Source: Tardiphaga sp. P9-11
GTDB lineage: Bacteria; Pseudomonadota; Alphaproteobacteria; Rhizobiales; Xanthobacteraceae
Length of the DNA stretch: 64,000 nucleotides
Direction: 5' to 3'
NCBI RefSeq assembly: GCF_008329525.1
Contig: NZ_NPKQ01000001.1
Coordinates: forward strand, 1,054,001-1,118,000
The number at the start of each line of letters is the position of its first letter. Position 1 is the stretch's first letter. The notes under the pieces are model-generated. The model saw only the letters and a program-made list of their open reading frames with translations, was not told where the DNA came from and did not search any database. The position numbers and the translations under genes are program-made. This document shows, in pieces, positions 1 through 64,000 of this stretch.

Positions 1-474
1 ACTGCCTTTCTCAAGACGCATAACGGCTTCTATTTCGATCTCAATCGCGCGAAACCCCTTGCTGAGGGCGTGGAGACATTTGATTCAATCCGCTATCTGC
101 ACGGCCTCGATACCGGCTTCGAATATAACGACATAGGGGTATTCCTGGCCAAAGCTGATCTCTGGCACCAGGCGTTTCGTGCGTTCTGCTATCCGGTGGC
201 GGAAAGCCACGGCGGCAATCCGGTCGTCGAGATATTCGAGGGCAAGGCGAAGGGCAGGATCTATTTTGTCGATCACGAAGTCATTCCGGAGATCGACGAG
301 CTTGCCGACGCCGGCGTCGATTTGCAGAATGCCGACGACGTCCTTGCCTACATGATCCATCAGCAGGGCTGCTTCATCGAAGTCGCGACGTCGTTTTCGG
401 ATTTCCTCGCCAAGCTTGTGGTCTATGACGATGATGGCAGTATCAATGTCGGCATCCGCCGCCCGCTGGCGTGA
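1..474 (+). CDS. SMI1/KNR4 (SUKH) family protein, 5' end outside window
   Basis: The frame is open from base 1, so the gene begins outside the window; the visible part encodes 157 residues. The visible start reads AFLKTHNGFYFDLNRAKPL, which resembles the loop found in SMI1/KNR4 (SUKH) domains, and an aromatic- and acid-rich segment follows. SUKH proteins are small cytoplasmic proteins; many are immunity proteins against polymorphic toxins, others are housekeeping proteins of unknown role. No toxin gene is visible, but the upstream side is missing. A GTG at 70 could also serve as a start but would remove the conserved loop. The gene ends at a strong terminator shared with the opposite-strand trcR gene. 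The family call rests on pattern recognition only. Confidence 0.6.
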   Translation, partial: TAFLKTHNGFYFDLNRAKPLAEGVETFDSIRYLHGLDTGFEYNDIGVFLAKADLWHQAFRAFCYPVAESHGGNPVVEIFEGKAKGRIYFVDHEVIPEIDELADAGVDLQNADDVLAYMIHQQGCFIEVATSFSDFLAKLVVYDDDGSINVGIRRPLA

Positions 475-497
475 GCGGGCGGCGCATAACCTGAAAT

Positions 498-533
498 AAA
501 AAAACGCGGCGAGATGAACCGCCGCGTTTTTTT
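498..533. terminator. Bidirectional rho-independent terminator
   Basis: A 7-bp GC stem (505-511 with 520-526) encloses an 8-base loop. It is flanked by seven A on the left and seven T on the right, so it can end transcripts from both the SUKH gene (+) and trcR (-), which converge here. Confidence 0.9.
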
Positions 534-575
534 ATTCTGTGAGGATCACCGCGCGTCTATGTGCAGCGCAGGCGT

Positions 576-1274
576 CTATTCTTCCTCGTCGTCCTGCTTC
601 TTGCCGCCGCCGATACCCTTCAGCTTGGCGAACACGGCGTCGACATTGAGGTCGCCGCTGCCGCCTTCGGCGGTTTCGAACTCGTCCTTGCGGGTGGTTT
701 CCGAAGCCGGCAGCAGGGTCGCGCCGCCGTAGGCGTGATCGGTCGGCTTTTCCTTGGCGGCGCGCTGCACTTCGAAATCGAGTTCGATCTGCGAGCACAG
801 GCCGAGGGTTACCGGGTCCATCGGGGTCAGGGTCGAGGCATTCCAGTGGGTGCGGTCGCGGATCGAGGCGATCGTGGTCTTGGTGGTGCCAACCAGACGC
901 ATGATCTGGCTGTCCTTCAGTTCGGCATGGTTGCGGACCAGCCACAGGATCGCGCTCGGGCGCTCATGGCGGCGCGATACCGGGGTGTAGCGCGGGCCCT
1001 TCTTTTTGGCGGCCGGCGGCAGGATCACCTTGCTCTCTTCGAGCTTGAGCCGGTAATTCTTGTCCTGCTCGCCCTTTTCGATCTCGTCGCGGGTCAATTG
1101 CCCGTTGGAAATCGGATCCATGCCCTTGATGCCCTGAGCGGCGTCGCCGTCGGCAATGGCGCGGATCTCGAGCGGGTGCATCTTGGTGAAATCGGCGACC
1201 TGATCGAAGGTCAGCGCCGTATTGTCGACCAGCCACACGGCCGTCGCCTTTGGCATCAGCGGGGCATTGCTCAT
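576..1274 (-). CDS. trcR: DUF1013 transcriptional regulator (TrcR-type)
   Basis: The product is a 232-residue protein of the alphaproteobacterial DUF1013 family, now called cell-cycle transcriptional regulator TrcR. The ATG at 1274 is chosen because AAAGGAG lies just upstream (about 1281-1287); the frame stays open further 5' but lacks comparable signals. The first third (LTFDQVADFTKMHPLEIRAI) and a middle segment (LKDSQIMRLVGTTKTTIASI) both look like helix-turn-helix units, which fits a DNA-binding role. The C-terminus is a glycine-rich linker followed by an acidic tail (KKQDDEEE). The gene stands alone, divergent from ispH, and ends at the shared terminator. The exact regulatory role here is unknown. 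Confidence 0.85.
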   Translation of the reverse strand: MSNAPLMPKATAVWLVDNTALTFDQVADFTKMHPLEIRAIADGDAAQGIKGMDPISNGQLTRDEIEKGEQDKNYRLKLEESKVILPPAAKKKGPRYTPVSRRHERPSAILWLVRNHAELKDSQIMRLVGTTKTTIASIRDRTHWNASTLTPMDPVTLGLCSQIELDFEVQRAAKEKPTDHAYGGATLLPASETTRKDEFETAEGGSGDLNVDAVFAKLKGIGGGKKQDDEEE

Positions 1275-1519
1275 GGCACATCTCCTTTGCGCTTCGCCCA
1301 CCTCTTTGGGAGGCGAAGCCGTCTGGTCATCGGTGATGACGGGAATTAAGCCTCTATATAAGCTGTCCGGGGGCAACCGCGCAATGCCCGGCAGTTCGGC
1401 CTTGACAGCGCCGCAAACCGGCCCCAAGTCCTTATTCAAACAAGCCCTTTGGCTGATTTTTGCCAATCTGACCAATCGCACCTGCCATTTTGGTGCCTAG
1501 GCCCCTGGATCGCCCCGAT

Positions 1520-2485
1520 ATGACGACCAAACCGTCCCTGAAAATCGTTCTTTGTTCGCCACGCGGCTTCTGCGCAGGCGTCGTCCGGGCGATCGATACG
1601 GTCGAACGCGCACTCGCCATCCATGGCGCGCCTGTCTATGTCCGGCACGAAATCGTCCATAACAAGTATGTGGTGGACAGCCTCAAGACCAAGGGCGCGA
1701 TCTTCGTCGAGGAACTGGCCGAAATTCCGGACAATACCTCTGCGCCGGTAGTATTTTCCGCTCATGGCGTGCCGAAATCGGTTCCGGCCGACGCAAAGGA
1801 GCGCAATTTCTTCTCGCTGGACGCGACCTGCCCGCTGGTGACCAAGGTCCACCGCGAAGCCGCCATCCACTTCAAGCGCGGTCGCGAAATCCTGCTGATC
1901 GGGCATTCGCATCACCCGGAAGTGGTCGGCACCGTCGGCCAGTTGCCCCCCGGCGCTGTCCAACTCATCGAGACTGCGGAAGACGCCCAGACCTTCCAGC
2001 CGAAGGATCCAAACAACCTTGCTTTCGTGACCCAGACGACGTTGTCGATCGACGACACCGCCGAGATCGTCGAAGTGCTGAAGAGCCGCTTCCCCACGAT
2101 CAATGGGCCGCACAAGGAAGACATCTGCTACGCCACCACCAACCGCCAGCTTGCCGTGAAGAAGGTGGCGCCGGTGGTCGATGCGCTGATCGTGGTCGGT
2201 GCGCCGAACTCGTCGAACTCGCAGCGTCTGCGCGAAGTGGCCGAACGCGAGGGCTGCAAGGTTTCGGTGCTGGCGCAGCGCGCCAGCGATCTCGACTGGA
2301 GCATGTTCAAGGGGATCACGAGCCTCGGCATCACCGCGGGCGCCTCGGCGCCGGAAGTGATCGTCGAAGAGATCATGGATGCCTTCGCGCAGCGTTATGA
2401 GCTGCATGTAGAGACGGTTTCGGCCGCTGAAGAAAACGAATTCTTCCCGCTGCCGCGCTCACTGCGTCCCGAGGCCGCGGCGTAA
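1520..2485 (+). CDS. ispH: 4-hydroxy-3-methylbut-2-enyl diphosphate reductase
   Basis: This is IspH (LytB), the last enzyme of the MEP isoprenoid pathway. It reduces HMBPP to IPP and DMAPP in the cytoplasm with a [4Fe-4S] cluster. The protein has 321 residues, the usual length. The three cluster cysteines are visible in [11 protein letters not shown] (Cys12), DATCPLV and [10 protein letters not shown], and the substrate-binding NSSNS motif is present. The ATG at 1520 gives the standard N-terminus ([16 protein letters not shown]); a TTG 30 bases upstream only adds a proline/arginine leader. It is the first gene of the ispH-thrB-rnhA operon, a layout common in alphaproteobacteria. Confidence 0.97.
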
Positions 2486-2490
2486 CCGCG

Positions 2491-3471
2491 ATGGCGGTCT
2501 ATACCGATGTCGCCGCCGATGATCTCGCGGACTTCCTGAAAAGCTACGATGTCGGCGAATTGCTCTCCTACAAGGGCATCGCCGAAGGCGTCGAGAATTC
2601 CAACTTCCTGCTGCACACCTCCAAGGGCGCCTACATCCTCACGCTTTATGAGAAGCGCGTGGCGGCGGACGACCTGCCGTACTTCCTGGGCCTGATGGCG
2701 CATCTCTGCGCGCGCGGCGTGAACTGCCCGCAGCCGCAGAAGAATCGCGACGGCGCGGTCTACGCATCGCTCGCCGGTCGGCCCGCCGCGATCATCAACT
2801 TCCTCGAAGGTATGTGGCCGCGCCGTCCCAACGCGATGCATTGCGCCGGTGTCGGCGAAGCGTTGGCGAGGATGCATGTCGCCGGGCGCGATTTCCCGTT
2901 GGTGCGCGAGAACAACCTGTCGGTCGATGGCTGGCGCGGTTTGCTCGACCTCGCGGCACCGCGGGCCGATACGGTTCAGCCCGGCCTGCGTGATTTTCTG
3001 CAGACCGAGCTCGATTATCTTGCGGCACATTGGCCGAGCGATCTGCCGGACGGCGTGATCCATGCCGACCTGTTTCCGGACAACGTGTTCTTTCTCGGCG
3101 ACAAGCTCTCCGGTCTGATCGACTTCCCGTTCGCCTGCAACGATATGCTGGCCTACGACGTGGCGATCTGCCTGAACGCCTGGTGCTTCGAGCCGGACCT
3201 GTCGTTCAATGCCACCAAGGCGCGCGCTTTCCTCAATGCCTATGAAGCGGTGCGTCCGTTGACCGCTGCCGAGCGTGCGGCGTTTCCGCTGCTGGCGCGC
3301 GGTGCATCGATCCGCTTCCTGCTGACGCGGCTGGTGGATTTCCTCAACGTGCCGGAAGGCGCCTTCGTGAAGCCGAAGGATCCGGTCGAGTATGTCCGCA
3401 AGCTGCGCTTCCACCAGTCGGTGACGTCGATGGCCGATTACGGTGTCGAAGCGGCGAGGCAGCCCGCGTGA
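2491..3471 (+). CDS. thrB: Homoserine kinase (APH-fold type)
   Basis: The product phosphorylates homoserine to O-phosphohomoserine in threonine biosynthesis. This 326-residue protein belongs to the aminoglycoside-phosphotransferase-like ThrB type found in proteobacteria, not the GHMP-kinase type of E. coli. The N-lobe motif [10 protein letters not shown] and the catalytic loop [11 protein letters not shown] are visible, followed by LIDFPFAC in place of the DFG-like metal site. It starts 5 bases after the ispH stop and overlaps rnhA by 4 bases, so the three genes are almost certainly co-transcribed. Confidence 0.95.
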
Positions 3472-3920
3472 CCGCTGCGACGCCTGTGACGATCTATACG
3501 GACGGCGCCTGCTCGGGAAATCCCGGCCCCGGCGGCTGGGGCGCGATCCTTCGTTTCGGCGACGCCGAAAAGGAATTGAAGGGCGGCGAGGCGCATACCA
3601 CCAACAACCGCATGGAGTTGATGGCGGCGATCTCGGCGCTGGAAGCGTTGAAGAAGCCGTGCTCGGTCGATTTGCACACCGACAGCCAGTATCTGCGCAA
3701 CGGCATCATGAGCTGGATTCACGGCTGGAAGAAAAACGGCTGGAAGACGTCGGACAAGAAGCCGGTGAAGAATGTCGACCTGTGGCAGCGCCTCGATGAT
3801 GCGCTGAAGACGCATGATATCCGCTGGCACTGGGTCAAGGGCCACGCCGGCCACGCCGAGAACGAGCGCGCGGATCAGCTGTCGCGCGACGGTCTGGCGG
3901 AGAACCGGAATAAGAAGTGA
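3468..3920 (+). CDS. rnhA: Ribonuclease HI
   Basis: RNase HI cuts the RNA strand of RNA-DNA hybrids (Okazaki primers, R-loops). The protein has 150 residues, the normal bacterial length. The catalytic carboxylates are visible in [17 protein letters not shown] (Asp), NNRMELMA (Glu), HTDSQYL (Asp) and the C-terminal ENERADQL (Asp), with the KGHAGH loop before the last. The start is a GTG overlapping the thrB stop as GTGA (3468-3471), which indicates translational coupling. Confidence 0.97.
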
Positions 3921-3950
3921 GTTGGCGCGCTGATGCGCTCCTGGACTCTA

Positions 3951-4058
3951 GCTGTCATCACCCGCGAAAACGGGCGATCCAGTAAACGCCCACATTCGCG
4001 ATGATCACTGGCGCCAGTGTCTACTGGTCGCCCGGTCAAGCCGGGCGACGACAGTACG
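3951..4058. repeat. Palindromic intergenic repeat pair
   Basis: Two similar units face each other: CTGTCATCACCCG...CGGGCGATCCAGTA (3952-3984) and CTACTGGTCGCCCGG...CCGGGCGACGACAGTAC (4021-4057). Each forms its own CCCG/CGGG hairpin, and together they make an imperfect inverted repeat of about 105 bases. The layout resembles REP-like mosaic elements that are abundant in Bradyrhizobium-type genomes. It lies between the convergent rnhA and peroxiredoxin genes and could also terminate transcription. Confidence 0.7.
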
Positions 4059-4076
4059 TGTTTTCGGAGCCTTAGC

Positions 4077-4562
4077 TCAGAGCTGACCCAGCAGCGTGTC
4101 GCCGCCAGAGACTTCGACCTTGCCCGGTGCCGGCTCGAGGTTGAGCTTGGTCACCTTGCCGTCTTCCACCAGCATCGAATAACGATGCGAGCGGATGCCG
4201 AGACCGTTGCCCGATGCGTCGAGCTCCATGCCGATGGCCTTGGTGAAGTCGGCATTGCCGTCGGCGAGGAACACCGCTTCATCGCGCAGATCGGTATCCT
4301 TCTTCCAGGCGTTCATCACGAACACATCGTTGACGGAGATGATCGCGATGGTGTCGACGCCCTTGTCCTTGATGGCATAGGCGTTGAGGAAGATGCTCGG
4401 CAGATGCATCTTGTGGCAGGTGCCGGTATAGGCGCCGGGCACCGCGAACAGCGCCACTTTCTTGCCCTTGAAGACGTCGTCGGTGGTCTTCACGGCCGGA
4501 CCTTCTGCGGTCATGACACGGAGCTTGGCTTCGGGCAGCTTGTCGCCAACTTGAATGGTCAT
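4077..4562 (-). CDS. Peroxiredoxin, PRX5/AhpC-TSA family
   Basis: A 161-residue thiol peroxidase that reduces hydrogen peroxide and organic peroxides. The active site is VPGAYTGTCHKMH with peroxidatic Cys49, the PRX5-type version of PxxxTxxC. No other cysteine occurs in the protein, so it is a one-Cys enzyme that must be recycled by an external thiol such as glutathione/glutaredoxin. The length and the C-terminal GDTLLGQL end match the family. The ATG at 4562 has AGGAGA just upstream. It is a single gene convergent with rnhA. Confidence 0.93.
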   Translation of the reverse strand: MTIQVGDKLPEAKLRVMTAEGPAVKTTDDVFKGKKVALFAVPGAYTGTCHKMHLPSIFLNAYAIKDKGVDTIAIISVNDVFVMNAWKKDTDLRDEAVFLADGNADFTKAIGMELDASGNGLGIRSHRYSMLVEDGKVTKLNLEPAPGKVEVSGGDTLLGQL

Positions 4563-4669
4563 CGTCGGTCTCTCCTGAAATGCGGGTGAGTGTGTTTAGA
4601 CCGGCCGCATGACGCGCACAATATTAGGTGCTGCGCAAAGCTTGGTCTGCCGCAACAATCACGATGACG

Positions 4670-5227
4670 TTAGCCGCCGAAGCCACCGGCATCGAGAAAG
4701 GCCTGTTCCTCCGGCGTGGTGCTGCGCCCCAACACCCGGTTACGATGCGGGAAGCGGCCGAAGCGTCGGATGATGTCGGCGTGTTCGTCGGCAAATTTCA
4801 GGTTGTCGGCCTCGCCGGTGGCGCGAAACAGCGCGCAGCAGTGCTCCTGATCGGCAAGGTCTTCCGAATGCATCAGTGGCATATAAACGAACTGCCGCAT
4901 CTGCTGTTCAACCCGTTGATCGACACCGAGCGCGACGGCCCTGACCGAGAGGTCGCGGGCGAGGCGATCGCTGGAAAAGGCCCGCGGGTCGTTGCGGAAC
5001 ATGTTGCGGGGAAACTGGTCGAGCACGAGGATCAAAGCGAGCGTGCCGTCGTCACTGGCCTCCCATGACGCGAGTCCGCCCGCGACAGCTTCGTCCCACA
5101 GCGTACGGAAGCGTCGGGTGACTTCGGCATCGAAATCATCGTTCTTGGCGTACCAGCGGTCCCAGCCGGCGTCTTTCCAGAAGTTCAGGATATCAGTCGG
5201 CGTGGTGCCGGACGCAGCGTCGTTCAT
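4670..5227 (-). CDS. DUF924 family protein
   Basis: The 185-residue protein matches the DUF924 family by ILNFWKDAGWDRWYAKNDDFD near the start and LILVLDQFPRNMFRNDPRAF in the middle, followed by YMPLMHSEDLADQE. The family is all-helical and TPR-like with no established biochemical role. The ATG at 5227 is preferred; a TTG six codons upstream is possible. The C-terminus is glycine-rich (DAGGFGG). It stands alone between the peroxiredoxin and fadD, all on the minus strand but separated by 75-110 bases, so co-transcription is possible but not shown. Confidence 0.88.
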   Translation of the reverse strand: MNDAASGTTPTDILNFWKDAGWDRWYAKNDDFDAEVTRRFRTLWDEAVAGGLASWEASDDGTLALILVLDQFPRNMFRNDPRAFSSDRLARDLSVRAVALGVDQRVEQQMRQFVYMPLMHSEDLADQEHCCALFRATGEADNLKFADEHADIIRRFGRFPHRNRVLGRSTTPEEQAFLDAGGFGG

Positions 5228-5302
5228 TCCGGATCGGTCTCGCAATTGTCAGAGGGTGGGCAGGGCGCAATACGCCGTTGCCCACCCGGCGACAATGCCG
5301 CT

Positions 5303-6991
5303 TTACGCCGCTGACGCCTGTTTCTTCTCGTCGCGGAGTTCGCGGCGCAGGATCTTGCCGACATTGGTCTTCGGCAGGGCGGTGCGGAATTCAATCTGTT
5401 TCGGCACCTTGTAATTGGTGAGCTGGGTGCCGCAGAACTTGATGATGTCCTCAGCCGTGACGTTCGGGTCCTTCTTGACGACGAAGGCCTTCACCGCCTC
5501 GGTGGTCTTCGGATCGGGTACGCCGATCACGGCGCATTCCAGCACGCCGGGATGGCTGGCGATGACGTCTTCGACTTCGTTCGGATAGACGTTGAAGCCC
5601 GAGACCAGCACCATGTCCTTCTTGCGATCAACGATCTTGGTGAAACCGTCGGGGCTCATGATGCCGATGTCGCCGGTGCGGAAGAAACCGTCTGCGGTCA
5701 TCACCTTGGCGGTCTCGTCCGGCCGGTTCCAGTAGCCCGACATGATCTGCGGACCCTTGGCGCAAATCTCGCCGGGCTCGCCGAGCGGGACTTCGTTGCC
5801 GTCGTCGTCGCGGATCGAGATATAGGTCGATGGCACCGGTACGCCGATGGAACCGTTGAACTGGTCGACATCGGCGGGGTTGCAGGTCAGCGTCGGCGAG
5901 GTTTCCGACAGTCCGTAGCCTTCGGCGACGAAGCAGCCGGTCGTCTTCAGCCAGCGCTCGGCCACGGCCTTCTGCACGGCCATGCCACCGCCGTTGGAGA
6001 TCTTGAGCTTGGAGAAATCCACCTGGTCGAAACCCGGCGTATTCAGCAGGCCGTTATAGAGCGTGTTGACCGCCGGGAAGCTGTTGACCTGATACTTCAT
6101 CAGCTCCTTCACGAAGCCCGGCATGTCGCGCGGGTTCGGGATCAGCAGGTTGACGCCGCCGGCGCGGACGGCAAGCAGGAAGCAGGCCGTCAGCGCGAAG
6201 ATATGATACAGCGGCAGCGCGCAGACGATGAACAGCTGGTCCACATGCGGCGGCTTGCGCAGCGCCGGCTGCAGCCAGGCATCGTTCTGCAGCACATTGG
6301 CCAGGATGTTGCGGTGGCGCAGCGTCGCGCCCTTGGACACGCCGGTGGTGCCGCCTGTGTATTGCAGGAAGGCGACGTCGTCGGGCCCGAGCACCGGCTT
6401 CTTCATCTTCATGCTGCGGCCGGCAGAGACCGCATCGTTGAACCAGACGGCGCCGGGCAATTCGTAGGCCGGCACCATCTTCTTCACGCGGCGTACCACG
6501 AGATTGACGATCACGCCCTTGAAGCCGAGCATGTCGCCCATGCTGCCGAGAATGACGTGCTTTACATTGGTCTTGGCAATCACCTGCTGCACAGTGGAGG
6601 CGAAGTTTTCCAGCACGATGACGGCTTCGGCGCCGGAATCCTTGAGCTGGTGCTCGAGTTCGCGCGGGGTGTAGAGCGGGTTGACGTTGACCACCGCATA
6701 GCCGGCGCGCAGCACGGCGGAGGTCGCGATCGGGTATTGCAGCACATTTGGCATCATCAGCGCGACGCGGGCGCCCTTGGCGAGGCCCTTGCTCTGCAGA
6801 TAGGCGCCGAGCGCCACGGACATTTCGTCGAGCTCACGATAGGTGATCGATTTGTCCATGCAGATGAAAGCTTTGCGATCACGGAATTTGGCAAAGCTCT
6901 CTTCGAGCAGATCGACCAGCGACGGATACAGATTGACGTCGATGTCGGCTGGCACGCCTGCCGGATATTGTTTGAGCCAGATACGCTCCAT
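5303..6991 (-). CDS. fadD: Long-chain fatty acid-CoA ligase
   Basis: A 562-residue AMP-forming acyl-CoA synthetase that activates long-chain fatty acids for beta-oxidation or lipid synthesis. The P-loop-like adenylation motif YTGGTTGVSKGA is near residue 212, followed by GYGLSETSP and TGDIGIMSPDGF, then DRKKDMVLVSGFNVYPNEVE and the C-terminal lysine region KTNVGKILRRELR. Length and motif order are normal for FadD. The ATG at 6991 follows GGGGAAG. An acyl-CoA thioesterase-like gene lies at 16.9 kb but is not linked to it. An antisense frame over almost the whole gene is an artefact of its GC-rich codons. Confidence 0.95.
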   Translation of the reverse strand: MERIWLKQYPAGVPADIDVNLYPSLVDLLEESFAKFRDRKAFICMDKSITYRELDEMSVALGAYLQSKGLAKGARVALMMPNVLQYPIATSAVLRAGYAVVNVNPLYTPRELEHQLKDSGAEAVIVLENFASTVQQVIAKTNVKHVILGSMGDMLGFKGVIVNLVVRRVKKMVPAYELPGAVWFNDAVSAGRSMKMKKPVLGPDDVAFLQYTGGTTGVSKGATLRHRNILANVLQNDAWLQPALRKPPHVDQLFIVCALPLYHIFALTACFLLAVRAGGVNLLIPNPRDMPGFVKELMKYQVNSFPAVNTLYNGLLNTPGFDQVDFSKLKISNGGGMAVQKAVAERWLKTTGCFVAEGYGLSETSPTLTCNPADVDQFNGSIGVPVPSTYISIRDDDGNEVPLGEPGEICAKGPQIMSGYWNRPDETAKVMTADGFFRTGDIGIMSPDGFTKIVDRKKDMVLVSGFNVYPNEVEDVIASHPGVLECAVIGVPDPKTTEAVKAFVVKKDPNVTAEDIIKFCGTQLTNYKVPKQIEFRTALPKTNVGKILRRELRDEKKQASAA

Positions 6992-7125
6992 GACACTTCC
7001 CCCTCGATTTGATTATTTCGTGGAAGTATTGAGCAAAGCTGTCCTTGATAGCAAGGCGCGGCGCAGCATTCCGCGGCCGGAAACAGCCGCGTTAACGATG
7101 GTCATCGGACATCATCGACGAAGGT

Positions 7126-8619
7126 CTAGGTGCGCGGAGCTGCCGCAGCCGGCTTGGCTTCGCCGGTGGTAGCCTTCGGTGCGGGCTTGGCCGCTGCCTT
7201 CGGCTTGGCCGGCGTTGTGGCCGGAGCGGCGCTGGCTGCCGTGGCAGGCTTGCCGGCTGCAGGTTTGGCTGCTGCGGGTTTGGCGGCGGCTGGCTTTGCT
7301 GCAGCGGTCGGTTTCGGCGCGGCTGCATCTGGCTTCACCGCTGCCTGTTTCGCAGCCGGTTTGGCCGCTGCTTTCGCTTCGGCGGACGCTGCGGGTTTGG
7401 CGTTCTTGGTGTCGGTTGCTGCGTCAGGTTTTTTGGCGGCGGTCCTGGTGCCCTTCTTGCCCTTGGGTTTCGGCGTCTGCCGGGCTTCTTCCACCGCATT
7501 GGCGGCGATCAGGTCGGCCCCCACTTTTTTCGGTCCGGTATAGACGATCACCGGTTCGACCGGGGCTGCGGCTGCGGCGATCATGTCGACCGGGCGCAGC
7601 GTCGGCGGCTGCAGGCCGGCGGTGAAGAACGACATGGCCTGGCTGCCAGCTTCGCTTGCCACAGTCTCTTCGTCGGCATCGCTGGCCGGACGCTTGCGCT
7701 TTGGTCCGCACATCTCATCCCGCAGGTTGGGCGGTGCGGCGTCGATCGGTGCGAGGGCGTCCACAGTGCCGAGCGCCGGCTGCAGCCAGGTCAGGCCGCC
7801 GCCGGTGTTGAAGCCGCGCTCCAGAAGCTGTGCGGCCTTGACGGCGCGGGCCTGGCCAGATGAGGCGCCGAGCACCACGGCGATGAGCCGCTTGTTGCCG
7901 CGCGTAGCCGTGGCGACGAGATTGTAGCCGGAGGCGCAGATGAAACCGGTCTTCATGCCGTCGGCGCCGGGATAGCGGCCGATCAGGCGGTTGAAGTTCG
8001 GGGTGATGCGGCGGCCGAATTTGATCGCGGGAATGTGGACGAAATATTCGTATTCCGGCAGGTCGCGAATGATCGCACGGGCAAGGATCGCCAGGTCGCG
8101 CGCCGAGGTCACCTGTTCGTCGGCGGGCAGGCCGTTCGGATTGACGTAATGGGTCTGTGTCATGCCGAGCTTCTGCGCCGTGGCATTCATCATCGCCGAA
8201 AATCCATCGACAGAGCCGCCGACGCCTTCGGCGAGCACGACAGCCATGTCGTTGGCCGACTTCACCATCATCATCTTCAGCGCGTTATCGATGGTGACCT
8301 GGGTGCCGGCGTTGAAGCCCATCTTCGACGGCGACTGCGCAGCCGCGATCGGCGACACCGTCACCACCGTATCGAGGCTGATGCGTCCCTGCTTCACCGC
8401 CTGCAGCGTGACGTAAGTCGTCATCAGCTTGGTGACGGATGCCGGATGCCACGGATAGGTCGCGTTCTCGGCCTGCAGCACCTTGCCGCTATCGGCTTCG
8501 ACAAGCAGCAGCGCTTCAGCGCTGGCCGACCGAGGCGCGGCTATGCCAAGCACAAGTGCCGCGGCGAGGACGAACCAGTTGAATGACAGCAGGCGGCGCG
8601 ATGCGAAGTGAAACTGCAC
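7126..8619 (-). CDS. D-alanyl-D-alanine carboxypeptidase with Ala/Lys/Pro tail
   Basis: A periplasmic peptidase S11 (PBP5/6-type) that trims the terminal D-Ala of peptidoglycan stem peptides. The triad motifs are present: SVTK (SxxK) in HPASVTKLMTTY, SAN in VKSANDMAVV, and KTG in GMKTGFICASG. Starting at the GTG at 8619 puts a signal peptide first (MQFHFASRRLLSFNWFVLAA, cleaved near SASA). A GTG at 8721 would add 34 polar residues before it. The last roughly 150 residues are a low-complexity tail of Ala, Lys, Pro and Thr (AAKPAAAKPAAAKPAAGKPA), well beyond the usual family length and probably contacting the cell wall. Confidence 0.9.
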   Translation of the reverse strand: MQFHFASRRLLSFNWFVLAAALVLGIAAPRSASAEALLLVEADSGKVLQAENATYPWHPASVTKLMTTYVTLQAVKQGRISLDTVVTVSPIAAAQSPSKMGFNAGTQVTIDNALKMMMVKSANDMAVVLAEGVGGSVDGFSAMMNATAQKLGMTQTHYVNPNGLPADEQVTSARDLAILARAIIRDLPEYEYFVHIPAIKFGRRITPNFNRLIGRYPGADGMKTGFICASGYNLVATATRGNKRLIAVVLGASSGQARAVKAAQLLERGFNTGGGLTWLQPALGTVDALAPIDAAPPNLRDEMCGPKRKRPASDADEETVASEAGSQAMSFFTAGLQPPTLRPVDMIAAAAAPVEPVIVYTGPKKVGADLIAANAVEEARQTPKPKGKKGTRTAAKKPDAATDTKNAKPAASAEAKAAAKPAAKQAAVKPDAAAPKPTAAAKPAAAKPAAAKPAAGKPATAASAAPATTPAKPKAAAKPAPKATTGEAKPAAAAPRT

Positions 8620-8825
8620 TATCCGATTCCGGTCCTTTGCGGCCCGCCTGCAGTGCTCCAGCACCGCGCGCAGCAATTCTTGGATTTGAGGTTCGGGGCT
8701 CTCGTGTCGGTCTGCCGTCACGCGGTGACGGCCGCAAACCTATACCGGTCGAGAGCATCAGAACAGTGGCGAGCCGGTTAAATCGGTGATGAAAGGGGCC
8801 AAATTTCGACCGTTCTCCAAAGACA

Positions 8826-10622
8826 TCAAAGGGGTTCGGCAGCATCGGGCAGGGCCATGCTGGCGCGTGCGTCTTCCTGAACCATGAACTGGGCGGCGGC
8901 CAGACTGGCGAAATAGCCGCCTTGCATCACGAGTTCATCGAAAGTTCCCGCTTCGATCACGCGGCCGTTCTCGAACACCAGAATACGCGTGGCATTGCGG
9001 ATGGTGGACAGCCTGTGCGCGATCACGAAAGTGGTGCGGCCTTTCATCACTTCATCGAGAGCGACGTTGAGCTTGGCCTCGGTGACGGCATCGAGCGCGC
9101 TGGTGGCCTCATCGAGGATCAGGATCGGCGGATCCTTCAGCAGTGCACGTGCAATCGACAGCCGTTGCCGCTCGCCGCCGGACAGCATGCGGCCACGTTC
9201 GCCGGCATTGGTGTTGAAACCGTTATCGCTGCGCTCGATGAAATCGAGCGCCTGGGCGCGCGCCGCGGCGATGCGCAACTCTTCGTCCGTCGCATCCGGC
9301 TTGCCGACGCGCAGATTGTCGGCGATGGAGCGATTGAACAGCAGCGCCTCCTGGAACACGACGCCGATATTCCGGCGCAGGCCCGACAGCGTGAGCGCGC
9401 GGATATCCATTCCATCGATGCTGATGATGCCGGATTGCGGATCGAAGGCCCGGTGCAGCAGCGCGATGGCGGTGGATTTGCCGGCACCGGTCGCGCCGAC
9501 CAGCGCAATGGTTTCGCCGGGCAAGGCGGTGAAGGACAGATCCGCGATCGCCGGCCGCTTGCCGTCATAGGAGAACGACACGTCGTTGAACTCGACCATA
9601 CCCTGCAGCCGGCCGGGATCCATGGCATCAATGCGGTCGCGCACGGCAGGCACGGCATCGAGCACATTCATGAAGTCGCGCAGCCGCGGTGCTTCCATGA
9701 AGATCGTGTTGATGAAGGAGACCACCTGTTCGAGCTTCTGGATCAGCATCGTCGCGAACGAGACGAACATCACGATCTCGCCGACGGTGGTGAGGCCCTG
9801 CTGATGCAGTGCAATGCCGACGGTGAAGATCGCCAGCACCGTGATGGTGGTGGAGGCGCGCGTCATCACCGAGACCAGTGCCCACCAGGACAGCACCGGC
9901 ATCTGCTTTTCGAGCAACTGGCTGGAGACACCGCGCAGGCCCTGCACCTCGGCATCGATGCGCGTGAAGCTCTGCACCAGCGCGACATTGCCCAGGGCAT
10001 CGGAGGCGCGCGCGGAGAGGTCGCCGTAATGTTCCTCGACGTCGCTTTGCATGCCCGATGTCTTGCGCACGACCATCGTGGTCAGCACCGTGAACACGAC
10101 GCACAGGATCACGAGCAGGATGGCCAGCCGCCAGTTCAGATAGATCGACAGCGGCAGCAGGACGAACAGCGAGACGATGGAGGCGAAATGCTCGCGGAAG
10201 AAGCCGAGCCAGACGCGCCACAGGGCGTCGGTACCGGCCAGCATCACCTTCATCAGGCGCCCGGAATGCGTGCCGGTGTGGAAGGTCAGCGGCAATTGCA
10301 TGATGTGTTCGAAGTAATCGGTCAGCACCGCCTGACGCTGGCGATGCGCGAGGCGATCGGCATGAAGCGCCACCACCGCGCCGCAGACGATGGTGAACAA
10401 GCCGAACGCGACCCAGGCCGCGAGCAGCGGCCAGGGCGATGCACTGTCCGTCTGCATCGCGGCCGTCGAGAGATTGCCGGAGAGCACGTCGATGATCCGG
10501 CCGAACAGCACCGGTTCGGCGAATTGCGCGCCTGCCAGCAACAGATTGGCGGCCGCGAGTATCCAGCCGAGGCGCTTCTCCTTGCCGAGCAGCTCCAGCA
10601 CACGGGTGTAAAGACGGATCAT
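8826..10622 (-). CDS. ndvA: ABC exporter, cyclic beta-1,2-glucan type (NdvA/ChvA-like)
   Basis: A 598-residue half-transporter with an N-terminal six-helix membrane domain (about residues 15-310) fused to an ATPase. Walker A is GATGAGKST, the signature is LSGGERQR and Walker B is [12 protein letters not shown], followed by the H-loop IAHRLST. The N-terminus ([20 protein letters not shown], then [16 protein letters not shown]) is characteristic of NdvA/ChvA, which exports cyclic beta-1,2-glucan to the periplasm for osmoadaptation and plant interaction. No glucan synthase gene (ndvB) lies in the window. It probably works as a homodimer. The family is clear; the substrate is inferred from similarity. 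Confidence 0.85.
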
Positions 10623-10727
10623 GGGAGGTCACTCAGCGCAGCGCGAACGGGATAACCGATTGCGCATAGTCTAAGCGGGGATAGCAGCCGAATACAGCTT
10701 CAGGAAAAGTTGTTCAGTTGAACTTCT

Positions 10728-11801
10728 TTAGTTGATTTTGCGGCCGACCGAGCCCGGCAGGAAGCTGTCGTCGAAGATGTCCGCGGCCGAGGGGCGCTTC
10801 CTGAAGGTAAAATCCTCGGCGATCTCGTTGAGCGATGCCTCAAAGCGGGCAGCGTCGATGCCACCCAGACCGTCGCGGCGGACGTCGTCGGTCAGGATAT
10901 TGTCGGTCATGGCAACGCGCAGCCGCGCCAGTTCAAGCTCGCGCGAGCCATTCTCCATCTGGGTCATGACGTCGGTGATTGCCTTGGCCGGATCCTTGAT
11001 CGCCAGTTGCGTCCCGGCGGTGACGGCGCGAATGAACGCTTTCACGGCCTCGGGCCTGGTGGCAGCGAATTTCGGATTGACAATTAGCGCGAGGCCATAG
11101 GCGGCGGAGCCGAATTCGGCGAAACGAAACACTGCCAGGTCATCGGCGGGGACGCCGCGGTCGCGCAGATTGACGGCCGAGAGATAGGAGAAGCCGGTGA
11201 CCGCATCGACCTGACCGGCCGAGAGCATCGGTTCGCGCACCGCGGCGCTGATTCTCTCCTGCTTCACGGCTGCAAGCTTGATGTTGTTTCGCTTGGCCAG
11301 CGCCGGCCACAGCCGGATCGCGAGATCGCGGTCAGCGACCCCAAGCACTTTCCCCTCGAGGCTGCCGAGCGAGATCACGCCGCGGCTCTTGCGCGCGACG
11401 ATGGCATAGGGCGCCACGTTGAGCAGCACGAAGACGGCTTTCACCGGCGCGGCATCGGAATCGCCGCGATAGCGGATCAACGCATTGAGATCGGCCAGCG
11501 CTATGTCGCTGGCACCGGAGGCGACCCGCGCGATCGTCTCCTTCGATCCTCCGGCGACGGTGGTGGTCACATTCAGGTTCTCGGCCCGGTATAGGCCGCG
11601 GACATCGGCCAGTACGAAGGGTGCGGCAATCGCGTCGACTGCGCGCTCGAGCGCGAACTGGATAGTGGTCGATGTTTTGTCGTCAGGTGTCTTGTCGTCG
11701 TCGGCTGCCTGCCCTGATGATGCGCAAAAAGTCACGGAGCCCAGCGCACTCAGTGAGAGGAGGACATGCCGCCGGGAAATGTTGGTCGGGGTTCTGCGCA
11801 T
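10728..11801 (-). CDS. ABC transporter substrate-binding protein, NrtA/SsuA/TauA type
   Basis: A 357-residue periplasmic binding protein. The start at 11801 gives an N-terminus MRRTPTNISRRHVLLSLSAL with twin arginines, a hydrophobic stretch and cleavage near GQAA, a probable Tat signal. The mature part opens with TIQFALERAVDAIAAPFVLA and ends its first lobe with SGASDIALADLNALIRYRG, the layout of the nitrate/sulfonate/taurine/thiamine-precursor binding family. No permease or ATPase gene lies beside it, so it is an orphan whose substrate cannot be told. Upstream, a frame continues without a stop, but the signal peptide decides the start. Confidence 0.82.
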   Translation of the reverse strand: MRRTPTNISRRHVLLSLSALGSVTFCASSGQAADDDKTPDDKTSTTIQFALERAVDAIAAPFVLADVRGLYRAENLNVTTTVAGGSKETIARVASGASDIALADLNALIRYRGDSDAAPVKAVFVLLNVAPYAIVARKSRGVISLGSLEGKVLGVADRDLAIRLWPALAKRNNIKLAAVKQERISAAVREPMLSAGQVDAVTGFSYLSAVNLRDRGVPADDLAVFRFAEFGSAAYGLALIVNPKFAATRPEAVKAFIRAVTAGTQLAIKDPAKAITDVMTQMENGSRELELARLRVAMTDNILTDDVRRDGLGGIDAARFEASLNEIAEDFTFRKRPSAADIFDDSFLPGSVGRKIN

Positions 11802-12035
11802 AAGATACTTAACGACTGACGAGCCGGCAGTTACTCCGCCGGGTATGTTTGATTGATGGCGCGACGGTGCGACATCTTGCGCATCGTTTCTACCCGTAAA
11901 ACGCTGAACGGGAGATGACTGCCCCGATTTCGACACCGATCGTTCAGCTGCCGTTGGGGTTGGGGAACCCATAGTGCCCGAAGTGGTTGGCTATACAGAG
12001 GCCCACAGGGCCAGACGACCACGGAGGACATTGAG

Positions 12036-12467
12036 ATGTTCGTACGAAATGGATTGTTTAATAAAACTGGCCGCGCCGCCATCGTGGCGACCGTTGCGGC
12101 CGTGACCATCTCGGCAATTGCGCCGACCGGAGCATTCGCAGCGACTGCGGCAAAGAGCACGAGTCAGGCCGCGGCCACGCACGGCACCAGCGGCGCCACT
12201 GATTTCAGCAGCGCTCGCCGTCGCCATTACCGTGGTGGTGGCAATGCCGCCGGCCTCGCGGCCTTTGGCGCCATCGTCGGTACCATCGGCGCAATCGCTG
12301 CCACGCAGAGCCGTCGTGACTATTACTACGACAACGGTCCGGGCTACGGTTACTACGGCGGTGGCCCGGCCTATTATGGCGGCGGCCCGGTCTATTACGG
12401 AGGAGGCCCGTATCGCGGATACGGCGGTGGCCATGGTTACGATAACTCGCGTCGCATGACCTGGTAA
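12036..12467 (+). CDS. Exported Gly/Tyr-rich protein
   Basis: A 143-residue protein of unknown function. It begins with a Sec-type signal (basic MFVRNGLFNKTGRAA, hydrophobic core, cleavage near GAFA), then an Ala/Thr/Ser stretch, and SARRRHYRGG before a hydrophobic Gly/Ala segment (AAGLAAFGAIVGTIGAIAAT). The C-terminal third is a tandem run of YYGGGP units (GYYGGGPAYYGGGPVYYGGGP) ending in GGHGYDNSRRMTW. Similar glycine/tyrosine-rich envelope proteins are common in Bradyrhizobium-like bacteria. The ATG at 12036 is preceded by GGAGGACATTGAG, a good ribosome binding site. A hairpin at 12507-12530 follows the gene. Confidence 0.78.
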   Translation: MFVRNGLFNKTGRAAIVATVAAVTISAIAPTGAFAATAAKSTSQAAATHGTSGATDFSSARRRHYRGGGNAAGLAAFGAIVGTIGAIAATQSRRDYYYDNGPGYGYYGGGPAYYGGGPVYYGGGPYRGYGGGHGYDNSRRMTW

Positions 12468-12506
12468 CAATCGGATCTGTCACCTGACTGTCATGTTGCT
12501 ATCAAG

Positions 12507-12530
12507 CGCCGGTCGCCTTAGCGGCCGGCG
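12507..12530 (+). terminator. Probable terminator hairpin
   Basis: A 10-bp stem (12507-12516 with 12521-12530, one G-T pair) and a 4-base loop are followed by TTT. It lies 40 bases after the Gly/Tyr-rich gene. Confidence 0.6.
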
Positions 12531-12599
12531 TTTGCCGTTGCAGACAGTTGAATGCCGGCCGTTAACGTGCTGGCCACGGCTTTACGTTAGTGTAGTTGC

Positions 12600-12998
12600 A
12601 TGAGTGATTCGCTCGACCGGCTTTATCAGGCGGTGATCGCGGCCAAGGATCTCGATCCCTCGGCCTCGCGAACGGCACGGCTGTTTCAGCAGGGGCCGGA
12701 AAAGATGGCCAAGAAGCTTGCCGAAGAAGCCATCGAGGTCGTTATCGATGCGGTTAACCGCAAGCCGGACGCCGTGATCCGCGAGAGCGCCGATCTTCTC
12801 TACAATTTGACCGTATTGTGGGCTGCCGCGGGTGTGCGTCCGGAGCAGGTCTGGGCTGAGATGAACCGGCGCGAAGATATGCTCGGTATCGCTGAAAAGC
12901 TCCCGAAACCGCCGAAACGCCCCAAATCCATCGAGCAAAGCGCTGCGCGGCGGCCAATTGTCGCGCTCGAAGGTCGTCGCCTTCGCAAGTTGAGTTGA
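12600..12998 (+). CDS. hisE: Phosphoribosyl-ATP diphosphatase-like protein
   Basis: A 132-residue all-helical protein of the MazG/PRA-PH superfamily. The pyrophosphohydrolase motif is visible: KMAKKLAEEAIEVVIDA (the first EExxE-type helix) followed by ESADLLYNLTVLWAAAGV, as in HisE, the second step of histidine biosynthesis. The C-terminal 35 residues (PKPPKRPKSIEQSAARRP...) form a proline- and arginine-rich extension beyond the usual HisE end. No other his gene is nearby. HisE is the best fit; a house-cleaning NTP pyrophosphatase is possible. The ATG at 12600 directly follows TAGTGTAGTTGC with no clear ribosome binding site. Confidence 0.75.
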   Translation: MSDSLDRLYQAVIAAKDLDPSASRTARLFQQGPEKMAKKLAEEAIEVVIDAVNRKPDAVIRESADLLYNLTVLWAAAGVRPEQVWAEMNRREDMLGIAEKLPKPPKRPKSIEQSAARRPIVALEGRRLRKLS

Positions 12999-13065
12999 GC
13001 TTTTGGTCTCGCGCGTGTCAGCCCGGCCATAGACAAATCGGCGTCAGGATGGTTCATCGCGAACC

Positions 13066-13647
13066 ATGCTCAGACGAATGTATGACTGGTGTATCGACGC
13101 CGCCCACAAGCCCTATGCCCTCTGGATTTTGGGCATCGTGTCCTTCGCGGAAAGTTCGTTCTTTCCGGTGCCGCCGGATGTGATGCTGATTCCGATGGCG
13201 CTCGCCCGGCCCCAAAAGGCTTGGCTCTATGCGGGCATTTGCACCATCACTTCGGTGGCCGGCGGCGTGGTCGGTTATCTGATCGGCCACTTGCTGTATG
13301 ACTCCGTCGGCCAATGGGTCATTCATTTCTATGGTTATGGCGACAAGGTCGAGGCATTTCGCGCCGGCTATGCCGAATATGGCGCATGGATCATCCTGCT
13401 GAAGGGGCTGACGCCGATCCCCTACAAGCTTGTCACCATCACGTCAGGCTTCGCGAACTATAATATCTGGATGTTCATCGCGCTGTCGGTGGTTGCTCGC
13501 GGCGTACGCTTCTATGTCGTCGCCATCCTGCTCAACCGGTATGGCGTGTGGATTCGCGAGACCATCGAGAAGCGTCTGGGTCTGTGGGTGGGGCTGGGCG
13601 TCGGCGTTCTGGTGCTCGGCTTCATCATTGCATTCCGGCTGTTCTAG
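13066..13647 (+). CDS. YqaA-type VTT/DedA-like membrane protein
   Basis: A 193-residue inner-membrane protein with about five hydrophobic segments. The motif PYALWILGIVSFAESSFFPV followed by PPDVMLIPMALARP, and later LLKGLTPIPYKLVTITSGFA, are the paired re-entrant loops of the SNARE-associated/VTT (DedA) fold, in the shorter YqaA subfamily. DedA relatives are linked to lipid carrier recycling and membrane homeostasis; the role of YqaA is not established. It is followed after 46 bases by a gene for an exported proline-rich protein, possibly co-transcribed. Confidence 0.87.
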   Translation: MLRRMYDWCIDAAHKPYALWILGIVSFAESSFFPVPPDVMLIPMALARPQKAWLYAGICTITSVAGGVVGYLIGHLLYDSVGQWVIHFYGYGDKVEAFRAGYAEYGAWIILLKGLTPIPYKLVTITSGFANYNIWMFIALSVVARGVRFYVVAILLNRYGVWIRETIEKRLGLWVGLGVGVLVLGFIIAFRLF

Positions 13648-13693
13648 ATCTGGATGCTTCCCCCGGCGCAGGTGCCGGGATACGTTTCGCATC

Positions 13694-14281
13694 ATGTCTG
13701 ATTTGACCCGTCTATTCGCTCCCGCATCTCGCAACTGCATCGTCGCTGCGGTGGCGGTGCTGACTGTGGGCGCGGCCACCGTTTGCGCCTGGTCACAGGC
13801 CATGCAGCAGCAACCGGCGCCGCAGAAGTCGATCACCATTCAGGTCATGCCGGCGCCCTCGGCGGCGCCCCCGCCTGCCGCGGCTTTCGCGCCAGCGCCG
13901 ATGGCCGAACAGGCGCCGCCGCCGTCACCGCCCCAGGCGCCCGATAATCCCGGCCTGTTCAACGAGATCGGAAAGCTGTTCAAGAATTCCACCTCGCTGC
14001 TGCCATCGCTCCCCGCGATGCCGTCGCTCGGCACCGACAGCCTGACCAAGCTGAACACGGTTGTGAAGGGAAGGGTGGCTTGTCCGGTCGCTGCCAATGG
14101 CGCACCCGACTGCAAGGCAGCGTCCGACAAATTGTGCCAGAGCAAGGGCTTCAAGGACGGCAAGAGCCTCGACACCGACGCAGCGCAAAGCTGCTCGCCC
14201 AAGGCCATGATCCCCGGCCGCGCGCCGGAGCCGGGTGACTGCAAGACGGAGAATTACGTCACCCAGGCGCTCTGCCAATAG
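13694..14281 (+). CDS. Exported proline-rich, cysteine-containing hypothetical protein
   Basis: A 195-residue protein with no recognised domain. The ATG at 13694 gives an N-terminal hydrophobic signal (about residues 16-36, RNCIVAAVAVLTVGAATVCA). It is followed by a Pro/Ala linker (PAPSAAPPPAAAFAPAP), then a segment with NPGLFNEIGKLFKNSTSLLP and a C-terminal domain with six cysteines (CPVAANGAPDCKAASDKLC...GDCKTENYVTQALCQ) that suggest disulfides in the periplasm. The frame stays open upstream inside the YqaA gene, but codon pattern and signal peptide support this start. It converges with the TetR gene, with only 2 bases between the stops. Confidence 0.72.
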   Translation: MSDLTRLFAPASRNCIVAAVAVLTVGAATVCAWSQAMQQQPAPQKSITIQVMPAPSAAPPPAAAFAPAPMAEQAPPPSPPQAPDNPGLFNEIGKLFKNSTSLLPSLPAMPSLGTDSLTKLNTVVKGRVACPVAANGAPDCKAASDKLCQSKGFKDGKSLDTDAAQSCSPKAMIPGRAPEPGDCKTENYVTQALCQ

Positions 14282-14283
14282 GT

Positions 14284-14847
14284 CTATGCCGGCAACAGAC
14301 CCGCTACGCGATAGCTTTCGATGAGCGTGTCATAGAGCGCGATATCCGCGCGACCTCGCGCCATCAGCTGAGCGCCGACAATGGCGGCGAAGATCGCGCG
14401 GGCGCGCCGTTCGCTCTCCTCTGGGATGGCCGCTGTCGCTGCGATGAGAACCCTGCTCAGCCATGCCACATTGACGTCGGTGAAGGTCCGGACTTCCTTT
14501 TTTACTGGCTCCGGCAGGTCGTCATATTCGGCAGCCATGAAGCTGCAGAGGCAGATGCGATTGTTGTTTTCGAGCGCCTTGCGAAAGGTCTCGGGATATT
14601 GGCGCAGGCAGAGGAGGGGATCGGCGGACTCGGTCAGCAGCGCCTCCAGATAGGCCGCAGTATCCTCCCAATAGCGCCGGGCGACCGCGGCGCCGAGATC
14701 GGCCTTGCTCGGGAAGTGATGGTAGATGCTCGCAGCCTTGATGCCGACCTCCGCCGCGAGATCACGAAAATTCAGGCCGCCATAGCCCCGCGTCTGCGCG
14801 GTCAGTTTCGCCGCGGCCAAAATAGCTTCCCTGGAATTCGAACTCAT
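14284..14847 (-). CDS. TetR/AcrR family repressor
   Basis: A 187-residue regulator. Residues 6-55 form the TetR helix-turn-helix (AILAAAKLTAQTRGYGGLNF, then DLAAEVGIKAASIYHHFPSK), and the rest is a helical ligand-binding domain with two adjacent cysteines in RICLCSFM that could sense thiol-reactive compounds. It is divergent from a glutathione S-transferase gene. Two near-identical palindromes in the 110-base gap (14877-14896 and 14930-14949) are its likely operators, giving both autoregulation and control of the transferase. The inducer is unknown; an electrophile is a reasonable guess given the partner. Confidence 0.9.
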   Translation of the reverse strand: MSSNSREAILAAAKLTAQTRGYGGLNFRDLAAEVGIKAASIYHHFPSKADLGAAVARRYWEDTAAYLEALLTESADPLLCLRQYPETFRKALENNNRICLCSFMAAEYDDLPEPVKKEVRTFTDVNVAWLSRVLIAATAAIPEESERRARAIFAAIVGAQLMARGRADIALYDTLIESYRVAGLLPA

Positions 14848-14876
14848 GTCCCGGTCTCACAACCTCGTGTCTGCAG

Positions 14877-14896
14877 CCTACCAAGTGATAGATAGG
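14877..14896. promoter_or_regulatory. Operator copy 1 of the TetR/GST pair
   Basis: CCTACCAAGTGATAGATAGG is a near-copy of the palindrome at 14930-14949, differing at two positions. It ends 2 bases before the -35 element of the GST promoter and lies 30 bases upstream of the tetR start codon. Confidence 0.8.
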
Positions 14897-14898
14897 CG

Positions 14899-14927
14899 TT
14901 GACGCCTGTAAATCAAAGACGTAAATT
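14899..14927 (+). promoter_or_regulatory. Sigma-70-type promoter of the GST gene
   Basis: TTGACG (14899-14904), a 17-base spacer and TAAATT (14922-14927). The promoter is enclosed by the two TetR-type operators, so repressor binding at both would block it completely. Confidence 0.7.
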
Positions 14928-14929
14928 AC

Positions 14930-14949
14930 CCTACCAACTGATAGGTAGG
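14930..14949. promoter_or_regulatory. Operator copy 2 of the TetR/GST pair
   Basis: CCTACCAACTGATAGGTAGG has perfect 6-base arms (CCTACC/GGTAGG) around an 8-base centre. It begins 2 bases after the -10 element. Its right arm, GGTAGG, also falls at the ribosome-binding position, 8 bases before the GST start codon at 14958. Confidence 0.82.
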
Positions 14950-14957
14950 ATAAACTA

Positions 14958-15647
14958 ATGAACGCTCAGATCTCCAATGGCGACACGACCAAGCTTCCGA
15001 TTATGACAATTCACGATTGGAGCACGGGGCCTTACCCGGCGCGCGTCCGGATCGCTCTGGCGGAGAAGAACCTTCAGTCGCGCGTCCAGTTCGTGTCGGT
15101 GGATCTCTGGAAAGGCGAGCACAAGAAGCCCGCGTTTCTCGCCAAGAACTACTCGGGCACGTTGCCGGTGCTCGAACTCGACGACGGGACCCTCATCGCT
15201 GAATGCACGGCCATTACCGAATATCTCGACGCGCTTGACGGTGCGCCCGTGCTCACCGGGAGGACGCCGCGCGAGAAGGGCGCGATCCACATGATGAGCA
15301 AGCGTGCCGAACTGGAGCTGCTTGACGCCATCAGCGTCTATTTCCACCACGCCACACCGGGACTCGGACCCGATGTCGAGATTTATCAGAACGCCGAATG
15401 GGGGCTCCGCCAGCGCGACAAGGCCCTCAGGGGGATGGCCTATTTCGATGCCGTTCTGAAACAGCAGCCATTCGTTGCCGGTGCGTTTTTCTCGATGGCG
15501 GACATCACGCTCATCGGTGGTTTGATTTTCGCAGGACTCGTGGAGTTGGCGGTGCCCGCGGAGTACGAGGCTCTTCATGCCTGGTACGCAAGGATGAACG
15601 AGCGCCCCAGCGTCAAGAACCGTGTGACGATGTCAGAACCCGCTTGA
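14958..15647 (+). CDS. Glutathione S-transferase family protein
   Basis: A 229-residue protein with an N-terminal thioredoxin-like domain (residues 15-95) and a C-terminal helical domain. The glutathione-binding motif GTLPVLELDDGTLIAECTAI supplies the cis-proline and the Glu/Cys-Thr step that replaces the classical ES motif. The C-terminal helix carries FFSMADITLIGGL (the usual SMAD motif). GSTs conjugate or reduce electrophiles in the cytoplasm. The gene is divergent from a TetR repressor, and its promoter is bracketed by two operators, so it is probably induced by a toxic compound. The ATG at 14958 is used; a start at 15003 (MTIHDW) would fit the shortest family members. Confidence 0.9.
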   Translation: MNAQISNGDTTKLPIMTIHDWSTGPYPARVRIALAEKNLQSRVQFVSVDLWKGEHKKPAFLAKNYSGTLPVLELDDGTLIAECTAITEYLDALDGAPVLTGRTPREKGAIHMMSKRAELELLDAISVYFHHATPGLGPDVEIYQNAEWGLRQRDKALRGMAYFDAVLKQQPFVAGAFFSMADITLIGGLIFAGLVELAVPAEYEALHAWYARMNERPSVKNRVTMSEPA

Positions 15648-15883
15648 GTGGGGCGCTTGCCGACAATCGATCGATTATCCCGATAACGGGGCAATCATCC
15701 GGATCATGTGATGTTCGATTATTCCGCGTCATGACCGAACGCCGCTCAGGTCCGGCTTTTTCTACCGCAGCGCAATTGCCATCCGGCCCCTGCTTCTGGC
15801 ATCGTCCGCCTGCCCCCGGGATTGACCGGGGGCGGGCGCGTTCGATCGCGCATAAATCAAGAAAAGCAGTCGAGGAATTTCCC

Positions 15884-16852
15884 ATGTCGATGCCGGCTTT
15901 GTTCAAGAACCGCCTGTCGCTGCCCGTGATCGGTTCGCCGCTGTTCATCATTTCGGTGCCGGATCTCGTCATCGCGCAGTGCAAGGCCGGTATCGTCGGC
16001 TCGTTTCCTGCGCTGAATGCGCGTCCGGCGGCGCTCCTCGACGAATGGCTGCACCGGATCAAGGAAGAACTCGCCGCCCATGACAAGGCGCATCCGGATC
16101 GTCTCTCGGCGCCATTCGCGGTCAACCAGATCGTTCACAAATCCAACAACCGTCTCGAACAGGACATGGCGCTTTGCGAAAAGCATAAGGTGCCGATGAT
16201 GATCACCTCGCTTGGTGCGCGCGAAGAGCTCAATCAGGCCGCGCATGCCTGGGGCGGCATCGTATTTCACGACGTGATCAACCAGCGCTTCGCGCATAAA
16301 GCGATCGAGAAGGGCGCTGACGGCCTGATCCTCGTCGCGGCGGGCGCCGGCGGTCATGCCGGCGAAATTTCGCCGCTGGCTTTTGTGGCCGAAACCCGCA
16401 AGTGGTTCGACGGCCCGATCGCGCTGTCAGGCGCCATCGCCAATGGCCGCGCGATCCGCGCTGCGCGCGTGCTCGGTGCTGATTTTGCCTATATCGGCTC
16501 GGCCTTTATTGCGACGACCGAAGCCAATGCCGTGCCGGGCTACAAGGATATGATCGCGTCCTCCGCCGCAGAAGACATCGTCTATTCGAATCTCTTCACC
16601 GGCGTTCACGGCAACTATCTGAAGCCGTCCATCGTCGCTGCCGGTATGGATCCCGACAATCTGCCGGAGTCCGATCCGACCAAGATGAATTTCGGCACCG
16701 ACGCCAGTGGCGAGCGCGCCAAGCCAAAGGCCTGGAAGGAAATCTGGGGCAGCGGCCAGGGCATCGGCAGCGTGTCGAAGGTCGTACCGGTGGCCGAACT
16801 CGTTGCGCGCTTCAAGAAGGAATATGACGAAGCGATCGATCCGCCGCTCTGA
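15884..16852 (+). CDS. Nitronate monooxygenase family flavoprotein
   Basis: A 322-residue FMN-dependent TIM-barrel protein of the nitronate monooxygenase (2-nitropropane dioxygenase) family. These enzymes oxidise alkyl nitronates such as propionate-3-nitronate. Visible family features are VIGSPLFIISVPDLVIAQCK at the start, the flavin phosphate-binding stretch LILVAAGAGGHAGEISPLAF with the catalytic-type histidine, and ALSGAIANGRAIRAARVLGA near the C-terminal phosphate site. The ATG at 15884 follows GAGGAA. The frame runs on upstream into the GST gene without meaning. It is followed after 24 bases by a thioesterase gene, probably co-transcribed. Confidence 0.88.
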   Translation: MSMPALFKNRLSLPVIGSPLFIISVPDLVIAQCKAGIVGSFPALNARPAALLDEWLHRIKEELAAHDKAHPDRLSAPFAVNQIVHKSNNRLEQDMALCEKHKVPMMITSLGAREELNQAAHAWGGIVFHDVINQRFAHKAIEKGADGLILVAAGAGGHAGEISPLAFVAETRKWFDGPIALSGAIANGRAIRAARVLGADFAYIGSAFIATTEANAVPGYKDMIASSAAEDIVYSNLFTGVHGNYLKPSIVAAGMDPDNLPESDPTKMNFGTDASGERAKPKAWKEIWGSGQGIGSVSKVVPVAELVARFKKEYDEAIDPPL

Positions 16853-16876
16853 TCCTGCATTGAGAAGGCCGATCTG

Positions 16877-17650
16877 ATGGACGCCATCTATCGCGTGGAC
16901 GGCAACCATGTCGTCACCAGCCCGCATGCTGCGGGTCCATGGAACGAGACCATGCAGCATGGCTCCGCACCGTCGGCGCTGGTGACATGGCTTGCCGAGC
17001 AGATGCCCACCGCAAGCCCGATGCATGTGACGCGCGTTACCATCGATTTGCTGCGGCCGGTGCCGGTGGCGCCGCTCACTTTCGAGACCGAGGTGCTGCG
17101 GGAAGGCCGCAAGATTCAGCTCGTTGGCGTCAGACTGATGGCGAATGGCACAGTCGTGGTGCGTGCGACGGTGCTGAAGGTCAGGGCGGAGGCGCAGCCG
17201 TTGCCGCCAGAGGTCACTGATCCGCCGGTCACGGTGCCGCCGCCGGATCAGGGCGGATTGCTCGAGCCGCGCTACGCCAGCAGTCCCTTCGTCACCGGCA
17301 TGACCATTCGCGCAGTGCGCGGCGGCTTCCTGTCGCTGGGGCCGGGCGCGATCTGGTACCGGGCCAACCGGCCGATCGTCGAAGGCGCCGGCCTCTCTCA
17401 GGTGATGCGCGCGGTGATCGCGGCCGATTTCAGCAACGGCTCCTCCCCCGTGCTGAGTTTCGACGACTGGACCTTCCTGAATGCCGACCTCACCGTGAGC
17501 CTGTCGCGTCCCCCGGTCGGCGACTGGATCCTGCTGGACGGGGAAAGCTGGATCGGGCCGGACGGCGCCGGTCTTGCTGCGTCGAAGCTCGCCGATATCA
17601 ATGGCTATTTCGGCCGGGCAGTGCAGAGCTTGGTCATTGAGAAACGTTGA
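16877..17650 (+). CDS. Acyl-CoA thioesterase-like double hot-dog protein
   Basis: A 257-residue protein that fits the TesB-like/4HBT_3 group: two hot-dog folds in tandem, residues 20-115 and 140-255. The N-terminal repeat has HGSAPSALVTWLAEQMPT and VTRVTIDLLRPVPVAPLTFE, the substrate-channel helix and following strand. The C-terminal repeat has the LADINGYFGRAVQSL end. Such proteins hydrolyse acyl-CoA thioesters; the substrate cannot be inferred. It lies 24 bases after the nitronate monooxygenase gene in the same direction, so the two may form one transcript. Confidence 0.8.
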   Translation: MDAIYRVDGNHVVTSPHAAGPWNETMQHGSAPSALVTWLAEQMPTASPMHVTRVTIDLLRPVPVAPLTFETEVLREGRKIQLVGVRLMANGTVVVRATVLKVRAEAQPLPPEVTDPPVTVPPPDQGGLLEPRYASSPFVTGMTIRAVRGGFLSLGPGAIWYRANRPIVEGAGLSQVMRAVIAADFSNGSSPVLSFDDWTFLNADLTVSLSRPPVGDWILLDGESWIGPDGAGLAASKLADINGYFGRAVQSLVIEKR

Positions 17651-17732
17651 CGACTGACGCGCTTTTTAGAATTTTTGTCTCGGACAGGGAACCGATTGAT
17701 ATTGCCCCGGTTATCGCGCGTCAGGGGGCAGT

Positions 17733-19229
17733 ATGAGTTCGACGCACGTGCAGGACACCAAAGCCAGAACCGGCATCTGGGGATTGGATAATATCCTCTC
17801 CGGGGGATTTTCCCGAGGTCACATTTTTCTGGTCGAAGGCGCGCCGGGGACAGGCAAGACCACGGTCGCGTTGCAGTTCTTGCTGGAGGGCGCGCGGGCC
17901 GGAGAGAAGTGTCTCTACATCACGCTATCCGAGACGGATAGCGAGTTGCGCGATGGCGCAGCGTCTCATGGCTGGACCCTCGACAAGAGCATTGAAGTTT
18001 TCGAGCTCCTGCCGCCGGAAAGCCTGCTTGACGAGGATCAGCAACAGAGCCTGCTCTATTCGTCCGACCTCGAACTCGGCGAAACCACCAAGCAGATATT
18101 CGAGGCGGTGGAGCGCACCCAGCCGACCAGGGTCGTGCTGGACAGCCTGTCCGAAATCCGGCTGCTCGCGCAAAGCTCGCTGCGCTATCGTCGTCAGATC
18201 CTGGCTATCAAGCATTACTTCGCGCAATTCGGTACCACGGTGATGCTACTCGACGACCTCACGGCCGAAGTGGCCGACAAGACAGTTCACAGCGTTGCCC
18301 ACGGTGTGCTGCGACTGGAAGAGCTGGCGCCATCCTACGGTGCCGAGCGCCGACGCGCGCGCGTGATCAAGTATCGCGGCGTTAAGTTTCGCGGCGGATA
18401 TCACGATGCCACCATCACCACGGGCGGCCTTAATATCTTTCCACGGCTGGTCGCATCCGAATTCCGCAACAGCATGGATCGCACGACCAAGTCGAGCGGC
18501 ATTGCGCAGCTCGATCAACTGCTCGGCGGCGGGATCGAAACAGGCTCCAGCACATTGATTCTCGGGCCTGCTGGCACCGGCAAATCACTGACTGCGATCG
18601 TCAATGTGGTCGCAGCAGTGAAGCGGGGCGAGAAGGCCGCAATGTTTGTCTTCGACGAGGAGCTTGGACTGCTGTTCGATCGCATGAAGGGGATCGGAAT
18701 CGATCTTGCCGCCATGCAGGCGAGCGGTCATCTGTTCGTCGAGCAGGTCGATGCTGCCGAATTGTCGCCGGGTGAATTTGCGCATCGCGTCCGTCGTCAG
18801 ATCGACGAGCACAACATCAAGACCGTCGTGATCGATAGTCTCAACGGCTATCAGGCCTCGATGCCGGAAGAGAACTCGCTGATCCTGCACATGCATGAGC
18901 TGCTGCAATATCTCAATCGTAGGGGTGCAGCGACCTTCATGACGGTGGCGCAGCACGGGCTCGTCGGCGACATGAAGGCGCCGGTGGACGTGACGTATCT
19001 CGCCGATACCGTCATTCTTCTTCGCTATTTCGAAGCTCGGGGCAGTGTTCGTCGCGCCATTTCGGTGATCAAGAAACGAACCAGCGCGCATGAGGCGACC
19101 ATTCGCGAATACCGGATCGACGGACGAGGGCTGACAATTGGTGCGCCGCTCAGCGAGTTCCAGGGTGTGTTGCGCGGCGTGCCCATTTATAGTGGTCAAA
19201 GTTCTCTGCTCGAGGGATCCTCGGCGTGA
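17733..19229 (+). CDS. KaiC-like two-domain RecA-type ATPase
   Basis: A 498-residue protein with two KaiC domains in tandem (about residues 10-245 and 250-485). Walker A motifs are GAPGTGKTT (36-44) and GPAGTGKS (near 278). Domain 1 carries YITLSETDSELRD, with the ETDSE catalytic region of KaiC, and both domains have Walker B-like segments (VVLDSLSE, VVIDSLNG). Cyanobacterial KaiC autophosphorylates and forms a hexameric clock; non-cyanobacterial versions act in signalling and stress timing. No kaiA or kaiB gene is in the window. The gene overlaps the next gene, a hybrid histidine kinase, by 4 bases (GTGA), so the two proteins very probably work together. Confidence 0.92.
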   Translation: MSSTHVQDTKARTGIWGLDNILSGGFSRGHIFLVEGAPGTGKTTVALQFLLEGARAGEKCLYITLSETDSELRDGAASHGWTLDKSIEVFELLPPESLLDEDQQQSLLYSSDLELGETTKQIFEAVERTQPTRVVLDSLSEIRLLAQSSLRYRRQILAIKHYFAQFGTTVMLLDDLTAEVADKTVHSVAHGVLRLEELAPSYGAERRRARVIKYRGVKFRGGYHDATITTGGLNIFPRLVASEFRNSMDRTTKSSGIAQLDQLLGGGIETGSSTLILGPAGTGKSLTAIVNVVAAVKRGEKAAMFVFDEELGLLFDRMKGIGIDLAAMQASGHLFVEQVDAAELSPGEFAHRVRRQIDEHNIKTVVIDSLNGYQASMPEENSLILHMHELLQYLNRRGAATFMTVAQHGLVGDMKAPVDVTYLADTVILLRYFEARGSVRRAISVIKKRTSAHEATIREYRIDGRGLTIGAPLSEFQGVLRGVPIYSGQSSLLEGSSA

Positions 19230-21283
19230 AACCGGGGCGTTCCTCCGAGCGTGCTGTCATCCTTGCTCCCACAGGGCGCGATTCTGCAGTCGCTGCAGCC
19301 TTGATCCGCGAAGCCGGCTTCTACGCGCAATCCTGCACGGACTTCCCGTCGCTGCTCGAGGAGATCCGGGGCGGCGCAGGTGTCGCCGTGATCGCCGACG
19401 AGGCGATCAAGACTGTCGATTTGCGCGGCCTGGGCAACTGGCTGCATGATCAGCCGTCGTGGTCTGATTTTCCGATCGTGCTGCTGACGCGTCAGGGCGG
19501 CGGACCGGAGCGCAACCCGGATGCCGCGCGGCTCGGACAGTTGCTCGGCAATGTGACATTCATCGAGCGCCCGTTTCATCCGACCACATTGATATCGGTC
19601 GTCGGCTCGGCCGTCCGCGCGCGCCGGCGTCAATATCAGACGCGTGCCATTCTCGAAGATCTTGGCGACAGTCAGGGGCTGCTGCAGACGGCGCTCGATG
19701 CAGGACGGCTCGGGACGCTCGAATTGCATCTGCCCGAACTTCGACTTGAGGTCTCGGATACGACCAAGGCATGCTTCGGCCGCCGGCCGGATCAGTCGTT
19801 CACGTTCAGCGAGTTGCAGGCCGCGGTTCATCCCGATGATCGCGAGCAACGCCAGCAGGCGCTCGATGCGACGCTGATGGCCGGCGCGGACTACAATGTC
19901 GAATACCGCAATATCTGGCCGGACGGCTCGGTGCATTGGGTCGAGACGCGTGCGCGCATGGTTCGTGGGCCCGACGGCAAGCCGAAAACACTCGTCGGCG
20001 TCTCCGTTGATATCACGGCGCGGAAGTCTGCCGATATCGATCGCGACAATTTGCTGGAGCAGTTGACGGCAGAGCGGTCCGCGCTCGCTGAACTCACGGC
20101 GACGCTCGAACAGCGCGTCGGGGAACGCACAAATGACCTGATGAAGGAAGTCGCTGCGCGCGAGAAGGCGCAGGACCAACTACGCCAGGCGCAGAAGATG
20201 GAGACCATCGGCCAGCTCACTGGCGGCGTCGCGCATGACTTCAACAATCTGCTGATGGCGGTGATGGGCAATCTCGATCTGCTGCGCAAGCGCATGCCGG
20301 ATGATCCGCGCCTGAAGCGTCTCGTCGATGGCGCGATGCAAGGCGCCGAACGCGGCGCCTCGCTGACGCAGCGGCTACTGGCCTTCGCACGGCAGCAGGA
20401 TCTGAAAGCCGTGGCCGTCGATCTCGGTGCGCTGGTCCGCGGCATGAGCGATCTGCTCGAGCGTTCACTCGGGCCGCGCGTCGCGCTTCGTCTCGATATT
20501 CCCGACGATCTGCCGCGGGCGCAGATCGATCCCAATCAGCTCGAACTCGCCATCCTCAATCTCGCGATCAATGCGCGCGACGCCATGCAGGAGGGCGGCT
20601 CCATCGATATCAAGGTGAAGAAGCACCGGGTCGGCAAGGGCGACCCGGTGCTGAAGCCCGGCGACTATCTCAAGGTGTCGATCATCGACAATGGCGCCGG
20701 CATGTCGCCGGAGACGTTGAAGAAGGCGATCGAGCCGTTCTTCTCGACCAAGCCCGTCGGCAAGGGTACCGGTCTTGGTTTGTCCATGGTGCACGGTCTG
20801 GCCGTACAGCTCGGCGGCACGCTCGATCTCTCAAGCGTCGTCGGCAAGGGAACGACGGCGACCCTCGTGCTGCCGGTCACCGACAGGAAGCCGGAGGCGG
20901 TCGATACGGCCAATGTCATGCGCCATGCCGCGCGCTCTGCCGTGATCCTGTTCGTCGATGACGATCCCCTCATCGCGATGTCGACGACGGAGATGCTGGA
21001 GGATCTCGGCCATCGCGTGATCCCTGCGAATTCGGGGCGGCATGCGCTGGAGATTCTGAAAAGCGACGAGCCGCTCGATCTGATGATGACCGATCACATG
21101 ATGCCCGGCATGACGGGCATCGAGCTTGCGGCTTATTCCCGTGAAATGCGGCCGTCGCTGCCGATCCTGCTTGCTACCGGCTATGCGGATTTGCCCGAAG
21201 GCGCTCAGCTCGATTTGCCGCGGCTTGCCAAGCCGTATCATCAGGATCAGCTTCGGGATCGGCTCGATCAACTGCTGGGCTGA
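19226..21283 (+). CDS. Hybrid PAS sensor histidine kinase/response regulator coupled to KaiC-like ATPase
   Basis: A 685-residue soluble hybrid kinase with no membrane segment. Residues 8-140 form a receiver-like fold without a clear phosphoacceptor Asp (AVIADEAI, later [10 protein letters not shown]), so it is a probable pseudo-receiver. A PAS domain with its PAC motif follows (about 150-275: [17 protein letters not shown]). A coiled coil leads to the dimerisation domain with [11 protein letters not shown] (His near residue 336), then the ATPase ([28 protein letters not shown]). A C-terminal receiver carries the acceptor Asp in [11 protein letters not shown]. It starts with GTG overlapping the kaiC-like stop. 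No output regulator is adjacent. Confidence 0.92.
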
Positions 21284-21396
21284 GCCTGCCGCAGCGGAGG
21301 TATCAATCTGCTCGCAGCACAGCGAAATTAACCATTCGTTAAATCCTGTGGAACCAACAATACCCCGATCGGGAATCAACCGATTCAGGGGCCATC

Positions 21397-21645
21397 ATGG
21401 ATATCGAAGCCTATTTCGCGAAGACGCCGGCCACGATCGAGGAGATCAAGGCACGCGTGGCCGCAGCTTTCGGCCGTCATCCGCTGTGCCGCGAGGTGCA
21501 GTTCGACATCGTCAGCACGCCCCGCGCCGGAAAGGGCGCAAACTGGACCATCAGCATGCAATCCGTCGCCCCGGATGCGCTGTGGGAAGCCTCGGATATC
21601 GTGAGCGACATCCAGGAAGCCTATGTTCTCGCCAACGCCGCCTGA
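21397..21645 (+). CDS. Small conserved hypothetical protein (82 aa)
   Basis: An 82-residue soluble protein with no recognised domain. It starts MDIEAYFAKTPATIEEIKAR and contains NWTISMQSVAPDALWEASDI. Its length, balanced charge and predicted alpha/beta character suggest a small folded protein. The ATG at 21397 follows CAGGGGCC. It lies 113 bases after the hybrid kinase gene on the same strand and could belong to the same transcript. Its function is unknown. Confidence 0.65.
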   Translation: MDIEAYFAKTPATIEEIKARVAAAFGRHPLCREVQFDIVSTPRAGKGANWTISMQSVAPDALWEASDIVSDIQEAYVLANAA

Positions 21646-21748
21646 GCGTCTGCAAGTATTATCGCACCGTTGCGGTATGGTTAGGCCTTAATTAATCTCC
21701 ATTTGTGAGGACAGGTACCTCTGGTGGTCCTGAATTTCGGAGACTGGC

Positions 21749-22420
21749 TTGACGCGTGCGCTGACCCTTCTTGTGCTGGGCTGCCTGTTGCTCACCGGCG
21801 TGGCTGTTGCGAGCATCCTCGGTCGCGATAGCATCCCATCCCTGTCATATGGCGACAGTGCGGCGCAAAATTCGGTCGCCGTTTCGCGCGGGCCGATTTC
21901 CAATACGCAAGGCAAGAAAGACAAGCTGCCGGTGGCCGGCGCCATGATGGCGTCGCTTGATCCGCAGCAGGTCCCGAGCGTTGACGGCAGTCCGTTGCGC
22001 CAGGCCTTTGCATCCGACAGTCCGATCGAAGCGCCCGGTTCGACGGTGCTTGCGCCGATCGTGGTGCCGCAGCCGGCCGCCAAGCCCAAGGCCGCAGCCA
22101 AGCCGGCACAGAAGACCTATACGCTGCTCAGCGATGCGCAGATCTCGGCGATCAAGAGCCGGCTCAATCTAACCGCGTCGCAGGAATCCTACTGGCCCGG
22201 CGTCGAAGCGGCGCTGCGCAACGTGGCGCGCAGGATCCACGAGACCAAGCAGGCGAGTCCTTCAGCTGGCGCGCCGCCGATCGATCCGGATAGCGATGAG
22301 GTGCAGCAGCTCAAGTCCGCTGCGATGCCGTTGCTGTTCCAGTTGCGTGAGGATCAGAAGCGCGAAGTCCGTGCACTGGCGCGCATGATCGGACTTGAAA
22401 AAGTCGCTTCGGCGATCTGA
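21749..22420 (+). CDS. Exported LTXXQ/Spy-like protein
   Basis: A 223-residue protein that probably starts at TTG 21749, because GGAG lies 6 bases upstream (21739-21742) and the first 20 residues then form a signal (MTRALTLLVLGCLLLTGVAV). The middle is a Pro/Ala/Lys linker (VVPQPAAKPKAAAKPAQ). The C-terminal half has ISAIKSRLNLTASQESYWPG and later LLFQLREDQKREVRALARMI, the repeated LTxxQ helical motif of Spy/CpxP-type periplasmic proteins, which act as chaperones or envelope-stress sensors. The similarity is to the motif only; the function is inferred. No envelope-stress regulator is adjacent. Confidence 0.68.
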   Translation: MTRALTLLVLGCLLLTGVAVASILGRDSIPSLSYGDSAAQNSVAVSRGPISNTQGKKDKLPVAGAMMASLDPQQVPSVDGSPLRQAFASDSPIEAPGSTVLAPIVVPQPAAKPKAAAKPAQKTYTLLSDAQISAIKSRLNLTASQESYWPGVEAALRNVARRIHETKQASPSAGAPPIDPDSDEVQQLKSAAMPLLFQLREDQKREVRALARMIGLEKVASAI

Positions 22421-22556
22421 ACGCCTGTCACATGCCGGCCCGTCGGCGACGCATGACTGTCACAACCCGTAACAGACAAATTGTCGCGCCTGTCATCCGG
22501 GCTTCGCATCCGTGGTGCAGAGATTAACGCCTCTTAACCTGTATGGGGGGCGTTTC

Positions 22557-24185
22557 ATGACCGATTTCACTGCCAATCAATCCATTTCCGGAGGCGCGGC
22601 TGTTGAACCGGCGTCCCGGCCCAATCTCGACAAGGGCTTCAATCCGCTGACGATGATCCTGTTTTTCGGGGTCCTGGCGGCTGGCCTGCTGTTCGTCGCC
22701 TACAGCATTTATGTCGACGTCAATGCCACTGGCACCCGCGTCACCAGCTATCTGCCTTACCTCCTGTTGTTCGTGGCGCTGCTGATCGCGCTCGGCTTCG
22801 AATTCGTCAACGGCTTCCATGACACCGCCAATGCGGTAGCCACGGTCATCTACACCCACTCGCTGCCGGCGGAATTCGCCGTGATGTGGTCGGGCTTCTT
22901 CAACTTCCTCGGCGTGCTGTTCTCCACGGGCGCGGTGGCCTTCGGCATCGTCTCGCTGCTGCCGGTGGAATTGATCCTCCAGGTTTCCAGCGGCGCCGGC
23001 TTCGCCATGGTGTTCGCGCTGCTGATCGCGGCGATCATCTGGAATCTCGGCACCTGGTATCTCGGCCTGCCGGCCTCCAGCTCGCACACGCTGATCGGTT
23101 CGATCATCGGCGTCGGCATTGCCAACGCGCTGATGCGTGGCCGTGACGGCACGTCGGGCGTGGATTGGGGCAAGGCCACCGAAATCGGCTACGCGCTGTT
23201 GCTGTCGCCGCTGTTCGGCTTCGCCTGCGCCGCCATCCTGCTGCTGGTGCTGAAATTCGTCGTGCGCAATCCTGCTCTGTACGCAGCGCCCGACGGCAAC
23301 AAGGCGCCGCCGCTGTGGATTCGCGGCATCCTGATCGCGACCTGCACCGGCGTGTCCTTCGCGCATGGTTCGAATGACGGTCAGAAGGGCATGGGCCTGA
23401 TCATGCTGGTGCTGATCGGCACCGTGCCGACCGCCTATGCACTGAACCGTGCATTGCCGGAATCCAAGATCGTGCAGTTCCAGACCACCTCGACGGCGGC
23501 GGCCAAGGTGATCGCAGCCAAGGGTGCCGGCCATAGCATTATCGGCGATCCCCGCCCGGCAGTGACCACTTACGTATCGCAGCACAAGATCAACGAAGGC
23601 ACCTATCCGTCGCTCGCCGTTCTCGTGCAGCAGGTCGGCGATCAGGTCCGTACCTACGGCACGCTCGACAAAGTGCCTGCGGAATCCGTCGGCAACACCC
23701 GCAACGACATGTATCTCGCATCGGAAGCCATCCGCTTCCTGATGAAGGACAAGGAAAACGACCTCAACAAGGAAGAGGTCGCGACCCTCAACGCCTATAA
23801 GGGCTCGCTCGATGCTGCCACCAAGTTCATCCCGGATTGGGTGAAGATCGCCGTGGCCATCGCACTCGGCCTCGGCACCATGGTCGGCTGGAAGCGCATC
23901 GTCGTCACCGTCGGCGAGAAGATCGGCAAGACGCATTTGACCTACGCGCAGGGTGCGTCCGCTGAACTCGTGGCTGCGGCCACCATCGGTGCGGCCGACA
24001 TATTCGGCCTGCCTGTTTCGACCACCCACGTGCTGTCGTCCGGCGTTGCGGGCACCATGGCGGCGAACGGTTCGGGCCTGCAGATGGCCACCATCCGCAA
24101 CCTGCTGATGGCCTGGGTGCTGACGCTGCCTTGCGCCATCATGCTCTCTGCGTCGCTCTACGTGCTGTTCAGCCAGTTGTTCTGA
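22557..24185 (+). CDS. pit: Inorganic phosphate transporter, Pit family
   Basis: A 542-residue low-affinity phosphate (metal-phosphate)/proton symporter of the inner membrane. Two copies of the PiT signature are visible: GFEFVNGFHDTANAVATVIY in the N-terminal half and SVSFAHGSNDGQKGMGLIML after a short loop. Many hydrophobic helices and a large hydrophilic loop (about residues 310-430) precede the last helices (AATIGAADIFGLPVSTTHVL). The ATG at 22557 follows GGGGGGCG. No pho box, phoU-like or DUF47 gene is next to it, unlike many pit loci. A pair of hairpins follows the stop. Confidence 0.93.
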   Translation: MTDFTANQSISGGAAVEPASRPNLDKGFNPLTMILFFGVLAAGLLFVAYSIYVDVNATGTRVTSYLPYLLLFVALLIALGFEFVNGFHDTANAVATVIYTHSLPAEFAVMWSGFFNFLGVLFSTGAVAFGIVSLLPVELILQVSSGAGFAMVFALLIAAIIWNLGTWYLGLPASSSHTLIGSIIGVGIANALMRGRDGTSGVDWGKATEIGYALLLSPLFGFACAAILLLVLKFVVRNPALYAAPDGNKAPPLWIRGILIATCTGVSFAHGSNDGQKGMGLIMLVLIGTVPTAYALNRALPESKIVQFQTTSTAAAKVIAAKGAGHSIIGDPRPAVTTYVSQHKINEGTYPSLAVLVQQVGDQVRTYGTLDKVPAESVGNTRNDMYLASEAIRFLMKDKENDLNKEEVATLNAYKGSLDAATKFIPDWVKIAVAIALGLGTMVGWKRIVVTVGEKIGKTHLTYAQGASAELVAAATIGAADIFGLPVSTTHVLSSGVAGTMAANGSGLQMATIRNLLMAWVLTLPCAIMLSASLYVLFSQLF

Positions 24186-24189
24186 GAAC

Positions 24190-24223
24190 AGCGAGGCCGC
24201 TGCGGAAACGCCGCGGCCTCGCT
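24190..24223. terminator. Hairpin after pit
   Basis: An 11-bp perfect stem (24190-24200 with 24213-24223) around a 12-base loop, followed by CTTTC. It lies only 4 bases after the pit stop. Confidence 0.6.
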
Positions 24224-24245
24224 CTTTCAAACCGCCAAAAGAAAA

Positions 24246-24276
24246 GGCCCGCGCATCATCTGCGCGGGCCTTTTTT
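24246..24276. terminator. Bidirectional rho-independent terminator between pit and patatin genes
   Basis: A 10-bp GC stem (24246-24255 with 24261-24270) and a 5-base loop, preceded by AAAA and followed by six T. It can serve both pit (+) and the patatin gene (-). Confidence 0.88.
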
Positions 24277-24294
24277 ATTTGTACGTATCGTCGG

Positions 24295-25455
24295 TCAGGA
24301 GCTGCTCTCGCGATGCACGTCATGGACCACGATGCCCTTGCCTTGCTCCGGCAGGGCCAGCCAGTCGCGGCGCTTGAGGGTGCGGCGGGTATCGTCGAGG
24401 CCGCTCTGCCAGTGTTCGCGCATCGAGGTCGCCGAGAACTCGTGGTCCTTGGAATCGCCCTCATAGGCCTTCTGCTGATAGATCATCTGCAGGATGGTGA
24501 TCTCCGGCAGATCCGACAGGCTGTCACGTCGCGCGCGTTCCTCCTCGCTCAGCTGGTCGTCGGGAATGCGCAGCAGAACCTTGTAGAGCTCCGATTTCAG
24601 ATTGTTCATGCGCCGGTAGATGTCGGTGTTGTGGCGTGTGCGGGACGAATAGACAATGTCCTTGTGCCGGGCCAGGACCTCCCGGATATCGCGCGGCAGC
24701 ACGCCGCGGGCGCTGAACAGATCGACCTGGAAGACGAGCGAGTTCATCTTGTCTTCCTGGTCGAGCAGATGCTGCAGCGGCGTGTTGGAGACGATGCCGC
24801 CATCCCAGAAATGATCAGTGCCGATTTTCACCATGGGCAGGGCCGGCGGCAGTGCGCCCGATGCCATCACGTGTTCGGGCGCGATGACTTCCTTCTTGTT
24901 GTCGAAATAAAGGAAGTTGCCGCTGATGACGTTCACTGCGCCGACGGCGAAATGGGTCTTGCGCGAATTGATCAGATCGAAGTCGACCAGTTCGAGCAAG
25001 GTGTCGCGCAGGGGCGAAGTGTCGTAGTAGCTCGTCGCGGCCTTGGCACCGGCCGGACTGAACCACGGATTGACCTCGTGCGGCTTGAAGAAGCCGGGCT
25101 GGCCGAGGGTCGTGGTCATGAACGAGCTCGCGAGATTCCGGGCCTTGCGGTAGACGTCGCCGTCCGGTGTGTAGTGCCAGACCTTGCGGGCGGTGATGCG
25201 GTCCCAGAAGATCTGCAGTTTCTCCAGCCGATCTTCCGGCGGATTGCCGGCGATGATCGCCGAATTGATGGCGCCGATCGATACGCCGCAGACCCAGTCC
25301 GGCTCCATGCCTTCTTCATGCAGCGCCTGATACACCCCGGCCTGATAGGCGCCGAGCGCGCCGCCGCCCTGCAGCACCAGTGCGACACGATCGCAGCGGT
25401 CGGGGCGCCAGCCGATCTCGGTCGTCACGTCTGAATCGGGTGTCCGCGCATCCAT
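24295..25455 (-). CDS. Patatin-like phospholipase with DUF3734 C-terminus
   Basis: A 386-residue serine lipase. The oxyanion-hole glycines are in LQGGGALGAYQAGVY, the nucleophile elbow is GVSIGAINSAI (GxSxG) and the catalytic aspartate is in FWDGGIVSNTP, so the Ser-Asp dyad is complete. The C-terminal third (LFSARGVLPRDIREVLARHK...) matches the DUF3734 extension usual in alphaproteobacteria. The ATG at 25455 follows GAGGAG. It is divergent from bdhA and close to the acetoacetate decarboxylase gene; this neighbourhood suggests a link to polyhydroxybutyrate or lipid turnover, but that is inferred from position only. Confidence 0.92.
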   Translation of the reverse strand: MDARTPDSDVTTEIGWRPDRCDRVALVLQGGGALGAYQAGVYQALHEEGMEPDWVCGVSIGAINSAIIAGNPPEDRLEKLQIFWDRITARKVWHYTPDGDVYRKARNLASSFMTTTLGQPGFFKPHEVNPWFSPAGAKAATSYYDTSPLRDTLLELVDFDLINSRKTHFAVGAVNVISGNFLYFDNKKEVIAPEHVMASGALPPALPMVKIGTDHFWDGGIVSNTPLQHLLDQEDKMNSLVFQVDLFSARGVLPRDIREVLARHKDIVYSSRTRHNTDIYRRMNNLKSELYKVLLRIPDDQLSEEERARRDSLSDLPEITILQMIYQQKAYEGDSKDHEFSATSMREHWQSGLDDTRRTLKRRDWLALPEQGKGIVVHDVHRESSS

Positions 25456-25658
25456 CTGGGTGTTCTCCTCAACGATCGCATGATGTTGGCGGCAGAATTC
25501 AGATGAGCAGTGACGGCGTTGTGACAAATAGCAAATTCGATGACTGCGCATCAGCCCATGGGGCGCGTCACGCGGCTGAAGGAAATTCCTCACACCGTCG
25601 TCAAACACCGTCGTTAGCAAAGGCACATATTAACGATTGCTTACAAAGGGTCGCGCGC

Positions 25659-26441
25659 ATGTTGTCTGGAAAGTCCGCCATCGTCACCGGCTCCACCAGC
25701 GGCATCGGCCTTGGTATTGCGCGCGGCCTCGCGGCCAGCGGCGCCAATATCGTGCTCAACGGCTTCGGTGATACCAATGAGATCGAGGCGATCCGCAGCG
25801 AGATCGCCGACAGCCATCAGGTCCGGGTGCTCTATAGCGGCGCCAACATGGCTGACGGCAATGATATCGCAGCGATGATGGCGCAGGCCGAGCAGGAATT
25901 CGGTGGCGTCGATATCCTGGTCAACAATGCCGGCATTCAATACGTCGCGCCGCTCGAGGAATTCCCGGTCGAGAAATGGGATGCGATCGTCGCAATCAAC
26001 CTGTCGAGTGCGTTTCACACCACGCGTCTCGCTATCCCCCACATGAAGGCGAATTCCTGGGGGCGCATTGTCAACATCGCCTCGGCCCATGCACTGGTCG
26101 CCTCGCCGTTCAAGTCGGCCTATGTCGCGGCCAAGCATGGCATTGCCGGCCTGACCAAGACGGCGGCGCTGGAAGTTGCTGAACACGGCATTACCGTGAA
26201 TGCGGTATGCCCGGGCTATGTGATGACACCACTGGTCGAGAAGCAGATCCCGGAGCAGGCCAAGGCGCGCGGCATCACTGAGCAGCAGGTGATCTCGGAC
26301 GTGCTGTTGGCGGCACAGCCGACCAAACGTTTCGTGACGGTCGAAGAACTGTCCTCGGTCGTCAATTTCCTCTGCACAGACCATGCCCGTTCGATCACCG
26401 GCATCACGCTGCCGGTCGATGGCGGGTGGACCGCGCACTGA
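25659..26441 (+). CDS. bdhA: 3-hydroxybutyrate dehydrogenase
   Basis: A 260-residue short-chain dehydrogenase that oxidises D-3-hydroxybutyrate to acetoacetate with NAD+, the step after polyhydroxybutyrate depolymerisation. The cofactor motif TGSTSGIGLGIARGL, the NNAGIQYVAP segment and the catalytic Ser-Tyr-Lys set (IASAHAL, AYVAAKHGIAG) are visible. The C-terminal part (CPGYVMTPLVEKQIPEQAKA, GWTAH end) matches the PHB-type bdhA family. The ATG at 25659 is the first in a good context. Acetoacetate decarboxylase follows after 36 bases, making a two-gene pathway operon. Confidence 0.93.
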   Translation: MLSGKSAIVTGSTSGIGLGIARGLAASGANIVLNGFGDTNEIEAIRSEIADSHQVRVLYSGANMADGNDIAAMMAQAEQEFGGVDILVNNAGIQYVAPLEEFPVEKWDAIVAINLSSAFHTTRLAIPHMKANSWGRIVNIASAHALVASPFKSAYVAAKHGIAGLTKTAALEVAEHGITVNAVCPGYVMTPLVEKQIPEQAKARGITEQQVISDVLLAAQPTKRFVTVEELSSVVNFLCTDHARSITGITLPVDGGWTAH

Positions 26442-26477
26442 GTTTAAACCAGCGATTTCCCACCCAAGGAGTTTCCG

Positions 26478-27251
26478 ATGCGCCAGGAAGACATCCTCCG
26501 ACTGCCGTCGATGCCGATGGCCGGCCCGAGCTATCCCGCCGGTCCCTATCGCTTCATCAATCGCGAATTCCTCGTCATCACCTACGAAACCGATCCTGAT
26601 CTGATCCGGATGGGCCTGCCGGAGCCGCTGGAGCCGATCGAACAGCCCATCGTCCACTATGAGTGGATCAAGATGCCGGACTCGTCCGGCTTCGGCAGCT
26701 ATACGGAAACGGGTCTCGTGATCCCCGCACGCTTCAAGGGCGAGGACGTCAATTTCGTCTCGCAGATGTATCTGGACGATGATCCGCCGATCGCTGCCGG
26801 CCGCGAGATCTGGGGCTTCCCGAAGAAATACGCCCATCCGAAACTCGAAGTGGTCAAGGACACGCTGACCGGCACGCTGGAATATGCCGGGCAGCAGGTT
26901 GCCATGGGCACCATGGCCTACAAGCACGGCGCGATGGCGGGCAATGGCGAAGCGACGCACGCCACGCTGTCCAAGACCCAGATCAATCTGAAGCTGATCC
27001 CCGGCGTCGATGGCAGCGCGGAAGTCTGTCAGCTGGTGGCGATCAACCTCACCGATATCACCGTGAAGGGCTCGTGGTTCGGCCCGGGTCGTCTGCATCT
27101 GGTCCCGCACGTGAATGCGCCGGTCGCCGACTTTCCGGTGCGCCGCGTGATCGGTGCGCATCATTTCCTGGCGGATCTGACATTGCCTTATGGCCGTGTC
27201 GTCCATGACTACAACAAGCAGAGCGATACACTCGCCGAAGCCGCCGAATAG
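26478..27251 (+). CDS. adc: Acetoacetate decarboxylase
   Basis: A 257-residue enzyme that decarboxylates acetoacetate to acetone and CO2 through a lysine Schiff base. The active-site region is GREIWGFPKKYAHPKLEV, where the adjacent lysines include the Schiff-base lysine of the family. The N-terminal IVHYEWIKMPDSSGFGSY and the C-terminal DLTLPYGRVVHDY segments also match Adc. The ATG at 26478 follows AAGGAG. Together with bdhA it disposes of 3-hydroxybutyrate. A known genus-type palindromic repeat follows immediately after the stop. Confidence 0.93.
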   Translation: MRQEDILRLPSMPMAGPSYPAGPYRFINREFLVITYETDPDLIRMGLPEPLEPIEQPIVHYEWIKMPDSSGFGSYTETGLVIPARFKGEDVNFVSQMYLDDDPPIAAGREIWGFPKKYAHPKLEVVKDTLTGTLEYAGQQVAMGTMAYKHGAMAGNGEATHATLSKTQINLKLIPGVDGSAEVCQLVAINLTDITVKGSWFGPGRLHLVPHVNAPVADFPVRRVIGAHHFLADLTLPYGRVVHDYNKQSDTLAEAAE

Positions 27252-27252
27252 A

Positions 27253-27297
27253 GCATGATCCGGAAAAGTGGAAACCGGTTTTCCGAACGCATCATGC
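27253..27297. repeat. GCATGATCCGGAAAA-type palindromic repeat
   Basis: GCATGATCCGGAAAAG (27253-27268) faces TTTTCCGAACGCATCATGC (27279-27297) across a short loop. The arms GCATGAT/ATCATGC and CGGAAAA/TTTTCCG pair. This sequence is a very common dispersed intergenic palindrome in Bradyrhizobium-type genomes. Two bases after adc, it may also act as a terminator or mRNA 3' end. Confidence 0.75.
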
Positions 27298-27446
27298 GCA
27301 AGCAAAGCGGCGGCTGACATACCGCTGTAACAAGGGTGTCATTAAGTGCCCGCGGCGGACTGACACAGTCAGAGAGCCGCAAGCAGATATTTTATTTTTT
27401 TGGTGGCGCATGCGTATTGCGTGGCGTGAAGAACGGTGGGTGTCCG

Positions 27447-28478
27447 ATGCAGCTTGAAGTGTCGGTCACATCTGCAGAGGTGACGTCCATACCAGGCGTG
27501 TCCGATCCAATTCCGGGTCTGGTCTGGGCCTTCCGTATCCATTCCGATGGCAAGCCGGAGCCATTGCCGGTCGATGCCGGCATCGATCTCGTCCATGGCG
27601 GGTTGCTGTGGCTGCACTTCAATCTCACTGACACGCGCGCTCTGCAGTGGCTGGCGCAAATTCCGCTCCATGCGCCCGAGCAGGCGCGAACGCTGCTGTT
27701 GTCGAAGGACACATATCAGCAGCTCCACGCCACCGATGACAGCATCTATGGTGTCATCTCGGACCTGTTGCGCGACATCGACGAGGCAACGGACGATACT
27801 GGCTATCTGCGCTTCGTAATGACAGAGCGATTACTGATCAGCGGCCGTCACCATGCGCTGTGTGCCGTCGATGCCACGCGTCGTTCGCTTGAGCAGGGCC
27901 AACGCATCGACAGCATGGCCGCGCTGCTTGAAACCATCGTCGAAAATGTCTGCGACACTATGGACGGCGTCGCCGACAGCCTCGCGCTATCGCTCGACGG
28001 GATCGAGGAGCAGGTCGTCTCCGGCGACTCCCGTGACATGTTGCAGAAGCTCGGCCGCCTGCGCCGTACCTGTGTGCGACTGCATAGGCAGCTTTCCGGG
28101 CTGCGCATCGTATTCCAGCGGCTCGAGGCCAAAGGTCAGCGCGAGTTGAAACCGGCGTTGCAGCTGCGCGCAGGCAAACTGGCGCAGCGGCTCGACGGGC
28201 TGGATCACAATGTGGTCGAGATGCGCGAGCGTAGCCGCCTCTTGCAGGAAGAGCTGCATCTGCAGATCGAGGAGCGCGGCAATGAAAGCCTGCGTGTGCT
28301 CTCGGTGCTGACAGCCTTGTTGCTGCCGCCGACGCTGGTCACCGGCATCTTCGGTATGAACACCAAGGGACTGCCGCTGACCGATGTCGAAACCGGATTT
28401 CTCTGGGCGGGCGCGCTGATCCTGGTGTCGTCGGCGTCGGCCTATGCCGTGATGAAGCGCCTCAAGATCATCAGGTAG
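27447..28478 (+). CDS. CorA/ZntB-like divalent cation transporter
   Basis: A 343-residue inner-membrane protein of the CorA superfamily. A long soluble N-terminal domain (1-270) ends in the helical stalk with many Arg/Lys/Glu residues. Two C-terminal transmembrane helices follow (VLTALLLPPTLVTGIFGMNT and FLWAGALILVSSASAYAVMK), with the signature GMN in FGMNTKGLP. The residues after GMN (TKGLPL) resemble ZntB, a zinc transporter, more than magnesium CorA. The ATG at 27447 is used; upstream sequence is not protein-like. A porin gene follows after 5 bases, so the two are likely one operon. Confidence 0.88.
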   Translation: MQLEVSVTSAEVTSIPGVSDPIPGLVWAFRIHSDGKPEPLPVDAGIDLVHGGLLWLHFNLTDTRALQWLAQIPLHAPEQARTLLLSKDTYQQLHATDDSIYGVISDLLRDIDEATDDTGYLRFVMTERLLISGRHHALCAVDATRRSLEQGQRIDSMAALLETIVENVCDTMDGVADSLALSLDGIEEQVVSGDSRDMLQKLGRLRRTCVRLHRQLSGLRIVFQRLEAKGQRELKPALQLRAGKLAQRLDGLDHNVVEMRERSRLLQEELHLQIEERGNESLRVLSVLTALLLPPTLVTGIFGMNTKGLPLTDVETGFLWAGALILVSSASAYAVMKRLKIIR

Positions 28479-28483
28479 CTGTC

Positions 28484-29845
28484 ATGGTTGGTGTGTTTCC
28501 GTGCTGGATGGCCCGTGCGATGATGGTGCTCGCCGGCCTTTCCACCTGTTGCGTGATCTCGCTGTCATCGGCGCATGCCGGCGATTGGCGCGACACCGGA
28601 CTGAAGCCGATCAATGACCGGCTTGCCGAATGGGGTGTGGCGTTGTCAGCCACCTATATCGGCGAGGCGCTCGGCAATGCCTCTGGCGGCATCCGGCGTG
28701 GTGCGGTCTATGAGGGGCGATTCGATTTTGGCGTCGATGTCGATCTCGACAAGGCGGTCGGCTGGAGCGGCGCGACCTTTCACGCCAATGTCTATCAGAT
28801 CCACGGCAACGGCTTGTCGCGCGACTATATCGGCAATCTGATGCTGGTCAGCGGCATCGAGGCGCTGCCGGCGACGCGGCTCTATGAATTCTGGATCGAG
28901 CAGTCGCTGTTCGGCGGCAAGCTGCTGGTGAAGGTCGGTCAGCAACCCTCCGATATCGAATTCATCGATAGCAAATACGACGATATCTTCGTCAACTCGG
29001 CGCTGGGCTGGCCCGGCATCACCGGCGTGATCCTCCCGGCTGGCGGGCCATCGCCGCCGCTTGCTGTGCCGGGTGTTCGCTTCAAGGCCAATCTGTCGGA
29101 CGCGTTCACGGCCTATCTGGCCGTGTTCAATGGCAGTGCGGCTGCGCCCGGCCCGAATGATCCGCAAATCGCTAACGCGCACGGCCTCGCATTTCGCGTC
29201 AACGATCCGCCGTGGATCATTGGGCAGCTGAAATATAGCTACAAGCTCGGGCCGTCCGATCTGCCGGGATCAATCACCGGCGGCGGTTGGGTGCATCTGG
29301 CCGAATTCGATGATGAGCGCTGGACCGCACAGGGCCTGTCGCAGGCCGATCCGGCCGGCACCGGCGAGCCGTTGATGCGGCGTGGTAATCGCGGTGTTTT
29401 CGCCGTTTACGAACAGCGGCTCGCCTTCAGCACACTCGGGCCTGACAAGGGCATCGGTTTCTTTGCACGCACGTCGATCAGCCCGTCGGATCGCAATCTG
29501 ATCAGCTTCTATCTCGATGGCGGCATTCAGGTGTCGGGTTTCTCGGCAGAGCGGCCGGAGGATAAGTTCGGCATCGCCATGACCTATGCGCGCATTTCGG
29601 AGGGCGCGCGCGGGCTTGATCGTGACGTGCAGCTTTTCACCGGCATTCAGTCGCCTGTTCGCGATTTCGAAGCCGTGCTGGAAATAACCTATCTCGCTGC
29701 GGTCGCTCCGGGTGTCGCGGTGCAGCCGGTGTTTCAATATGTGATGCATCCGGCTGGTGGCGCCGTCGATCCCAACGACGCCACGCAGACGAAGCGCATC
29801 AAGGACGCCGCTGTGTTCGGCGTCCGCACCACCATCAATTTCTGA
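28484..29845 (+). CDS. OprB-family carbohydrate porin
   Basis: A 453-residue outer-membrane beta-barrel protein. A signal peptide covers about residues 1-32 (MARAMMVLAGLSTCCVISLS, cleavage near AHA). The mature part starts with GDWRDTGLKPINDRLAEWGV and shows repeated aromatic beta strands (GATFHANVYQIHG, RLYEFWIEQSLFGGKLLVKV, KVGQQPSDIEF), ending in VRTTINF with a terminal Phe as expected of a barrel. The OprB family forms sugar-selective channels; the substrate here is unknown. It lies 5 bases after the CorA/ZntB-like gene. Confidence 0.88.
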   Translation: MVGVFPCWMARAMMVLAGLSTCCVISLSSAHAGDWRDTGLKPINDRLAEWGVALSATYIGEALGNASGGIRRGAVYEGRFDFGVDVDLDKAVGWSGATFHANVYQIHGNGLSRDYIGNLMLVSGIEALPATRLYEFWIEQSLFGGKLLVKVGQQPSDIEFIDSKYDDIFVNSALGWPGITGVILPAGGPSPPLAVPGVRFKANLSDAFTAYLAVFNGSAAAPGPNDPQIANAHGLAFRVNDPPWIIGQLKYSYKLGPSDLPGSITGGGWVHLAEFDDERWTAQGLSQADPAGTGEPLMRRGNRGVFAVYEQRLAFSTLGPDKGIGFFARTSISPSDRNLISFYLDGGIQVSGFSAERPEDKFGIAMTYARISEGARGLDRDVQLFTGIQSPVRDFEAVLEITYLAAVAPGVAVQPVFQYVMHPAGGAVDPNDATQTKRIKDAAVFGVRTTINF

Positions 29846-29851
29846 AACGTC

Positions 29852-30865
29852 TCAACAGGCAGCTTCGGCCGGCGTCTTGCTCAGGCCTGCAGCGGCGCCG
29901 GCAATCATCTCATAGGACTTCAGCCGCGTGGCGTGGTCGTAGACGTCCGAGACGATCATCAGCTCATCTGCGCCGGTCTCCTCGACCAGCGCAGCGATTC
30001 CGGCGCGCACCGTTTCCTTCGAGCCGATGATCGAACGACGCAGCATCCCCATCGCCTGCATCTTCTCGGCCGGCGACCAATAGGTCTCGATGTCGTCGAT
30101 CGGCGGCGCGCTCAGCCCGCGGGTGCCCCGGAACATGTTGGTGAACGACATCTGCTGCGTGGTCCACAACCGCTTCGCTTCCGCGTCGGTGTCGGCGGCG
30201 ATGATGTTGACGCCGACCATCGCATGGGGCTTCGTCGACTGTTCGGAGGCTTCGAAATGCTGGTGATAGATCTGTAGCGCCTGCAGCAACTGGTCGGGCG
30301 CGAAATGCGAGGCGAAGGCGTAGGGCAAGCCGAGCGCCGCGGCGAGCTGCGCGCCATAGGTCGAGGAGCCGAGAATCCACAGCGGCACGTCGGTGCCTGC
30401 GGCAGGTACGGCCTGCAGGCGCTGGTTTGGGCCGGCCGGGGCGAAATAGGCCTGCAGTTCCTGGATGTCCTGCGGGAAATTGTCTGAATTCTGAAGCGAG
30501 CGGCGGAGTGCTCGCATGGTCATCTGGTCGGTGCCGGGTGCGCGGCCGAGGCCAAGATCGATACGGCCGGGAAACAGCCGCGCCAGTGTGCCGAACTGTT
30601 CGGCGATGACGATGGGGGCATGGTTCGGGAGCATGATGCCGCCGGCGCCGACCCGAATGGTCTTGGTCCCCGCCGCGATATGGCCGATCACCACCGAGGT
30701 CGCCGCGCTGGCGATGCCGATCATGTTGTGATGCTCGGCCACCCAGAAACGCTGATAGCCCCATCGCTCCGCATGGCCGGCCAGATCCCGGGAATTATCG
30801 AGCGCGCCGCGCGCGTCGGTGTCCTGGGTGACGCGGACGAGGTCGAGGATAGACAGTGCAGTCAT
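29852..30865 (-). CDS. LLM-class flavin-dependent oxidoreductase
   Basis: A 337-residue luciferase-like (bacterial luciferase family) oxidoreductase that uses FMN or F420-type flavin. Typical motifs are [20 protein letters not shown] near the start and [20 protein letters not shown] with [20 protein letters not shown]. The C-terminal stretch includes [20 protein letters not shown]. The start at 30865 ([12 protein letters not shown]) matches the standard N-terminus; the frame upstream is not homologous. Substrates of this family range from alkanes to dyes, so no specific reaction can be assigned. Confidence 0.9.
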
Positions 30866-30963
30866 GACGGAGCTCCCATTGCCCTCGGCATGTGGGCATG
30901 GCGGGGGCGGATTGCCAGCCGGTTGCGCGACCGGCATGGCAGCCCGGCGTTACCCCCGAGCGG

Positions 30964-31878
30964 TCAGGTCAGACCCGCGTGGAAGGCGCGGACGATCGCT
31001 GCGCATTCGGCCGGTTTTTCCATCTGCATGAAATGTGAGGCATCCTTCACCGTGGTAAAGGAGAAGCCGCCGTCGCGCGCGAAGGCACGCTCCATGTCGA
31101 CGAACGGGCTGGTTCTCGTCTTCGGTTCACCGGCGACGAGCTGCACCGGCAGCCTGACACTGCACATCCGCTCCCAGGCGCCCGGGAGATCCTGCATGGT
31201 GAAGATGCTGGCCTCGAACTCCCTGGCGCAGGCGAGTTCATAGAGCTGCCTGTCGTCGTTCCAGCGCAGCGTGGATGCGGCGAGTGCCTGCAGTCCGGCA
31301 TCGTCGACGCCGGTAAATGCCGAGCTGCGGTGATAGGACTCGAACAGCTCCTGTACATTCGGAAAGGTGGTGCGACGTTGCGCGGCGCGTCCGGCTAGCC
31401 TGTCATTTTCTGTGCGGAAACTCTGGAACTCCGGATAGCTCGCTGGCGGCGTCGCCGGCGGCTCGAAGCCGACGATACCGATCCACGGCGTCTCATATTC
31501 GGCGGCATGCAGCAGGGTCGTCAGTGCGCTCATCGAATGAAATGCACCGAGGCTCGGCGCCGCGCCGAGTTCGCGGGTGATCCCTTGCATGATCGCCTCA
31601 TAGTCGCGGATAAGCTGCGGCCAGACATGCGGGATGGGCTGGCGATACGGACTGCTCCGACCGTGATGACGGAAGTCGAACACCACAGTCTCGTAGTCAT
31701 CCGTGAAGAGACGCCAGAAGCTTTGAAAGGCATCGATGGCGAGACCATTGCCATGGCTGCAGATCACGCGCGGGCCTTGCCCATAGACGCGTACGCTGGC
31801 TGTGGCGCCGTCTTCGAGCAGAACCTGAAAAGCGTGCGTCTCGGCCGCAAGGGCCGGAGCGGAAGGCGCATAGTCCAT
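30964..31878 (-). CDS. Alpha/beta hydrolase
   Basis: A 304-residue alpha/beta-fold hydrolase. The oxyanion segment VICSHGNGLAIDAFQSFWRL has the usual HGN, and the nucleophile elbow lies in the LGAFHSMSALTTLLHAA region (Ser in HSMS, a GxHSMG-like elbow). DFRHHGRSSPY is the typical strand before it. The C-terminal HFMQMEKPAECAAIVRAFHA contains the catalytic-type histidine (SHFM) and the acid. The ATG at 31878 lacks a good ribosome binding site. It is transcribed in the same direction as the LLM oxidoreductase gene, 98 bases apart. Confidence 0.85.
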   Translation of the reverse strand: MDYAPSAPALAAETHAFQVLLEDGATASVRVYGQGPRVICSHGNGLAIDAFQSFWRLFTDDYETVVFDFRHHGRSSPYRQPIPHVWPQLIRDYEAIMQGITRELGAAPSLGAFHSMSALTTLLHAAEYETPWIGIVGFEPPATPPASYPEFQSFRTENDRLAGRAAQRRTTFPNVQELFESYHRSSAFTGVDDAGLQALAASTLRWNDDRQLYELACAREFEASIFTMQDLPGAWERMCSVRLPVQLVAGEPKTRTSPFVDMERAFARDGGFSFTTVKDASHFMQMEKPAECAAIVRAFHAGLT

Positions 31879-32039
31879 ATGGGGGTGAATCCGTTATATT
31901 TCGGAGCAGAAGGCGAAGCTGTCGCATGCTTGGCCGGACCGCAGAGTCTAAGAGACTTCGCTGCTCACCGTCAGTTCGTATGCAGATGCAGGTTACAAAG
32001 CGCGGCGGGGCGGTTCAAGCCACAGCAGGTCATACCAGC

Positions 32040-33314
32040 TCAGCTGGAACGCCGGACGATCGCCACGCGCCCGTCGAGCGGGATCGTCGCGTGCCCGTTG
32101 GTTACCGGCACGCGCCGCCAGTCGGCGCTATCATTCGGACGGTTGAACGAGAGCGAAGTGGCCGGACCATCGACGGCGATATCGATCGGCTCCGTGGGCA
32201 GCGAGATGTCCTCGGCCTTCTCCACATTCCAGCAGCGCACGGCGCGCCACACCGCAAGCAGCGGTTGTCCCTGCGCATCCTGAAACGCGATATGCCGCAG
32301 GTCCGGTGCCGTGGATGCCACGCGTAGCGGCAGATCGTTTTTGGCGCGGCGTGCGCCTTTTAATGCGGACAGGAGATTCCGGATCGCATGGTAGCCGGGC
32401 TTCGGCGAGCCGTCATTGCGGACGAGGCCCCAATGATGCTCTCCGTCGTCGGGATCGGTACCGCCGTCGAAAAATTCGTAGAGGAATGTCCGGAGAATGC
32501 CGAGGCGGAAGTTGTTGAGCAGCAGCCGCGGCAGATAGATCGCCGCCGCTGTCTCCGAAACGCCGGAGGTGCCGGGCTTCACGACGTTGCAGTAGCCGCA
32601 TTCGGTTGCCAGCGCGGGCGCGCCGGGTTTGAACGCGTCGCGCATATTGTGCAGATACCACGACACTGCGGCGTAATCGTTGGTTGTTTCCGGCTCTTGT
32701 GCCTTCTGCACATAGGAGTGGATCGCGACGGCGTCGCTGAACTGCGCGGCCGGGCGCAGCAGCGCGACGTCGGCGGGCTTCCAGTTGATCACGCTGGGCG
32801 ACAGCAGCGGCAACTCCGCCGCCGCATATCGCGCGCGCAGCGCAGCGTGCACCTCGCGCTGATAGTTCACGACGACATTGCTCCAGCCCGGCTTCGCCAG
32901 CGGCAGCGACAGGAACCAGTCGCTGTTGCCCTCGTTCTGGCCCTCCATCGCCGAGATGCGCTCGATGCCCAGTGCGGCGAGGTAAGTCATCATCTCCGGC
33001 ACGGTGTTGGTCGCGGGCGATACCACAAGATTGAACAGGATGTTCGAGCGTTTGTTCAGTGTGCGCCAGCGATCGAGATCGTTGCTTGGCCTCAACTCGT
33101 CGCGCAGATGGCGAATGCCACTGGCCGCGAGCAGATCGTGAAACCGGTCGAAATGACTCGCATATGGCTCGCTGCTGATATGCACATTGACGCCGACACT
33201 GTCGGTAAAGGTGTCTGACGGGCCTGGAAGCGGCAGGGCGGCCAACGGACCGGAGCGCAGCATCATCGATGCTGCGCCTCCCGTCAGGATGGCTCGTCTG
33301 CTCAGGCTGGGCAT
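32040..33314 (-). CDS. Tat-exported clan GH-A-like glycoside hydrolase
   Basis: A 424-residue protein. The start at 33314 gives MPSLSRRAILTGGAASMML, a twin-arginine signal, with cleavage near ALPLPG. The mature part looks like a TIM barrel of clan GH-A (GH39/GH5-like). VGVNVHISSEP resembles the first strand. ISAMEGQNEGNSDW holds an Asn-Glu pair at the place of the acid/base in that clan. PALATECGYCN holds a Glu in the place of the nucleophile, followed by TFLYEFFDGGTDPDDGEHHW with the clan-like aromatic strand and GYHAIRNLLSALKGA. The last part is a beta-sandwich-like domain. The polysaccharide substrate is unknown. It is divergent from an MFS gene. Confidence 0.72.
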   Translation of the reverse strand: MPSLSRRAILTGGAASMMLRSGPLAALPLPGPSDTFTDSVGVNVHISSEPYASHFDRFHDLLAASGIRHLRDELRPSNDLDRWRTLNKRSNILFNLVVSPATNTVPEMMTYLAALGIERISAMEGQNEGNSDWFLSLPLAKPGWSNVVVNYQREVHAALRARYAAAELPLLSPSVINWKPADVALLRPAAQFSDAVAIHSYVQKAQEPETTNDYAAVSWYLHNMRDAFKPGAPALATECGYCNVVKPGTSGVSETAAAIYLPRLLLNNFRLGILRTFLYEFFDGGTDPDDGEHHWGLVRNDGSPKPGYHAIRNLLSALKGARRAKNDLPLRVASTAPDLRHIAFQDAQGQPLLAVWRAVRCWNVEKAEDISLPTEPIDIAVDGPATSLSFNRPNDSADWRRVPVTNGHATIPLDGRVAIVRRSS

Positions 33315-33573
33315 TTCGATCTCGCACGCTTGAAGCCCCGGTGAGGCCTCGGGGCAATCTGGATCTGTTAGACTTAATAAACCGCCGAGCGACAAGAGAT
33401 GTTCTCGTCAGCGATCAACCGAATCGGTCCGCGGGCCCGCAGGATCACCATCATCGCGGCAACGAACCACTGTACGCGCTCGCAAAAACGTGAGCTACGA
33501 CATCCCTCGGCCTGTCGGCTTCGGCTCGTCCCGTGCGTCTTCCACTCAGAGAGCGCTAACGTGGAGACCAGAA

Positions 33574-34791
33574 ATGTCCAATTTTCACTATCGCTGGGTA
33601 ATCGTCGCCGCCGGCGGCCTTCTGGGCTGCGTCGCGATCGGCGGCATGTTTTCGCTGCCGGTGTTCCTGCAGCCGATCGCGCGGGACACCGGCTGGTCAG
33701 TCACCGGTATATCCAGCGCCATGACAATTGGCTTCCTCGCAATGGCTGTCACCAGCATGATCTGGGGCACCTTGTCCGACCGATTGGGGCCACTCCCGGT
33801 GGTGTTGACCGGGTCGGTCGTGCTCGCGTCAAGCCTGGCGCTGGCGAGCCTGGCGACATCTCTGGTCGCATTTCAATTTATCTTTGGGCTGATGGTCGGC
33901 GGCGCCACCGCCGCTATCTTTGCGCCGATGATGGCGACGGTGACCGGCTGGTTCGATACGCATCGCAGCCTGGCCGTCTCGCTGGTTTCGGCGGGGATGG
34001 GCATGGCGCCCATGACCATGTCGCCGCTGGCGGCCTGGCTCGTTTCGAACCACGATTGGCGCACCTCGATGCAGATCGTGGCCCTCGTCGTGGCCGCGAT
34101 CATGATTCCAGTCTCGCTGCTGGTGCGCCGCGCGCCGGCGCTGGAGGGCGCGCCTGCCGCTCCGTCCGCCGAGCCGGTGCAAGCAGAGATGTCGCGCGCG
34201 CAGGCGCTACGCTCGCCACAGTTCATCATCCTGCTGCTGACGAATTTCTTCTGCTGCGCCACGCATTCCGGGCCGATCATCCATACTGTGAGCTACGCGA
34301 TCAGCTGCGGCATACCGATTGTCGCCGCGGTCACGATTTATAGCGTCGAAGGTTTGGCAGGGATGGGCGGTCGTATCGCCTTCGGCCTGCTCGGTGACCG
34401 TTTCGGCGCCAAACGTGTACTGGTCCTTGGCTTGCTCGCCCAGGCGTTCGGCGCGCTCGGTTTTATCTTCGTGCGCGAGCTTGGCGGGTTCTACTCCGTG
34501 GCGGCGGTCTTCGGCTTCATCTACGCCGGCACCATGCCGCTCTACGCCGTTCTCGCGCGCGAAAACTTTCCGCTGCGGATGATGGGCACAGTGATCGGCG
34601 GAACGGCCATGGCCGGCAGCCTTGGCATGGCGACTGGACCTCTCGCCGGAGGTTTGATCTACGACGCGTTCGCCAGCTACGCTTGGCTCTATATCGGCTC
34701 CTGGATCATGGGGCTCGGCGCTTTCCTGATCGCAATGACATTCAGGCCGATGCCGGTTGCGAAAGCGGAGCCCCGGCCCGTGCCGGCGTGA
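33574..34791 (+). CDS. MFS transporter
   Basis: A 405-residue inner-membrane transporter with about 12 hydrophobic helices. The motif between helices 2 and 3, GTLSDRLGPLPVVL, is the MFS signature (GxxxDRxGxR type), repeated in the second half as GLLGDRFGAKRVLVLG. The fold resembles the monocarboxylate/oxalate-formate type (MSNFHYRWVIVAAGGLLGCV start). The ATG at 33574 follows GGAGACCAGAA. It is divergent from the glycoside hydrolase gene (259 bases apart); whether the two share a substrate is unknown. Confidence 0.9.
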   Translation: MSNFHYRWVIVAAGGLLGCVAIGGMFSLPVFLQPIARDTGWSVTGISSAMTIGFLAMAVTSMIWGTLSDRLGPLPVVLTGSVVLASSLALASLATSLVAFQFIFGLMVGGATAAIFAPMMATVTGWFDTHRSLAVSLVSAGMGMAPMTMSPLAAWLVSNHDWRTSMQIVALVVAAIMIPVSLLVRRAPALEGAPAAPSAEPVQAEMSRAQALRSPQFIILLLTNFFCCATHSGPIIHTVSYAISCGIPIVAAVTIYSVEGLAGMGGRIAFGLLGDRFGAKRVLVLGLLAQAFGALGFIFVRELGGFYSVAAVFGFIYAGTMPLYAVLARENFPLRMMGTVIGGTAMAGSLGMATGPLAGGLIYDAFASYAWLYIGSWIMGLGAFLIAMTFRPMPVAKAEPRPVPA

Positions 34792-34979
34792 GGACAAATC
34801 TTCGAGTCGTCATTTGCGGGTAACGCGCTTTTTTGGAATATAGCCCGTCGTCAACGGATTATCGCTGATGAACTACTGGTGCTTCAGCCGGTGTTGAATT
34901 AAGGCGCCAAGTTATTGTTGTTCGGACGAACGTCGCTCGCTATTAATTGGGGTTCAACGGAATCCCACGGCTATCCTGA

Positions 34980-35993
34980 TCAGACACGGTGAAGGCGACC
35001 TTCCGCGTCGAGCCATTTCGTTTGTTCGGCAAAGTGCGCGCGCACATCTGAAAGCGACCTGTCGGCGTGCGCAAGCGCAAGACCTCTCTCCCGGGCGTCG
35101 CTCGGTGTCATTGCAAAGCGCGCGCGGAAGCCGCGCAGAAACTGATCGCTGCTCGAAAAGCCAAGGTCATAGGCGATTTCTGTAATCGGGCGCGATGGGC
35201 TGGCAGATCGCATGAGCTCACGATAGGCGGCCTCCAACCGTCTTTCACGCACCAGCTTGGCTACGCCGCCATCGGAAGAAAACATCCGGTAGAGATGAGC
35301 GCGTGAAACGCGGAAACGGCGCATGAGCAAAGCGGGACCAAGATCCGGCTCGGTGAGATTCGAGTCGATGAACTCCAGCATGCGCCGTCGCAGTACCTGC
35401 GCAAGCAACGGGTCGCCTACTGTCCCCTCGGGATCGCGCCGCGCGATCCCCGAGGCAAGCAGCTCAATCGCCGCCTCTTCGATGGCCAGCGTGTCAGTGC
35501 TCTCCATGTCTGGCGCCGTGTCAAACAGGCTGACAATGAATTCGGAGAGAAGCCGGGTGACCGGATCGCCGGCCTTGAGCACCACGCCGTGAAGGCTGCG
35601 GCCGCTTGCTGCCTTGTCGATCTGCTCGCGCGGCAGGGTGATCGACATGGTGGAGCCAGCACATGCAGAGCTTGTGAATGTGCGGGCAAGATCGAAGACG
35701 CAAATGTCGCCGGGTTTGACCGATATCGCTTGACCGCCGCAGTCGCCTTCAAGTGCGCCAGCAACGAATAACTGAATCAGATACTGATCGAGCCCGCTTT
35801 GCCGAATGATACGACGGTCACGGCTATAGTGCTGTCGGTTGAAACTGGTCGGGCCGATCAGCAGCGTGCCCGCGGTGCGCACGCGGACCGAGCCTTCGAG
35901 CGTGGAAACACTGTCGTCCACACTCTGCGTGGTCTCAAAGTATGGCCGTGTGATCTCGCGCCAGACTTCGGTGCGAAGACTTGTTTCGATCAT
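34980..35993 (-). CDS. AraC-family transcriptional regulator
   Basis: A 337-residue regulator with an N-terminal cupin-like sensing domain (AraC_binding_2 type: GQAISVKPGDICVFDLARTF) and a C-terminal AraC helix-turn-helix pair. The first helix-turn-helix is RFRVSRAHLYRMFSSDGGVA, and the second region holds ITEIAYDLGFSSSDQFLRGF and RARFAMTPSDARERG. The ATG at 35993 (MIETSLRTEV) is chosen; the frame extends upstream without coding character. It is divergent from the autotransporter gene and may control it through the 334-base intergenic region, which contains a palindrome at 36144-36155. Confidence 0.88.
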   Translation of the reverse strand: MIETSLRTEVWREITRPYFETTQSVDDSVSTLEGSVRVRTAGTLLIGPTSFNRQHYSRDRRIIRQSGLDQYLIQLFVAGALEGDCGGQAISVKPGDICVFDLARTFTSSACAGSTMSITLPREQIDKAASGRSLHGVVLKAGDPVTRLLSEFIVSLFDTAPDMESTDTLAIEEAAIELLASGIARRDPEGTVGDPLLAQVLRRRMLEFIDSNLTEPDLGPALLMRRFRVSRAHLYRMFSSDGGVAKLVRERRLEAAYRELMRSASPSRPITEIAYDLGFSSSDQFLRGFRARFAMTPSDARERGLALAHADRSLSDVRAHFAEQTKWLDAEGRLHRV

Positions 35994-36143
35994 ATCCGTC
36001 GAGAGAAACAAATCGTCCGGTATGATGGAATGCCCTTCTTCCGGCTCACCATGCCGCGCATTGTGACTACGATAACAGAGGTGAATCAAACGTAAAATGA
36101 TTCGCTTCGATTTTAGCTCTGCACCTTCGCATACGTCCGTTGC

Positions 36144-36155
36144 CGTCACGTGACG
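36144..36155. promoter_or_regulatory. Perfect 12-bp palindrome upstream of the autotransporter
   Basis: CGTCACGTGACG, between the divergent AraC-type and autotransporter genes. The rest of the 334-base gap 35994-36327 shows no supported gene, only an A/T-rich stretch near the AraC gene and short non-coding frames. As AraC proteins usually bind direct repeats, the binding protein is uncertain. Confidence 0.4.
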
Positions 36156-36327
36156 ACGGGGCGTCGCCCGGTTGAAATGCAGCGCTCGAACAAATGAGAC
36201 AGGACGCGGAGCGCATACCTCGTATTCGTGTGTATCTCGTCGCGCCGCGCGTGTGGCGATTGTATCGGTGCGGTCGCAACGTCCCGCCGTTGAAAATGCA
36301 AGCGGGCTGGAATGAAGGGGCTGGGAA

Positions 36328-38805
36328 TTGAAAGTTTCGAGTGGGCGGGCATGCGCATCTTCGCGACGTTTAGGCTTTGTTAAGACTCGGAAAAGTGGCC
36401 TTCTTGCGGGAGCGGCCCTCGCTGCCTTGATGACGTCGCTGGTGACGCCTGCCTTCGCCGCGGACATCACCCACGCGCCAAATAACAGCTGGGACTTAAC
36501 GACGGGATGGGTCGGTGGCGTCGTGCCGGGGAAAAACGATCGCGCGATCATCACAGGCGGCCCGGCGACCATTCTCGTCAACGGTCCTTGGACCGACGTC
36601 CAGGACTTCGGCTCATTCTGGCTCACATCGACTGCGACTCTGAGCAACTTCAGTAACGCTTCGATGCACGCTATACGCTTCTATGGCACCGACGGCATCG
36701 CTGCGCTGAACGAGAGCAGCAGGACTGTTGGTTTTTTCCAGAGGACCATCCTCGCTAACGACCTGATCTTTCGTGCATCCAATGCCGCGGGAGGCGGATT
36801 CAACTGGACCGTAGGCAGCGTAATCGCAGGCGCATGGGTCGGGATCGACCTCGCAGGCCACACCGCGACCTTTGACACCGTCAATGCCGTGAATACGATG
36901 ACTTTCAGCAGCACCTCCATCATCCAGGGGGCCGGCAATATCATCAAGACTGGCGCAGGCACGCTGACGATCAACAATGTCAGCCAGTACACCGGCAGCA
37001 CGACCATTGACGCCGGCACGCTGGCGCTGACCGGGGGCGGCAGCATCGCGTCGTCAAGCGGACTGCACAATGACGGCGTGGTCGATATCGCGGCGACCAC
37101 GGCCGGTGCGTCGGTTAAAACCCTGTCCGGCACCGGCGTGGTCAAACTCGGCGCGCAAACACTGACGCTGACAAGCGCACACGACACCTTCGCCGGTATT
37201 ATTCAAGGTACCGGCGGGCTGACGCTTACCGGCGGAACGCAAACCCTGAGCGGAGCGAACACCTATAGCGGCGGCACCATCGTCTCAGACAGCACGTTGG
37301 CAGCAGGAGCTGCCAACGCCTTCAGTTCGGCCTCCGCTCACACCGTTCTGAGCAGCGGCACACTCGCGCTCAACGGCTTCAACCAGACCCTCGTATCGCT
37401 GGACAATGCCGGCCTTGTGACATTCGGCAGCGCGCCGGGCACGACGCTGACGGTCACCGGCAACTATGTCGGCAACGGCGGCATCCTTAACCTCAACGCC
37501 AAATTCGGTGGCGACACCTCCATGACCGATCGTGTTGTCGTGAACGGTAGCACCTCCGGCTCAACCACTTTGAGAGTCACCAATCTCGGTGGTGGTGGCG
37601 CGGCGACCACCGACGGCATCAAGATCGTCGATGTCGTCGGCGCTTCCAACGGTGCGTTCACCCTGCAAGGCGACTACACCTTCTACGGGCAGCAGGCCAT
37701 AGTCGCCGGCGCCTATGCCTACACGCTGCAGAAGAACGGCGTCACAATACCGACGGATGGCGACTGGTATCTGCGCTCAAGTCTGTTCAATCCTCCGCCC
37801 GCCGCTCCATCCGGCCCGATCTATCAGCCAGGTGTGCCGCTCTATGAAGCCATGCCGCAGGTGCTGCACGCTCTGAACGGCTTATCGACGTTGCAGCAGC
37901 GCGTCGGCAATCGCTATTGGGACACCAGCGCTGACGGTGGAGAAGCGGCCTCACCCGGCGGTGAACCGATGACGGAGCGGAGTGCATTCTGGGGCCGCAC
38001 GGAAGGCTCTTACGGCAGCTTCAAACCGACCAGTTCGACCACCCTGAGCGGCACCAACATCGGACAATGGAAGGCGCGCACCGGACTCGATGTCCAGCTT
38101 TACGTCAATCAGGACGGCACGTTGATCGGCGGCGTCACCGCACACTTTGGCACCGCCATCGCTGATATCCGCTCCAAATACGGCGATGGCCGCGTCAGTG
38201 CCACCGGCACGGGCTTCGGCGGAACGCTGACCTGGTATGGCGAGAGCGGCTTCTATGTCGACGGTCAGGCGCAAGCCACTTTCTTTAACAGCAATTTGAA
38301 ATCGGACGTGTTTGGCCGTGACATGGCGAACGGGATCGGTGGCGTCGGCTATGCAACGAGTATCGAGACCGGCAAGCGGTTCGGCGTCAACGGACCCTGG
38401 GCGCTGACACCGCAGGCGCAACTGGTCTATTCGGCGCTTGATGTAGACTTCGCGGACAGTTTTGCCAACAAGATCTCGCTCGGCCGCAGCGATAGTCTGA
38501 ACGGCCGGCTCGGTGTTGCGCTTGATCATCAGCGGAACTGGCGCGATGCTCGCGGCGAGATCACTCGCGCCAACGTCTATGGTATCACAAATGTGTACTA
38601 CGAGTTCCTGGATGGTACGCGCGTCGATGTGGCCGGAACGAACTTCACGGGCGGCTACGAAAAGCTTGCGGCGGGTTTCGGATTCGGCGGCACCTACAAC
38701 TGGGGCAACGACAAGTACACGGTTTATGGTGAAGCGCTGGTCAAGACCAGTTTCAACGATAATTATAGCGTTGGCGGCACGGCCGGATTCCGCGCGAAGT
38801 GGTGA
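36328..38805 (+). CDS. Autotransporter with beta-strand-repeat passenger
   Basis: An 825-residue type Va autotransporter. A long basic N-terminus and hydrophobic core (GLLAGAALAALMTSLVTPAF) form the signal, cleaved near FAA. The passenger (about residues 45-545) is a beta-helix with autotransporter-associated strand repeats (GAGTLTINNVSQYTGSTTID, TLSGANTYSGGTIVSDSTLA). The barrel (about 555-825) starts near ERSAFWGRTEGSYG, matches the autotransporter beta-domain (PF03797-like) and ends in GFRAKW with terminal Trp. The start is TTG 36328, 8 bases after AAGGGG, because no ATG fits. The terminator is a hairpin at 38836-38863. The passenger has no recognised enzyme domain. Confidence 0.9.
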   Translation: MKVSSGRACASSRRLGFVKTRKSGLLAGAALAALMTSLVTPAFAADITHAPNNSWDLTTGWVGGVVPGKNDRAIITGGPATILVNGPWTDVQDFGSFWLTSTATLSNFSNASMHAIRFYGTDGIAALNESSRTVGFFQRTILANDLIFRASNAAGGGFNWTVGSVIAGAWVGIDLAGHTATFDTVNAVNTMTFSSTSIIQGAGNIIKTGAGTLTINNVSQYTGSTTIDAGTLALTGGGSIASSSGLHNDGVVDIAATTAGASVKTLSGTGVVKLGAQTLTLTSAHDTFAGIIQGTGGLTLTGGTQTLSGANTYSGGTIVSDSTLAAGAANAFSSASAHTVLSSGTLALNGFNQTLVSLDNAGLVTFGSAPGTTLTVTGNYVGNGGILNLNAKFGGDTSMTDRVVVNGSTSGSTTLRVTNLGGGGAATTDGIKIVDVVGASNGAFTLQGDYTFYGQQAIVAGAYAYTLQKNGVTIPTDGDWYLRSSLFNPPPAAPSGPIYQPGVPLYEAMPQVLHALNGLSTLQQRVGNRYWDTSADGGEAASPGGEPMTERSAFWGRTEGSYGSFKPTSSTTLSGTNIGQWKARTGLDVQLYVNQDGTLIGGVTAHFGTAIADIRSKYGDGRVSATGTGFGGTLTWYGESGFYVDGQAQATFFNSNLKSDVFGRDMANGIGGVGYATSIETGKRFGVNGPWALTPQAQLVYSALDVDFADSFANKISLGRSDSLNGRLGVALDHQRNWRDARGEITRANVYGITNVYYEFLDGTRVDVAGTNFTGGYEKLAAGFGFGGTYNWGNDKYTVYGEALVKTSFNDNYSVGGTAGFRAKW

Positions 38806-38835
38806 CAGACGAACCAGCCATATGTCGGGATAGTG

Positions 38836-38863
38836 ATTGAAATTGCATAACAATTTCAATTTT
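38836..38863. terminator. A/T-rich hairpin after the autotransporter gene
   Basis: A perfect 10-bp stem (ATTGAAATTG, 38836-38845, with CAATTTCAAT, 38851-38860), a 5-base loop and TTT. Weak in GC, so it may also be an operator. The following 250 bases before the M20 gene show no gene. Confidence 0.5.
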
Positions 38864-39113
38864 ATCTGAGTTCTCGTTTTTTGTTCTGAATAGCGCGGCG
38901 ATTTTTCCAAATCGCATTGCATGGCGTGTCAAAACGGCTCGACGCCAGACGTCGATGATCTGGTGGCGTGACGATTCCGCGCCTGCTGATCCTGAATGCT
39001 CCGCTTGATCTACGGCTCCGGCGGTGAGCTGCTTTATGCCGCTGGTTTGGTTGCGAGACCATAAGCACCCCGCTAGGTTACCCGGCGTAACAATCACCAC
39101 GATGAGAGTGCTC

Positions 39114-40292
39114 ATGAGCCCGCGCGAACGTCTCGATCAGTTGCACCCGGAAATGGCGGCATGGCGCCGGGATTTCCATGCACATCCGGAAATTGGCTTC
39201 GAGGAGGAGCGCACCAGCGCGCTCGTGGCGGAGCGTTTGTCGGAGTGGGGCATAGAGGTGCATCGCGGCTTCGGCGGCACCGGTGTGGTGGGCGTGATCC
39301 GTGGCCGCCATCAGGCGGTCGGCAGCAACCGGGCCATTGGTTTGCGCGCCGACATGGACGCGCTGCCGATGGACGAAGGCAATGGCTTCGATCATCGCTC
39401 GCAGAATCCAGGCCGCATGCATGCTTGCGGCCATGACGGTCACACCACCATGCTGCTCGGGGCGGCCAAGTATCTTGCCGAGACGCGCAATTTCGCCGGC
39501 ACCGTGCATCTGATCTTTCAGCCGGCCGAAGAAGGGCTTGCCGGCGCCAAGGCGATGATGGACGACGGGTTGTTCGAGCGTTTCCCCTGCGATTCCATCT
39601 ATGCGATCCACAACAGCCCGGACATGCCGCTCGGCACCGTCAAGGCGCTGACCGGCACGGCGCTGGCGGCGATCGACTATTTCAAGGTGACGCTGCGCGG
39701 CCGTTCCTCGCACGGTGCGCATCCGCATCAGGGCATCGATACGGTAGCCATGGCCGCACAGGTGGTGAATGCGCTGAACGCGATTCCGTCCCGTCAGGTC
39801 GATGCACTGGAATCCGCCATCATCAGCATCGGCCAGATCCATGGTGGCACCTCGGACATCGTTCTGCCCGAGACGGTGGAGTTACGCGGCTCGGTACGTA
39901 CGCTCAAGCCCGAGGTACGCGAACGCGTGGAGGAGTTGTTCATGCGCGCGGTGACGCTGACTGCGCAAGCCTGCGGCGGCACGGCGGAGATCGAGTATCG
40001 CCACGCCTATCCGGCCACGATCAACACGGCCGACGAGACGGTGCGTGCGGCAGAAGCCGCGGCGGCGGTGCCGGGCGTCACTGAAGTGCTGCGCGAAGGC
40101 AATCCAATTCTTGCCGGTGAAGATTTCGCGTTCATGCTCGAACGCAACCGCGGTGCCTATCTGATGTTCGGCCAGCGCGGCGCGGACAAAGGCGGCGTAC
40201 CGGTCCACAATCCCGGTTATGATTTCAACGACGATCTGCTGCCGATCGGCGCGAGCTATCTTGCCGGGCTGGTGGAGCAGGAGCTCGCATAA
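39114..40292 (+). CDS. M20-family metal-dependent amidohydrolase
   Basis: A 392-residue hippurate/N-acyl-amino-acid hydrolase-type peptidase M20 (subfamily D). Metal ligands and catalytic motifs are visible: GLRADMDALPMDEG, MHACGHDGHTTMLLGAA and LIFQPAEEGLAGAKAMM, followed by the bacterial lid domain and the last ligand His in VPVHNPGYDFND. It hydrolyses N-acyl or N-carbamoyl amino acids in the cytoplasm. The ATG at 39114 gives the family-typical MSPRERLDQLHPEM; an ATG four codons upstream is possible. It is next to a GntR regulator and a TRAP/DapA operon, so its substrate may be imported by that transporter. Confidence 0.92.
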   Translation: MSPRERLDQLHPEMAAWRRDFHAHPEIGFEEERTSALVAERLSEWGIEVHRGFGGTGVVGVIRGRHQAVGSNRAIGLRADMDALPMDEGNGFDHRSQNPGRMHACGHDGHTTMLLGAAKYLAETRNFAGTVHLIFQPAEEGLAGAKAMMDDGLFERFPCDSIYAIHNSPDMPLGTVKALTGTALAAIDYFKVTLRGRSSHGAHPHQGIDTVAMAAQVVNALNAIPSRQVDALESAIISIGQIHGGTSDIVLPETVELRGSVRTLKPEVRERVEELFMRAVTLTAQACGGTAEIEYRHAYPATINTADETVRAAEAAAAVPGVTEVLREGNPILAGEDFAFMLERNRGAYLMFGQRGADKGGVPVHNPGYDFNDDLLPIGASYLAGLVEQELA

Positions 40293-40322
40293 ACCGCAAT
40301 CATCGTGATTTGAGCGGTCCGT

Positions 40323-41000
40323 CTAGGCCGCGCCACTCTTCGGAATGGTGCGGCCGATGACGCGCAGAAGATCGGCACGGACCGATTCGATGTGACGCTC
40401 GAGGAAACGGCAGGCGTCGTCGATCTTCTGGCTGCGGCACAGCGCGATGAGCTCGGCGTGTTCCTTCTCGGCGATGCCCATTGCGGTGGTGGTCGAGAGT
40501 TGCATGCGCGTATAGCGATCGCTGGTTTGCAGCAGCGCCATCACGATCGTCTGCGTGCGCGGTTGCCGCGCATGGACATACATCGCCATGTGGAAGTCGG
40601 CGTTGAGTTGACCCCACGCGCTGATGTTTCCCGCAGCGATCGCGCTTTCGAAGCGGCGCTGGATATCGTCCAGCGCGGCGAAGTCGTTGTCCGCAAAATA
40701 GGGGGCGGATTGCGCCAACATCCGCGGTTCGAGAATGATGCGGAGATCGAACACGTCGTTGATCTCGTCGAGCGACAGTTCCGAGACGATGGCGCCCTTT
40801 TGCGGGACGATCTTCACCAGCCCTTCGGCTTCGAGCTGGAACAGGGCTTCCCGCACCGGGATTCGGCTCACACCATAGGCCTCCCCCAGCGCGTCCTGGC
40901 GCAACTGCGCGCCGGCCGGGTGGGTACCGTCGAGAATCGCCTGCCGGAGCTGATCGGCGATCATGGCCGACAGGGTGCGGTGCTTTAACGGCGCGCTCAT
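40323..41000 (-). CDS. GntR/FadR-family (FCD) regulator
   Basis: A 225-residue repressor. The N-terminal winged helix (residues 10-75: SAMIADQLRQAILDGTHPAG, LGEAYGVSRIPVREALFQLE) is GntR type. The C-terminal helical FCD domain (about 80-215) has the metal-ligand features D/H/H (RIILEPRMLAQ, FHMAMYVHA, EHAELIALC), binding a metal-chelated organic acid. The start at 41000 is the ATG before MSAPLKHRTLS. It is divergent from the TRAP genes, whose promoter carries a palindrome at 41125-41137, so it probably represses transport and catabolism until the substrate is present. Confidence 0.93.
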   Translation of the reverse strand: MSAPLKHRTLSAMIADQLRQAILDGTHPAGAQLRQDALGEAYGVSRIPVREALFQLEAEGLVKIVPQKGAIVSELSLDEINDVFDLRIILEPRMLAQSAPYFADNDFAALDDIQRRFESAIAAGNISAWGQLNADFHMAMYVHARQPRTQTIVMALLQTSDRYTRMQLSTTTAMGIAEKEHAELIALCRSQKIDDACRFLERHIESVRADLLRVIGRTIPKSGAA

Positions 41001-41110
41001 TGATTTATCGAGCCTTTTCTCCGGCTTTCGCCCGGATTGATCTCGGATGTCACTCCGTCTTCGCTGTCGCACAAAAAATCCTCAAGCCGTGAATTTGTGC
41101 AAATCAGCGT

Positions 41111-41138
41111 TTGACAGAGAAAATGTATAAATTATACG
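41111..41138 (+). promoter_or_regulatory. Promoter of the TRAP operon
   Basis: TTGACA (41111-41116), a 16-base spacer and TATACG (41133-41138). The last part lies inside the GTATAA-A-TTATAC palindrome, 43 bases before the dctQ start. Confidence 0.7.
41125..41137. promoter_or_regulatory. Probable GntR-type operator
   Basis: A perfect 13-bp palindrome GTATAAATTATAC overlapping the -10 element. Many FCD-type GntR proteins recognise GTATAC/TTGTATACAA-like sites, so binding by the adjacent regulator is a good inference. It would block the TRAP operon directly. Confidence 0.72.
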
Positions 41139-41180
41139 ATCTGAAAATCATATCACAATCGTGACAGTTGGGGGCCGTTG

Positions 41181-41804
41181 ATGAGTGACCAGACGATGTC
41201 GACGGCCCCAGCCATGGGGGCCCGCCGGGTCATCATGGCGGCGTCCTCCGGGCTGCTCGCCATCGAGCGCGTAGCCCTCATGGGCATGATGTATCTGCTG
41301 ACGGCGTTGATCCTGGTGAACGTCGTCACCCGCTATTCGCACTTCCCGATCTACTGGATCGACGAGTCCGCGGTGTATTCGGTGGTCTGGCTGACCTTCA
41401 TCGGCGCCTCCGCGATGACCCGCCTGCGGCTCGATTTCGCGGTCACCATGATGACCGAGCGTCTGTCAGCCAAAAGCCAGCGGATATTCAAGATTATCGC
41501 CACGAGCATGGTCGTCGTCTTCGGCCTAGGCCTGATCGTCACCTGCATCCTGTGGATGGACCCTGTCGGCATCGTGAGCGCCGGCTTCGACGCGAAGAAA
41601 TTTGCCGGGCAGACCTTCAACTTTCTCTACACCGAGCGCACCCAGACGCTGAACTGGCCGACATGGTTGCTCTATCTGACGCTGCCGATCTTCGCCGTGT
41701 CGATCACCATCCATGGGACGGCTAATCTGCTCGAGGATCTCGGTCTCGTCCCGCGGTTGCCATCCAAGGGCTTCCAGCTCTCCGAACTCGACGGGGTGAA
41801 CTGA
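41181..41804 (+). CDS. dctQ: TRAP transporter small permease (DctQ)
   Basis: A 207-residue membrane protein with four predicted helices (starting ERVALMGMMYLLTALILVNV) and the family motif IYWIDESAVYSVVWLTFIGA. Together with the large permease it forms the membrane part of a TRAP transporter, which imports small acids with sodium. The ATG at 41181 follows GGGGGCCGTTG. The large-permease gene starts 1 base after the stop. The substrate is unknown. Confidence 0.93.
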   Translation: MSDQTMSTAPAMGARRVIMAASSGLLAIERVALMGMMYLLTALILVNVVTRYSHFPIYWIDESAVYSVVWLTFIGASAMTRLRLDFAVTMMTERLSAKSQRIFKIIATSMVVVFGLGLIVTCILWMDPVGIVSAGFDAKKFAGQTFNFLYTERTQTLNWPTWLLYLTLPIFAVSITIHGTANLLEDLGLVPRLPSKGFQLSELDGVN

Positions 41805-41805
41805 C

Positions 41806-43071
41806 ATGATCACCCTCGGCGCCTTTATGGTCATCATGCTGGTCGGCGTGCCGATCGGCCTTTGTCTCTGCCTCGCTGGCTTCGTCTACATCATGGCATC
41901 CGGCAATCCGGTGCTGTTCCAGTCCTATCCGCTGCAACTGTTCGGCGGCGTCGATAGCTACGGCCTGATTGCGATTCCGCTGTTCATCCTGATCGGCGAG
42001 ATCATGAATGGCGGCGGCATCACCAAGCGCATCGTCGATATGGCGATGGCGTTCATCGGCTCGCTGAAAGGCGGCCTCGCTTACGTGAACATTCTCGCCA
42101 ACATGTTCATCTCCTCCATTCTGGGCTCGGCGACCGCGCAGGTCGCGATCATGGCGCAGATCATGGTGCCGGAGATGGAGAAGAAGGGCTACGATAAGAC
42201 CTTCGCGGCAGGCCTCACGGCCTATGGCGGCATGCTCGGGCCGATCATTCCACCCTCGGTGATGTTCGTCGTCTACAGCGTGCTGGCGCAGGTGTCGGTC
42301 AGCGACATGCTGATCGCCGGTATCATTCCCGGCGTCATCCTCACCGTGATGTTCTGCGTCGTCATCGCGCTGATGGGCTATGTCTATAACTATCCGCGTG
42401 CCGACTATCAGACGCCGAAACAGCGTATCGCGACCATCCTGCGGACGTCTCCGACGCTCCTCATTCCCATCGTCATCGTCGGCTCCATCCTTGGCGGCTT
42501 GGCGAATGCGACTGAATCCGCGGCGGTCGGCGCTGTCGCCGCTGCGCTGGTCGGGCGATATTGGACCAAGGAATTCCAGTGGTCCCAGCTGCCGCAGATG
42601 ATGCTGCGCTCGGGCATCTATTCGGCCATCGTGCTGTTCCTCGTTGCCGCGGCTGCCGTGTTCTCCTGGGTTCTGATCTTCGGCAAGGTGCCGCAGGAGA
42701 CCGCGGCCTGGATCCAGACCGTTGCCAAGGATCCGATCAGCTTCATGCTGATCTGCAACGTCATCCTGCTGGTCATCGGGACGGTGATCGACGGCGTGCC
42801 CGGCCTGATCATGACCGTGCCGATCCTGCTCCCCGTCGCCACCGAGATCTATCACATCGACCCGCGTCACTTCGGCGTGGTTGTCGTGATCAACCTCGTG
42901 CTTGGCCTGCTGTCGCCGCCGGTTGGGCTCTGCTTCTTCGTCGCTGCAGCCGTCACCGGCGCCAAGCCCGGCAAGATGTTCATGGTGACGCTGCCGTTCT
43001 TTTTCATCTCCTGCATCCTCTTGGTGCTGCTCTCGCTCTATCCGTATCTGTCTCTCGCCCTCATCAAGTAA
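41806..43071 (+). CDS. dctM: TRAP transporter large permease (DctM)
   Basis: A 421-residue membrane protein of the TRAP large subunit with about 12 hydrophobic segments. Family motifs are LIAIPLFILIGEIMNGGGIT, GSATAQVAIMAQIMVPEMEK and GLTAYGGMLGPIIPPSVMFV. It carries out sodium-driven substrate translocation. It is the middle gene of the operon dctQ-dctM-dctP and precedes the binding-protein gene by 25 bases. Confidence 0.95.
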   Translation: MITLGAFMVIMLVGVPIGLCLCLAGFVYIMASGNPVLFQSYPLQLFGGVDSYGLIAIPLFILIGEIMNGGGITKRIVDMAMAFIGSLKGGLAYVNILANMFISSILGSATAQVAIMAQIMVPEMEKKGYDKTFAAGLTAYGGMLGPIIPPSVMFVVYSVLAQVSVSDMLIAGIIPGVILTVMFCVVIALMGYVYNYPRADYQTPKQRIATILRTSPTLLIPIVIVGSILGGLANATESAAVGAVAAALVGRYWTKEFQWSQLPQMMLRSGIYSAIVLFLVAAAAVFSWVLIFGKVPQETAAWIQTVAKDPISFMLICNVILLVIGTVIDGVPGLIMTVPILLPVATEIYHIDPRHFGVVVVINLVLGLLSPPVGLCFFVAAAVTGAKPGKMFMVTLPFFFISCILLVLLSLYPYLSLALIK

Positions 43072-43096
43072 CACATCAACTTCAGGAGCCTCCGTC

Positions 43097-44083
43097 ATGA
43101 CCATCTCACGTCGTCGCTTCCTTGCTGCGTCAGCAGCTGCATCGGTGTTCTCGGCGCCGTCCCTCGCATTGGCGCAGGCCAAGGAGCTACGTCTCGGCCT
43201 GATCACACCGAATGGCCATTCCTGGAACAAGGCTGCACTCAAACTTGCCGATCAGCTCAAGGAAGAGACCAAGGGCCGTCTGACCATGACGGTGTTTCAT
43301 TCCGGTCAGCTCGGCAATGAGGCAGCGATGATGCAGCAGTTGCAGACCGGCGCGCTCGATATGGGCTTCATCCAGGCGGCCGAGCTTGGCTCGCGCGTGC
43401 CGCATATTGCTGCGATCAATGCGCCTTACATCGTGCGCTCGACGCCGGCCGTGGCGAAATTCGTGCGTCATCCCGCGGCTGTCAAACTGTTCGACGTGCT
43501 GCCTGCGGAAACCGGCACCATCGGCCTCGGCTGGGGCATCACCGGTATGCGCGCGGTCTTCGCGGTCAAGGATCTCAACACCCTCGCCGACATCAAGGGC
43601 ATGAAGCTGCGTATCAATCCGACCCCGGTCTATCGCGACTTCTATTCGTCGCTTGGCGCCGCGCCGACGCCGATTCCAACGCCGCAGGTGTTCGACGCCA
43701 TGTCGAATGGCCAGGTCGATGGTCTGGAAGCCGATCTGGAATTCTCCTGGAACCAGCGCTTCGACAAGGTGTCGAAATCGATTCTGCAGATGAACGCCGT
43801 CTTCATGCCGATGGCCGCCGTCGTGTCCGGCCGCGTCTGGCAGTCGCTGCCCGCCGCCGACAAGGAGCTGATTACCAAAGCCGTGAAGTCGACTCTCGAT
43901 GCGCAGATCGACGAATTGGCTGCTGGTGAGCCGGCACTGATCGAGAACTTCAAGGCAACGTCGGTGCCGGTGCGTCAGGTGGCCGTCAAGGACACCGAAG
44001 CCGTGATCGCCGAATTCGACAAGATCTGGCTGCCGAAAGCGCCGGTGCTCGCCGAGCTGCGCAAGGTCGGCGCGACGCTCTGA
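43097..44083 (+). CDS. dctP: TRAP transporter substrate-binding protein (DctP)
   Basis: A 328-residue periplasmic binding protein with a probable Tat-type signal (MTISRRRFLAASAAASVF, cleavage near ALAQA). The DctP family features are ELRLGLITPNGHSWNKAALK, YRDFYSSLGAAPTPIPTPQV and the FDAMSNGQVDGLEADLEFSW segment that contacts the ligand. The typical ligand is an organic acid. The ATG at 43097 follows AGGAGCC. A strong hairpin lies between its stop and the downstream DapA-family gene. Confidence 0.94.
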   Translation: MTISRRRFLAASAAASVFSAPSLALAQAKELRLGLITPNGHSWNKAALKLADQLKEETKGRLTMTVFHSGQLGNEAAMMQQLQTGALDMGFIQAAELGSRVPHIAAINAPYIVRSTPAVAKFVRHPAAVKLFDVLPAETGTIGLGWGITGMRAVFAVKDLNTLADIKGMKLRINPTPVYRDFYSSLGAAPTPIPTPQVFDAMSNGQVDGLEADLEFSWNQRFDKVSKSILQMNAVFMPMAAVVSGRVWQSLPAADKELITKAVKSTLDAQIDELAAGEPALIENFKATSVPVRQVAVKDTEAVIAEFDKIWLPKAPVLAELRKVGATL

Positions 44084-44114
44084 TCCTCTAATTCTCGCCC
44101 ATTATCCTCATCAA

Positions 44115-44135
44115 CCGGCGCGCTACGCGCGCCGG
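44115..44135 (+). other. Intercistronic hairpin between dctP and DapA-family gene
   Basis: A perfect 9-bp stem CCGGCGCGC/GCGCGCCGG with a 3-base loop, without a following T tract. It may protect the 3' end of the dctP message or attenuate read-through, which would give more binding protein than enzyme. Confidence 0.6.
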
Positions 44136-44154
44136 CATTACACGGAGTTTTGCC

Positions 44155-45081
44155 ATGAGTCCTCGCATTTCCTGGGAAGGCGTCTTCCCGGCTGTCACCA
44201 CCCAGTTTCATGACGACCTGTCGCTCGATCTCGATGCCACCGCCAAGGTCATGGATGGTCTGATCCGCGACGGCGTGTCCGGCCTGATTATCTGTGGCTC
44301 GGTCGGCGAGAACACCTCGCTGGAGCGGAAGGAGAAGGTCGCGATCATGGAGACGGCCAAGTCAGTCGCGAAGGGCCGCGTACCCGTGCTCTGCGGCATC
44401 GCCGAATTCACCACGGCCTTCGCCGTGGACACCGCCAAGGAAGCCGCGCGCGTTGGCATCGATGGCATCATGGTAATGCCGGCATTGGTCTATTCGTCCA
44501 AGCCGCATGAGACTGCCGCGCATTTTCGTGCGGTGGCGACCGCGACCGATCTGCCGGTCATGCTCTACAACAACCCGCCGATCTACAAGAACGACGTGAC
44601 CCCCGACATTCTCGCCACGCTGGCCGATGTCGAGACGGTGGTGTGCTTCAAGGATTCCTCAGGCGATACCCGCCGCTTCATCGACACCCGCAACATGGTC
44701 GGCGATCGCTTCGTGCTGTTCGCAGGCCTCGATGACGTCATCGTCGAGAGTGTGGCTATGGGTGCGGTCGGCTGGGTGTCCGGCATGTCCAACGCGTTTC
44801 CGCGCGAGGGCGAGACGCTGTTCCGTCTGGCCAAGGCCGGCCGGCTCAATGAAGCGATGGCAATCTATGAATGGTTCATGCCGCTGCTGCATCTCGATGC
44901 CCGTCCCGACCTCGTCCAGTGCATCAAGCTGTGCGAACACATCATGGGCCGCGGCACCGCTTTGACGCGTCCGCCGCGCCTGGCGCTGCTGCCGCATGAA
45001 AAGGCGGAAGTGGAGGGGATGATGGCCAAGGCGCTGCGTCACCGCCCGACGCTGCCGGATGTCGGCCTCAAGGCAGCCTGA
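44155..45081 (+). CDS. Dihydrodipicolinate synthase-family aldolase/lyase
   Basis: A 308-residue TIM-barrel enzyme of the DapA/NAL family (class I aldolases and decarboxylating dehydratases). The Schiff-base lysine is Lys166 in VVCFKDSSGD and the conserved tyrosine is Tyr138 in VMLYNNPPIY. The pyruvate/ketoacid-binding GSVGENTS matches the GxxGE motif at 48-52. Housekeeping DapA is unlikely because the gene belongs to a transport cassette. Relatives act on 4-hydroxyproline-derived, sugar-acid or sialic-acid substrates. A hairpin follows the stop. The enzyme class is certain, the substrate is not. Confidence 0.9.
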   Translation: MSPRISWEGVFPAVTTQFHDDLSLDLDATAKVMDGLIRDGVSGLIICGSVGENTSLERKEKVAIMETAKSVAKGRVPVLCGIAEFTTAFAVDTAKEAARVGIDGIMVMPALVYSSKPHETAAHFRAVATATDLPVMLYNNPPIYKNDVTPDILATLADVETVVCFKDSSGDTRRFIDTRNMVGDRFVLFAGLDDVIVESVAMGAVGWVSGMSNAFPREGETLFRLAKAGRLNEAMAIYEWFMPLLHLDARPDLVQCIKLCEHIMGRGTALTRPPRLALLPHEKAEVEGMMAKALRHRPTLPDVGLKAA

Positions 45082-45110
45082 CGCTCGGCGATCGCTACTA
45101 TTGAAAGTTC

Positions 45111-45138
45111 AACGGCGCGTCAGTCATGGCGCGCCGTT
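45111..45138 (+). terminator. Probable terminator of the TRAP/DapA operon
   Basis: A 9-bp stem AACGGCGCG/CGCGCCGTT (45111-45119 with 45130-45138) around a 10-base loop, followed by ATCTTATG, a weak T tract. Confidence 0.6.
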
Positions 45139-45244
45139 ATCTTATGTGGCGATGTGTTCACGGTGCCAGAGTCTGATCCGGAATCGTTGAAGCGAATAGC
45201 AGCGCTCTGCCTGGCGATGCGACTCCGTGCCTGCGGATCAGGTT

Positions 45245-45394
45245 CTAAATATCTTCGTCGTCGCGATCGCGCTTCGGCGTGGCGATATCACCGTCTTCCT
45301 CGTCGTCCTCAGGCCGCGGTGCCGCGGGCTTAGGCTTCTTGGGATCGTCCTTGGCCGGTTCGTCGTCGCCGGGTCGACCCACTCGTCCGCTCAT
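45245..45394 (-). CDS. Small highly charged protein (49 aa), hypothetical
   Basis: A 49-residue protein starting at ATG 45394 after GGGGGA. It is made of Asp/Glu, Lys/Arg and Pro (DDPKKPKPAAPRPEDDEEDG) and is likely disordered. A longer frame runs upstream but has no clear signal. I recognise no family. The gene lies alone between the DapA-family gene and an 82-residue hypothetical on the other strand. Support is the start-site context and the strongly biased composition. Confidence 0.45.
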   Translation of the reverse strand: MSGRVGRPGDDEPAKDDPKKPKPAAPRPEDDEEDGDIATPKRDRDDEDI

Positions 45395-45555
45395 CGTTTC
45401 CCCCGCAGGATCACTTGCGTTGACCTCATTCTGACCGTGATTGAAGCAGATATTGACGTAATCCCGCAATTGCCCTGTGCTTTTCCGCATGACCGTGTAA
45501 ACGAGGGCTAATCCTGCCCGATTCAAAATCTGGCCAATCCATTTCTGGAGTGACG

Positions 45556-45804
45556 ATGAAAAAGCCGAAGTTAGAGCTCGACGAACCGCAGGCGCGCAAA
45601 TTCATCCGCGCCGACAGGGCGCCGACCGAAGGTTATTCACTGGTGGTGGATGGCCATTTCAAATCGCATCACGATACGGTCGAGGCCGCAGAGGAAGCCG
45701 GCATGAAACTGAAGAACCAGTTTCAGATGCTTCAGATTCAGGTTTACGATTCCGCGACCAAGACCCGCACCATGATCGAGTGGCCGGCGCCGACCGCGGC
45801 CTGA
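45556..45804 (+). CDS. Small conserved hypothetical protein (82 aa)
   Basis: An 82-residue cytoplasmic protein. Its core is YSLVVDGHFKSHHDTVEAAE, then GMKLKNQFQMLQIQVYDSAT and RTMIEWP, an alternating strand-helix pattern. The ATG at 45556 has TGGAG 6 bases upstream; a GTG at 45550 is possible. Similar proteins are often annotated as hypothetical in Bradyrhizobium relatives. No function can be given. Confidence 0.62.
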   Translation: MKKPKLELDEPQARKFIRADRAPTEGYSLVVDGHFKSHHDTVEAAEEAGMKLKNQFQMLQIQVYDSATKTRTMIEWPAPTAA

Positions 45805-45857
45805 GATAGATCAGGCCCTGCGAAAGCAGGTCCTGCGACAGTCAACGTTTGCGATAA

Positions 45858-46127
45858 TCAGGTCCTGCGACCGCCGCTGCGCTGATCGGCAAGCCACGCT
45901 GCCAGAGCCTGCGCTTTTTCCGCCGATTTGCTCGACGATGTCTTGCCGGAAGACGTCTTGCCTGAAGAAGTTTTGCCCGATTTTGCAGTGGCCTTCTTTT
46001 TGGCCGGAGCGGGGGGCGATGCGGCTTCGCGGGCAAGGCGCATGGCTTTCAATCGGGCCATGTTGTCGAGAACCGCTTTGGCCGCGGCGTCGCGTTCGGA
46101 TTTCGTTGCTTTGTCGTCAGTTGGCAT
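45858..46127 (-). CDS. Basic Ser/Lys/Gly-repeat small protein (89 aa)
   Basis: An 89-residue protein. The N-terminal 40 residues are a predicted charged helix (KSERDAAAKAVLDNMARLKA, MRLAREAASP), followed by a Lys/Ala/Pro linker and three SGKTS repeats (KTSSGKTSSGKTSS), and end in AWLADQRSGGRRT. It is translationally coupled to the upstream gene (TGATG at 46125-46129). The two proteins share the LRLAREAEE/MRLAREAAS motif, so they may be paralogs. A nucleic-acid or regulatory role is possible but not shown. Confidence 0.6.
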   Translation of the reverse strand: MPTDDKATKSERDAAAKAVLDNMARLKAMRLAREAASPPAPAKKKATAKSGKTSSGKTSSGKTSSSKSAEKAQALAAWLADQRSGGRRT

Positions 46128-46366
46128 CAGCTCGTTTTCTTTTTTCTGGTAGCTTTCGGCTTTGGCTCGGGCGGGTTAGCCAGCTCTTCGGCTTCCCGGG
46201 CTAGGCGAAGCGTGCGCAGCTCTTCGGTCCGCTTGCGGATGGCAACATCAGCCGCTGCAATCTCGGCCATGGCCTTCACGCCTTCAGCTTCCTGCGCCGC
46301 CTTGCGTGCGAGCCGGATTTCCTTCAGTTCAGCAGGCGTCTTCTGTTGTTCCTGTTCGGTATCCAT
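46127..46366 (-). CDS. Charged coiled-coil-like small protein (79 aa)
   Basis: A 79-residue protein starting at ATG 46366. It is almost wholly alpha-helical and rich in Glu, Ala, Arg and Lys (LKEIRLARKAAQEAEGVKAM, RKRTEELRTLRLAREAEELA), with two copies of the RLAR(K/E)A motif, and ends in a basic patch PKPKATRKKKTS. Its stop overlaps the start of the next gene by one base (TGATG), so the two are an operon. I do not recognise a family. Confidence 0.6.
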   Translation of the reverse strand: MDTEQEQQKTPAELKEIRLARKAAQEAEGVKAMAEIAAADVAIRKRTEELRTLRLAREAEELANPPEPKPKATRKKKTS

Positions 46367-46586
46367 CAATGCCTCAGGTTGGCTCCGCGCGATCGGCGCG
46401 CAGCGAATTTTGTGTCATTGTTATCACATACATATAGGAAGCGGCACCCCTGCTGCCACCTAACTGGCCGCTGCGGTTAATCGCTTTGGGCCGGAAATGC
46501 GGCGAATTGGACGCGAATGAGGCCAGGTTGCGTCTGACGGGCCTTCCTGAGACAATCCGGTGGTAATCCGGACTGCAAGAATCTCC

Positions 46587-47642
46587 ATGATCCGCACACT
46601 GTTCAACGATGGCGCCGACAACCTGCGCGGCCGCATCATCGCCATCTACGCCATTCTGATCCCGGCCAATGTGCTGGCCTGGATATGGGCCCTGATCGCC
46701 TTCCGTGACCAGCCGGTTCTGCTGGGCACCGCGCTGCTTGCCTACACGTTCGGCCTGCGCCATGCCGTGGATGCTGATCATATCGCGGCCATCGACAATG
46801 TGACGCGCAAGCTCATGCAGTCTGGCAAGCGGCCGTTGTCGGTGGGCCTGTTCTTCTCGCTCGGTCATTCCACCGTGGTGGTCGTGGCTTCGATCTTCGT
46901 GGCGCTGGCCGTGTCGGCGTTGCAGGACAGGTTTGCGAATTTCAAGGAAATCGGCAGCCTGATCGGCACCAGCGTTTCGGCGTTCTTCCTGCTGATCGTG
47001 GCGGTGGCCAATATCTTCATTCTCGTCTCGGTATATCGGCTGTTCAAGGCGGTGAAGCGCGGCGAGCGGTTCATCGATGAAGATCTCAATGTCTTGCTCG
47101 CGCAGCGCGGCGTCATCGGCCGCATGCTGCGCTCGGTGTTCGCTGTGATCTCGAAGAGCTGGCACATGTATCCGCTCGGCATCCTGTTCGGGCTCGGATT
47201 CGATACGGCGACCGAAATCGCGCTGCTGGGCATCTCCGCTTCGCAAAGCGCAGATGGCATGTCGATGTGGTCGATCCTCGTATTTCCGGCGCTGTTCACG
47301 GCGGGCATGTCGCTGGTCGATGCGACGGACTCGGTGTTGATGGTGCGCGCCTATGGCTGGGCCTTCGTCAAGCCGATCCGCAAGCTCTACTACAACATGA
47401 TCATCACGCTGGTGTCGGTGATCGTGGCGCTGGTGATCGGCGGCGTCGAGGCCCTTGGCCTGATCGGCCGCAAGCTCGACCTGTCAGGCAGCTTCTGGGA
47501 CGGCATCGAGGCGCTGAACGAAAATTTCGGCGCGCTCGGTTATCTCATTATCGCGATTTTCATCCTTAGCTGGATGATCTCGGTGATCGTCTATCGCGCT
47601 AAAGGCTATGACGACATCGAGGTTCGGGTTCACGAAGCCTGA
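46587..47642 (+). CDS. Nickel/cobalt transporter, NiCoT family
   Basis: A 351-residue inner-membrane permease with about eight helices. The signature RHAVDADHIAAIDNVTRKLM in helix 2 contains the His-Asp metal-binding set, and LFFSLGHSTVVVVASI and LGFDTATEIALLGISA are the further NiCoT motifs. It imports Ni2+ or Co2+ for hydrogenase, urease or cobalamin. The start at 46587 (MIRTLFNDGADN) fits the family; a GTG at 46560 is possible. No urease, hydrogenase or nikR gene lies close by, and I see no cobalamin riboswitch upstream. Confidence 0.93.
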   Translation: MIRTLFNDGADNLRGRIIAIYAILIPANVLAWIWALIAFRDQPVLLGTALLAYTFGLRHAVDADHIAAIDNVTRKLMQSGKRPLSVGLFFSLGHSTVVVVASIFVALAVSALQDRFANFKEIGSLIGTSVSAFFLLIVAVANIFILVSVYRLFKAVKRGERFIDEDLNVLLAQRGVIGRMLRSVFAVISKSWHMYPLGILFGLGFDTATEIALLGISASQSADGMSMWSILVFPALFTAGMSLVDATDSVLMVRAYGWAFVKPIRKLYYNMIITLVSVIVALVIGGVEALGLIGRKLDLSGSFWDGIEALNENFGALGYLIIAIFILSWMISVIVYRAKGYDDIEVRVHEA

Positions 47643-47654
47643 CGCAATGCGTCG

Positions 47655-48484
47655 CTATTTGGGCGCCATCTTCTCCAGCGCTGCGCGCTTCCACAGATCC
47701 CAGGCCCGGCCATGGATCTGGTCGATGACGCCAAGCGTTTTCTGGCTTTCCTCGCCCAGCAGATAGCTCACCGATCCGCCCAGCGCGAGCGCTTGTGACT
47801 GCAACTGTGCATTCACATTGCTGTAATGGGCGCGAAACACCGCCATTGGAATGGTGGCGGCAACGACGACGCTGCCATGGCCTCGCATCAGCGCCACACT
47901 GCGGTCGCCGAGCGTTGTGGCCAGCGCCTTGCCCAATTGTGCGTTGCTGACCAGCATATTGCTCATGCCGCGCTGTCGCGGATCTCGAACACCGGCACTT
48001 CGGGAAATAGGAATGCGCCGAGGTGGAACACTGGCCGCAGCGGCGTGCTGCTGACGCTGAAGGGAATGATCCCGGGCGAATGCGTGTGGACGACGGCTTT
48101 GACGTCCGGCCGCGCCTTGTAGATCTCGCCATGGATAAAGCGCTCGAGAAAGCTCGCGCGTCCCTTCGCATCGACGGGATTGGAATCGAGGTCGTATTCC
48201 ATGATGTCGTCGGCGGTGACCAGCGCCGGAGCTAGCGAGCGTCCCATCAAATAGCGGTTGGGATCGGTCGGGTGACGCATGCTGACATGGCCGAACCCGT
48301 CGATGACATTGAGGTCGGTGAGGACGCGGTTCGCCACTACGAGGTCTTGCATCAATGCCGGATCGACGGGACCGGCAGATGTTGGTGCGGGGGCCTGCGC
48401 TGCGGTTTGTGCGGAGGCCGGTTGCAAGGAGAGTGCGAACACCATTGCCAGCAGCATTGGCGCAGCCGATCGTGTCGACGCCAT
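47655..48484 (-). pseudogene. Class II aldolase/adducin-family protein, frameshifted
   Basis: The two halves of a class II aldolase/adducin-type protein lie in different frames. The first (from ATG 48484, after GGGAGGAC) has a signal peptide, then LMQDLVVANRVLTDLNVIDG, GFGHVSMRHP and AVVHTHSPGIIPF with the metal-binding His. It ends EIRDSAA-stop at 47963. The second begins at ATG 47966 (SNMLVSNAQLGKALATTLGD, RGHGSVVV) and finishes the fold. Inserting one G (GCGGCATGAGC to GCGGGCATGAGC) restores EIRDSAGMSNMLV. So a one-base deletion, or a sequencing error, broke the gene. The 4-base overlap ATGA may still allow two-part expression. Confidence 0.85.
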
Positions 48485-48535
48485 TGTAGTCCTCCCCATT
48501 GCCGAACCGGCGGTTGATCCGCCGTGCTCGCTATA

Positions 48536-49576
48536 TCATGCCGCTAATACCGGGCCGCCAGCTTTCTTCCACGCATCGATGCCGCCGTCCAGATGTGCGG
48601 CATTGTCGATCCCCGCATCCTTCGCGGCAGTGACGGCCATCGCCGAGCGTTCCCCAAAGGCGCAGAAGAATACGATGCGGCGCTTGGTGGCAATGGCGAC
48701 CTCGCGCAACATGCCGCCGGGCTGCAGACTATCCGAGATCGTCGGGTAGGGCGCATGCAGCGCGCCGGACAGCACGCCGTGCTTGGCGCGCTCGCCGCTC
48801 TCGCGCAGGTCAACCAGCAGGATGGCGGGATCGCCGAGATGGGCAATGGCCTCCTGCGGAGACAGCGCCAGGCCTTGTTTCTTCAGGGTATCCGGCTTCA
48901 GCCCGACCTTCATATTGGCCGGGATGACCACATCCATCAGTTTCGGGTTCGGCAGATTGAGTTTGCCCATCAGCTCGATGTAGTCCTCCACGGATTTCAC
49001 CTGCAGGCGCGGATTGTAGCGCTTCTCTTCTCCGATGGTGCTGACGGTGTCGCCCTTGTAGTCGTGTGCGGGGAACACCATGGTCTCGTCCGGCAGCTTC
49101 AGCAGGCGGTTGAACAGTGAATCATATTGTGCCCGCGCGCTGCCGTTCTGGAAATCGGTGCGGCCGGTGCCGCGGATCAGCAGCGTGTCGCCGGTGAAGA
49201 CGCGGTCGCCCATCAGATAGCTGTAGGAATCGTCGGTGTGGCCGGGCGTATACATCACATCGAGCTCGACGCCCTCGATCGTCACCTTGTCACCGTCGCT
49301 GACGCGCATGGCGACGACGTCGGCCTTGCTCTGGTCGCCCATGATGGTGACGCAATGGGTGCGGTCGCGCAGCTCGGCGAGGCCGGTGACGTGGTCTGCA
49401 TGAAGATGCGTATCGACCGCCTTCACGAGCTTCAGGTCGAGCTCGCGCAGCAACTGACAGTAGCGATCGACCTTTTCCAGGACCGGATCGAGGATCAGCG
49501 CCTCGCCGCCGTGGCGGCTCGCAAGCAGGTAGCTATATGTGCCGGACACACTGTCGAACAGCTGACGGAAGATCAT
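48536..49576 (-). CDS. Persulfide dioxygenase-rhodanese fusion (ETHE1-like)
   Basis: A 346-residue fusion. The N-terminal metallo-beta-lactamase domain (1-235) has THLHADHVTG and the ligands of the persulfide dioxygenase (ETHE1) family (YTPGHTDDSYSYLMGDRVFT, GDTLLIRGTGRTDFQNG, FPAHDYKG). The C-terminal domain (245-346) is a rhodanese with catalytic Cys in VFFCAFGERSAMAV (CxxGxR). Such fusions oxidise glutathione persulfide to sulfite and transfer sulfane sulfur. The gene lies beside the frameshifted aldolase; no sulfide-quinone oxidoreductase is nearby. The start at 49576 (MIFRQLFDSVSGTYSY) is standard. Confidence 0.93.
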   Translation of the reverse strand: MIFRQLFDSVSGTYSYLLASRHGGEALILDPVLEKVDRYCQLLRELDLKLVKAVDTHLHADHVTGLAELRDRTHCVTIMGDQSKADVVAMRVSDGDKVTIEGVELDVMYTPGHTDDSYSYLMGDRVFTGDTLLIRGTGRTDFQNGSARAQYDSLFNRLLKLPDETMVFPAHDYKGDTVSTIGEEKRYNPRLQVKSVEDYIELMGKLNLPNPKLMDVVIPANMKVGLKPDTLKKQGLALSPQEAIAHLGDPAILLVDLRESGERAKHGVLSGALHAPYPTISDSLQPGGMLREVAIATKRRIVFFCAFGERSAMAVTAAKDAGIDNAAHLDGGIDAWKKAGGPVLAA

Positions 49577-49719
49577 GGGCGCACCAATTTTGCGGTCGAT
49601 CCTTCTTCAGATCGGGTATTCGCCAGAATAATAACCCAATTACAGGTGTTGGGACGACCTCTTTCTTCTCTTGTTCGTGAACGCAAGTTCGGGATACTGC
49701 CCGCAGCAGTGAGGGCCTG

Positions 49720-50400
49720 ATGGCGGAATATGTGGTCGAATTCGGCAGGGATGGCCGACGCGTGGAAGATGATGGCCGGCTCGATGCCGCAGCGTTCCAT
49801 CGCAACCACGAGGCGATCTGGCGGGTTCTTGCGACTTTCCTGCAGCAGTCATGCGGTGACGTTGTGGAAGTCGGCAGCGGCACCGGCCAGCATGTCATTC
49901 ACTTCGCTGGACAAACGCCCGATATCACCTGGTGGCCGAGCGACCTCAACGACGCCCATCTGAAAAGCATCGCCGCCTGGCGCGCGCATGCACAATTGAC
50001 GAATGTCAGGCCGCCACTGCGGATCGATCTCTTGGATCCCGCATGGTGTCCGGAGATGGAGAACGGCACTGGCCCGGGCGCGCTGCTCGCGGTTTTCTGC
50101 GCCAATGTCGTTCACATCGCGCCGTGGCCCGTCGCGGAAGGCTTGATTGCGGGCGCAGCAAGATATCTGCGGCCGGACGGGCGTCTCTTTATGTACGGTC
50201 CGTTCAAGCGTGGCGGCAAACATACGGCCGTCAGCAATGCCGTGTTCGACACCAGTCTGCGCGACGGTAATCCTGAATGGGGCGTGCGGGATGTCGAGGA
50301 TCTGGAGCACGTCGCGCAGGGCGTCGGTCTCAAGCTGGCAGACGTCATCGAGATGCCCGCTAACAATCTGATCCTGGTATTTGCCCGGCCGCCCGGATGA
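49720..50400 (+). CDS. DUF938 SAM-dependent methyltransferase-like protein
   Basis: A 226-residue protein of the DUF938 family. The SAM motif I is VVEVGSGTGQHVIHFAGQTP, followed by WWPSDLNDAHLKSI, and ANVVHIAPWPVAEGLIAGAA corresponds to the motif of methyltransferases acting after strand 4. It has no known substrate. The ATG at 49720 follows GAGGG. It is divergent from the persulfide dioxygenase gene, 143 bases apart. Confidence 0.9.
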   Translation: MAEYVVEFGRDGRRVEDDGRLDAAAFHRNHEAIWRVLATFLQQSCGDVVEVGSGTGQHVIHFAGQTPDITWWPSDLNDAHLKSIAAWRAHAQLTNVRPPLRIDLLDPAWCPEMENGTGPGALLAVFCANVVHIAPWPVAEGLIAGAARYLRPDGRLFMYGPFKRGGKHTAVSNAVFDTSLRDGNPEWGVRDVEDLEHVAQGVGLKLADVIEMPANNLILVFARPPG

Positions 50401-50514
50401 TCAGCGCATGGTGCGTGCGCGCTGGCGTGTGTTGATCTGCCGCAGGGCGGTCGGCATAGTCGGTCCGAATAAAGGCTCCGGAACGAACCGGGCCACATCC
50501 GGGCGGATTTCCCC

Positions 50515-51753
50515 ATGATCGACGCGGCCACCCCAGAGATTCACGATGATGCACGCGCACGTTCCAACGTGTTGCGGCTGGCGGCGGCGCAGGCGCTCGG
50601 CGGCGCCAATTCGGCTGTCATCTTCGCCACCGGCGCGATTGTCGGCGCTACGCTGGCGCCGAGCGTGTCGCTCGCGACGGTGCCGATTTCCATCTATGTC
50701 GTCGGCCTTGCCTGCGGAACGCTGCCGGTCGGCATGATCTCGCGCGCCTATGGTCGCCGCGTCGCCTTCATCATCGGCAGCGGCGCCGGCGCAATCTGCG
50801 GCCTGCTCGGCGCCATCGCGATCCTGAAAGCGTCCTTCGCGCTGTTTTGTTGTGCGACATTCTTCGGCGGCTTCTATGGCGCGGTCGCGCAGTCCTATCG
50901 TTTTGCCGCCGCCGATGGCGCCAGCGCGGCCTATCGTCCGAAAGCCGTCTCCTGGGTGATGGCTGGCGGCGTGTTCGCCGGCGTACTGGGGCCGCAACTC
51001 GTGCAATGGACCATGGATATCTGGTCGCCCTATCTGTTTGCCGCGAGTTTCGCGGCGCAGGCGGTGGTTGCCCTGATCGCGATGGCGTTGCTCTCCACGG
51101 TGGACGCGCCGAAGCCCGCGCCTGCGGACATGCATGGTGGTAGGCCGCTGCTGGAGATCGTGCGGCAACCGCGCTTCATCGCCGCCGCGATTTGCGGTGT
51201 GGTGTCCTATTCGATGATGAACCTCGTGATGACCTCGGCGCCGCTGGCGATGAAGCTGTGCGGGCTGACGCTCAGCGATTCAAATTTCGGCCTGCAGTGG
51301 CACATCGTGGCGATGTACGGGCCGAGTTTCTTCACGGGATCGCTGATCGCGCGCTTCGGCGCATCGAAGGTCGTGGCCGCTGGATTGGCGCTGGAAGCGA
51401 TCGCCGCGGTGATCGGCATCGCCGGCATCAGCGCGATGCATTTCTGGGTCTGTCTCGTCGTGCTCGGCATCGGCTGGAATTTCGGCTTCATCGGCGCATC
51501 CGCGCTGGTGCTGGAGACCCATCGGCCGCAGGAGCGCAACAAGGTGCAGGCCTTCAACGACTTTCTGGTGTTCGGCCTGATGGCCGTGGGCTCGTTCTCG
51601 TCCGGCCAGTTGCTGGCGAATTATGGGTGGCCCACGGTCAATGCCGTTGTTTTCCCGCCGGTCATTCTCGGTCTGGTGGCGCTGATTATGGCCGGCTTCA
51701 TCAAGCGCCGGGCATCGCAGCAGGCCGCGGCCTTTCCAGATCCGGCGGTCTAA
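50515..51753 (+). CDS. MFS transporter
   Basis: A 412-residue permease with about 12 hydrophobic helices. The loop motif MISRAYGRRVAFIIGSGAGA is a degenerate version of the MFS G-x-x-x-D/R-x-G-R-R motif, with Arg pair but without Asp. The C-terminal half contains VLETHRPQERNKVQAFNDFL. It is transcribed in the same direction as the DUF938 gene and converges with the Lon-N/ClpA-N gene. The substrate is unknown. Confidence 0.88.
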   Translation: MIDAATPEIHDDARARSNVLRLAAAQALGGANSAVIFATGAIVGATLAPSVSLATVPISIYVVGLACGTLPVGMISRAYGRRVAFIIGSGAGAICGLLGAIAILKASFALFCCATFFGGFYGAVAQSYRFAAADGASAAYRPKAVSWVMAGGVFAGVLGPQLVQWTMDIWSPYLFAASFAAQAVVALIAMALLSTVDAPKPAPADMHGGRPLLEIVRQPRFIAAAICGVVSYSMMNLVMTSAPLAMKLCGLTLSDSNFGLQWHIVAMYGPSFFTGSLIARFGASKVVAAGLALEAIAAVIGIAGISAMHFWVCLVVLGIGWNFGFIGASALVLETHRPQERNKVQAFNDFLVFGLMAVGSFSSGQLLANYGWPTVNAVVFPPVILGLVALIMAGFIKRRASQQAAAFPDPAV

Positions 51754-51841
51754 CCAAGGCGCATCACACACTTGCCGGCCTGGCGATCACGATCGCCCAA
51801 GCCGGCATTTGTGAACGACACTCTGGGACGTCCGGACGTCG

Positions 51842-53065
51842 TCAGACCGATCCTGTGTTTCCAGCGATCGAGGCAGCCACCAGTTTCTGGGTGATGCCTT
51901 GTCCGCTCAGCAGGCGGACAGCCGGACTTCTTGTTTCGGGAAAGATGGCCAGCAGGGTGTTTGACCCTTTCACTTCAGACCAGCCGAGCTCCTGCGCGTG
52001 AACCGCAGCACGCTGAGACACACGCACGAATGCTGCCGTCGGCTGACCGTTCTTGCCGGTCTCGATCATCAGATTTTTGAGTTCCTTATCGAGGTAGCGG
52101 ATCAGGTCGGCTTTCAACGTGCCGAAATCGGCATTGCAATCTCGCAGCACCGCCGCAGCATCGGTGTCATCGACCAGTGCAAGCAACAGGTGCTCCAATG
52201 TTGCATATTGATGGCCTCTCTGGTCGGCATATTCGATAGCGCGTCGCCGTGTCGCGTGAAGCGCGGGCGAAAGCGGCAGCGTCGACAGGTCGATAAGGGC
52301 ATCGGCGCTTTTCAGCCTCTTCACTGGATCGAGGGTCGCTAACAGCTTCTGCTTTTCGCTGATCGGCAGGACGATATGCGAGGCGATGACATCGGCAACC
52401 CGTCCGGGGTCGAGGGTTCTTTCCAGTGGCGGCCAAATCGGAGGTACGCGCATGTCGTGAGCCGCAACGTAGCTCTCGAATCGTTTGACTGCCTGCTGGA
52501 TCAGTTCGGGCTCATCGGGAATAGGACCCTCACTCACGCCTGTAACGTCGGCTCTGTACGAGCCGGTCTCGCCTACGAAACGCTGAATCACGACGCGTTG
52601 GCGTCCCTGTGCCAGAACCCTGAGCGTGCCGTCATCAAGTCTTTGAATTTCAAGCAACTGGGCGAGAACGCCAATGTCGTAGATGTCCTCGAAACCAGGT
52701 TCATCAACAGTTTCGTTCTTTTGAATAGCAAGCACGACCTCTCGCTGCCGCTCGAAGGCATCTTTCAGAGCGAGTATCGTTTTCTCCCGTCCGACAAAAA
52801 GCGGGTAGGTCGTTGTCGGGAACGGAACGAGATCTCTCAGCGGAATGGCCGGGTAACTTGCTATTCCGGTTTGAAGCTTGATAACCGGCGTTTGCGGCGA
52901 ACTTCGACCGACCTGCAGCATCGCCGACAAGGTATTCCAGTCAGCGATACCCAATATTCTCGATATCAGCTCCAGGCTTTCGCTGTGACTGATCGTGACG
53001 GCTTTGGTAGAGAGGTTTTCGCGCAGGGTCTGCGCCATAGCCTTTGCATCGCGAAAATCGCGCAT
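51842..53065 (-). CDS. Lon-N/ClpA-N domain fusion protein without ATPase
   Basis: A 407-residue protein with three parts. Residues 1-50 (FRDAKAMAQTLRENLSTKAV, ISHSESLELISRILGIADWN) match a small helical domain sometimes named glyoxalase-superfamily. Residues 71-258 match the Lon substrate-binding N-domain (YPAIPLRDLVPFPTTTYPLF, DIYDIGVLAQLLEIQRLDDG). Residues 265-397 match the ClpA/ClpC N-domain (LHATRRRAIEYADQRGHQYA, TLEHLLLALVDDT, SEVKGSNTLLAIFPETRSPA). There is no Walker motif and no protease motif. So it can bind substrates or adaptors but not unfold them. The start at 53065 follows AAAGGA. It is placed after actS on the same strand (221 bases). Its function is not known to me; a proteolysis adaptor or sink is an inference. 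Confidence 0.75.
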   Translation of the reverse strand: MRDFRDAKAMAQTLRENLSTKAVTISHSESLELISRILGIADWNTLSAMLQVGRSSPQTPVIKLQTGIASYPAIPLRDLVPFPTTTYPLFVGREKTILALKDAFERQREVVLAIQKNETVDEPGFEDIYDIGVLAQLLEIQRLDDGTLRVLAQGRQRVVIQRFVGETGSYRADVTGVSEGPIPDEPELIQQAVKRFESYVAAHDMRVPPIWPPLERTLDPGRVADVIASHIVLPISEKQKLLATLDPVKRLKSADALIDLSTLPLSPALHATRRRAIEYADQRGHQYATLEHLLLALVDDTDAAAVLRDCNADFGTLKADLIRYLDKELKNLMIETGKNGQPTAAFVRVSQRAAVHAQELGWSEVKGSNTLLAIFPETRSPAVRLLSGQGITQKLVAASIAGNTGSV

Positions 53066-53286
53066 CTGTTTCGTCCTTTGCATGAGCGAACCAGGAGGCA
53101 TCAGGTGGTTGCGTTGCTGACCCGGTCGCTCGGACAAAGGGTGTCGGCAAAGGAAGTGATACGTTCACCGTCCCGTTCAGGGCGCAACCGGCAGGTCGTA
53201 TCAACCAAGATAAAATTGGCTCAAACGCGTCTAGCTGTCAATGAGATGCAACTGTCGGCTGGGTTCACGCGACAGTGAGAATTGTA

Positions 53287-54603
53287 TCAGTCGACCTCGG
53301 CCAGCTGGTCCATAGTCTCGAACGCGTCGCGCGGCCAAGAGATCTGCACCACCGCGCCGTGATCCGGAAAGACGCGATTGCTGAACGTCACTCTGGCGCC
53401 GGTGCGCTCCAGCAGCGTGCGCGCAATGAACACGCCAAGGCCGAGGCCGCGGTGTTCGCCTTCCTCGGCGGGGCGCCGACGCGACAGATAGGGCTCGCCG
53501 ATCCGCTTCAGCAGGTCTGGTGGAATGCCCGGGCCATCGTCCGAGATCGAGATCACGATACTTTCCACATTCCACCAGGCGTTCACTTCGACCTGCTCGC
53601 GCGCGAAGTCGACCGCATTCTCCAGAATGTTGCCGACGCCGTAGAGGATCGCCGGATTGCGCATGCCGGCCGGTTCGGGCGCATTGGCGACGGCGATACG
53701 TATCTTGATGGCAATGCCAAAATCGCGATGCGGCGCCACGGCTTCCTCGATCAGTTGCGAGAGCGGCATGCGATCGAATGGTGCGCCGCTCGAATTCAGC
53801 TGCGTGATCTTCGAAAGTATCTCGCGGCAGCGCTGGGCCTGTTCACGGACGGTCTTCAGGTCGTCGGCGAGCTCCGGGTTGTTGTGGATGTTCTTCTCGA
53901 GTTCGCGGGAGATCAGGAAGATGGTCGACAGCGGCGTTCCCAATTCATGCGCGGCAGCGGCGGCGAGACCGTCGATCTGGGTCAAATGCTGCTCGCGGGT
54001 CAGCACCAGTTCGGTGGCGGCAAGCGCATCCGAAAGCTTGCGGGCTTCCTCGGTGACCTGAAACGCATAGAGGCTGGTCACGCCGATGGCGGTCAGGATC
54101 GAGAACCAGACGCCGAGCAGATAGATTTGCGGCAGCACCAGCGGTTCTGCAGAGTCCCACGGCAATGGCAGATGAAAGAAGGCCAGCACGGTGGCAGAGG
54201 CTGCCGCGAGAACGCCGAGCGCGATGGTGAAGCGCGTCGGCAAGGCCGTCGCCGAGATCAGCACGGGAGCCAGGAACAGGAACGAGAACGGATTTTGCAA
54301 TCCGCCGGTGCAGTAGAGCAGGCCCGCGAGCTCGATGATGTTGAGCGCGAGCAGGGCGGCTGCAAAGACCGGTTCCAGCCGGTGAACCGGATTGAACAGC
54401 GTCTGCAGCACGAGATTGAGGGTGGCCGACAGGCCGATGATCGTCACGCAGGGAATGATGGCGACGTCGTATTCGAGGCCTTGCACCACGACGAAGATCG
54501 CGGCCAACTGGCCGAGCGCCGCAAGCCAGCGCAGCCGCAGGATCGTGTCGAGGCGAACATGGCGGCGCGGCTGGCGAAAATCGGAGGCGGAAATATCGGT
54601 CAT
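53287..54603 (-). CDS. actS: Redox-sensing histidine kinase, ActS/RegB/PrrB type
   Basis: A 438-residue membrane sensor. Six helices form the N-terminal domain, with the quinone-binding motif GGLQNPFSFLF near residue 100. The H-box is AAAAHELGTPLSTI (His about 218), and the redox cysteine lies in AQRCREILSKIT near 257, as in RegB. The ATPase motifs are ILENAVDFAR, DDGPGIPPDL and GLGLGVFIARTL. RegB/ActS senses the quinone pool and controls photosynthesis, nitrogen and carbon fixation and acid tolerance with the regulator RegA/ActR. No actR gene follows; a Lon-N/ClpA-N fusion gene is there instead. The upstream neighbour is a divergent ABC exporter. Confidence 0.92.
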   Translation of the reverse strand: MTDISASDFRQPRRHVRLDTILRLRWLAALGQLAAIFVVVQGLEYDVAIIPCVTIIGLSATLNLVLQTLFNPVHRLEPVFAAALLALNIIELAGLLYCTGGLQNPFSFLFLAPVLISATALPTRFTIALGVLAAASATVLAFFHLPLPWDSAEPLVLPQIYLLGVWFSILTAIGVTSLYAFQVTEEARKLSDALAATELVLTREQHLTQIDGLAAAAAHELGTPLSTIFLISRELEKNIHNNPELADDLKTVREQAQRCREILSKITQLNSSGAPFDRMPLSQLIEEAVAPHRDFGIAIKIRIAVANAPEPAGMRNPAILYGVGNILENAVDFAREQVEVNAWWNVESIVISISDDGPGIPPDLLKRIGEPYLSRRRPAEEGEHRGLGLGVFIARTLLERTGARVTFSNRVFPDHGAVVQISWPRDAFETMDQLAEVD

Positions 54604-54712
54604 ATCAGGACATTAGACGTCCCGGGCGATGACCACAAACCCATGCGGGCTGCGGCCACTTGAAGCGCCCAAGCTTGCCTTCGTCGCCACAATGCCGCAT
54701 GGAACGGCCGCA

Positions 54713-55507
54713 ATGGCGATTGAAGACATCAAGTCAGGTCATGCGGCGACAGTTGATCGCAGTGCTGCGGCGGCGATCGACGTGGCGCATCTCGTCAAAC
54801 TCTACAAGACCAACCGTGCTGTCGACGACATCTCCTTCAGGATCGCGCGCGGTAGCATCACCGGTCTCCTGGGTGGCAACGGCGCGGGCAAGACCACCAC
54901 CATTGCCATGATCATGGGGCTGACGCTGCCGACCTCCGGGACGGTCTCGGTGCTCGGCTGCGCGATGCCGGCGCAATCAGCCGAAGTGCTTGGGCGGATG
55001 AATTTCGAAAGCCCTTATGTCGACATGCCGATGCGCCTCACGGTGCGGCAGAATCTCACGGTGTTCGGCAAGCTCTACGCGGTGGCGGATTTGAAGGGGC
55101 GCATCGCGCAACTGGCCGAAGACCTCGACCTCACCGATTTCCTCGATCGCGCCAGCGGGAAGCTGTCAGCAGGTCAGAAAACGCGTGTCGCGCTGGCCAA
55201 GGCGCTGATCAATGAGCCGGAGCTGTTGCTGCTCGATGAGCCGACCGCTTCGCTCGATCCGGATACCGCGGACTGGATCAGGCAGCATCTCGAGACCTAT
55301 CGCCGGAACCGCAACGCCACGATCCTCCTGGCGTCGCACAACATGCTGGAAGTCGAACGGCTGTGCGACCGCGTCATCATCATGAAGAAAGGCCGCGTCG
55401 AAGACGACGACAGTCCGGAGCAGATCTTGCTGCGCTATAATCGCACGACGCTGGAAGACGTGTTCCTCGACGTCGCGCGCGGTCGCGACCGGGAGCAGGC
55501 GTCATGA
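54713..55507 (+). CDS. ABC-2 exporter ATP-binding protein
   Basis: A 264-residue ATPase: Walker A GGNGAGKTTT, signature KLSAGQKTRVALAK, Walker B ELLLLDEPTASLD and the H-loop LLASHNMLEVERL. The ABC-2 type C-terminal end (LEDVFLDVARGR) matches ATPases of drug, polysaccharide or Na+ exporters. The ATG at 54713 is chosen; starts at 54692 and 54629 are possible, and none has an obvious ribosome binding site. It overlaps the permease gene by 4 bases (ATGA). The substrate is unknown. It is divergent from actS, so a regulatory link to redox is possible but unproven. Confidence 0.9.
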   Translation: MAIEDIKSGHAATVDRSAAAAIDVAHLVKLYKTNRAVDDISFRIARGSITGLLGGNGAGKTTTIAMIMGLTLPTSGTVSVLGCAMPAQSAEVLGRMNFESPYVDMPMRLTVRQNLTVFGKLYAVADLKGRIAQLAEDLDLTDFLDRASGKLSAGQKTRVALAKALINEPELLLLDEPTASLDPDTADWIRQHLETYRRNRNATILLASHNMLEVERLCDRVIIMKKGRVEDDDSPEQILLRYNRTTLEDVFLDVARGRDREQAS

Positions 55508-56322
55508 GCCTCATGGAACACTCACGCGGCATCGCCATGCATCGCATCAATGCGATGGTGCTGCGTTACTGGTATCTGCTGGTGTCGTCCTGGCCGCGGA
55601 TGCTGGAGCTGGTCTATTGGCCGGCGTTGCAGATCATCACCTGGGGCTTCCTGCAGAACTACATCTCGCAGAATGCCGGGTTCTTCGCGCAGGCGGGCGG
55701 TACGCTGATCGGCGCGGTGATCCTGTGGGATATCCTGTTTCGCGGCCAGCTCGGCTTCTCCATTTCCTTCCTTGAGGAAATGTGGGCGCGCAATCTCGGT
55801 AACCTGATGATGAGCCCGCTAAAGCCGATCGAGTTTCTGATCTCGCTGATGATCATGAGCCTGATCCGCCTCGCCATCGGCATCATCCCGATGGTGATCC
55901 TCGCGATCGTGTTCTTCAAATTCAACCTGTTCGCCTTCGGCCTGCCGCTGATCGCGTTCTTCTGCAATCTGATCTTTACCAGCTGGTCGCTCGGTATCTT
56001 CGTCTCCGGTCTGGTGCTGCGTAACGGCCTCGGCGCCGAGAGTATCGTCTGGACGCTGATGTTCGGGCTGATGCCGCTGGCCTGTGTCTATTATCCAGTC
56101 TCGGTATTGCCGAGCTGGCTGCAAGTTGTCGCCTGGATCTTGCCGCCAACCTATGTGTTCGAAGGCATGCGCGCGCTGCTGTTCGACCACACCTTCCGCG
56201 CCGACCTGATGCTCACTGCGCTCGCCATCAACGTCGTGCTGTTTATTGTTTCATTCGCGATATTTCTTGGGCTTTTAAACAGTGCCAGGTGCGCGGGAAC
56301 ACTGATCTCCGGCGGCGAATAA
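55504..56322 (+). CDS. ABC-2 type exporter permease
   Basis: A 272-residue membrane protein with six predicted helices in the ABC-2 arrangement. The N-terminal stretch ELVYWPALQIITWGFLQNYI, the amphipathic FSISFLEEMWARNLGNLMMS, and ACVYYPVSVLPSWLQVVAWI with LPPTYVFEGMRALLFDH are characteristic of this family. It forms the membrane channel for the ATPase encoded just before. The start overlaps the ATPase stop (ATGA, 55504-55507). Confidence 0.92.
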   Translation: MSLMEHSRGIAMHRINAMVLRYWYLLVSSWPRMLELVYWPALQIITWGFLQNYISQNAGFFAQAGGTLIGAVILWDILFRGQLGFSISFLEEMWARNLGNLMMSPLKPIEFLISLMIMSLIRLAIGIIPMVILAIVFFKFNLFAFGLPLIAFFCNLIFTSWSLGIFVSGLVLRNGLGAESIVWTLMFGLMPLACVYYPVSVLPSWLQVVAWILPPTYVFEGMRALLFDHTFRADLMLTALAINVVLFIVSFAIFLGLLNSARCAGTLISGGE

Positions 56323-56388
56323 GACGATTTATCAAGGGATAAGCGCCATTTTTACCGTCAGCCGCCTGCAAGTCATGCGCGCGGCGCA

Positions 56389-56419
56389 TTGACGCTTTCT
56401 TACGCAACCCCCACTATAG
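56389..56419 (+). promoter_or_regulatory. Possible promoter of phaZ
   Basis: TTGACG (56389-56394), a 19-base spacer and CTATAG (56414-56419), 37 bases before the phaZ ATG. The spacing is slightly long, so the assignment is tentative. Confidence 0.4.
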
Positions 56420-56423
56420 TGCA

Positions 56424-56435
56424 CTGCAAAAGCAG
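56424..56435. promoter_or_regulatory. PhaR-like operator CTGC-N4-GCAG
   Basis: CTGCAAAAGCAG, directly after the probable -10 element and 20 bases before the phaZ start. PhaR of Paracoccus and Rhodobacter, the repressor released by PHB, is reported to recognise CTGC-N3/4-GCAG, so the match is meaningful for a PHB depolymerase gene. No phaR gene lies in the window. Confidence 0.65.
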
Positions 56436-56455
56436 ACGCCAACAAGTGAGGACAG

Positions 56456-57781
56456 ATGCCGATAGGTGAATTTGGCAGGCCGCCAGCCCTGCCGTCCGAG
56501 ACGAGCCCGGCTCTGACCACGCCGATGTACTGGATGTATGAGATGGCCTACGCGTCGCTCAATCCGGCGCGCGCGATGACAGACGCTACCAGGATGCTGT
56601 TTCAGAATCCTCTGAATCCCTTCTCGCAGACCGAGTTCGGCAAGTCGGTGACGGCGGGCTGCGAATTGTTCGAGCGCACCACGCGTCGTTACGGCAAGCC
56701 GGAATGGGGCCTTCACGATACCGACGTGAACGGCGTACGCACGCCGATCGAGATCCGCTCGGTGTGGGAAAAGCCGTTCTGCCGTCTTCTTTATTTCGAT
56801 CGCAAGCATCCGCGTCCGCTACGCGCACCGCAGCCGCGCGTGTTGATCGTGGCGCCGATGTCCGGCCACTACGCGACATTGCTGCGTGGTACCGTCGAGG
56901 CCTTCCTGCCGACCCATGAGGTCTACATCACCGACTGGTCGGATGCGCGTCAGGTACCTCTGGCCGCGGGCCGCTTCGACCTCGAGGACTACATCGACTA
57001 CGTGATCGAGATGTTCCACGTGCTCGGCGGCAACGTCCATGTTCTCGCCGTCTGTCAGCCCGCGGTGCCGGTGCTTGCTGCGGTGTCGGTGATGGAAGCC
57101 GAGAACGATCCCTATGTGCCGCTGTCGATGACGCTGATGGGCGGCCCGATCGATACGCGCCGCAATCCGACCGCTGTGAACAATCTCGCTGCCGAAAAGG
57201 GCATGGATTGGTTCCGCAACAACGTGATCACCAAGGTGCCGTTTCCGCATCCAGGCATCATGCGCGACGTCTATCCAGGCTTTTTGCAGCTCACCGGCTT
57301 CATCAGCATGAATCGCGACCGCCACGTGGAAGCACACAAGAAGCTGTTCGAGAATCTTGTGAAGGGCGACGGCGATCTCGTCGACAAGCATCGCGAATTC
57401 TACGACGAATATCTGGCGGTGATGGATCTGACCGCAGAGTATTACCTGCAGACCGTCGACACGGTGTTCGTCAAACACGCGCTGCCGAAGGGCGAGATGA
57501 CCCATCGCGGCAAGCTCGTCGATCCCTCGAAGGTCGTGAACGTTGCGCTGATGACCGTCGAAGGTGAGAACGACGACATCTCCGGCCTCGGTCAGACCGA
57601 AGCGACGCATATGTTGTGCAGTTCGATCCCCGATGATCGTCGTGTGCATTACGTTCAGAAGGGCGTCGGACACTACGGCGTGTTCAATGGATCGCGATTC
57701 AAATCTGAAATCGTGCCGCGCGTATCTGACTTCATGCTGAGTGCGGCGAACATACGGCATCGCGCCGCCGCTGCAGAGTGA
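56456..57781 (+). CDS. phaZ: Intracellular poly(3-hydroxybutyrate) depolymerase
   Basis: A 441-residue granule-associated depolymerase of the PhaZ type. The lipase-box-like nucleophile is Cys in VLAVCQPAVPVLAA (about residue 199), as in the Cupriavidus-type family, and the N-terminal MYWMYEMAYASLNPARAMTD is the family signature. Downstream, LMGGPIDTRRNPTAVNNLA and VHYVQKGVGHYGVFNGSRF supply the remaining catalytic features (Asp, His). The product feeds 3-hydroxybutyrate to bdhA. The ATG at 56456 has GAGGA upstream, and it lies behind a PhaR-like site. The start adds about 20 residues before the usual first motif. Confidence 0.95.
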   Translation: MPIGEFGRPPALPSETSPALTTPMYWMYEMAYASLNPARAMTDATRMLFQNPLNPFSQTEFGKSVTAGCELFERTTRRYGKPEWGLHDTDVNGVRTPIEIRSVWEKPFCRLLYFDRKHPRPLRAPQPRVLIVAPMSGHYATLLRGTVEAFLPTHEVYITDWSDARQVPLAAGRFDLEDYIDYVIEMFHVLGGNVHVLAVCQPAVPVLAAVSVMEAENDPYVPLSMTLMGGPIDTRRNPTAVNNLAAEKGMDWFRNNVITKVPFPHPGIMRDVYPGFLQLTGFISMNRDRHVEAHKKLFENLVKGDGDLVDKHREFYDEYLAVMDLTAEYYLQTVDTVFVKHALPKGEMTHRGKLVDPSKVVNVALMTVEGENDDISGLGQTEATHMLCSSIPDDRRVHYVQKGVGHYGVFNGSRFKSEIVPRVSDFMLSAANIRHRAAAAE

Positions 57782-58156
57782 TTCACTACAAGCGCGTGCG
57801 ATGATGATGCATTGTCATCGCATGCGCGCGATCAACATCGTTGAATCAAAAACAGTGTCGTTGAAATGCGCGATGATCGCGTGTGAGTTGCGCTGGCGCG
57901 CTTTCTAAGCCCTTGAAAACAGGCGCGGAAACCGGATTTTCCGCCTATTTCTAGCAGCGGTGCGCGATTCACTCCTAGATTCCGAAATTCAGCGTTCTTT
58001 TGAATCAAGATTCCTGTTCCGGACCCCATCCGGTAGGGGACAAATCGCCTTTTGACCCCGTATATTGGGCAAATGATTTGTTTTTGCGCCGAGCAATTCC
58101 CGTGGCGGCGGTTATGGCAGAATCCGGTCGATCTACTGACGACCGGGACTACTGAC
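57782..58156. other. Noncoding interval with small palindromes
   Basis: I see no gene in these 375 bases. Palindromes are TGCGATGA/TCATCGCA (57797-57822), CGCGATGATCGCG (57869-57881) and GCGGAAA/TTTCCGC (57925-57944) followed by a weak T tract, which may end the phaZ transcript. The right half is less GC-rich and may carry the promoter of the next gene. Confidence 0.6.
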
Positions 58157-58909
58157 ATGGCCTTCCGCGCACTTCTCTATCGCCGCCCCACCGAACCAGA
58201 CACGCTTGCCGTCAAACACGGCTCGCAAATCTTCGCCATACGCCTGCGCAGGCACCGCCGAGCGACGCGTTATACGCTGCGCATTCATCCGAGCGAGCGC
58301 GAAGCCATCCTGACCATGCCGCCGCGCGGGTCATTGGCAGATGCAAAGGACTTCGCGCAGCGTCATGGCGCCTGGATCGCCGCGCGTCTCGGTCGTTTGC
58401 CGAAGGCAGCACCATTCGAACACGGCACAACGGTTCCGCTGCGGGGAACTCCGCATAGAATCGTGCACCGTGCAGGGCGGGGGACGGTGTGGACCGAGAC
58501 CCGCGATAGCGGCGAGAGGATCATCTGTGTCGCCGGCGATGTCGAGCATATCGACCGACGTATCCACGATTTCCTCAAGCGCGAAGCCAGAGCCGATCTC
58601 GTCAAGGCATCGAACCGCTATGCGGCGCAGTTGAACGTCAAGGTGAAGCGGATCTCGATCCGCGATCAATCGAGCCGCTGGGGGTCATGCACCACCGAGG
58701 GCTCGCTGTCGTTCTCGTGGCGTCTGATCCTTGCGCCGCCCTTCGTGCTGGACTATCTCGCCGCCCATGAAGTCGGGCATCTCGTCGAGATGAACCATTC
58801 GGTGAAGTTCTGGCGCGTGGTCGGGCGGATCTGCCCGGCGACCGAACGTGCCAAGGCCTGGCTCGATACCCATGGCAACGACCTGCATCGCTTCGGTGTG
58901 CAGGACTGA
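58157..58909 (+). CDS. YgjP/DUF45-type metallopeptidase
   Basis: A 250-residue protein with a C-terminal zinc-binding HEVGH (near residue 204, DYLAAHEVGHLVEMNHSVKF) and a following FW motif, the YgjP/WLM-type M48-like domain (DUF45). The N-terminal region AIRLRRHRRATRYTLRIHPS is typical of the family, and SIRDQSSRWGSCTTEGSLSF is the conserved segment before the metal site. The substrate is unknown; relatives include SprT-like DNA-protein crosslink proteases. The ATG at 58157 is the first with family-like N-terminus. It converges with the PBP1A gene. Confidence 0.92.
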   Translation: MAFRALLYRRPTEPDTLAVKHGSQIFAIRLRRHRRATRYTLRIHPSEREAILTMPPRGSLADAKDFAQRHGAWIAARLGRLPKAAPFEHGTTVPLRGTPHRIVHRAGRGTVWTETRDSGERIICVAGDVEHIDRRIHDFLKREARADLVKASNRYAAQLNVKVKRISIRDQSSRWGSCTTEGSLSFSWRLILAPPFVLDYLAAHEVGHLVEMNHSVKFWRVVGRICPATERAKAWLDTHGNDLHRFGVQD

Positions 58910-58916
58910 GCTTCCT

Positions 58917-58953
58917 GTCCCGGCCGCGATGCTGTGCATCGCGTGTCCGGGAC
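58917..58953. terminator. Strong hairpin between convergent genes
   Basis: Nested stems GTCCCGG/CCGGGAC (58917-58923 with 58947-58953) and CGCGATGC/GCATCGCG (58925-58932 with 58936-58943) around a 3-base loop. No T tract, so its termination efficiency is uncertain, but it lies between two convergent stops. Confidence 0.6.
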
Positions 58954-58962
58954 GCTCGCTCG

Positions 58963-61242
58963 CTATCTCCCGAACAACCGCTCCGTCAGCCAGCCATCCA
59001 ATCCGCTCGCGGCTTCCGGCCGCACATTCTGCTGCGGGCGCTGGCGCTGCTGCGCCGGATAATTCGCCTGCGTCGGCGCGTCGTTGGGTTGCGCGCGAGT
59101 GCCGTTATAGACCGGGGCGCTTGGCACATAGCCGCGTTCCGGTGGCGCTGATGGCGATGGTGCGTTCGATCCGGGCAGTAGTTGCGACAAGGCCTGGCCG
59201 ATCGGATTGGTGCTGAACGAATTCGACGGCGCCAATCCAGGCACCGGCTGCGGCTGCAGGCCCTGATGCGCCGTCTTCATGAAGCGCGACCAGATCTCCA
59301 CCGGCAGTCCGCCGCCGGTCGCCTTCTTGGTCGGCGAATTGTCGTCATTGCCGAGCCAGACGCCGGTGACGAGCTGCGAGGTGTAGCCGATGAACCAGGC
59401 GTCGCGGAAATCCTGGCTGGTGCCGGTCTTGCCCGCGGCCTGCCAGCCCGGCAGTTCGGCCTTCTTGGCGCTGCCCGACAAAATCGTCTGCTGCATCATC
59501 GTGTTCATGGCAGCCACGGCGCGGGCGTCGATCACCTGGCTCGCCGTCTCGACCGGGCGCGTATATAGCGTCTTCTTGCCTTCCACCGTGCGGATCCGGT
59601 TCACCACATGGGGCGAGACGCCGAGGCCGCCGTTGGCGAAGGGCGCATAGGCGCCGACCAGTTCGATCATCGACACTTCCGAGGTGCCGAGCGCGATCGA
59701 CGCATTGGCCTCGAGCTTCGAGGCGATGCCCAGCCGATGCGCGGTGCGCACCACAGAGGCCGGGCCGACCTCGAGTCCAAGCCTGACAGCCACCGTGTTC
59801 AGCGACATCGACAGCGCCTGGGTCAGGGTCACCGAGCCGAAATATTCGTGGGTGTAGTTCTCGGGCTTCCAGCCCTTGATGTCGATCGGCGCGTCGGTGC
59901 GGATGGTTTCCGGCGTCAGCCCCGCCTCGATGGCGGTGAGATAGACGAACGGCTTGAAGCTCGATCCCGGCTGCCGCTTCGCGGTCACCGCGCGGTTGAA
60001 CTGGCTCTCCGAGTAGTTCCGCCCGCCGACCATGGCGCGCACCGAACCGTCCGGCGTCAGCGCCACCAGCGCGCCCTGCGTCACGTTGAACTTCACGCTC
60101 TTGGCCGCCAGCTCGTCGATGATGGCGGCTTCGGCCACGCTTTGCAGCTTGGGATCGATGGTGGTCTCGACAATGATGCTCTCGTCTACCTGGCCGACGA
60201 GGTCGTCCAGCACTTCGCCGATCCAGTCGGCGACATAGTTCACCGTGCCGGCGCCGACCGGCTTGACGTTGTACTGCGGCACGCCCGTCGCGCCCTTGGC
60301 CTGCGCGGCGGTGATGAACTCGGCGTCCTGCATCGCCGCCAGCACCACCTTGGCGCGGGCTTCCGCGCCTTCCGGATTGCGGTTCGGTGCGAGACGCGAC
60401 GGCGACTTCACGAGCCCGGCCAGCATCGCCGCTTCCGCCACCGTGACGTTCTTCGCAGGCTTGCCGAAATATTTCTGCGCGGCGGCTTCGACGCCGTAGG
60501 CGCCGGAACCGAAATAGACGCGGTTGAGATAGAGTTCGAGGATCTCGGCCTTGGAATGTTTGCGCTCCAGCCAGAACGCCAGCTCCACTTCCTGCAGCTT
60601 GCGCGCCATGGTGCGCTCCTGCGTCAGGAACAGGTTCTTGGCGAGCTGCTGCGTCAGCGTCGAGCCGCCCTGCGACACGCCGCGATGCATCAGGTTGGTC
60701 GCCGCCGCGCGCGCGATGCCGATCGGATCGACGCCGTAATGCGAATAGAACCGCCGATCCTCGATGGCGATGAACGCCTTCGGCAGATAGGGTGGCAGAT
60801 CCTTCAGCGAGACATTGGCGCCGGCCTGTTCGCCGCGCGTCGCCAGCACCGTGCCGTCCATGCCGACGATCTGGATCGTCGGCGGCCGCTTGGGAATTTC
60901 CAAAGACTGGATCGGCGGCAGATGCGCGCCGACATAGATCACGACACCGGCAATGGCGATCGCCGCCCACAGGCCGAGCACCGCGCCCCAGTAGACCAGC
61001 CGCTTGATGCTTTTGCCGAACGCGCCTGAGCTGCGCGCCTTGCTCGATGTGCGGGATTTGCGCGGCTTGTCGCCGCCGCCACTATTGGACTCGCGCTTCG
61101 GCGCCTGTTTGGGCGTTTTCTTCGGCCGGTCATCGCCGCCGCCGGGCACGCGATCATCCGCCGTGAGGCGCAGATCGGACAGCGCCGCGCTGAACCCGAA
61201 GGTCGGCTCCTTGCGCCCGCTTTTCTTCTTGCCCCACGCCAT
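58963..61242 (-). CDS. mrcA: Penicillin-binding protein 1A
   Basis: A 759-residue bifunctional peptidoglycan synthase. A basic N-terminus with Lys/Pro-rich stretch precedes one transmembrane helix (LVYWGAVLGLWAAIAIAGVV). The transglycosylase GT51 domain (about 140-320) has IAIEDRRFYSHYGVDPIGIA with catalytic Glu and GGSTLTQQLAKNLFLTQERT. The transpeptidase has SSFK (about 427), SMSLN and KTGTSQDFRD (about 606). The C-terminal tail is Pro/Asn/Gln-rich. Starts are at 61242 (MAWGKKK) or 61260; neither has a clear ribosome binding site, and 61242 is closest to the family N-terminus. Confidence 0.95.
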   Translation of the reverse strand: MAWGKKKSGRKEPTFGFSAALSDLRLTADDRVPGGGDDRPKKTPKQAPKRESNSGGGDKPRKSRTSSKARSSGAFGKSIKRLVYWGAVLGLWAAIAIAGVVIYVGAHLPPIQSLEIPKRPPTIQIVGMDGTVLATRGEQAGANVSLKDLPPYLPKAFIAIEDRRFYSHYGVDPIGIARAAATNLMHRGVSQGGSTLTQQLAKNLFLTQERTMARKLQEVELAFWLERKHSKAEILELYLNRVYFGSGAYGVEAAAQKYFGKPAKNVTVAEAAMLAGLVKSPSRLAPNRNPEGAEARAKVVLAAMQDAEFITAAQAKGATGVPQYNVKPVGAGTVNYVADWIGEVLDDLVGQVDESIIVETTIDPKLQSVAEAAIIDELAAKSVKFNVTQGALVALTPDGSVRAMVGGRNYSESQFNRAVTAKRQPGSSFKPFVYLTAIEAGLTPETIRTDAPIDIKGWKPENYTHEYFGSVTLTQALSMSLNTVAVRLGLEVGPASVVRTAHRLGIASKLEANASIALGTSEVSMIELVGAYAPFANGGLGVSPHVVNRIRTVEGKKTLYTRPVETASQVIDARAVAAMNTMMQQTILSGSAKKAELPGWQAAGKTGTSQDFRDAWFIGYTSQLVTGVWLGNDDNSPTKKATGGGLPVEIWSRFMKTAHQGLQPQPVPGLAPSNSFSTNPIGQALSQLLPGSNAPSPSAPPERGYVPSAPVYNGTRAQPNDAPTQANYPAQQRQRPQQNVRPEAASGLDGWLTERLFGR

Positions 61243-61342
61243 ACGCAAACACCACGCCATCAGATGTCGCGGAGCCTAGCGGGCGCGGTTTAAGGCGCAG
61301 TTACGCAGAAGTTAACGTAAGGGAAACGCGGTTCCATTCTCA

Positions 61343-61570
61343 CCTCTCCCCTCGCTTTGCGGGGAGAGGTCGAAAGCTTCGCGTAGCGAAGGTTTCGGGT
61401 GAGGGGCCATGCACGATGCGCAACAGATGCGCGGTCTTCGCGGGTCGTTCTGTACGAAGAGCGTTGCCGATCCGAGAGTGATCCCTCGCGGAGACCTTGT
61501 GCCACGCCCCTCACCCGGAGTCGTCGCTTCGCGCCGTCTCCGACCTCTCCCCGCAAAGAGCGGGGCGAGG
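61343..61570. repeat. Inverted pair of GC-rich dispersed repeats
   Basis: Two copies of an element face each other: 61343-61407 (CCTCTCCCC...GGGGAGAGG stem, inner CTTCGC/GCGAAG hairpin, end GGGTGAGGGGC) and 61506-61570 (GCCCCTCACCC...CCTCTCCCCGC...GCGGGGCGAGG). They resemble dispersed intergenic repeats of Bradyrhizobium-like genomes and form a large hairpin-rich block after PBP1A. No gene is visible in 61290-61700. Confidence 0.72.
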
Positions 61571-62421
61571 TTAAGAGGACCCGCCTCGCACGCGCGCGCA
61601 CCGTTGCAACTGTCAAACAGCCACGCTCTGAAAAAGGAAAATCTGATCTGCGCCCACGCGCCGTCCGTATCGCGCTCTCGGCGCAAAGCGGGTGGACCGG
61701 TTTTCCCCCTCGACAATGAGGGGGATGACGCGCCGAAAGGCGCAACTGGGTCGTTCTCGCGTGTCGCTCCGGCCTTGCGAAGGCCCTTGCGATCCGCGCA
61801 TCGCCTTTCGGCGCGCCATCGCGGCGATTTCTGGTGGAGGACCGTTCTTCCTGGGACGTGGCGGTAGCGGATTTCCCGCGCCTACCTGTCCCAGTCCAGC
61901 CGCACGCTAGCGGCAGAGCCCCGTAGTGGGCCCGGACGGTGACCCCCGACCTCCCGAGTCCGTGCTTGCGAGGCACGTCCGCAGGCGCCGCATCCAAACT
62001 CCACTTCGAAAGCGCCCTCGAGAAGCGCCCCTCGTGAGTAGGATGCGTGGGAATATAATCTAGATGAGCGTCAAGTCAATGGCGTATAGCAGTCAGGTGA
62101 CCAATTGGGAGCTATACAACGAGCATTTTGGAAGTGGAGGACTTCATTTTTGGTATAGCGAGACAAGTTCAGAGTTCGAGGGCTTCTAATGTGAACGCTT
62201 GCGTAGGGTATGGCTGAAGAGCTTGAGACGAACTCTTCAGGCCTGCCGAAGAATGCTCGCAAAGTCCTTCACTCGGCCTGAGTTCTCAAGAACCAGATCT
62301 GAGGCCGAAATGCCTTTGGCGCGTGAATGACCTAAAGGCAGACATGACCATAGCTTGAGCCGTCCCAAAGGTCGAAACGGCAAAGAAAATTTAGGACTCG
62401 CGAGGATCGAGGAATTGGAAG
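61571..62421. other. Noncoding, repeat-rich interval before the HWE kinase
   Basis: No supportable gene in these 851 bases. GCGCCGAAAGGCG (61730-61742) and CGCCTTTCGGCGC (61802-61814) form an inverted repeat. From about 62050 the base composition drops clearly in GC, with runs such as GGGAATATAATCTAGATGAG. This looks like the border between two genome segments, or an island edge, but no attachment site or integrase is seen. Confidence 0.55.
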
Positions 62422-63957
62422 ATGGTCGATCATCAAAGGAACAGGCATCAAAGAGGTGTAGCCCACGTGAACGGCTCGGAGGCTGACGAACGTTTCCCGT
62501 TTGGCGGCGGTGAAAATGGCGCTCTTATTCGTGCGCTCGATTGGTCGAACACTAGCTTGGGGCCAATCTCTGAGTGGCCTGAAAGCCTGAAGACCACGGT
62601 TGGCATATTGCTGCGCTCACCAATCCCCATCGTGCTCCTGTGGGGGCCAGACGGCATCATGATCTACAATGACGCCTACTCAATTTTTGCAGGAGGCCGT
62701 CATCCCCTCCTGTTTGGGTCTAAAGTGCGGGAAGGTTGGCCTGAGGTCGCGGACTTCAACGACCAGGTGATGAAGGTGGGCTTGAGTGGGGATACGCTTT
62801 CTTACCGCAATCAAGAGCTAACACTTCATCGCTCAGGCGTTCCCGAGCAAGTCTGGATGAACCTCGATTACAGCCCCGTGCTGGGCGAAGATGGTCGTCC
62901 GGAAGGCGTTCTCGCTATTGTCGTGGAAACGACGCAACAGGTTTTGGCGGAGCGTGCTTTAGCGAAAGCCGAGGAGCGATTGCGCCAAGCTCTGAACGCT
63001 TCCGGGATGGTGGGTACATTCGCTTGGCATGTGCAGTCCGACACCTTCTATTCCGATGCTCGATTTGCGGAAATGTTCTCGGTCGATCCTGCCAAAGGAG
63101 ATGAGGGAGCGCCGTTGTCGGAGTACTATGCGGGCATTCATCCCGAGGATGCCCAACGGGTCGCTGACGCTGTCAACCGCACCGTAGTCACCCGAGAGAA
63201 GTATGTGCAAGAATACCGGGTATTACGAAAGGATGGAAATATCCGCTGGGTCGAAGCGCGTGGCGAGTGCTTGTATAGCGCGGACGGTAAGCCGGATCGC
63301 TTCGTTGGCGTGGTGGTGGACGTAACCAATCAGAAGAATGCGCAAGAGCGTCAACAGTTGCTTGCTCGGGAAGCGGATCACCGAGTAAAGAACATTTTCG
63401 CCAATTTCCACTCAATGATTAGTCTCAGTGTTCGGTCTGCCGGAAGCCCGAAGGAGATGGCCCATGCTCTTCGTGGTCGATTGGACGCGCTCTTGCGGGC
63501 CAAGGACCTTGTCCGTCCTGGTATCATGGGCACAGAGCACGAAAGCGAGCAGACAACGATTGATGCGCTCGTGCGCACAGTGTTGCATCCCTATGAAGAT
63601 GGCTCCCCAGACCGCATTGTCCTGGAAGGACCTGATGTGCCTGTCGGAGCGAAGGCCGTAACGGGCCTTGCTTTAGTGTTGCACGAGACCGCGACGAATG
63701 CTGTCAAGTATGGGGCTCTCTCTCGGCCGGATGGCTCTATTCGCGTTACATGGGGCACCACCGATAACGACTTCCGTCTTGAGTGGAACGAAATTGGCGG
63801 CCCGGAAATAGATGAGAAACCGCAGGCTCGCGGCTTTGGCAGCATTCTTAGCGAGCGCAGTGTGACCGGTGAACTGGGAGGCCAGATCGAGCACGATTGG
63901 CGGCGAAATGGCCTTAGGCTGAAGTTGAGCATACCGTTGGAACGACTCGCAGTCTGA
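62422..63957 (+). CDS. HWE-family PAS sensor histidine kinase
   Basis: A 511-residue soluble sensor kinase. Two PAS domains (about residues 50-170 and 185-305; the second has the PAC-like IRWVEARGECLYSADGKPDR) precede the HWE/HisKA_2-type phosphoacceptor READHRVKNIFANFHSMISL (His about 320). The ATPase includes LALVLHETATNAVKYGALSR and ends in GGQIEHDWRRNGLRLKLSIP; Asn and Gly boxes are of HWE type with few G-boxes. No membrane helix is present. The ATG at 62422 follows GGAATTGGAAG. The codons are less GC-rich than in the rest of the window, suggesting acquisition by transfer. Its partner regulator is outside the window. Confidence 0.92.
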   Translation: MVDHQRNRHQRGVAHVNGSEADERFPFGGGENGALIRALDWSNTSLGPISEWPESLKTTVGILLRSPIPIVLLWGPDGIMIYNDAYSIFAGGRHPLLFGSKVREGWPEVADFNDQVMKVGLSGDTLSYRNQELTLHRSGVPEQVWMNLDYSPVLGEDGRPEGVLAIVVETTQQVLAERALAKAEERLRQALNASGMVGTFAWHVQSDTFYSDARFAEMFSVDPAKGDEGAPLSEYYAGIHPEDAQRVADAVNRTVVTREKYVQEYRVLRKDGNIRWVEARGECLYSADGKPDRFVGVVVDVTNQKNAQERQQLLAREADHRVKNIFANFHSMISLSVRSAGSPKEMAHALRGRLDALLRAKDLVRPGIMGTEHESEQTTIDALVRTVLHPYEDGSPDRIVLEGPDVPVGAKAVTGLALVLHETATNAVKYGALSRPDGSIRVTWGTTDNDFRLEWNEIGGPEIDEKPQARGFGSILSERSVTGELGGQIEHDWRRNGLRLKLSIPLERLAV

Positions 63958-64000
63958 AGGTGCATAAGCTCAGACGATCCAGTTAGATCAGCCAGCGACG

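What the first reader, a model, noticed from the sequence alone, without database searches (positions are those of the whole stretch)
51842..53065. Lon-N/ClpA-N fusion without ATPase or protease: possible proteolysis adaptor
The 407-residue protein joins three domains: a small N-terminal helical domain, the Lon substrate-binding N-domain (71-258) and the ClpA-type N-domain (265-397). Lon-N and ClpA-N normally sit on two different AAA+ machines; the N-domain of ClpA binds the adaptor ClpS. Here they are fused with no Walker A/B and no Ser-Lys or Ser-His-Asp protease site. Such a protein could tether Lon substrates to the ClpAP pathway, compete for ClpS, or act as a decoy. I do not know of a described system with this layout. 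Its composition also looks less GC-rich than its neighbours.
Basis: partly seen in the sequence, partly recalled or inferred. Interest (0 to 1): 0.72.

Follow-up and report, generated by a model that had tools for sequence, protein, structure and literature searches.

The report
Protease-domain decoy with structured RNA leader
A soil bacterium makes a protein built only from the recognition domains of two protein-shredding machines, and its gene belongs to a family, not in the databases searched, whose members share one small starter domain and mostly one folded RNA leader that probably controls when they are made.

Summary
In detail: 51842-53065 (-) encodes 407 residues with a short helical module (N-part of PF20066), a complete Lon N-domain and a ClpA-type N-domain, with no ATPase or protease. 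First, the same ~55-residue module is fused in relatives to Lon-N, ClpA-N, both, the ClpX zinc finger, a DUF3471 domain, bleomycin-resistance-like glyoxalase folds, pentapeptide repeats and others; in a 90-row tree the fusions to AAA+ protease N-domains, with DUF3471, form one group (SH-aLRT 93). Second, the gene starts with a ~141-nt structured leader (53066-53206), shared across these architectures, without a match in Rfam 15, with two crossing helices that covary strongly and a less well supported helix that would cover the Shine-Dalgarno. In 297 genomes, 70 of 77 leader matches lie directly before a module gene and 5 of the other 7 before a MATE efflux gene. My best reading is a translationally controlled, non-catalytic decoy ("sponge") for whatever binds Lon-N and ClpA-N, as ClpC2 is for cyclomarin in mycobacteria. 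The RNA structure is well supported; the protein's function is inferred.

The parts
51842..53065 (-). 407-aa protein: module + Lon-N + ClpA-N, no ATPase, no protease
52907..53065 (-). N-terminal helical module, residues ~1-53 (N-part of PF20066 Glyoxalase_8); MRDFRDAKAMAQTLR, near-invariant in the Lon-N and ClpA-N forms
   Evidence: Pfam E 2.4e-12; alignments
52307..52855 (-). Lon substrate-binding N-domain (PF02190), residues 71-253
   Evidence: E 7e-42
51869..52261 (-). ClpA-type N-domain, residues ~269-399 (PF02861 first repeat 277-325; NCBIfam ClpA profile 5-135)
53066..53206 (-). structured leader RNA, ~141 nt, ending directly before the ATG
   Evidence: model R1 match 53067-53225, 132 bits (the window's leader is one of the 53 training rows); covariation; fold
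53158..53202 (-). leader helix P1: GATAC 53202-53198 with GTATC 53162-53158
   Evidence: 98.9% of cells paired, 5 of 5 pairs covary; held-out rows 36-40 of 40 per pair
53107..53189 (-). leader long-range helix P4, crossing P1: GGTTGCG 53189-53183 with CGCAACC 53113-53107
   Evidence: 96.5% of cells paired, 5 of 7 pairs covary; held-out rows 39 of 40 at six of seven pairs, 26 of 40 at the seventh
53075..53140 (-). leader helix P7, CCTTTG 53140-53135 with CAAAGG 53080-53075, would cover the Shine-Dalgarno AAAGGA (53079-53074)
   Evidence: two outer pairs 93% paired, four inner pairs 70%; the Shine-Dalgarno is in a stem in the minimum-energy fold, there with the alternative CCUUUG at 53153-53148
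53236..53241 (-). promoter -35 box TTGACA, 29 nt before the leader's first base
   Evidence: TTGAC in the -35 region of 104 of 122 leaders, 2.2 expected from shuffles; coordinates

Best explanation
The protein is a non-catalytic decoy (sponge). Its Lon-N and ClpA-N copies capture molecules that bind the N-domains of the real Lon and ClpA: a toxin, a foreign protein, or an excess adaptor or substrate. The N-terminal module is the family's constant part. The gene is transcribed from a sigma-70-like promoter into a structured leader whose pseudoknotted fold holds the Shine-Dalgarno in a stem, so translation is off until a signal opens it. Shown here: domain composition, module family with swapped partners, leader conservation and covariation, promoter box, link of leader to module and MATE genes. 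Inferred: translational control, the signal, and the decoy activity.
For: Only recognition domains are present. Relatives of the same leader-module group carry Lon-N, ClpA-N or the ClpX zinc finger: three machines, in each case the recognition part. The leader matches in 80 of 80 sources (window + 79 loci), ending within 3 nt of the module's start codon, and in 69 of 70 further sources; many of these leaders trained the model. Covariation: 31 of 39 pairs change on both sides; cells paired 82.5% against 35-47% when slid. Other genes under the leader look protective: VOC folds nearest to bleomycin-binding proteins, pentapeptide repeats, MATE pumps. Precedent: ClpC2, a helical N-domain plus a ClpC1-NTD-like domain, senses and soaks up cyclomarin (PMC10030653; abstract, passages and section 7 seen).
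Against: I know of no toxin against Lon-N or ClpA-N of these bacteria, and no binding or expression data were available. The bleomycin-binding and Qnr similarities are far below the NCBIfam cut-offs. Only 35 of 84 conserved ClpA-N columns are kept in at least 80% of fusions. The helix over the Shine-Dalgarno is less well supported than P1 and P4. One zinc-finger member, L124, has no leader match. ClpX-type zinc fingers without the module are common in the same family of bacteria. Jelly-roll-like, DUF3471 and KOW-like partners do not obviously fit a decoy theme.
Confidence: 0.4

Rival explanations
1. Adaptor or tether: the protein binds ClpS through its ClpA-N copy and Lon substrates through its Lon-N copy, and passes clients to ClpAP or competes for ClpS.
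For: Recalled ClpS-contact residues largely kept: E28 33/33, T81 31/33, R86 33/33, R90 29/33, R131 24/33. A ClpS frame (PF02617, E 2.4e-35) lies shortly before clpA in this genome.
Against: Relatives with Lon-N only are the most numerous class in my sample (54 of 169 module proteins; the sample was drawn partly with this protein as query), and ClpA-N-only and zinc-finger-only forms exist, so a Lon-ClpA bridge is not the common function. E23 is kept in 1 of 33, although the genome's own ClpA also has Q there.
Confidence: 0.25
2. Self-regulating sensor: the module is an RNA-binding domain for the leader, and the variable C-terminal domain is the sensor that releases it when it catches its ligand.
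For: The 55 best-scoring of 116 module matches all have the leader, whatever the C-terminal partner. Leader-MATE genes without a module match beside them (G209, G555, G682) lie in genomes that have a module match elsewhere. ClpC2 represses its own promoter and is released by the toxin (PMC10030653).
Against: Common descent of a leader+module 5' cassette explains the linkage as well, and part of the 55-of-55 figure is by construction (training rows). Only 19 of the 61 weaker module matches have a detectable leader. No solved homologue shows what the module does.
Confidence: 0.15
3. The leader is a metabolite-binding riboswitch or RNA thermometer and the proteins are general stress factors without decoy function.
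For: Pseudoknot plus a Shine-Dalgarno-covering stem; MATE pumps under it, as exporters stand under guanidine riboswitches (start of the abstract of PMC7736828 seen in a listing).
Against: It does not explain why three different protease recognition domains were recruited by one group of modules.
Confidence: 0.15

Closest known systems
Mycobacterial ClpC2 (PMC10030653)
   Same: Small helical N-terminal domain followed by a Clp N-domain without ATPase; layout only
   Different: ClpC2 represses its own gene, whose transcript is suggested to be leaderless, by binding DNA at the promoter; here a ~141-nt RNA leader precedes the gene, the module profile finds no ClpC2 chain in the PDB search, a Lon-N is added and partners are swapped. 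Toxin binding here is unknown
Lon protease N-domain (PF02190)
   Same: Whole substrate-binding domain, E 7e-42
   Different: No AAA+ module and no Ser-Lys peptidase; 33% identical to the genome's own Lon over the domain
ClpA N-domain (PF02861, TIGR02639)
   Same: 48% identical to the genome's own ClpA N-domain; most recalled ClpS-contact residues kept
   Different: No ATPase rings, so no ClpP docking; many other conserved ClpA-N columns lost
PF20066 Glyoxalase_8 / PF19581 Glyoxalase_7 proteins
   Same: Share the N-terminal module; all VOC-type members scanned with the leader model have the leader
   Different: The C-terminal partner is a VOC fold or a KOW-like domain instead of protease N-domains; most weaker, largely KOW-like module matches have no detectable leader
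Riboswitches for toxic compounds that control exporters (guanidine classes)
   Same: Structured 5' leader before exporter genes
   Different: No Rfam match, ligand unknown, partner genes different

Membership tests
LON_substr_bdg domain (PF02190) | Profile match above the curated cut-off over the whole domain | tested here: met
   144 bits against 28.7, profile 2-193/200
Clp_N domain (PF02861) | Profile match above the curated cut-off | tested here: met
   54.1 bits against 20.7
Lon protease (endopeptidase La) | AAA+ ATPase and Ser-Lys peptidase in the same protein | tested here: not met
   Only profile positions 11-200/784 match; nothing found beside it
ClpA | Two AAA+ modules and ClpP docking | tested here: not met
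   Only profile 5-135/734 matches
ClpC2-like sponge | Clp N-domain without ATPase behind a small helical domain | tested here: met
   Layout met, helical nature of the module assumed from sequence; no sequence match of the module to any PDB chain at E<=0.5
ClpC2-like sponge | Binds a toxin that targets the protease N-domain | not testable with these tools
   Needs a binding assay
ClpC2-like sponge | Represses its own promoter by binding DNA | not testable with these tools
   Needs EMSA; here a structured RNA leader is present
Any described RNA family (Rfam 15) | Score at or above gathering cut-off | tested here: not met
   0 matches in the window; two chance-level matches at E<=5 around the leader; 0 in seven loci of other architectures
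Riboswitch | Conserved structured leader supported by covariation | tested here: met
Riboswitch | Direct ligand binding that changes expression | not testable with these tools
   Needs in-line probing and reporter assays
Known anti-phage defence protein (PADLOC) | Profile match | tested here: not met
   0 families for the window protein

The most novel reading that the evidence does not exclude
A one-component, RNA-based protection system: the constant N-terminal module binds the constant leader RNA and keeps translation off. The variable C-terminal domain is a mimic of a toxin's target (Lon-N, ClpA-N, ClpX zinc finger) or a binding fold (VOC). When it captures the toxin the module lets go of the leader, and the sponge itself, and in some genomes a MATE pump, is made. 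New specificities would arise by swapping the C-terminal domain behind an unchanged leader-module cassette.
Probability: 0.15. Interest if true: 0.95.

Novelty: categorically new. Interest (0 to 1): 0.8.

Why it matters
If right, alphaproteobacteria hold a leader RNA without an Rfam entry, tied to a domain family that has recruited recognition domains from three AAA+ proteases. It would give a new handle on how bacteria guard or retune proteolysis, an orphan regulatory RNA whose signal can be sought, and possibly a modular form of self-protection in which a target mimic is both sensor and sponge. Even without the decoy idea, the RNA is a new, testable regulatory element.

Tried and rejected
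General-stress (EcfG-like) promoter: 0 of 169 upstream regions match GGAA[CT]-N15-19-CGTT against 1.0 expected; rejected. Split AAA+ gene in a neighbouring frame: none found; rejected. Upstream region as a protein extension: 121 of 146 leaders of distinct proteins (23 KOW-like or unclassified left out) have an in-frame stop within 141 nt of the ATG; rejected as a general rule. Conserved operon partner for the fusion: in single-linkage clusters of ORFs (100 aa or more) from 79 loci, apart from the gene itself and ORFs overlapping it, no cluster covers more than 31 loci. Plasmids and phages: 0 of 81 plasmid records and 0 of 10 phage records cover 80% of the query; Agrobacterium, Rhizobium and Phyllobacterium plasmids carry the module+Lon-N form. 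Standalone ClpX zinc fingers as a mark of this family: not specific; in 23 genomes chosen because they hold two or more zinc-finger matches, 4 of 53 matches (in G021, G114, G143, G320) coincide with a module match; about half of the 53 are ClpX itself by frame length.

Weak points to tell: leader helices P3, P5, P6 and the inner part of P7 are paired in only 69-74% of cells; in the held-out rows one of the three P2 pairs forms in 26 of 40 and the last P4 pair in 26 of 40. The fold z-score of the window leader is modest (-2.25, 3 of 200 shuffles as good). The leader model R1 was trained on leaders taken from above module genes, many from the same genomes, so the 55-of-55 figure and the 80-of-80 figure are partly by construction; the held-out test (40 rows) is not, though it contains near-copies (for example L233 repeats L184, and L118 resembles training row L159) and two rows that are not good leader genes (L251, L277). 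Searches of more than 40 genomes with R1 used stricter filters that lose weak matches. Of 77 leader matches, 3 have no module match within 2.5 kb: G279:C13 (no intact module found behind it), G209:C1 (a MATE gene) and G241:C165 (inside a 422-codon open frame, probably false). In the phylum search G657 has a weak match (27.8 bits) with no convincing gene. The tree left out KOW-like and unclassified rows and near-duplicates and is a quick search, rooted at the midpoint for drawing; the branch of the protease-domain group has 93, below the program's 95 mark.

Full report
WHAT IS THERE. The minus-strand ORF 51842-53065 encodes 407 residues. HMM scans find an N-terminal match to PF20066 (profile 3-57 of 143), a complete PF02190 Lon N-domain and PF02861 Clp_N. 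NCBIfam sees the N-part of Lon and, among Clp proteins, ClpA best. No ATPase or peptidase part is present, and none was found beside it. The genome keeps Lon and ClpA in long open frames elsewhere and a ClpS frame (PF02617, E 2.4e-35) shortly before clpA. Closest named relatives are two Tardiphaga robiniae strains and Bradyrhizobium sp. NFR13 (94-96% identity). GC over the gene is 0.54-0.58 against 0.59-0.67 in most of the surroundings.

DISTRIBUTION. In 61 genomes, the uninterrupted three-domain protein occurs in 8 of 18 of the same genus (own genome included; a ninth, G016, is in two frames) and in 0 of 43 others. In named records 27 of 79 loci match across all three domains, nearly all labelled Tardiphaga or Bradyrhizobium; a two-domain form (module + Lon-N) occurs in Bradyrhizobium, Mesorhizobium, Rhizobium, Phyllobacterium, Neorhizobium and Agrobacterium among others; L109 has module + ClpA-N without Lon-N.

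THE MODULE AND ITS PARTNERS. The first ~55 residues are a separate unit. A search of 297 genomes of the order finds it in 97. Classified by similarity in 169 proteins with at least 150 nt of upstream DNA: Lon-N 54, VOC/glyoxalase 34, Lon-N+ClpA-N 32, KOW-like 21, jelly-roll-like 11, ClpX zinc finger 5, DUF3471 5, ClpA-N alone 3, pentapeptide 2, unclassified 2. The sample is biased towards Lon-N forms because the window protein was one query, and it holds near-copies. Pfam confirms zf-C4_ClpX in L118 (E 3e-19), L127 and L124, Clp_N in L112, L109 and L162, DUF3471 in L123, Glyoxalase_7 in L147 and L184, and Pentapeptide in L180; the names jelly-roll-like and KOW-like are mine, by eye. No PDB chain matches the module at E<=0.5. 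DUF3471 is, as I recall it from Pfam, the C-terminal lipocalin-type domain of Pab87, a self-compartmentalizing protease (paper PMC2651629, passages seen; the DUF number is not in the paper).

ONE GROUP HOLDS ALL PROTEASE DOMAINS. A tree of leader plus module DNA (90 non-redundant rows; KOW-like and unclassified rows left out) has a branch (SH-aLRT 93) with 48 rows: Lon-N 28, Lon-N+ClpA-N 8, DUF3471 5, zinc finger 4, ClpA-N 3. The other 42 rows (VOC 29, jelly-roll-like 11, pentapeptide 2) hold no protease domain. The labels need 16 changes on the tree against a shuffled mean of 50.7. So one lineage of modules seems to have picked up recognition domains of Lon, ClpA and ClpX.

THE LEADER RNA. 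The DNA before the start codon is conserved across these different genes. I aligned 53 leaders with MAFFT, without any structure (A2), and named a structure with crossing helices. 82.5% of cells pair and 31 of 39 pairs change on both sides; 0 of 500 shuffles reach this on any of five measures, and sliding the partner strand by 1-3 columns drops pairing to 35-47%. The long-range helix P4 reads GGTTGCG/CGCAACC in the window, GCTTGCG/CGCAAGC or GCCTGCG/GCAGGC-type in others. In 40 leaders not used for the model, six of its seven pairs form in 39 of 40 (the seventh in 26 of 40), and P1 pairs in 36-40 of 40; the three pairs of the short P2 form in 40, 26 and 39 of 40. P4 and P2 were not part of the model that aligned these rows. 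The 3' strand of helix P7 includes the Shine-Dalgarno; in the window's minimum-energy fold the Shine-Dalgarno is also in a stem. A TTGAC -35 box sits at a nearly fixed place in 104 of 122 leaders (101 of them within a 5-nt range) against 2.2 expected, which puts transcription start near the first leader base. In-frame stops in 121 of 146 leaders exclude a general N-terminal extension. Rfam 15 has no match.

LINK OF LEADER AND GENES. The covariance model finds the leader ending within 3 nt of the start codon in the window and in all 79 related loci (22 of the 53 training rows come from these loci and one from the window), and in 69 of 70 further sources (the exception is L124, a zinc-finger member). 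In 297 genomes it gives 77 matches in 66 genomes: 70 lie within 200 nt upstream of a module match, 4 lie about 1.4-1.5 kb upstream of one, and 3 have neither; the 55 best-scoring of 116 module matches all have a leader, but only 19 of the other 61. In all four with a gap (L275, L276, L280 and, cut at its start, L187) a MATE frame lies between, and one of the three others, G209 (L273), is a MATE gene. In the phylum sample, MATE genes also follow the leader in L307, L309, L310 and L311; beyond the last two a module match lies about 1.4 kb further on.

WHAT IT PROBABLY DOES. The known or suggested roles of several other partners are protective. VOC members lie nearest to bleomycin-binding families, and the pentapeptide member to several families including Qnr (a type III effector family and a heterocyst family score better), all below the NCBIfam cut-offs; the MATE protein in L273 is above the cut-off for MATE efflux transporters. 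A recognition domain without its machine is a natural decoy, and ClpC2 is a demonstrated case: a helical N-terminal domain plus a ClpC1-NTD-like domain that binds cyclomarin, protects against it and is derepressed by it (PMC10030653; abstract, passages and section 7 seen). I therefore favour a translationally controlled sponge (0.4). An adaptor or ClpS competitor stays possible (0.25), since the recalled ClpS-contact residues are mostly kept. Autoregulation by module-leader binding is the boldest reading (0.15). None of these functions was tested.

NOVELTY. Ten paper searches of the open-access library were run, three of which listed no paper and one a single unrelated paper; three of the ten were for ClpS, ClpC2 and Pab87 rather than for novelty. 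No title or abstract start in the listings names this leader or these fusions; most listed papers were not opened, and subscription papers are not covered. The Bradyrhizobium start-site paper PMC4842269 was searched by passages only and names no such element there; from the ClpAPS paper PMC9663308 I saw passages only.

Noticed in passing
window 47655-48499 (-): A class II aldolase/adducin domain is split over two overlapping frames (47963-48499 holds profile 1-127, 47655-47966 holds 130-182), as if by a frameshift.
   Followed up: no
L005 (G016:C1:4384441-4385654): In one close relative the fusion gene is broken into two frames near the start of the ClpA-N part.
   Followed up: partly
L251 / L278 (G279:C13:61704-61866): A high-scoring leader (118 bits) stands before no intact module gene; it may be an orphan or decayed copy.
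   Followed up: partly
L305 (Agrobacterium fabrum pAt3, NZ_CP048563.1:4224-5045): A module+Lon-N gene is the next listed gene downstream of repABC on a conjugative plasmid (the gene table may be incomplete).
   Followed up: partly
G085:C2 and C3, G098:C15, G446:C236, G464:C4, G482:C1: ClpX-type zinc fingers in short frames in genomes without a module match; G085 has four such matches in two pairs.
   Followed up: partly
L110 730-1761 (-): A module+Lon-N protein whose Lon-N part seems to hold an internal duplication (RFESY...DPGRVADII repeated).
   Followed up: no
L060 542-646 (+): A second, shorter leader-like match (61 bits) about 5.2 kb upstream of the module gene's own leader.
   Followed up: partly
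L273, L275, L276, L280, L307, L309, L310, L311: The same leader type precedes MATE efflux genes; after the MATE gene of L275, L276, L280, L310 and L311 a module match follows, KOW-like where I classified it.
   Followed up: partly
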